Below, piece by piece: positions 1 to 20,228 of a stretch of 20,228 nt of DNA (positions within the stretch are counted from its first letter, which is position 1; each line of letters opens with the position of its first letter). The position numbers were made by a program, and so were the translations under genes. The notes below the pieces were generated by a model. That model searched no databases and was not told the DNA's origin. It saw only the letters and a list, made by a program, of their open reading frames with translations. The DNA is taken from positions 1 through 20,228 of IMG/VR virus record IMGVR_UViG_3300025626_001508. The stretch is one strand, 5' to 3'. This DNA comes from a virus.

Positions 1-159
1 AACGCGCAGGGCGTTGAATATGCGGATGAGGTTACGAGCATTACCGCAGAGATTATGGACGTACAGGTATACAACCTAAACGTGTCTGGCAACGACACCC
101 CAGACATAACTGGTAACGACACATATGTTGTCGATAACGTAGTGGTGCATAACAAGTAA
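1..159 (+). CDS. 3' end of a gene ending in a Hint/intein-like domain (partial)
   Basis: Only the last 52 codons are in the window; the reading frame is open from base 1 to a TAA at 157-159. The visible C-terminus has the pattern of the last two conserved blocks of Hint (hedgehog/intein) domains: VYNLNV at residues 24-29, then NDTYVV and finally VVVHNK. The penultimate His50 and Asn51 match the residues that drive Asn cyclisation and C-terminal cleavage in inteins. The residue after Asn is Lys, followed at once by the stop, so there is no Cys, Ser or Thr nucleophile and no real C-extein; full splicing is not expected. It lies immediately upstream of tail-type genes in one operon, so the parent is probably a virion protein whose tail carries an autoprocessing domain. 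The N-terminal catalytic Cys block would be upstream and cannot be checked here. Confidence 0.72.
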   Translation, partial: NAQGVEYADEVTSITAEIMDVQVYNLNVSGNDTPDITGNDTYVVDNVVVHNK

Positions 160-1715
160 TGGCATATATCCCTCTAAGGCAGATAGGTTCTGGCGGTTTA
201 GTGACCGACCAAGACCCATACGATTTGGAACTTACACAGTTTCCGTCCGGTAATAACGTGTCTTTTCACGAAGGACGGTTAGGCAAATCCCTGGGGCATT
301 CCGAAAAAACCACAACACCTGTTGCGCCTACGCATGTTCAGGGTTGGCTTTACGCAGGCAGCAACACCCTGGTCATAGGCTCGCTGCAAAAGCTTTACCG
401 CTTTGATGGTAGCACCATGACAAATGTCACGAAGACATCAGACTCAACAAACTACAGTAACTCCCCTCGCTGGCAGTCTGAGCAGCTTGGTGTTGCGGTG
501 ATGTTTAACAACGGCGCACAAGCCCCGCAGTACATGTTGCCAAACGGCACTAGGTTTGCCGACCTCCCCGCGTGGCCCTCTGGCGTGATAACCAGCAATA
601 TGAAACCATACAAGTCTTTCTTGATTATGGCTGGCTACGAGCAGGGTTCTAACAAGTACCCGTACACCGTCAGATGGTCAGATGCGTATGACCCAACATC
701 TGTGCCTACTGATTACAACATCGCATCTACAACTAACCTAGCCGGAGAGAATGTACTGTCCGGTAACAATGGTGAACTTGTCGATCAACTGACGTTGAAC
801 AACACGCAGATCATTTACGCAGAGCGTGGCGTTTTTGCTATGGACTTTGTCGGCGCACCTTTTGTGTTTAGTTTCCGAGAAGTGTTTGCAGATGACGGAA
901 TCATTAACAGAGGTGCGGTAGCGTCTTTCTTCAACAAACACCTGGTGGTTGGACACAATGACGTATACATCCACGACGGCAACCAGAAAAGATCAATTGT
1001 AGACAAGCGGGTTCGTCAAACTTTCTTCAACGATATCGCAGACACTCGCAGCGTTTATTGCCAGACTATTAACGACAGATCGGAAGTGATGATTTGTTAC
1101 GCAGATTCAGATGCGGCAGATAGTCAGACAGCTAACCGCGCACTTGTTTACAACTGGGCGCAGGACGCATTCACTTTTATCGACCTACCTAATCTACGAG
1201 CCTTGGCGGTATCGGAGGCACTTAACCCCGAAGGCGGCTGGGATGATGCAGTTGGAACCTGGGGTCAGTCCTCTGACTTTTGGTCTAACTCATCTCTGAC
1301 CACTGAGGCAAGCAGCCTTACGATCTTTGGGGCTGGCTATCAGGCGTCACGAATTTTTGAGTTGAACAAAACTCACGGGGCAGCAGGCAATGCGGTTAGC
1401 TCTTTTGTAGAGGCTACAAAAATAGATTTAGACTCTGTACTCCAAAAAGCCACGAATAGCATTAAACAGATTAACGGCATCATGCCGCAGATAGAGGGGC
1501 AGGGGTCGGTCAACATATCCGTTGGTGTTTCTAATTCACCACAGGATGGTGTCGCCTGGCAGTCCACAACGCAGTATAATATTGAGACAGACCATAAGAT
1601 AGATGTTAGAGCGTCTGGCCGCTATTTTGCTCTGAGAATAGAAAGCCAAAGTGCATCAGACTACTGGCGCGTGACTGGTCTCGATATCGATATTAATGAG
1701 GTTGCTAGTCGATGA
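159..1715 (+). CDS. Podovirus-type tail/stabilisation structural protein
   Basis: A 518-residue protein with no signal peptide or membrane segment. The N-terminus (IPLRQIGSGGLVTDQDPYDL, then a GNNVSFHEGRL stretch) resembles a recurrent phage virion family in which a short opening is followed by a polar site where gene products list 'D..PYDL....F..G.NV.F..GR'; family members sit in podovirus tail modules and are often called tail tubular or stabilisation proteins. The remainder is rich in short beta-type repeats with aromatic and Gly residues, consistent with a beta-propeller or beta-rich tail component, but this is inference. The start ATG overlaps the upstream stop (TAATG), and the end overlaps the next gene by four bases, indicating translational coupling. 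The virion role is likely; the exact part of the particle is not certain. Confidence 0.62.
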   Translation: MAYIPLRQIGSGGLVTDQDPYDLELTQFPSGNNVSFHEGRLGKSLGHSEKTTTPVAPTHVQGWLYAGSNTLVIGSLQKLYRFDGSTMTNVTKTSDSTNYSNSPRWQSEQLGVAVMFNNGAQAPQYMLPNGTRFADLPAWPSGVITSNMKPYKSFLIMAGYEQGSNKYPYTVRWSDAYDPTSVPTDYNIASTTNLAGENVLSGNNGELVDQLTLNNTQIIYAERGVFAMDFVGAPFVFSFREVFADDGIINRGAVASFFNKHLVVGHNDVYIHDGNQKRSIVDKRVRQTFFNDIADTRSVYCQTINDRSEVMICYADSDAADSQTANRALVYNWAQDAFTFIDLPNLRALAVSEALNPEGGWDDAVGTWGQSSDFWSNSSLTTEASSLTIFGAGYQASRIFELNKTHGAAGNAVSSFVEATKIDLDSVLQKATNSIKQINGIMPQIEGQGSVNISVGVSNSPQDGVAWQSTTQYNIETDHKIDVRASGRYFALRIESQSASDYWRVTGLDIDINEVASR

Positions 1716-1963
1716 GTTTTATACCAACAAACTCACAGGCGACAACCGTACCGGATTTGCGAACATGGATTAGCAACGAGCTCATACGAGTCTCTAACGC
1801 ATTCACTACTTCATCGCAAACAACCACATTACCCGTTTTAACAGCCGCACCTACGAAGCCGCAGATTGGGCAAATCGTATTTGCAGATGGCACATCTTGG
1901 AATCCAAACAATGGCCGTGGTCTTTATTACTACGACACCGGCGGTTGGGTAAAAATAGCATAG
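1712..1963 (+). CDS. Small phage virion-associated protein
   Basis: An 83-residue protein starting at an ATG that overlaps the previous stop (ATGA). Residues about 12-32 form a helical opening (DLRTWISNELIRVSNAF). The C-terminal half, roughly residues 46-83, reads KPQIGQIVFADGTSWNPNN followed by GRGLYYYDTGGWVKIA. This 'P..G..V.ADG..W.P..G.G.Y.Y..G.W..' pattern recurs in small proteins encoded in phage tail regions and at the ends of tail fibres, where it probably forms a small beta-sheet module. Function is not known to me. Position between two structural genes and coupling to the upstream tail gene support a particle or assembly role. Confidence 0.6.
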   Translation: MSFIPTNSQATTVPDLRTWISNELIRVSNAFTTSSQTTTLPVLTAAPTKPQIGQIVFADGTSWNPNNGRGLYYYDTGGWVKIA

Positions 1964-1972
1964 GAACCACCA

Positions 1973-3214
1973 ATGGGATTTTCATTCAGCAGTAGTAAAA
2001 GCAAAAACCAATCTAGCAGCAACGCGAACACATATGTTGATCGCAGTCAGCAGCCTTATCTTAATGATATACGGAACCAGGCACAGGCGCTAAACAACCA
2101 AGGCGGTATGCCGGTTGAGGGCGTTGCTGGTCTAAACCCAACGCAACTAAATGCAATGGGCATGGCAAACCAAGGCGGCCAAATGCAGGCGGGCGCTGGC
2201 GCTGATTTGATGGCCCAAGGCAGCGGTCTGACCCAGGGTTCTGGTGCCGCTATGAACTTTGCAAACCAAGCAATGGGCGGTAACGCGGGCCAAGGCATTG
2301 GGACGGCGTTGGGTACTGGTAACCAGTACGCGGGCGGCACGATGAATGTGAACGCTGCCCAGGGCGGCGGCGCTGATTATCAAATGGCCGGACGAATGGG
2401 TGGCCTGGCTGCTCAGAGCGGCATGGCGCAGAACCAGGGAATCAACACCGGCAACCTTAACAGTTACATGAATAACTCTGTTATTGATGGGCAGGTTGAT
2501 GCCGTAAGCAGAGACATCACTCGTAACCTTCGGGAAAACGAACTGACTGGCAACGCATCTGCAGCTATCGGTGGCGGCAACATGGGTTCGTCGATGAAGC
2601 AAAAACTGGACTTCGGTGCGGGACAGCGGGCTGCAGACAGAATTGCTGACGCTTCAGCTTCGATTAGAGGCAACGCTTACAATCAAGGTCTTGGTATTGA
2701 GGCCGGTAGGGCCACACAAAACGCGCAGCTTTCTCAAGGTACTAATCAGTTTAATGCAGGCGCTCAGAATGCAGCGCAGAGCCAGGGGTACAACATCGGT
2801 GCCTCACAGTTACAAGGCAACCTTGGTCGAAGCCAGCAGGCGGCTATGGGAAATCAAGGCGCATACAACTCAGCGCGGCAGTTCGGTACAGGTGTTGGTT
2901 CAAATGCTTTCAACACCAACCTGCAGAACCAACAGTTCGGTGCCGGTATGGCTCAGAACCTTGGAGCGCAGGGCGTGAGTAACATGCAGGCGGGCCAGAA
3001 CATGATGAACACAGGTATCGGTATGGCCCAGGGCGCTGGAGATCAGCAGCGAGCATACGACCAGCAGTTATTGCAGCAGCAGTACCAGCAGGGTATGGCA
3101 CCGTACAACTCCCTGAATTTCTACAACAGCGTTGTGGGTGCGCCTAATAATCTTAGCACTGCAACCTCACAATCATCTGGCAAATCCAAGTCTGGCGGCT
3201 TTGGTTTCGGTTAA
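1973..3214 (+). CDS. Gly/Gln/Asn/Ala-rich virion protein, probable internal or tail-associated
   Basis: A 413-residue protein of strongly biased composition: Gly, Gln, Asn, Ala and Met dominate from residue ~35 to ~385, with many short imperfect motifs of the type NQG, GAQN, AQG and MGNQG. The two ends differ from the middle: both carry Ser/Lys-rich tags, MGFSFSSSKSKNQSSS at the N-terminus and SSGKSKSGGFGFG at the C-terminus. A more regular stretch at ~165-215 (SYMNNSVIDGQVDAVSRDITRNL and the following helix) could be the folded core. Proteins of this style occur beside internal/ejection protein genes of podoviruses. A weak AGGA lies eight bases before the ATG. No enzymatic motif is visible; function is inferred only from position and composition. 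Confidence 0.5.
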   Translation: MGFSFSSSKSKNQSSSNANTYVDRSQQPYLNDIRNQAQALNNQGGMPVEGVAGLNPTQLNAMGMANQGGQMQAGAGADLMAQGSGLTQGSGAAMNFANQAMGGNAGQGIGTALGTGNQYAGGTMNVNAAQGGGADYQMAGRMGGLAAQSGMAQNQGINTGNLNSYMNNSVIDGQVDAVSRDITRNLRENELTGNASAAIGGGNMGSSMKQKLDFGAGQRAADRIADASASIRGNAYNQGLGIEAGRATQNAQLSQGTNQFNAGAQNAAQSQGYNIGASQLQGNLGRSQQAAMGNQGAYNSARQFGTGVGSNAFNTNLQNQQFGAGMAQNLGAQGVSNMQAGQNMMNTGIGMAQGAGDQQRAYDQQLLQQQYQQGMAPYNSLNFYNSVVGAPNNLSTATSQSSGKSKSGGFGFG

Positions 3215-3226
3215 GGAGTAATATTA

Positions 3227-4420
3227 ATGGCAGGTTATTTCGACATGCTGCGCGACCCTGATGAGAATGATCAGGGTCAGTTGGACACAGCCAACTACAA
3301 CGCTGACGTTACAAAAAACTTTAACTCTCAGATTGAGGACATACCTCCGCAGGTTGCACAGTCCCCCGAAGAAAATGCTTTATACAAGCAGGCGGGCTAC
3401 ATCCCTGGCGCAGAGCCAAACACATGGGTCACACCTATGCGTGGATCGCTGCAAAAAATGCAGCAACGGGAACAGCAGACTCAGCTTGCTAGAGACGCGG
3501 CGTATGAGAAAACGCACGGATCGACCCTGTTTAAGATCGGAGACTCACTAGCTGATGCAGGCCGCTTTTTCATGTCTCCACTATTCTGGTTGTCTGGTGA
3601 AGACACGACTAAGTACGACCCTTCTGCGGTATTGGAAACTGGATACCGAAAGCAGTTTGATTCATCAATTGCGTACAGAGAGGCTTTGTACCAAAAGCAG
3701 TTGAAGTCTAGAGATGCCAGAGACCTTTATCGGAACAACCTAAACACCTCAAACATCCAGAATCAGGTGCAGCAATATAACGCCACCGTACCAAAAAGCA
3801 CACAAGGGCAGTTGGTGTTTGACTACGCCCGTCTTAATGGCCGCATGGATGACTTTAATTCCAGAGACCCTCTCAAATTGCAGAAGCTTACGCGAGAAGC
3901 AAGGGTTAACGCGGGGCAAGGTAAGTTTGTTGGGCGCGACAATAGGTTTATGGAAAAACAAACATACGACGATCTAACAGTAGTTGGAAAGAGATTCAGA
4001 GACGTCAGCGAAGACATTGGCGCTGCGTACATGAACTACCGACAACTGATAAAAGCGTTAGACGCGCAGACAGGTATAGGTGATATCTCCGCTGTATTTA
4101 ACTATATGAAGACGCTCGACCCAGACTCTGTTGTTAGGGAAGGTGAGTTTGCGTTAGCGGAAGGCGCTGCTGGATATTTCTCTCGAATACAAAACATTTT
4201 GAAAAAGGCGAAAGAAGGTACTGGACTTACCCCTAAAGCAAGAGCGGAGATGCGTAACCTGGCGACAGACCTTATTGAGACCTACGAAGATAAGTACGAG
4301 TCGGTTCGTGATCAAGAGGAAGCGGGTATCAGATACTTGTCAGACAATGACGAAGATGTAACAAACTTCTTGGGTGATTTTAAACAGTTATATCCCAACG
4401 CAACAATCGAACCTATTTAA
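3227..4420 (+). CDS. Hypothetical virion protein, likely internal/ejection protein
   Basis: A 397-residue, charged, mostly helical-looking protein preceded by a strong AAGGAG site at 3213-3218, eight bases from the ATG. The N-terminal 100 residues are polar; residues ~101-124 contain the only hydrophobic stretch (LFKIGDSLADAGRFFMSPLF followed by WLSG), then a long helical region with many Arg, Gln and Glu residues. No signal peptide and no catalytic motif seen. It sits between a low-complexity virion protein and a 730-residue Ala/Gly-rich protein, the place where podoviruses keep their internal core proteins. I do not recognise the family with confidence; the ejection role is inferred from context. 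Confidence 0.5.
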   Translation: MAGYFDMLRDPDENDQGQLDTANYNADVTKNFNSQIEDIPPQVAQSPEENALYKQAGYIPGAEPNTWVTPMRGSLQKMQQREQQTQLARDAAYEKTHGSTLFKIGDSLADAGRFFMSPLFWLSGEDTTKYDPSAVLETGYRKQFDSSIAYREALYQKQLKSRDARDLYRNNLNTSNIQNQVQQYNATVPKSTQGQLVFDYARLNGRMDDFNSRDPLKLQKLTREARVNAGQGKFVGRDNRFMEKQTYDDLTVVGKRFRDVSEDIGAAYMNYRQLIKALDAQTGIGDISAVFNYMKTLDPDSVVREGEFALAEGAAGYFSRIQNILKKAKEGTGLTPKARAEMRNLATDLIETYEDKYESVRDQEEAGIRYLSDNDEDVTNFLGDFKQLYPNATIEPI

Positions 4421-4431
4421 AGGTGTGTTAA

Positions 4432-6624
4432 ATGTCTCAAGCAAAAATTAACGGTCAGATAGTAGACGTACCTGACAATTTCTTTGAAATGTCTCCACGA
4501 GAGCAGCAAAAGTTTGCAAACCGAACAGCGGCCAGGCAAACATCTGGCAACCCCAGCCAGATGATGCAGGACATCACCGCATACGGTAGATACTTGGAGC
4601 GTCAGGATATTAAAAACGCTGTGGCAGACAACAACAGCCTAACTGACTTTGCGTTATCTGCGGGTGTTGGCGTAAATAAGTTTGCTATGGGTGCTGCTGA
4701 CCTGCTTGGATTTGGCCCCAGCGAGCAGACAGCAAGGCAGCTTGAGACTGTCGATAGCGTGTTGGCAGAGCAGTCGCCAACGGCAAACTTCACGGGTCGC
4801 ATGGCAGGTGCTACCGCAGCAGCAATTCCTACAGCAGTTGCGGCAACAATGGCGGCCCCAGAAGCGTCTTTAGGTGTATTGGGGCGTGGTGTAGTAAGCG
4901 GTTTAACGGGCGCGGCAGATGGTTTTCTGGAACTGCCTTTCTCTGACGAGTCGCGCCTTGGCAACACCGTCACTGGCGGCGTGTCTGGCGTAGCAAGCGA
5001 GGGCTTAATAACTGCGCTTCAGCAGACCATAAAGCGTATACCGTTTGGCGCACTAGTTGATCGAGCAGTAGGGCTGAGTGATACAATAAAAGACAAAGCC
5101 GCTCAAGTTTTTAAAGACGCCGGATACGAGTACGACGCATTAAAGCAAACGACCAGAGATATCTTGGAAAGCATTGGTCGCAGCGATGACGTAGACGTTG
5201 CAATAAAAAACGCAATGGAAAACGAGCAGGGCTTTAAGCTAACCGCCGGTGAGGCCAGCCAAGACTTTGATCAGATAGGCAAAGAGCAGGACGCGGTTCG
5301 CAGTTCTGGTGAAGCGGGAGCTATCCTGCGTGATTTTAAAACTGAGCAAAACCGTGACATAACAACGGCTTCAGACGATTTGGCTGCGGCTGCTGGCGGT
5401 AACACCGCGAACAATCAGGAGCAGGTCGGTGAGGTTTTGAAGGCCGCGCTTTTGTCTGCCAAAGACGATGATCGCAACGCTGTAAAAATTGCATATGACG
5501 CAGCCCAGCAGTTGGCTGAAAACAGCGACATACAGATGCCACTGGATCAAGATGTAATCAGCAAGGTTTTCTATGACCTAGCCGAAAAGAACATTGGCAC
5601 ACACGGCGGTCTTCTGAAAGATATCGGTAGGGAACTCGCCAGGTATGACGTTCTAGACCCCGAAGAGTTCAACGCTGACCTGCCGTTTGCATTACCTGGT
5701 GGAGACAGTGGGTCTCTGAGTGTCGCTAACACAGAGCAGTTCATTCAGTTCTTAAACAGTAAATACACAGAGGGTGATTCAGTAGGCAATGCCATATTGG
5801 CACAAGTAAAGCAGGCCATAAGCGAAAATGCCGATACGGTTATAGCGCGTGGAATAGAAGGCGCTGACTCTGAGGCAGCAAAAGCATTTATAAAACAAGC
5901 CAGAAAGGCCCGTGAACTTAACAAGGGTTACCACGACCTGTGGGAAGCAAAAGATGTTCTGCAAGAAACCACAGGGCTAAAAGTAGGCACGGACACGCCG
6001 GTTAGGTCTGCAAGCGAGATGGTCAAACCTATAATGAAAAACCCAGAAAACGCTCGCAAGGTTATCGAAGAACTGACCGCCCGTGGAAACGTAGCCGCAG
6101 TAAACGACCTCAGAACATTTGTTTTAAAAGATATGTTTGATCTTTCGTTGAAACCAAATGTCGATGGCTCTGACACACCGTTCTTCTCAGGTTCTGCGTT
6201 GTCTACCTACATCAAGAAAAACTCAGATGTGTTGCAGGAAGTTCTCACGCCAGAACAGTTTGCCAATCTCAAAGGCTTTGAGTCTCAGGTAAGCAGGGCG
6301 ACTAAGCCACCACCTGGGACAGTTAACCACTCAAACACCGCATCGAAAATTTTACAGGCTGTATTCAATGTTTTGAGTTTAGGCCAGTACGGCATGGCTG
6401 GTGGTGCTGAGTTTAAAGCGGCGGCTGCTAACAGCACCATCAAGGACGCTATTAAATCTAATGGCCGCGCCAACATTGATTACATACTAAAGCTGGACGG
6501 CAACCACGTTAAGTTAAACACGGTTCTAAAGCAGGCACTGGATCAGATGACCTTTTCTGATGAAGCGGCTCTGTCGGAAGAAGACGAAGAAATTTCGACC
6601 AGGAGAGGGGTTTTAGCAGAATGA
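4432..6624 (+). CDS. Large internal virion/DNA-ejection-like protein
   Basis: A 730-residue protein with an AAAGGTG ribosome site at 4419-4425. After a polar N-terminus (1-70), residues ~72-95 and especially ~121-195 are Ala/Gly-rich, weakly hydrophobic segments (MAGATAAAIPTAVAATMAAP, GRGVVSGLTGAADGFLELPF, TGGVSGVASEGLITALQ) of the type that can insert into or traverse membranes. From ~200 to the end it is charged and helical. This layout, soluble protein with amphipathic Ala/Gly stretches beside other core proteins, is typical of podovirus ejection proteins such as the P22 and T7 internal proteins, although I see no transglycosylase motif. Its stop overlaps the next start (ATGA). Role inferred, not proven. 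Confidence 0.52.
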   Translation: MSQAKINGQIVDVPDNFFEMSPREQQKFANRTAARQTSGNPSQMMQDITAYGRYLERQDIKNAVADNNSLTDFALSAGVGVNKFAMGAADLLGFGPSEQTARQLETVDSVLAEQSPTANFTGRMAGATAAAIPTAVAATMAAPEASLGVLGRGVVSGLTGAADGFLELPFSDESRLGNTVTGGVSGVASEGLITALQQTIKRIPFGALVDRAVGLSDTIKDKAAQVFKDAGYEYDALKQTTRDILESIGRSDDVDVAIKNAMENEQGFKLTAGEASQDFDQIGKEQDAVRSSGEAGAILRDFKTEQNRDITTASDDLAAAAGGNTANNQEQVGEVLKAALLSAKDDDRNAVKIAYDAAQQLAENSDIQMPLDQDVISKVFYDLAEKNIGTHGGLLKDIGRELARYDVLDPEEFNADLPFALPGGDSGSLSVANTEQFIQFLNSKYTEGDSVGNAILAQVKQAISENADTVIARGIEGADSEAAKAFIKQARKARELNKGYHDLWEAKDVLQETTGLKVGTDTPVRSASEMVKPIMKNPENARKVIEELTARGNVAAVNDLRTFVLKDMFDLSLKPNVDGSDTPFFSGSALSTYIKKNSDVLQEVLTPEQFANLKGFESQVSRATKPPPGTVNHSNTASKILQAVFNVLSLGQYGMAGGAEFKAAAANSTIKDAIKSNGRANIDYILKLDGNHVKLNTVLKQALDQMTFSDEAALSEEDEEISTRRGVLAE

Positions 6625-7160
6625 TTGATGCACTTGTAGGAATGATCTCAGGGGCCACTGATGCCATCGGTAGTAAGATGGCTACTTTTGAGTCTGCAAT
6701 AGACAAGGTCTACGACGATTCCCCCCTGGGCAAAGTGGAGAAGGCATTTGATAGCGTGATCCCTGACGCCTTTAAAGGTGGGAACTATGGGACGGCTCCG
6801 CAAGGTTCAAAAAACATGATGAACTATGCGATGCCTGATTCTCTGACCAACACCTATGTGGATGCCAATGATCAGATGGGTGCGCTGATGTCTCAGTCTG
6901 GAATACTAAACCCCGCAGCCTCACAGCTTCGTAGTGGTGGAGGCATGACCCCGACAAAGATTAATGAAATAAAGCGAATGGAGGAATCTAAAACTGCAGA
7001 GCCTGATCCCTACGCGGAATCTTTGAAACAGGTTGATCAGCAGATCGAAGCCATCCCCACTGGTGTGCCTGCACCTCTTTTGATCGAGGAAGAAGAAACA
7101 GAGAACCAACCTGGCGGCGTGTTAGCAGTCCCTATCCAACCTCAAACCTTTGCGGAGTAA
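6621..7160 (+). CDS. Hypothetical phage protein in the structural operon
   Basis: A 179-residue protein whose ATG overlaps the previous TGA by four bases; AGGAGAGG at 6601-6608 lies inside the upstream gene, rather far from the start, so re-initiation by coupled translation is likely. The first ~50 residues look helical (MIDALVGMISGATDAIGSKM and FESAIDKVYDD), the middle is Asn/Gly/Ser-rich, and the C-terminus is acidic and proline-rich. No domain recognised. By position it is a minor virion or assembly protein. Confidence 0.5.
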   Translation: MIDALVGMISGATDAIGSKMATFESAIDKVYDDSPLGKVEKAFDSVIPDAFKGGNYGTAPQGSKNMMNYAMPDSLTNTYVDANDQMGALMSQSGILNPAASQLRSGGGMTPTKINEIKRMEESKTAEPDPYAESLKQVDQQIEAIPTGVPAPLLIEEEETENQPGGVLAVPIQPQTFAE

Positions 7161-7163
7161 TAG

Positions 7164-9437
7164 ATGTCAGTTTTCGCTTCAGTCGCAAGAAACATAAGCG
7201 ACAGTAGATCAAAAAGAAATATAGGTATTGCGGCGGTTGGTGCAGGAACAGTCCTGGCCCCTCAAGAATCTGAAGCGTCTGTTGCCAAGTTGGCTGCGCG
7301 AGGCATGGAGTTGGTTCCCAACATCGACCCAGAGGACACACGAGTTGGCGAATATTTTTTGCGGCAGGGTGATGACACTAAAAGCATTGGGTCTTTGAAA
7401 ACAGATTACGCTATTGAATCTGGATTTGATGAGGGTTACATGTCCTCTCTGGATACTGAGATTGCCCCAGGTTTCCGTCGGCAGGGTCTGGCAGGTGAAA
7501 TGTATGATGCTGCTGAAGAGATAAGCGGCAACAAGCTGGTGCCTTCCACACATTTATCTATGGACGGGGGGTACATGTGGAATGCCAGAGACCCCAAGTT
7601 GCTTGAGCAAGTACATGAAAAAATGGGGCCGGAAAACTACCAGCGTATAGAAGACATCTTATACCCTGACGGAAAGCCGCATCCTAATGCGGTTAAGCTT
7701 CGAGGATTCGATAGAAAATACGCCGCGCCTGCTGCAACTGCCACCGCCGGTGGTGCTGGTGCCTACGCTGCTGCTTACAACCACCCCGCATACAGTCACC
7801 CTGGTGATGGGGCGCTAGACACAAACGCTTTAGCGTTAGTGCCTGAGATGATTTCCGCTACCGTCAACGACATATACAAGTACGGCAAGCAACTTGTCAC
7901 GGGTGAGCAGTCAGATGAAAAGCTGCTGCCATTCCCCGATACCACTGACGGGGACGCCCAGAAGATAAAAGATGCTGTTGCTTCAGCAGCAGACTGGGTT
8001 CTTAACTATAAGAACGAAGGGTTTTTGATGCCTGAAGGTGGCGCGTCAGTGACGGACGGGATTACCGCTGCGGTGTCTGCGTACCAGGAACGTGTTCGAC
8101 CAGTGCTGCAAGACGCACTTGGTGAAGATGGAACTTTGAGGTTTGAAGCAACAGGCATCTTGGCTGCTACGTTGTTCCCCGGTAAAAATGCCGGGAAAAT
8201 TGCCAGCACCTCTGGCGATCTCCCAGCGCCAAGGACTCGCGCAGAAGTAGAAGCCGCAGCATCTCCCGACTTTGGTGAGGTGGTGCAAACCAGAAAAGCA
8301 GGAGAGACTGTAGAAGTACCCGCCCTTGATATGCAGACAGCGGCAGGATACCCCGCGAACCCAAACGTCCCGTTGTTGTTAGAGGGTGGCTATGGTGATT
8401 CTGTTTCAAAACAATCAATCACAGCGAACCGAAACAAATACGAAAACAACCCACTGTTTAGAGAGATGCAAGATCAAAGAGCAAAAGGGGGGAGGTTCAC
8501 AACTACAGATGACTTGTTCGCGCAATCTGCTACATATGAAAATCTGGTCGATAAACCTGTGATGATTATCCCTGCTGATAAAACAGCGGGGTCGGGCTAT
8601 GTAGACAGGCTGGCGGGCAGAGACATTAAACCCATACAACTCCAAGGTGGGGCGTTTTTCGGGGATCGATATGGTCAGTGGCAAAGTATGGAGGGGGCTG
8701 CAAGAGACAAACAGCGTCATGCTTTGAACGTGGCAGAAGATGCAAAGCAACTACCTATAGGTCTTTTCCAAGGGATGGGGCATCCAGGATCAAACTTTTC
8801 GACAATGCCCTCTGAAGGAATACTCGCATATATAGATGCTATGGGTGGGTTAGACCGCGAGGGTATCGACTATGTCGATAGGGTCATGGCGAGTCTTCCG
8901 AACAAAGGAGATACAAAAGGCGTGTCGGCTGATTGGCCTGGCTACGAATCTACAGATCAAATGCGCCGCTTCTTGTTTGACACGGATTCGCCCAAAGGTA
9001 ATTCGACACTGGGCGCTAGACGAAAAGCGTTTGTGCCTAAGATGATGAACGTAGATATGCAAGACTACGGACTGTTGCCGCCCAATGATCTCTACGCCCC
9101 TATAAATGAACAAGTTCTCAGAAACGTACCATCAGGTTATGTCGGTCTTCGTGGGGCGCAGTTCACTGACACCCCAGTAGACAAATTAACTCCCGATGAT
9201 TACGCATTCCACCGAAGCTACGACACGCCCATACCGTTTTCAAACGTACTGGCTTTCGATCAGCCCATGATTCCGTGGCACGTTATGTTCCAAGATGCGG
9301 CTTTAGCACGGGCAGAAAAACCAGCGCCCCGTGCAGCGAGAAGTTTCACTACGAGTGGGTCTGACTATCAGATGTTTAGAGAGGAAGATCTGAATCGAGT
9401 GAATCAGTACATAGAAAGCCTTCCAAAACTAAAATAG
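7164..9437 (+). CDS. Large virion-type polyvalent protein with N-terminal GNAT-like domain
   Basis: A 757-residue protein and the last gene of the late operon, with GGAG at 7154-7157 before the ATG. Residues 19-32 form a small hydrophobic segment (NIGIAAVGAGTVLA). Residues ~62-180 resemble a GNAT acetyltransferase: an expected beta-strand/turn is followed by IAPGFRRQGLAGEMYDAAEE, in which R105-x-x-G108-x-A110 matches the acetyl-CoA pyrophosphate-binding motif A. A second Ala/Gly hydrophobic stretch lies at ~187-204. Residues ~455-510 (KPVMIIPADKTAGSGYVDRL and QLQGGAFFGDRYGQW) look like an associated domain found in large multidomain 'polyvalent' proteins of phages, by memory of the pattern and not by search. 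Such proteins can be packaged and delivered with DNA. Substrate unknown. Its 3' end overlaps the antisense gene at 9376-9570. Confidence 0.5.
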   Translation: MSVFASVARNISDSRSKRNIGIAAVGAGTVLAPQESEASVAKLAARGMELVPNIDPEDTRVGEYFLRQGDDTKSIGSLKTDYAIESGFDEGYMSSLDTEIAPGFRRQGLAGEMYDAAEEISGNKLVPSTHLSMDGGYMWNARDPKLLEQVHEKMGPENYQRIEDILYPDGKPHPNAVKLRGFDRKYAAPAATATAGGAGAYAAAYNHPAYSHPGDGALDTNALALVPEMISATVNDIYKYGKQLVTGEQSDEKLLPFPDTTDGDAQKIKDAVASAADWVLNYKNEGFLMPEGGASVTDGITAAVSAYQERVRPVLQDALGEDGTLRFEATGILAATLFPGKNAGKIASTSGDLPAPRTRAEVEAAASPDFGEVVQTRKAGETVEVPALDMQTAAGYPANPNVPLLLEGGYGDSVSKQSITANRNKYENNPLFREMQDQRAKGGRFTTTDDLFAQSATYENLVDKPVMIIPADKTAGSGYVDRLAGRDIKPIQLQGGAFFGDRYGQWQSMEGAARDKQRHALNVAEDAKQLPIGLFQGMGHPGSNFSTMPSEGILAYIDAMGGLDREGIDYVDRVMASLPNKGDTKGVSADWPGYESTDQMRRFLFDTDSPKGNSTLGARRKAFVPKMMNVDMQDYGLLPPNDLYAPINEQVLRNVPSGYVGLRGAQFTDTPVDKLTPDDYAFHRSYDTPIPFSNVLAFDQPMIPWHVMFQDAALARAEKPAPRAARSFTTSGSDYQMFREEDLNRVNQYIESLPKLK

Positions 9438-9570
9438 CGATTTGCTCTTCAGTAAAAAGGTCGCGTGATAGTATGTCCTCCACTGGTAGCGGGTACTCTA
9501 TGTCCAGGTGTCCAAACGTCCCCTGAAACAACGCACATGTTTCCTTATTTAAGGCTGCTTTGTCTGTCAT
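9376..9570 (-). CDS. Small acidic hypothetical protein, antisense to the end of the late operon
   Basis: A 64-residue, acidic protein with no recognised domain; its residues include a likely helix LFTEEQIAILVLEGFL. Support that it is real comes from its upstream signals: GGAGGG at 9579-9574 a few bases before the ATG, and a perfect TATAAT (minus strand, 9598-9593) about 25 bases upstream, with a GTCAACC element next to it. Its last 62 bases overlap the end of the 757-residue virion gene on the other strand. The same GGTTGAC element occurs at the early promoters, so it is likely under the phage repressor and could be an early or lysogeny-expressed accessory gene. Function unknown; no homologue recognised. 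Confidence 0.5.
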   Translation of the reverse strand: MTDKAALNKETCALFQGTFGHLDIEYPLPVEDILSRDLFTEEQIAILVLEGFLCTDSLDSDLPL

Positions 9571-9573
9571 ATT

Positions 9574-9610
9574 CCCTCCACGGTGTGCTTCTATTATACC
9601 TCTGGTTGAC
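9574..9610 (-). promoter_or_regulatory. Promoter, operator-like element and ribosome site of the small leftward gene
   Basis: On the minus strand a perfect -10 TATAAT covers 9598-9593, with the predicted start near 9586 and GGAGGG at 9579-9574. No good -35 is seen 16-18 bases upstream, so the promoter may be weak or activated. GTCAACC (minus strand, 9610-9604; GGTTGAC on the plus strand) sits five bases above the -10, where a bound repressor would block RNA polymerase. Confidence 0.55.
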
Positions 9611-9647
9611 TCTTTATCAGAGCGACATCACAAAATATTTAAAAAAA

Positions 9648-9835
9648 TGTGACTTATTTGCTATTTAGCATGTAAGTCATTGATTTATATAGAGTATATT
9701 ACAAGCCATCATGGGGGCGACTGAAATAATTTTCTTTGTTTTCAATCACTTAACTCCATCTTATTCTGTGACTCCGCTGTGACTCGCCTTTACAGGACGG
9801 GTAAAACCATTAAACTGCACCTTGCAACTGTGACT
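9648..9835 (+). repeat. Four same-strand TGTGACT repeats, candidate integrase/Xis arm sites
   Basis: TGTGACT occurs at 9648-9654, 9767-9773, 9778-9784 and 9829-9835, always on the plus strand. The middle two extend to TGTGACTC and are spaced 11 bases apart, one DNA turn. Tyrosine recombinases of temperate phages and islands often have such short direct repeats between attP core and the int gene as arm-type binding sites. The role is inferred; spacing and orientation are seen directly. Confidence 0.5.
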
Positions 9836-9877
9836 GAAATCACAATTCACAGTATAAAATATAAAAACGCAGGGTGG
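9829..9877 (+). promoter_or_regulatory. Integrase promoter with overlapping palindrome and ribosome site
   Basis: GTGACT (9830-9835, four of six to TTGACA) and TATAAA (9853-9858) are separated by 17 bases, giving a start near 9865. The -35 lies inside TGTGA-N6-TCACA (9829-9844), a perfect dyad with the same form as the CRP consensus and also one of the TGTGACT repeats. AGGGTGG at 9871-9877 is the ribosome site, eight bases before the ATG at 9886. The overlap suggests autoregulation by Int or another binder. Confidence 0.5.
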
Positions 9878-9885
9878 ACAATATC

Positions 9886-10920
9886 ATGGCGACATTTACA
9901 GAGAAAAAGACAAAAAAAGGTGAGACCAGGCACCTGGTGCAGATAAGACGAACAGACTTGAAAAAACCAGTCTCTAAAACATTTACGTTGAAAAAAGACG
10001 CTAAAGCTTGGGCCAGAGACACGGAGGCCGCCATAGAACGTGGCGAGTTTAGCCAAGATGAAACAAACTTTGGGTTGCTGTGCCGCAGGTATTCATCTGA
10101 GTTGTGGCCTATCCAAAAGTGGGGTCGAACTAAGAGCGACCACATAGAGTACCTCAGACGCTCCCCTCTAGGGCGTTTACAATTAAGAGACCTAACCACA
10201 AAGGCTATTATGGATTACGCCATGGGGCGGGGGAGACACCCTTCTACGGTTATGGGTGAGATGATTCAACTGGGCGTGATCTTGTCTACTGCAAAAGATA
10301 TGTGGGAATTAGACTTCGACCTGGAAGTTTATCGGAAGGCGCACAGAACTTTAAAGCGTATCGGTGTGATTGGTGAGAGCGATCACAGAGACACGCGCTG
10401 CACTGATAAAGAACTAGATTTGATACTGGCGAATGTTGGTTACACCAAAATGCCTATTGCTGACCTGGCTAGATTCGCTATTCACACCGCAATGCGTAGA
10501 GCAGAGGTTGTACGGCTTGAATGGGATGATCTTGATCTCACCGAAGGTGAAGAATCCGTTTTAATTAGACGGCGTAAACATCCGAAGAAAAAACGTGATG
10601 AGCGGGTGCCTTTGCTGCCAGAAGCAGTAGAAATTATTAAAAAGCAGATTGCCGCGTCTGGGGATGAGAAGTTTATATTCCCATACGACGGAGACAGCGT
10701 GTCAAACGCATTCAGAAAAGCGCGTGAGAAAGCAGGTGTAGGTGAAATACGCTGGCATGACCTCCGGCACGAAGGATGCAGCCGCTTGTTTGAAAGAGGC
10801 TTAGATGCGATGACAGTGAGCCTGTTCAGCGGTCATAAGGACTTGAACATGCTCAAAAGATACACGCACTTAACACCCAAAAGTGTCCTGTCCCAAATCA
10901 GTCAGTCTTCTCTGAACTGA
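9886..10920 (+). CDS. int: Tyrosine recombinase (phage integrase)
   Basis: Catalyses site-specific recombination between attP and attB through a covalent phosphotyrosine intermediate. The 344-residue protein has an N-terminal arm-binding segment (about 1-60), a core-binding region (about 60-160) and the catalytic domain. Catalytic residues are visible: Arg204 in TAMRRAEV, a Lys in the RRRKHPKKK hairpin near 231-236, His291 and Arg294 in HDLRH, His317 in SGHKDL, and nucleophile Tyr326 in KRYTHL. All are present, so it should be active. I chose ATG 9886 because AGGGTGG lies eight bases upstream; an in-frame GTG at 9874 would overlap that site and add four residues. The gene converges on the leftward early operon, overlapping its last gene by 23 bases. 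Confidence 0.95.
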   Translation: MATFTEKKTKKGETRHLVQIRRTDLKKPVSKTFTLKKDAKAWARDTEAAIERGEFSQDETNFGLLCRRYSSELWPIQKWGRTKSDHIEYLRRSPLGRLQLRDLTTKAIMDYAMGRGRHPSTVMGEMIQLGVILSTAKDMWELDFDLEVYRKAHRTLKRIGVIGESDHRDTRCTDKELDLILANVGYTKMPIADLARFAIHTAMRRAEVVRLEWDDLDLTEGEESVLIRRRKHPKKKRDERVPLLPEAVEIIKKQIAASGDEKFIFPYDGDSVSNAFRKAREKAGVGEIRWHDLRHEGCSRLFERGLDAMTVSLFSGHKDLNMLKRYTHLTPKSVLSQISQSSLN

Positions 10921-10922
10921 TT
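10896..10922. other. Stem-loop spanning the stops of the two convergent genes
   Basis: AATCAGT (10896-10902) and ACTGATT (10916-10922) are perfect inverted copies; CAG (10903-10905) and CTG (10912-10914) extend the stem past a one-base bulge, with a six-base loop. The hairpin includes the stop codons of the integrase and of the DUF3310 gene. Neither strand has a following T-run, so it is not a standard intrinsic terminator, but it could end or protect both transcripts. Confidence 0.4.
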
Positions 10923-11197
10923 AGTCGATCCAGATACCATGCGGCTTTGCGGAGGTCTTCCACCTTTTTCTCTGCAGAGCCGCCTTTGAACCTCCAGCGG
11001 TGCAGGTATTTCTTAACATTACCCTCCAGATAATAGCTAAACCCTGCGCCAAGGTTATCTTCCAGATATGTTATGCACTCGATCCCTGAGTGATTGTAAT
11101 GAGCCGGTCTTTCTACGGGGTCGTTGGTTGCCTTTTCCCCGCCGTTATTAGCTGGTATTTCTCGCTGTATTTTTTTCCACTTAATATCTTCCGTCAT
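10898..11197 (-). CDS. DUF3310-family phage protein
   Basis: A 99-residue protein. Residues 26-97 match the DUF3310 pattern seen in many phages: NDPVERPAHY, then GIECITYLEDN, GFSYYLEGNVKKYLHRWRFK with Gly/Lys linker, and DLRKAAWYLDRLI. Family members are sometimes annotated as nucleotide kinase-like or SaV-like proteins, but a biochemical role is not established to my knowledge. AGAGG lies seven bases before the ATG. It is the last gene of the leftward operon; its start overlaps the end of the HTH gene by 17 bases and its end overlaps the integrase 3' end on the opposite strand. Confidence 0.85.
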   Translation of the reverse strand: MTEDIKWKKIQREIPANNGGEKATNDPVERPAHYNHSGIECITYLEDNLGAGFSYYLEGNVKKYLHRWRFKGGSAEKKVEDLRKAAWYLDRLISSEKTD

Positions 11198-11411
11198 GGT
11201 CTAACCTCTGGTTGTCGGTGATTTTTTTCAGCCCTTCGAGCCTTCTCTGCTCAAAAAAAGCGTCAACAACATCCTTGTCGGCTACTCGTAGTTTTCCTAA
11301 CTTGTACGTCGGGATGGGGAACTTCCTGCCGTGCAGCGCGTTGTGCAAGCCTTTAAGGCTCATCGACATAATCTCTGCAAGTTCCTGCATGGTGTAATAC
11401 GGTCTGATCAT
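11181..11411 (-). CDS. Small HTH protein, excisionase-like candidate
   Basis: A 76-residue basic protein. Residues 6-58 (YTMQELAEIMSMSLKGLHNA, then a Gly-Lys loop and KLGKLRVADKDVVDAFFEQ) look like a winged HTH of the MerR/excisionase type: a 'tool for choosing helix' start with TMQELAEIM, a turn, a recognition helix, and a beta wing ending with a conserved helix. Such proteins act as recombination directionality factors or as small regulators. Being in the early operon one gene from the integrase makes Xis a reasonable guess, but a simple phage regulator is equally possible. It starts eight bases after the helicase stop; the ribosome site is weak (GAGAG). Confidence 0.6.
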   Translation of the reverse strand: MIRPYYTMQELAEIMSMSLKGLHNALHGRKFPIPTYKLGKLRVADKDVVDAFFEQRRLEGLKKITDNQRLDHDGRY

Positions 11412-11419
11412 CTGTCTCT

Positions 11420-12778
11420 CTAGTCTCTTATTTCAGTTTTTCTTAGCTGCTCGACCACATTCAATAATGAATCCTGTGTCTCACATTTATTTTTTAAAGC
11501 ATCAAGAACCGCATAGTCTGCCGAATTTTCGGCAAGCAAATGCATTACGCGCACGGGCTTTGTTTGCCCCTGGCGATGTAGTCTCGCGTTAAACTGCTGG
11601 TAAAGTTCGAGGCTGTAGGACAGCCCGTACCACACGATCAGGCTGCCACCCTTCTGCAAATTCAACCCGTGGCCTGCAGAAGCAGGGTGGGTCAGCAGAA
11701 CAGGAATCTGTTTTTGATTCCACCGGTCGATAACGCTGGGGTCTTTGTCTAAAACGACAGCGTCAGGGATTGCGCCTATTATTTTTGAAAGGTCGCTCTT
11801 ATAAGAATAAGCGATTAAGATTGGCTCGTTAGCGTTTTCGACGATGTCGATAAGCGCATCTAACTTTGCAGTATGTATATTAATAAAGTCCCCATCTTCT
11901 GTATATAGGTTACCGTTGCATATTTGCAACAACTTGTTGCACTGCACAGCAGCGTTAACAGAAAGAATTTCACCGCCGTCATATGCGACTAGAAAATCAC
12001 GCTTCATATCCTCATAGGCTTTGCGGCCCTTTGGCGGCAAAACAACAGGCACATTAATATCGATGCGCTCTGGCAAGTCGAGATAGTCATCGGCATTCAT
12101 GCGTAAAACAACGTCAGCAACTGCGCTGTGGATGGCGTCTGCTCGATCAGGTTTGACAACCCATTGGTTCCACTGGGGGTTGCCCACCAGAGTGCAATAC
12201 TTTGTGAGGAACTTGCCCCTGGTCTTCTCCAGGCGCCGACCCTGGTCGAGCAAGTACAGTTGCGGCCACAGTTCTAGCAGCGCGTTGGGTGCCGGTGTGC
12301 CTGTTAGCTGCACCATGCGCTTAACCTTGCCCAGAACCTTCCGCAGCGCCTTCCATCGCTTAGATGTGTGCGACTTAAAGCTGCTGCTCTCATCGATCAC
12401 GACGCAGTCATAGGGCCACGACTGGCCCAGTTGATCGACCAGCCACGGTATGTTCTCGCGGTTGATGATGTGCAGGTCAGTGTCATCGTCCAGAGCTTTA
12501 AGACGTTTTGGTGCTGTTAGTCCTGCTAAGACTGTATATCGCATGTCGATATGCGACCAGGTAGCTATCTCAGTCGGCCATGTGTGCGTGGCAACGCGCA
12601 GCGGAGCGATGACTAGCGTCTTTGTGATTTTCTTATCACGCTGCAGATCAGATAAGGCTGTGAGGGTGGAAACCGTTTTCCCCAACCCCATGTCAATCCA
12701 GAGTGCAGCTCCCGAATTACATAAAACAAAATCAACAGCCTTTTCTTGATAGGCGTGGAGGTTATCTCTCGTTAGCAT
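11420..12778 (-). CDS. SNF2/DEAD-like phage helicase
   Basis: A 452-residue superfamily 2 ATPase that probably remodels or unwinds DNA in phage replication or recombination. Motifs in order: Q-like AYQEKAV (10-15), motif I DMGLGKT (29-35), Ia LVIAPLR (55-61), motif II DESS (129-132, a DExx variant), motif III LTGTPAPN (158-165), IV-like ILIAYSYKSDL (320-330), motif V PASAGHGLNLQ (365-375) and motif VI QQFNARLHRQGQ (394-405). The motif VI and GHGLNLQ forms are those of SNF2-type enzymes. Length is typical of the compact phage version found beside polymerase A and VRR-NUC genes. The ATG overlaps the stop of the upstream VRR-NUC gene by seven bases, with TAAGG upstream. Confidence 0.92.
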   Translation of the reverse strand: MLTRDNLHAYQEKAVDFVLCNSGAALWIDMGLGKTVSTLTALSDLQRDKKITKTLVIAPLRVATHTWPTEIATWSHIDMRYTVLAGLTAPKRLKALDDDTDLHIINRENIPWLVDQLGQSWPYDCVVIDESSSFKSHTSKRWKALRKVLGKVKRMVQLTGTPAPNALLELWPQLYLLDQGRRLEKTRGKFLTKYCTLVGNPQWNQWVVKPDRADAIHSAVADVVLRMNADDYLDLPERIDINVPVVLPPKGRKAYEDMKRDFLVAYDGGEILSVNAAVQCNKLLQICNGNLYTEDGDFINIHTAKLDALIDIVENANEPILIAYSYKSDLSKIIGAIPDAVVLDKDPSVIDRWNQKQIPVLLTHPASAGHGLNLQKGGSLIVWYGLSYSLELYQQFNARLHRQGQTKPVRVMHLLAENSADYAVLDALKNKCETQDSLLNVVEQLRKTEIRD

Positions 12779-13035
12779 AACAGTGCCTTACCCTTGTCGA
12801 TGTCATCGACGATATGAACTTCCCAACCAACAGCGGCCAATCTGCGATGGATTGCCTGCTGGTAAGGCGTGGGCTTTTTACCTGGCGCTTTAAATTCAAC
12901 GATCACCAGGTTGCCTTTTTTAAAGTAAAGACGGTCAGGCACTCCACGTTGGGAGGGTGACACCCACTTATAGGCCAGCCAGCCATTAGCCTTTGCGGCC
13001 TGAGTTACCTTCGTTTCGATGTAAGACTCTCTCAC
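12772..13035 (-). CDS. VRR-NUC domain nuclease
   Basis: A PD-(D/E)XK-type nuclease of the VRR-NUC family, 87 residues from the chosen start, about the usual length of the stand-alone phage form. The core is complete: RESYIE near the N-terminus with Glu7, WVSPSQRGVPDRL with Asp34, and VIVEFKAPGKKPTPYQ with Glu47, Lys49 and Gln59. I prefer the GTG at 13035 because it overlaps the polymerase stop as GTGA and because family members normally start just before this RESxIE helix. A longer form from ATG at 13107 (111 residues) exists, but its extra 24 residues lie fully inside the polymerase gene and look like shadow coding. Family nucleases cut structured or branched DNA; here it likely works with the polymerase and helicase. 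Confidence 0.88.
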   Translation of the reverse strand: MRESYIETKVTQAAKANGWLAYKWVSPSQRGVPDRLYFKKGNLVIVEFKAPGKKPTPYQQAIHRRLAAVGWEVHIVDDIDKGKALLC

Positions 13036-14924
13036 TTTCGATACCGTTGGCTTTCGTAGCCTTCCGCTGTTACTGGCAGACCTCGGCCCCATTTCGGTAA
13101 GCGACACATCTCAGCTTCAAATTCGGACAGTGTCCCGACGGGGTCAGGAACGTCGGCCACAATCTCATCGTGGACGTGCAGAACTATTGGGTAACCTTTA
13201 GCCTCTAATCGCAAAATGGCTTCAGCCAATATGTCACGGGCCACGGCCTGAGTAATGCTTTGAACCAGGGAGCCGCCATAGGCTTTGATCTGGCCCCATT
13301 TATGCGTGTGGTTGTTCATTCCGCTGTAGACCAAATCCATACCGCGATCACCTTTTTGCAGTTTGGCTTCTGGGAATGAAAGGAGGCGCCCGCTGGGCAG
13401 CTTAAAGAGAAGGTCGCCTTTGACCATTCTGAAGACACCTTTGGCACAGTGGTATTCACCATCGTAACTAACAGCGTTGCGGGCTTGTTTCTCAACCCCA
13501 AGCCATAACTTAACAATTGGGTCGTTGGCGTCGCGCCAGTCGTTGCGTATCCGTAACGCCTGTTCTTCACTAACTTCAGTTCCGTAAGCCTCTGACATTT
13601 TTTGGAACGCTCTGACACCGCCTTGGTATCCCAGGGCCAGGGTCGCTACTTTGCCGACAAACCGCTGGTCGTAATCAACATCGCTGTACGCTATTCCGTA
13701 CATCTCTGCGGCTGTAAATTTATAGATGTCTTTGTTATCTCTGAAAATGTCGAGCGCATCTTCGTGGTCGGCAAGCCACGAAAGAACACGCGCTTCAATC
13801 GATGAGTAGTCGGACACGATCAGCCTGTGACCTTCAGACGCGATTAACATTCCGCGCAGACAACTGGCTAAAGACTCCATAGGCTCACCATCTATCTCAC
13901 TCGGTTCCCGCAGAGTCATTTGCTCAATAACCGCATCAACATCTTTGATGGTGGGTCGCGGTAAGTTTTGCGGCTGAAAGCCTCTGCCTGACCAACGCCC
14001 TGTTGCGGCGCCGTGATACATCAGTACACCATGAGCTCGGCCATCACGGCCCAGAAGTGTCTTCATCGATTCGTATTTTTTGGTGCTGGAGCGCGATAGT
14101 GCCTGCCTTATTTCAAGAAATTTCTTGACGTTTTCGGGGCAGGATTCGTCAGCCATCGCGTTTGCAATAGCGGCCTTGTCGTAACTTTTTATTGTATAAC
14201 CCTGCTGCTCTATCCACGTCATGGACTTGGCTCTTGATCCCGTCGAATCCATCTGGTTATTAGTTATGTTTTTAACCTGTGCGTTTAGCACAAGTGAGTG
14301 TTTGTCGATGATGTCCAGCGCGTTAAATATGGAGTCGCGGTCAAGTCTTACGCCGCGCCAGTTAATTAACTGATCTACGATCCACACTTGTTCTTCAATA
14401 CCACGCAGTGGTCTTAATTTATTTCGTATTTCACGCTCGGCTACAACGTCCTGGAGGCAGTAGTCGCACAATTCTTTAAATAGTTCTGGGTCTTTCCTGC
14501 GCTCACCGCGATAAGGCTTGCACAGCCTCTGGATAAGCAGCTTGCCGCGCTTAGACTTTGCGGCATCACCAGTCAGGCCAAGCGCCTCGCCGCATTTTCC
14601 CAATGCACGGGGGTAAGCCTGTGCGGCTGCAAGTGCTGCGGTATCTCGCCACTGGCTGATAGGCACTTCGGGCCACCCCAGAACCTGGCTCCAAATGCTC
14701 ATTTCAAAAAAACTGTTCCACGCCCATAGCGTCGCGCCGCCAGTGATCAAATTAAAGAGCTCAGTTGGAGGTGGCATTCCTGGTGTCCACAGTCTTGGTT
14801 GCCCCTCATCGACGGCGTAGGCCAGGCAAAGGACTTTTGTTGTTTCGTGATCGGCATAGGCGTAAGCGCCTGCTTTAAAAATGTCACACTCGCTGTATGT
14901 CTCAAAATCTAATGAGATATTCAT
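13032..14924 (-). CDS. Phage family A DNA polymerase with 3'-5' exonuclease domain
   Basis: The replicative polymerase. A 630-residue protein from ATG 14924, chosen because it overlaps the upstream stop as ATGA and because the exonuclease fold begins at once; a GTG at 14945 would add seven residues. Exonuclease: LDFETYSECD with Asp7 and Glu9, and DYCLQDVVAERE with Asp159. Polymerase: GRWSGRGFQPQNLPR (309-323), motif A VSDYSSIEARVLSW with Asp372 and Glu378, motif B RFVGKVATLALGYQGG with Arg421, Lys425 and Tyr433, and motif C VLHVHDEIVAD with His585, Asp586 and Glu587. The residue equivalent to E. coli Pol I Phe762 is Leu429. No 5'-3' exonuclease domain is fused. All key residues are present. 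Confidence 0.96.
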   Translation of the reverse strand: MNISLDFETYSECDIFKAGAYAYADHETTKVLCLAYAVDEGQPRLWTPGMPPPTELFNLITGGATLWAWNSFFEMSIWSQVLGWPEVPISQWRDTAALAAAQAYPRALGKCGEALGLTGDAAKSKRGKLLIQRLCKPYRGERRKDPELFKELCDYCLQDVVAEREIRNKLRPLRGIEEQVWIVDQLINWRGVRLDRDSIFNALDIIDKHSLVLNAQVKNITNNQMDSTGSRAKSMTWIEQQGYTIKSYDKAAIANAMADESCPENVKKFLEIRQALSRSSTKKYESMKTLLGRDGRAHGVLMYHGAATGRWSGRGFQPQNLPRPTIKDVDAVIEQMTLREPSEIDGEPMESLASCLRGMLIASEGHRLIVSDYSSIEARVLSWLADHEDALDIFRDNKDIYKFTAAEMYGIAYSDVDYDQRFVGKVATLALGYQGGVRAFQKMSEAYGTEVSEEQALRIRNDWRDANDPIVKLWLGVEKQARNAVSYDGEYHCAKGVFRMVKGDLLFKLPSGRLLSFPEAKLQKGDRGMDLVYSGMNNHTHKWGQIKAYGGSLVQSITQAVARDILAEAILRLEAKGYPIVLHVHDEIVADVPDPVGTLSEFEAEMCRLPKWGRGLPVTAEGYESQRYRK

Positions 14925-15208
14925 ATTATCGGTCTCTTCAACCACTCCGTAGAGAGCGCGTTGTCATCGTCTTGGTATCTTAGACGCTGCTTTTTTAGGC
15001 GCTTGTTGCGCTTTTTGGGTTCGAGGTCTGAGTCTTCGATGTAAACAGATCGGATAGAACCAGCGCGTTTCTTTTTCATACCCATTCTGTTTTTAAGCAG
15101 GGAGTAGGGGATATCCGAGCGTTCAGCTATGTCTTTAATCACGACATCTGTTCCTGATAGTTCTGGGTATCGCTCACCGATGTATGGGTAACTTAGTGTC
15201 GCCTTCAT
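14921..15208 (-). CDS. Small basic hypothetical protein with possible HTH
   Basis: A 95-residue protein preceded by AGGTGAT, with the ATG at 15208; its stop overlaps the polymerase start as ATGA. Residues ~21-45 (DVVIKDIAERSDIPYSLLKN) look like a helix-turn-helix with 'IAERSDIPYSLLKNRM' as a plausible recognition element. Residues ~45-80 are strongly basic (MKKKRAG, then KKRNKRLKKQRLR), suggesting nucleic-acid binding. It is the first gene after an intrinsic terminator, so its expression, and that of the polymerase, may need read-through. No family recognised. Confidence 0.6.
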   Translation of the reverse strand: MKATLSYPYIGERYPELSGTDVVIKDIAERSDIPYSLLKNRMGMKKKRAGSIRSVYIEDSDLEPKKRNKRLKKQRLRYQDDDNALSTEWLKRPII

Positions 15209-15222
15209 ATATCACCTGTAAA

Positions 15223-15247
15223 TAAAAAGGGGCTGACACGCAGCCCC
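15223..15247 (-). terminator. Intrinsic terminator inside the leftward replication operon
   Basis: Read on the minus strand, GGGGCTG (15247-15241) pairs with CAGCCCC (15235-15229) across a five-base loop, followed directly by TTTTTA (15228-15223). It lies between the stop of the DUF2815 gene (15259) and the next start (15208). The 15 bases left before that start cannot hold a promoter, so downstream genes depend on read-through or antitermination. Confidence 0.78.
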
Positions 15248-15258
15248 GATCAAGCCAC

Positions 15259-15807
15259 TCAGCTTAAAAAGTCATCTTCCGCTGCATCTGCAGCCTGCTC
15301 TGATGAAATGTCATCGAACACGTCGTTGACTTTGACACCGCCGCCGCCGAAGGACTCGCCGTCCTTAACAAACTGGAGGGCCAGAAGGTTAGAGTTGACG
15401 CGCTTGCCGAACTGGTTGTTTTGAACCCAGATCGAAATCGCAGCGTTAACGTAGCAACCTGCATAAAGCTTCTCGTCTTCTTCGACCAGGGGGGTACGAT
15501 CCCGATCTATTGTGGTGGGGCGCTGGCGGGTGGAGCAGCTAACAAACATTGCGTTTTCATAGCCGTCGTATGCTTTTTCATTGCCGTCGCCCAAGAAGCT
15601 TTTTAAGCCTTTTGGTATCTCGCCATTAAAGCTAACCGTTGCGGCTTGCTTGATGGCCTTTTTGAGCATATCTATCTGCTCTTTGTCGCCCTCTTTATCA
15701 AGCAACAGGTTGGCAGAATACTTTGCATTCTGGCCCTCCATATATGCCTTGGGCGTCCAGATTTGTGGGAATGATAAACGTACATTTTTAAGAGTAATGG
15801 TAGACAT
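15259..15807 (-). CDS. DUF2815 single-stranded DNA-binding protein
   Basis: A 182-residue protein with the DUF2815 opening KNVRLSFPQIWTPKAYMEGQ, followed by YSANLLLDKEGDKEQID and, near the middle, FVSCSTRQRPTTIDRD and LYAGCYVNAAISIWVQNNQF. DUF2815 proteins are OB-fold ssDNA-binding proteins of phages, functionally comparable to T7 gp2.5; the acidic C-terminal tail (residues ~170-182, ending AAEDDFLS) fits that class, where such a tail contacts replication partners. AGGA lies about ten bases before the ATG. It follows the DUF2800 nuclease by 14 bases and comes before the operon terminator, so it and the nuclease should be made in higher amounts than the polymerase genes. Confidence 0.9.
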   Translation of the reverse strand: MSTITLKNVRLSFPQIWTPKAYMEGQNAKYSANLLLDKEGDKEQIDMLKKAIKQAATVSFNGEIPKGLKSFLGDGNEKAYDGYENAMFVSCSTRQRPTTIDRDRTPLVEEDEKLYAGCYVNAAISIWVQNNQFGKRVNSNLLALQFVKDGESFGGGGVKVNDVFDDISSEQAADAAEDDFLS

Positions 15808-15821
15808 TAGGACTTTTCCTA

Positions 15822-16952
15822 TTAAGTTATATCGGTAAAAAAATCAGCCGCTTCTGGCTTCACCGCCGGACGTGGGTCTGTGTCCGGTGCAAGCTGTGGT
15901 CGGCCTTCTGGTTTGTGGATAAGATCGACGATCTCTCCATATCTCGCCTTGCCAAGCGCCTTCTCAGCCTGGGTCGGTGAAATTAGTTTTGATGTGTAGG
16001 CTTCGTCGCCCAACATCTTGATTAGTGATTCTTCGGCTATGTCCGTGTCTAGCCATTTACGCTGGCCGCGACCTGCCACAAGTTTAAAGTTAGGCAAGAT
16101 GCCGCCATCCGTTAGCAGCTTGTGCGCGTGTTTTTGCACACCCTGAGCCCAGCCAATCAAGGCATCCATCTTCGGTAGCAGGTTAGAAATCTCTTCAACA
16201 TTTAAGGTGTGAGGCACTTGCACAAGCAGCGGTTCTTCGAGGTTGTCGAAACTACTTAGCGTTAAAGAGTAGTTGTGTTCAGCTAACGCCCTACAAGTCG
16301 GCTTGGCCTTGCAAAAGTGACACGCCTTTTTGCTGGGGACGAACTCTGGCTCTGGAGACATAGTTCGACGCGCCGCTGGCTTGACCACATCGTTGGCCCA
16401 AGTGAACAGGTCTTTGGCTCTCATCGAGTAGGTGTCGATGTGGTCTAAGCGTGGCTGAACGATGGTCATGCTTACGGTATCGACTTTGTCAATAAACTCA
16501 TACGCCGCGCCCAGTCCGTAGAGCATCAGTTGCTCGTTGCGGTTTGCGTTAACTTTAAGACCCTGGCCGTACTTCAAGTCGATGACGTGCAGCACACCAT
16601 CATGCAAAACAACAAAGTCAGCCGTCCCGAAACCGCCTGCAGCCCACTCGCTGTAATCAACGCGCAACTCGACGTGTGACTCATCGCTGTCCTGGCTGTT
16701 GCAAAAGTCCACATATGTAGCAACGTGCGACGCCATCACCTCATCAACTATGAAGCCTTCAAACTCGACGCCGATGAAATGTTCAGGTGGTTTTTGTTTG
16801 AGTAGACACTCTTCAGCGAGAGCGTGTGCGGCAGTGCCTTCGGCGGCATAGAAAGATTCTTGCTCTGGAAATGTTGACTCCAGGCTGATCGAGCCAGGGC
16901 AGGTCATCCAACGGTGGGCCTTACTTGCACCTAATAATGCATGTTTCATCAC
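15822..16952 (-). CDS. DUF2800 Cas4/RecB-like nuclease with iron-sulfur cysteines
   Basis: A 376-residue PD-(D/E)XK nuclease and the first gene of the leftward operon. His43 in AEGTAAHALAEEC, Asp112 in GTADFVVL, Asp125-x-Lys127 in VIDLKYGQG and Gln141 in EQLMLYG form the active site pattern. Cys18 in TCPGS plus Cys211, Cys214 and Cys220 in ACHFCKAKPTCRAL match the four-cysteine cluster of Cas4/AddB-type enzymes, so a 4Fe-4S cluster is expected. Likely a 5'-3' exonuclease used in phage recombination or replication together with the DUF2815 binding protein. AGAGG lies nine bases before the first of two adjacent ATGs. Length is normal for the phage family. Confidence 0.92.
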   Translation of the reverse strand: MMKHALLGASKAHRWMTCPGSISLESTFPEQESFYAAEGTAAHALAEECLLKQKPPEHFIGVEFEGFIVDEVMASHVATYVDFCNSQDSDESHVELRVDYSEWAAGGFGTADFVVLHDGVLHVIDLKYGQGLKVNANRNEQLMLYGLGAAYEFIDKVDTVSMTIVQPRLDHIDTYSMRAKDLFTWANDVVKPAARRTMSPEPEFVPSKKACHFCKAKPTCRALAEHNYSLTLSSFDNLEEPLLVQVPHTLNVEEISNLLPKMDALIGWAQGVQKHAHKLLTDGGILPNFKLVAGRGQRKWLDTDIAEESLIKMLGDEAYTSKLISPTQAEKALGKARYGEIVDLIHKPEGRPQLAPDTDPRPAVKPEAADFFTDIT

Positions 16953-16991
16953 TTTAAACCTCTTTGAGCAATTTAATTACTAACAATTTGT

Positions 16992-17041
16992 ATCTGTGGT
17001 TGACAGATTAATTTTTACTTACCATGCTGTCAACCTAAGAT
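16992..17041. promoter_or_regulatory. Divergent early promoters with paired 17-bp operators
   Basis: GGTTGACAG (16998-17006) and its exact inverse (17027-17035) form a 9-bp inverted repeat. Each sits in a 17-bp site: ATCTGTGGTTGACAGAT at 16992-17008, itself a dyad (ATCTGT-N5-ACAGAT), and ATCTTAGGTTGACAGCA on the minus strand at 17041-17025, 13 of 17 identical. Their centres are 33 bases apart. Each provides a perfect TTGACA -35: rightward 17000-17005 with CATGCT at 17023-17028; leftward 17033-17028 with TAATCT at 17010-17005, both with 17-base spacing. The -10 of the leftward promoter touches the -35 of the rightward one, so they compete. Weak -10 boxes make the exact starts uncertain. Confidence 0.68.
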
Positions 17042-17072
17042 CGACAAACAATTTTATTAAGAGGCAATAAAT

Positions 17073-17354
17073 ATGATTTTTGTGAGCGAATTCGCTGAAG
17101 AGGTGAAGGCTGCAATTGATGATGTCGTGGTTTTTGCACGGCTAAAAAACTGCAATGCCCTGGCGCGACGCCTGGACGTTACTAAGCAGGCGCTAAGTAA
17201 ATGGCGCCAGTCTGGCGTCGTGCCAGCGCATAGGGCATTGCAAATGGAGTTGATGACAGGTGGTGAGGTGTCGTGGAAAAGAATGTGTCCTGACATCGTT
17301 GCTGATTTTAATGACAGCAGTGAGGTGATTTATGAAACGTCTAGAAAGAATTAG
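17073..17354 (+). CDS. Cro/YdaS-like HTH regulator
   Basis: A 93-residue protein, first of the rightward early operon, with AAGAGG eight bases before the ATG. Residues ~27-50 form a helix-turn-helix (NALARRLDVTKQALSKWRQSG), followed by VPAHRALQMELMTGGEVSWKRMCPD. This 'AL A..L.V..QA.S.W...G.VP..RA...E..TGG.V....L.P' pattern belongs to the Cro/YdaS family of phage regulators. It probably binds the GGTTGAC-containing operators directly upstream, which is the usual self-regulating arrangement. Whether it acts as lysogeny repressor or as Cro is open; no separate CI protein is visible in the window. The next gene starts inside its last 23 bases. Confidence 0.85.
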   Translation: MIFVSEFAEEVKAAIDDVVVFARLKNCNALARRLDVTKQALSKWRQSGVVPAHRALQMELMTGGEVSWKRMCPDIVADFNDSSEVIYETSRKN

Positions 17355-17517
17355 GCAATTGGGTTTTAAAGAACTTGCGGGAATTTGGTACTGGCGAGCG
17401 GTTGAGAAGGTGACCCGCATCGCGTCACCCATAGCGCATTGGATGTCGGTGAAGCTTTTATCTTTTTCAGCTTACTGCGACCACTGGGCGATACATGCAA
17501 ACCAATTAAAAAAATAA
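17332..17517 (+). CDS. Small basic hypothetical protein
   Basis: A 61-residue protein that starts inside the end of the regulator gene in another frame. GAGGTGA at 17322-17328 is a strong ribosome site a few bases before the ATG, which supports that it is translated. It has a basic N-terminus (MKRLERIRQLGFKELAG) and an aromatic middle and end (IWYWRAVEKV, SAYCDHWAIHANQ). No membrane segment long enough to be sure of, no domain recognised. Its place between the early regulator and the primase suggests an early function. Confidence 0.6.
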   Translation: MKRLERIRQLGFKELAGIWYWRAVEKVTRIASPIAHWMSVKLLSFSAYCDHWAIHANQLKK

Positions 17518-17547
17518 ATTCAAAATGTGAAGTGAAGAGGTGACGCA

Positions 17548-19815
17548 ATGGCGTTTTTAAAGCAACACGGCCATCAGCTAGTCGATAACGGCTACGAGAT
17601 TGTGCCGATTATGAAGGGCAAAAAAGCCCCAATGCTGAAAGGGTGGCAAGACATTAGGGCCACCCATGAAGATGTCGATAAGTGGCTTGGGAATGGTCAC
17701 GCTGATGGTGGTGTAGGCGTTCTCTGCCGAAACACCGTCGCAGTTGATATCGACTGCTTAAATAGAGATGTGAATTACAAGCTGCTGAAGTGGGTCGATG
17801 AGAACATCGGCAGGTCGCTAACTAGAGTGGGCCAGGCGCCGAAGTGCATACTACCTTTCAGAGTTGAAGGCGCATTTTCTAAGATTAGAAGCTGTGAGTA
17901 TGAGGATGAGGTCGGCAGCAAACACGCCGTTGAGGTGTTAGCTGACGGCCAGCAGTTCGTGGCATACGGCATACACCCTGGCACAAACGAGCCGTATAAG
18001 TGGGTTAGAGGTAAGAGTATTGCCGATGTATCTCACAGCGAGTTGCCGATTATCACAAAGGAGCAGGCAGAAGCATTTATTGCCTACTTTGAAGAGATCG
18101 CTGGGCAGCAGGACGGCTGGGAATTGGCCCGAAAGGGTATGTCGCCCGCAGACGTTGATCCAGACGACCTGTCGATGTTTAAACCAAAGTTAGACATATC
18201 GACAGAAGATGTACGCCACTTACTCATATCCGTAAACCCTGACTGCCACCATGACGAGTGGGTGCGGGTAGGGATGGGCTTACACCACCATTTTGATGGC
18301 GATGATACCGGCTGGATGATCTGGGATGAGTGGTCAGCCGACGGCAGTAAGTACCGCGACGGCGAGTGTGAGCGCAGGTACGCAACCTTTGATAGCAGCA
18401 GCAAGACGCCAGTAACCCTCGCCAGCGTGAAGGCTATGGTGGTTGAGGCTGTGCGGGAGGAAATCAAGGAAGAGCGGCTGCCAAAGATGCTAAGAGAGTG
18501 GGCATTTGTACATGTTGAAGGGTCGGCGCGTGTGATGCGTGAAGACTTAAACAAAGACAATCTGGTGCTGTACAAGCTAGACGATCTAAAAAAAGAACAT
18601 ATGAACTGCAGGGTGCTGTCTGGCGATGAGAAGCCCAAGTTGATAAACCTTGTTGATATGTGGCTTGAACACCCAGAGCGCAGAACCTATGCGGCTGGCC
18701 TTACTTTTGCCCCAGACATGCAGGTGCTGCAACGCTACAACCTGTGGCGGGGGTGGAGTTACGAGGCGAGAGAGGGTGATGTGCAGCCTTGGCTGGACTT
18801 TGTCACCGATGTGATAGCTGACGGTAACGCTGTGTACGCCAATTATATTGTCGCCTGGGCCGCGCAGATGATACAGAAGCCTATGACTAAGGTGGGTGTC
18901 GGGCTTGTCCTCAGAGGTCGGAAAGGCACAGGAAAGACCAAGTTCGGTGAGATGCTGGGTGGCCTGGTCGCTGCACACCACAAGATCGTTAGCCGCGCTG
19001 AACACATCACCGGCAACTTTAACCGACACCTCGAAGACACGCTGCTGCTGCAAGCCGATGAGGCTTACTGGGCTGGGGCAAAAGCCTCTGAGGGTGCCTT
19101 AAAAGATTTACTAACCAACGACAAGATTCAGATTGAGCGGAAGGGTGTCGATAGCTACACCGCGCCAAATTACACCCGCATCCTGTTTACCAGCAACGAA
19201 GACTATGTTGTTCCTGCAAGTCTCGATGAGCGGAGGTTTGCTGTGTTCGACGTCGGCAACTCCAAGCAGCAGGACAGCGAATACTTTGCCGGTCTTACCG
19301 CGTGGTATGAGGCCGGTGGGGCCAACGCGCTGATCCACTACCTGCGTAACTTCGATCTAACCAATATCAACCTACGCCTGGTGCCGCAAACTGAGGCGCT
19401 TACAGATCAGAAGTTAGAGGCTTTGGATAACGTCACCGCTTGGATTTACAACTGCCTGCAGACCGGCGAGATGCGTGAGAACCGCGTAGCAGGCAACGTG
19501 GTGAACTTTGGGAGTGAGGCAGCAAAGGCAGAGGTCTACGACATCTACACCAGCAGCCTGCGGGGCCACAAGTTTGAGGTGCCTATGAAAGAGGCGCCGT
19601 TCTGGAAGCGAATGAAGTCGTTCGACAACATGTTTGAAGACGGCGCCATGCGATCAGATGCGGGCCACAGATATAGAACAGTGAAAATCAACACAGTAGA
19701 GGCTGCCCGTTGGATATTTGAGGCAGCAAACAATCTAAGCAACATAGAGTGGGCGACCCTGGATATCGGGCCAAACACTGACCCCCTCGATCCTGACAAC
19801 TGGGAGGACATGTAA
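17548..19815 (+). CDS. Primase-polymerase fused to SF3/VirE-type helicase
   Basis: A 755-residue bifunctional replication initiator. The N-terminal primase-polymerase (about 10-180) contains GGVGVLCRNTVAVDIDC with the metal-binding Asp67-x-Asp69 and FVAYGIHPGTNEPY with His143. Residues ~220-285 (VRHLLISVNPDCHHDEWVRV and the following GDDTGWMIWDEWSAD) match a PriCT-type C-terminal primase domain. The helicase (about 410-600) has Walker A GRKGTGKT at 457-464, Walker B LLLQADEAYW with Asp504-Glu505, sensor TRILFTSNEDY with Asn550, and an arginine finger near Arg562-563. It likely primes and unwinds at the phage origin, supplying the polymerase made from the opposite operon. AGAGGTGA lies just before the ATG. 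The stop overlaps the next start (TAATG). Confidence 0.93.
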   Translation: MAFLKQHGHQLVDNGYEIVPIMKGKKAPMLKGWQDIRATHEDVDKWLGNGHADGGVGVLCRNTVAVDIDCLNRDVNYKLLKWVDENIGRSLTRVGQAPKCILPFRVEGAFSKIRSCEYEDEVGSKHAVEVLADGQQFVAYGIHPGTNEPYKWVRGKSIADVSHSELPIITKEQAEAFIAYFEEIAGQQDGWELARKGMSPADVDPDDLSMFKPKLDISTEDVRHLLISVNPDCHHDEWVRVGMGLHHHFDGDDTGWMIWDEWSADGSKYRDGECERRYATFDSSSKTPVTLASVKAMVVEAVREEIKEERLPKMLREWAFVHVEGSARVMREDLNKDNLVLYKLDDLKKEHMNCRVLSGDEKPKLINLVDMWLEHPERRTYAAGLTFAPDMQVLQRYNLWRGWSYEAREGDVQPWLDFVTDVIADGNAVYANYIVAWAAQMIQKPMTKVGVGLVLRGRKGTGKTKFGEMLGGLVAAHHKIVSRAEHITGNFNRHLEDTLLLQADEAYWAGAKASEGALKDLLTNDKIQIERKGVDSYTAPNYTRILFTSNEDYVVPASLDERRFAVFDVGNSKQQDSEYFAGLTAWYEAGGANALIHYLRNFDLTNINLRLVPQTEALTDQKLEALDNVTAWIYNCLQTGEMRENRVAGNVVNFGSEAAKAEVYDIYTSSLRGHKFEVPMKEAPFWKRMKSFDNMFEDGAMRSDAGHRYRTVKINTVEAARWIFEAANNLSNIEWATLDIGPNTDPLDPDNWEDM

Positions 19816-20060
19816 TGGGAAAAGGTAGCAAGCAACGGCCAACGGCCAAAGAGTTCTGGGACAACTGGGACTTGGTTTTTGGTGATAAAGAAGACAAGCA
19901 TTACGAGTACGAATGCTGTAAGTGCGGTGGTCTTGATAAGACCGAAGTTCACGAAGAGATAGAGATTAACTGGGAACCGTATGGTGATCAGACAGTACCC
20001 AGGCCGATGACTAACCTAACCTGTGAGCATTGCGGCGATGAGGTTGAGTACACAATGTAG
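19815..20060 (+). CDS. Small zinc-ribbon protein
   Basis: An 81-residue protein coupled to the primase gene by TAATG, with GGAGG seven bases before its ATG. Two Cys pairs, Cys34-x-x-Cys37 in ECCKCGG and Cys70-x-x-Cys73 in TCEHCGD, are spaced for one zinc ribbon. The region between is acidic. Its place at the end of the primase operon suggests a replication or transcription accessory role, but no specific family is recognised. It is the last gene before a strong terminator. Confidence 0.72.
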   Translation: MGKGSKQRPTAKEFWDNWDLVFGDKEDKHYEYECCKCGGLDKTEVHEEIEINWEPYGDQTVPRPMTNLTCEHCGDEVEYTM

Positions 20061-20095
20061 TTTCCCCCTGAACCGATTACCTCTTTCGGTTCCTT

Positions 20096-20125
20096 GCCCT
20101 GGTCAGAAATGGCCGGGGCTTTTTT
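20096..20125 (+). terminator. Strong intrinsic terminator of the rightward early operon
   Basis: GCCCTGGTCA (20096-20105) pairs with TGGCCGGGGC (20110-20119), ten pairs including two G-T, closed by a GAAA tetraloop and followed by six Ts. A second weaker hairpin, GAACCGA/TCGGTTC (20070-20076 and 20086-20092), lies between the last stop codon and it. Confidence 0.9.
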
Positions 20126-20129
20126 GTGC

Positions 20130-20155
20130 GTGACCGTTTGAGCCTTTGCGGTCAC
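20130..20155. repeat. Perfect inverted repeat above the last promoter
   Basis: GTGACCG (20130-20136) and CGGTCAC (20149-20155) are exact inverse copies with 12 bases between. It sits between the terminator and the next promoter, so it may be a regulator site rather than a transcript hairpin. Confidence 0.5.
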
Positions 20156-20177
20156 TCGTATTGTTAGGTCAATTCCA

Positions 20178-20222
20178 GGTTGACGCTATAATAGTACCTC
20201 ACTAACGATATACACCAGGGGA
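20178..20222 (+). promoter_or_regulatory. Promoter, operator-like element and ribosome site of the next rightward operon
   Basis: A perfect -10 TATAAT lies at 20187-20192, giving a start near 20199. GGTTGAC (20178-20184) ends two bases above it, in a place where a bound repressor would block transcription. The region 17 bases upstream (TTAGGT) is a poor -35. AGGGGA at 20217-20222 is a ribosome site for a gene whose start lies beyond the window. Confidence 0.58.
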
Positions 20223-20228
20223 AACAAA

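Follow-up and report, generated by a model that had tools for sequence, protein, structure and literature searches.

The locus raises the question of why a protein encoded in a phage tail region should end with the last motifs of a self-processing Hint domain, an intact His-Asn pair, a single lysine and a stop codon. The stretch analyzed here (the window) is a complete virus record of 20,228 bases, and the record begins inside the gene concerned. Translation of positions 1..159 (+, frame 1) gave NAQGVEYADEVTSITAEIMDVQVYNLNVSGNDTPDITGNDTYVVDNVVVHNK followed by a stop, i.e., the last 52 residues of a tail-slot protein, encoded by the 3' end of its gene; the C-terminus of this protein is a Hint domain resembling A-type bacterial intein-like (BIL) domains. 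This segment is identical to positions 5843-6001 of a related locus, L004 (contig IMGVR_UViG_3300025637_000028). Hint block F, VYNLNVSGNDTPDITGNDTYVV, was located at 67..132 (+) by family alignment, which also revealed an insert of eight residues in this block compared with most family members. Block G, NVVVHN, was located at 136..153 (+) from the sequence, with the penultimate His at 148-150 and the terminal Asn at 151-153. The sole residue after Asn is the Lys encoded by AAG at 154..156 (+), which is also the family-wide residue at this +1 position, and the stop codon occupies 157-159, so that the first 159 bases end in frame 1 as ...VYNLNVSGNDTPDITGNDTYVVDNVVVHNK-stop. His and Asn were present in every row of both family alignments, for which His-Asn was a selection condition. 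The stop overlaps the start of the next virion gene by one base (TAATG, 157..161, +), suggesting that the two genes may be translated in a coupled manner. This downstream neighbor (159..1715, +) encodes a 518-aa virion structural protein (phrog_3287; E value, 6e-111).

The 52-residue piece alone matched no Pfam, PHROG or NCBIfam model, and the window by itself is therefore insufficient to prove a Hint domain. Because the record starts at base 1 inside the gene and lacks 807 bases (270 residues) of it, the upstream half was read from relatives. Two viral contigs were recovered with the 52 residues as query, and 63 loci with the 518-aa neighbor. L004 is identical to the window over the 156 coding bases and shares 96.3% identity with it across 3.2 kb, and its complete gene (L004:5033-6001) encodes a protein of 322 aa. 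Based on the near-identity of the two contigs, we infer that the phage of the window has these same 270 residues in the part not covered by the record. The L004 protein is composed of an N-terminal module of approximately 33 aa, a beta-rich middle part predicted with low confidence and a full Hint domain from Cys172 to His320-Asn321-Lys322, in which the block B TxxH residues are Thr230 and His233. Copies of the protein were found in L005 (86% identical) and in L053 and L054 (38% identical). The Cys-led first Hint block that the original prediction proposed to look for upstream is present in L004, where Pfam Vint scored 31.1 bits against a cut-off of 27; Vint also exceeded its cut-off for L005, as did Hom_end_hint and NCBIfam intein_Cterm for L054. 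The dN/dS of the Hint between L004 and L005 was 0.19, similar to that of the remainder of the gene, indicating that the domain is under purifying selection. The dS between the same loci was higher in the Hint gene (0.46) than in the next gene (0.14), as might be expected for a Hint gene exchanged or evolving apart from its neighbors.

An AlphaFold model of the L004 protein was computed from a 56-row alignment of family loci. The pLDDT was mostly 92-98 in the Hint part, and residues 35-60 and 84-110 were poorly predicted. The top match by VIA-align was Tetrahymena BIL2 (6y75; Z 21.0, rmsd 1.8 Å over 134 residues, 24% identity), followed by inteins (Z ≤ 18.0), the Hog domain (Z 17.6) and the Clostridium BIL (Z 17.1). 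Foldseek also ranked BIL2 first (4e-9), and a profile of 56 family members matched BIL2 at 8.5e-17, the Clostridium BIL 2lwy at 2.1e-16 and the first intein at 7e-12. BILs are thus the nearest of the known Hint folds by sequence profile and, less sharply, by fold; going by the profile scores, the family may group with BILs rather than with inteins. Neither a missing N-terminal block nor an unrelated fold, the two outcomes that the original prediction had named as telling against it, was encountered, as block A is present in L004 and PDB Hint structures fit the model with Z up to 21. The Hint-like ending on a tail-region protein is therefore real, given the HNK end in the window, the full Hint in L004 and the Hint fold.

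The features that define A-type BILs were compared one by one with those of the window and L004. The Hint fold was recovered in the model (BIL2 Z 21.0, 2lwy Z 17.1), and the N-terminal Cys (or Ser) with a block B TxxH is represented in L004 by Cys172, Thr230 and His233, in the part absent from the window record. The C-terminal His-Asn lies at window positions 148-153, and the +1 residue at 154-156 is Lys, in line with the absence of Cys, Ser or Thr from this position in BILs. The domain also occupies a part of its host protein that is variable and not conserved, where relatives carry other C-terminal parts or unrelated fibers. Class 1 inteins are expected to possess a C-extein headed by Cys, Ser or Thr at +1, whereas the window has Lys and then the stop; a Hedgehog Hog domain should lack block G and be followed by a sterol-recognition region, whereas block G is intact here and one residue follows; and a B-type BIL should lack the intein-like block G, whereas VVVHN is present. 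Judged by these sequence and structure features, all of which agree, the domain of the window and L004 is classed as an A-type BIL-like Hint with Lys at +1, Lys(+1), in a phage virion protein, and by sequence it is neither an intein, a Hog domain nor a B-type BIL.

The original prediction had stressed the lack of a +1 nucleophile. This observation stands, because a +1 residue other than Cys, Ser or Thr is a mark of BILs, which mostly cleave (PMC7664689; PMC4031507), but the lone Lys is no accident of the ending. A scan for blocks F and G, in which intein-type HN ends were searched with nothing fixed after them, gave at least 120 matches. The +1 residue was Cys, Ser or Thr in 113/113 of the C-extein matches listed, and among seven listed matches with 10 or fewer residues left, six ended in HNK-stop and one in Cys plus eight residues. 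When exactly one free residue was required ahead of the stop, all 33 true stops listed were preceded by Lys (29 on viral and four on bacterial genome contigs, some being near-copies). In a third scan, block B (HPx.T..GWK[AS]) was the sole fixed element and the C-terminus was left free, so that domains were selected by the block B form and His-Asn, Lys not being a condition. Lys(+1) was found in 74 of the 97 His-Asn domains listed (57 internal and 17 terminal), the other residues being Arg (seven), Glu (two), Ala (one), Cys (11) and Ser (two). The counts of these scans include related contigs, and one collection was sampled in depth. Cys1 was present in 77 of 82 Lys(+1) members with an assigned start, and some of the others may have mis-assigned starts. 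The same ending was recovered from independent scans across viral contigs, and the HNK ending is thus not due to chance. Proteins with an HNK-stop Hint also occurred on bacterial genome contigs assigned to Gracilibacteria, Micavibrio and Proteobacteria UBA6503 (L251, L252 and L253).

Family members are approximately 30% identical to the L004 Hint, indicating that Lys has been kept over a long divergence. Lys(+1) is the rule of the family also in internal forms, where 100-850 residues follow it. In a quick tree, members with Lys required five label changes compared with 30 in shuffles, set against Cys/Ser/Thr inteins and a few Arg or Glu members; the tree is based on 147 columns and has many unresolved forks, and it cannot date gains. 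Terminal and internal forms interchanged at least five times on this tree. With the single exception of L306, which ends in KD, the terminal forms nevertheless have their stop codon immediately behind Lys. Chance truncation would leave tails of mixed length, and Lys therefore seems to be part of the functional unit.

Lys(+1) Hints were found to end or interrupt several types of virion structural or tail protein, namely, DUF4815/phrog_358, Phage-tail_3, phrog_2048 tail and phrog_10938 virion structural proteins, as well as Gly-rich proteins (L317, L351, and L356). Many internal ones are placed between Gly-rich linkers. In L351, L356 and L317, the Hint is inserted in polyglycine-rich, fiber-like proteins, which give the impression of adhesins. 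In L263, L293 and L294, the Hint lies at the extreme N-terminus (M-C-C-F) of a long protein, a mirror image of the window case, and its Lys(+1) is followed by seven Gly. Tandem arrangements also occur: a second Hint start, K-GCFLKGT, directly follows some Lys(+1) Hints, and others are preceded by a Hint ending in HN-R/F. Thus, L282, L296, L315, L338 and L344 have a Lys(+1) Hint and then a second Hint-like start of a different type, CF[LI][KA]GT, before the C-terminus, and in L217, L087, L236, L068 and L219 the first Hint ends in HN plus Arg or Phe and the second starts with CCF and ends in HNK-stop. At the VrlC site, L267, L285, L340 and others read Hint-HN-[KR]-(linker)-DP[LIV]AQ[ST]F, whereas the VrlC structural proteins of cyanophages S-SM2, Bellamy, SynMITS9220M01 and S-SSM7 have an uninterrupted W[YV]DPLAQSF and no Hint. 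SynMITS9220M01_028 likewise lacks the Hint that precedes the IIC domain in L317. Based on these Hint-free homologues, the Hint is optional for the host protein.

The self-processing domain at the end of a tail protein had been called uncommon. This is not borne out, as such domains turn up repeatedly in marine phage contigs, on several virion proteins that are unrelated to each other; they constitute a large family that has apparently gone undescribed. A search of open-licence papers found nothing describing a Lys(+1) family, which is weak evidence of novelty. When the L004 and L054 proteins were compared with 50,697 phage records by tblastn, only the N-terminal 33-51 residues or so (Gordonia phages) and a terminase-linked intein end (Serratia phage) were matched. 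At E 1e-3, an L243-type HNK Hint matched nothing in the set of cultured phages; the matches of other members were mostly helicase or terminase inteins and tail Hints without His-Asn. Two candidate members from cultured phages were rejected: the Hint of Roseobacter phage DSS3P8 gp119 is not HNK, and a Salmonella phage match is an intein start. The family seems to be confined to uncultivated contigs in the data searched by tblastn, a method that can miss distant members. A Hint on a tail protein is not in itself new among cultured phages, as the tail fiber of JWF already carries an annotated Hom_end-associated Hint.

The gene order of the window places the Hint in a variable tail slot. The gene upstream of the Hint gene in L004 has tail-fiber family matches, and the 518-aa structural protein downstream is homologous to proteins encoded by Pseudomonas podoviruses, among them PaP3 and tf. 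With the latter protein as a landmark, the slot was located in 63 relatives. It holds either a collar-type fiber or a short protein that shares the N-terminal module of approximately 33 residues ([IL]xVGGTxIxxIxIGSTxINxVxVGxxxVW) and has an unrelated C-terminal part; this module might be an anchor, which is a guess. A Hint was found in the slot only in L004, L005, L053 and L054 among these relatives. Since the C-terminal parts differ among relatives, the tail protein of this slot is variable, and the Hint is one of a number of interchangeable pieces that can form its C-terminus. Beyond the structural gene, window positions 1973-9437 (+) encode five large or mid-sized proteins (413, 397, 730, 179, and 757 aa), none of which matched Pfam and of which only the 397-aa protein matched a PHROG, one with no assigned function; the first (413 aa) is rich in Gln, Gly and Asn. 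A tyrosine integrase (PF00589; E value, 8e-27) is encoded beside the tail genes at 9874-10920 (+), and a replication block follows on the opposite strand, with a SNF2-type helicase, a family A DNA polymerase and a Gp2.5-like ssDNA-binding protein. The integrase and replication block suggest that the window may derive from a temperate podovirus-like phage.

A-type BILs have a His-Asn end without a +1 nucleophile, occur in variable protein regions and are self-cleaving; a thioester forms at Cys1, Asn cyclization causes cleavage and the freed amine can attack the thioester, with cleavage products dominating (PMC4031507; PMC5874633; PMC7765530). In BIL2, the N-flank becomes bonded to the side-chain amine of a Lys, and conjugation to other proteins can also take place (PMC8616854). 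The statement in the original prediction that splicing is unlikely was thus too strong, as A-type BILs without a +1 nucleophile splice at a low level and BIL2 ligates to a Lys side chain. The fold, the catalytic residues, the gene-order position and the conservation of Lys(+1) were established by computation. From the known chemistry of A-type BILs and BIL2, we infer that the Hint is lost through a Cys172 thioester, and its activity, the order of steps and the acceptor are deduced in the same way. In the reading that we consider probable, an active A-type BIL-like Hint separates a tail part of approximately 171 residues via this thioester, with an amine or water as acceptor. The domain would act once, on its own polypeptide. 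Cys172 would attack the Gly171 carbonyl in an N-S acyl shift aided by block B Thr230 and His233, and resolution of the resulting thioester by an amine or water would part the tail part from the Hint. Asn321 could cyclize and free Lys322. The acceptor amine most readily available in the active site would belong either to Lys322 itself or to a lysine in a neighboring virion protein, so that a lysine may depart with the tail part or become attached to it. Lys322 would then either accept the tail part or tune the reaction. The 74 members with Lys argue that this residue may be preferred at +1, and the seven with Arg argue that a positive charge may be enough in some members.

Several points weigh against this probable reading: an intact active site is no proof of activity, the Gly-Cys N-junction and His-Asn end are also ordinary intein features, and the fate of the 171-residue part could instead be plain hydrolysis or attachment to a target other than Lys. 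A Hint that is inactive and retained for its fold as a tip or spacer would agree with the lack of any processed product on record and with one terminal member, L251, that has Ser for Cys1, although Ser can still act. This is nonetheless improbable, as the catalytic positions are all intact in the window lineage, Cys1 is kept in 77 of 82 Lys(+1) members and dN/dS is 0.19. It is equally improbable that the domain is used in a Hog-like manner, in which only the N-terminal thioester acts, the tail part passes to an outside nucleophile (lipid, sugar, or another protein) and the C-terminus is idle. Hedgehog-type Hints are C-terminal and fit the model with Z 17.6, and the JWF and 2-1 tail fibers have a C-terminal Hint without His-Asn. 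An idle C-terminus would not need the His-Asn and Lys that the window family keeps to the last residue, however, and no sterol- or ligand-binding extension follows the domain.

The reading as a decayed intein that lost its C-extein, which the terminal position and the missing Cys, Ser or Thr at +1 might bring to mind, is very improbable and was rejected. Every C-extein match listed (113/113) has one of these three residues at +1, and Lys marks a separate group of mini-Hints (five changes versus 30 in shuffles). Random decay should give mixed residues and lengths, whereas all 33 listed single-residue ends are Lys, and the hosts are variable virion proteins rather than the conserved enzyme sites chosen by inteins. 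By this sequence evidence, Lys(+1) is judged not to be a decay product. A further possibility, which we hold to be rather unlikely, is that Lys(+1) is the true catalytic acceptor, its side-chain amine replacing the intein Cys, Ser or Thr and taking the N-flank from the Cys1 thioester in an isopeptide link. Internal members would then splice through Lys, and terminal members would yield the tail part plus Lys or virion cross-links. Such a role would agree with the retention of Lys(+1) at approximately 30% domain identity, internally and terminally and beside exteins that share nothing, and with terminal forms of exactly one residue in all but one case despite the interchanges of form; moreover, BIL2, the nearest solved domain, makes a Lys isopeptide. 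It is opposed by Arg in seven members, a poor acceptor, and Glu or Ala in three, and the open-licence literature searched offered no earlier case of a Lys at precisely this position. Two further points count against the probable reading: BIL2 itself seems, from indirect evidence, to be without Lys at +1, and the role of Lys(+1) could be one of geometry or charge and not that of an acceptor.

Most known BIL domains come from the surface proteins of bacteria, with a single ciliate locus in addition, and what they are for is a matter of debate. A virion family that recurs and whose Lys(+1) is fixed offers a natural setting for a BIL role in tail maturation, adhesin variation or cross-linking, and phages with these Hints may use them to trim their tail parts or to link them chemically. 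The terminal form seen in the window is the simplest case of a Lys(+1) Hint; as it has no C-extein, any need for Lys lies in the chemistry or in the domain itself. It is doubtful, though worth stating, that across this large phage virion family Lys(+1) receives the N-flank from the Cys1 thioester on its side chain, giving isopeptide-linked tail proteins, cross-linked fibers or a covalent handle to other proteins. If true, a Lys-acceptor Hint would be a mechanistic class absent from the literature searched and built into phage particles, and a Lys that accepts the N-part would make a compact, enzyme-free domain for protein-to-lysine ligation.

Compared with known systems, the Hedgehog Hog domain (PDB 1at0) is likewise a C-terminal Hint that cleaves via an N-terminal thioester (Z 17.6), but it has a sterol-recognition region and no His-Asn end of the intein type. 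Phage class 1 inteins, which occur in terminase, helicase and other genes, share the fold and blocks A, B, F and G; they differ in the Cys, Ser or Thr at +1 of all 113 C-extein matches listed, in being usually larger with an endonuclease and in their separate tree group. The tail fibers of Achromobacter phages JWF and 2-1 and of Providencia phage PSTNGR1 also have a Cys1-bearing Hint in a tail-region protein, at its C-terminus or close to it, but these end in VNGYLMTAG... or VNGYLVSSM..., without His-Asn-Lys and thus without an Asn-cyclization end. In JWF (L255) and 2-1 (L366), the His-Asn-less Hint fiber lies two genes before a radical SAM gene of the sulfatase-maturating type, possibly a further modification system. 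BIL2 from the BUBL1 polyubiquitin locus of Tetrahymena thermophila (PDB 6y75, 6tmm) is the closest solved domain by profile and fold, lacks a +1 nucleophile and links its N-flank to Lys side chains; it differs in being eukaryotic, in its ubiquitin-like flanking domains and in a +1 residue that, indirectly, seems not to be Lys. The Clostridium thermocellum BIL (PDB 2lwy) is also a mini-Hint without endonuclease, with Cys1, a TxxH block B, a terminal His-Asn and a +1 residue other than Cys, Ser or Thr, and sits in variable proteins (profile E value, 2.1e-16; Z 17.1; 31% identity in the aligned core). A-type BILs such as 2lwy have varied +1 residues, whereas Lys is conserved in the present family, whose hosts are phage virion proteins and whose window form ends one residue past Asn.
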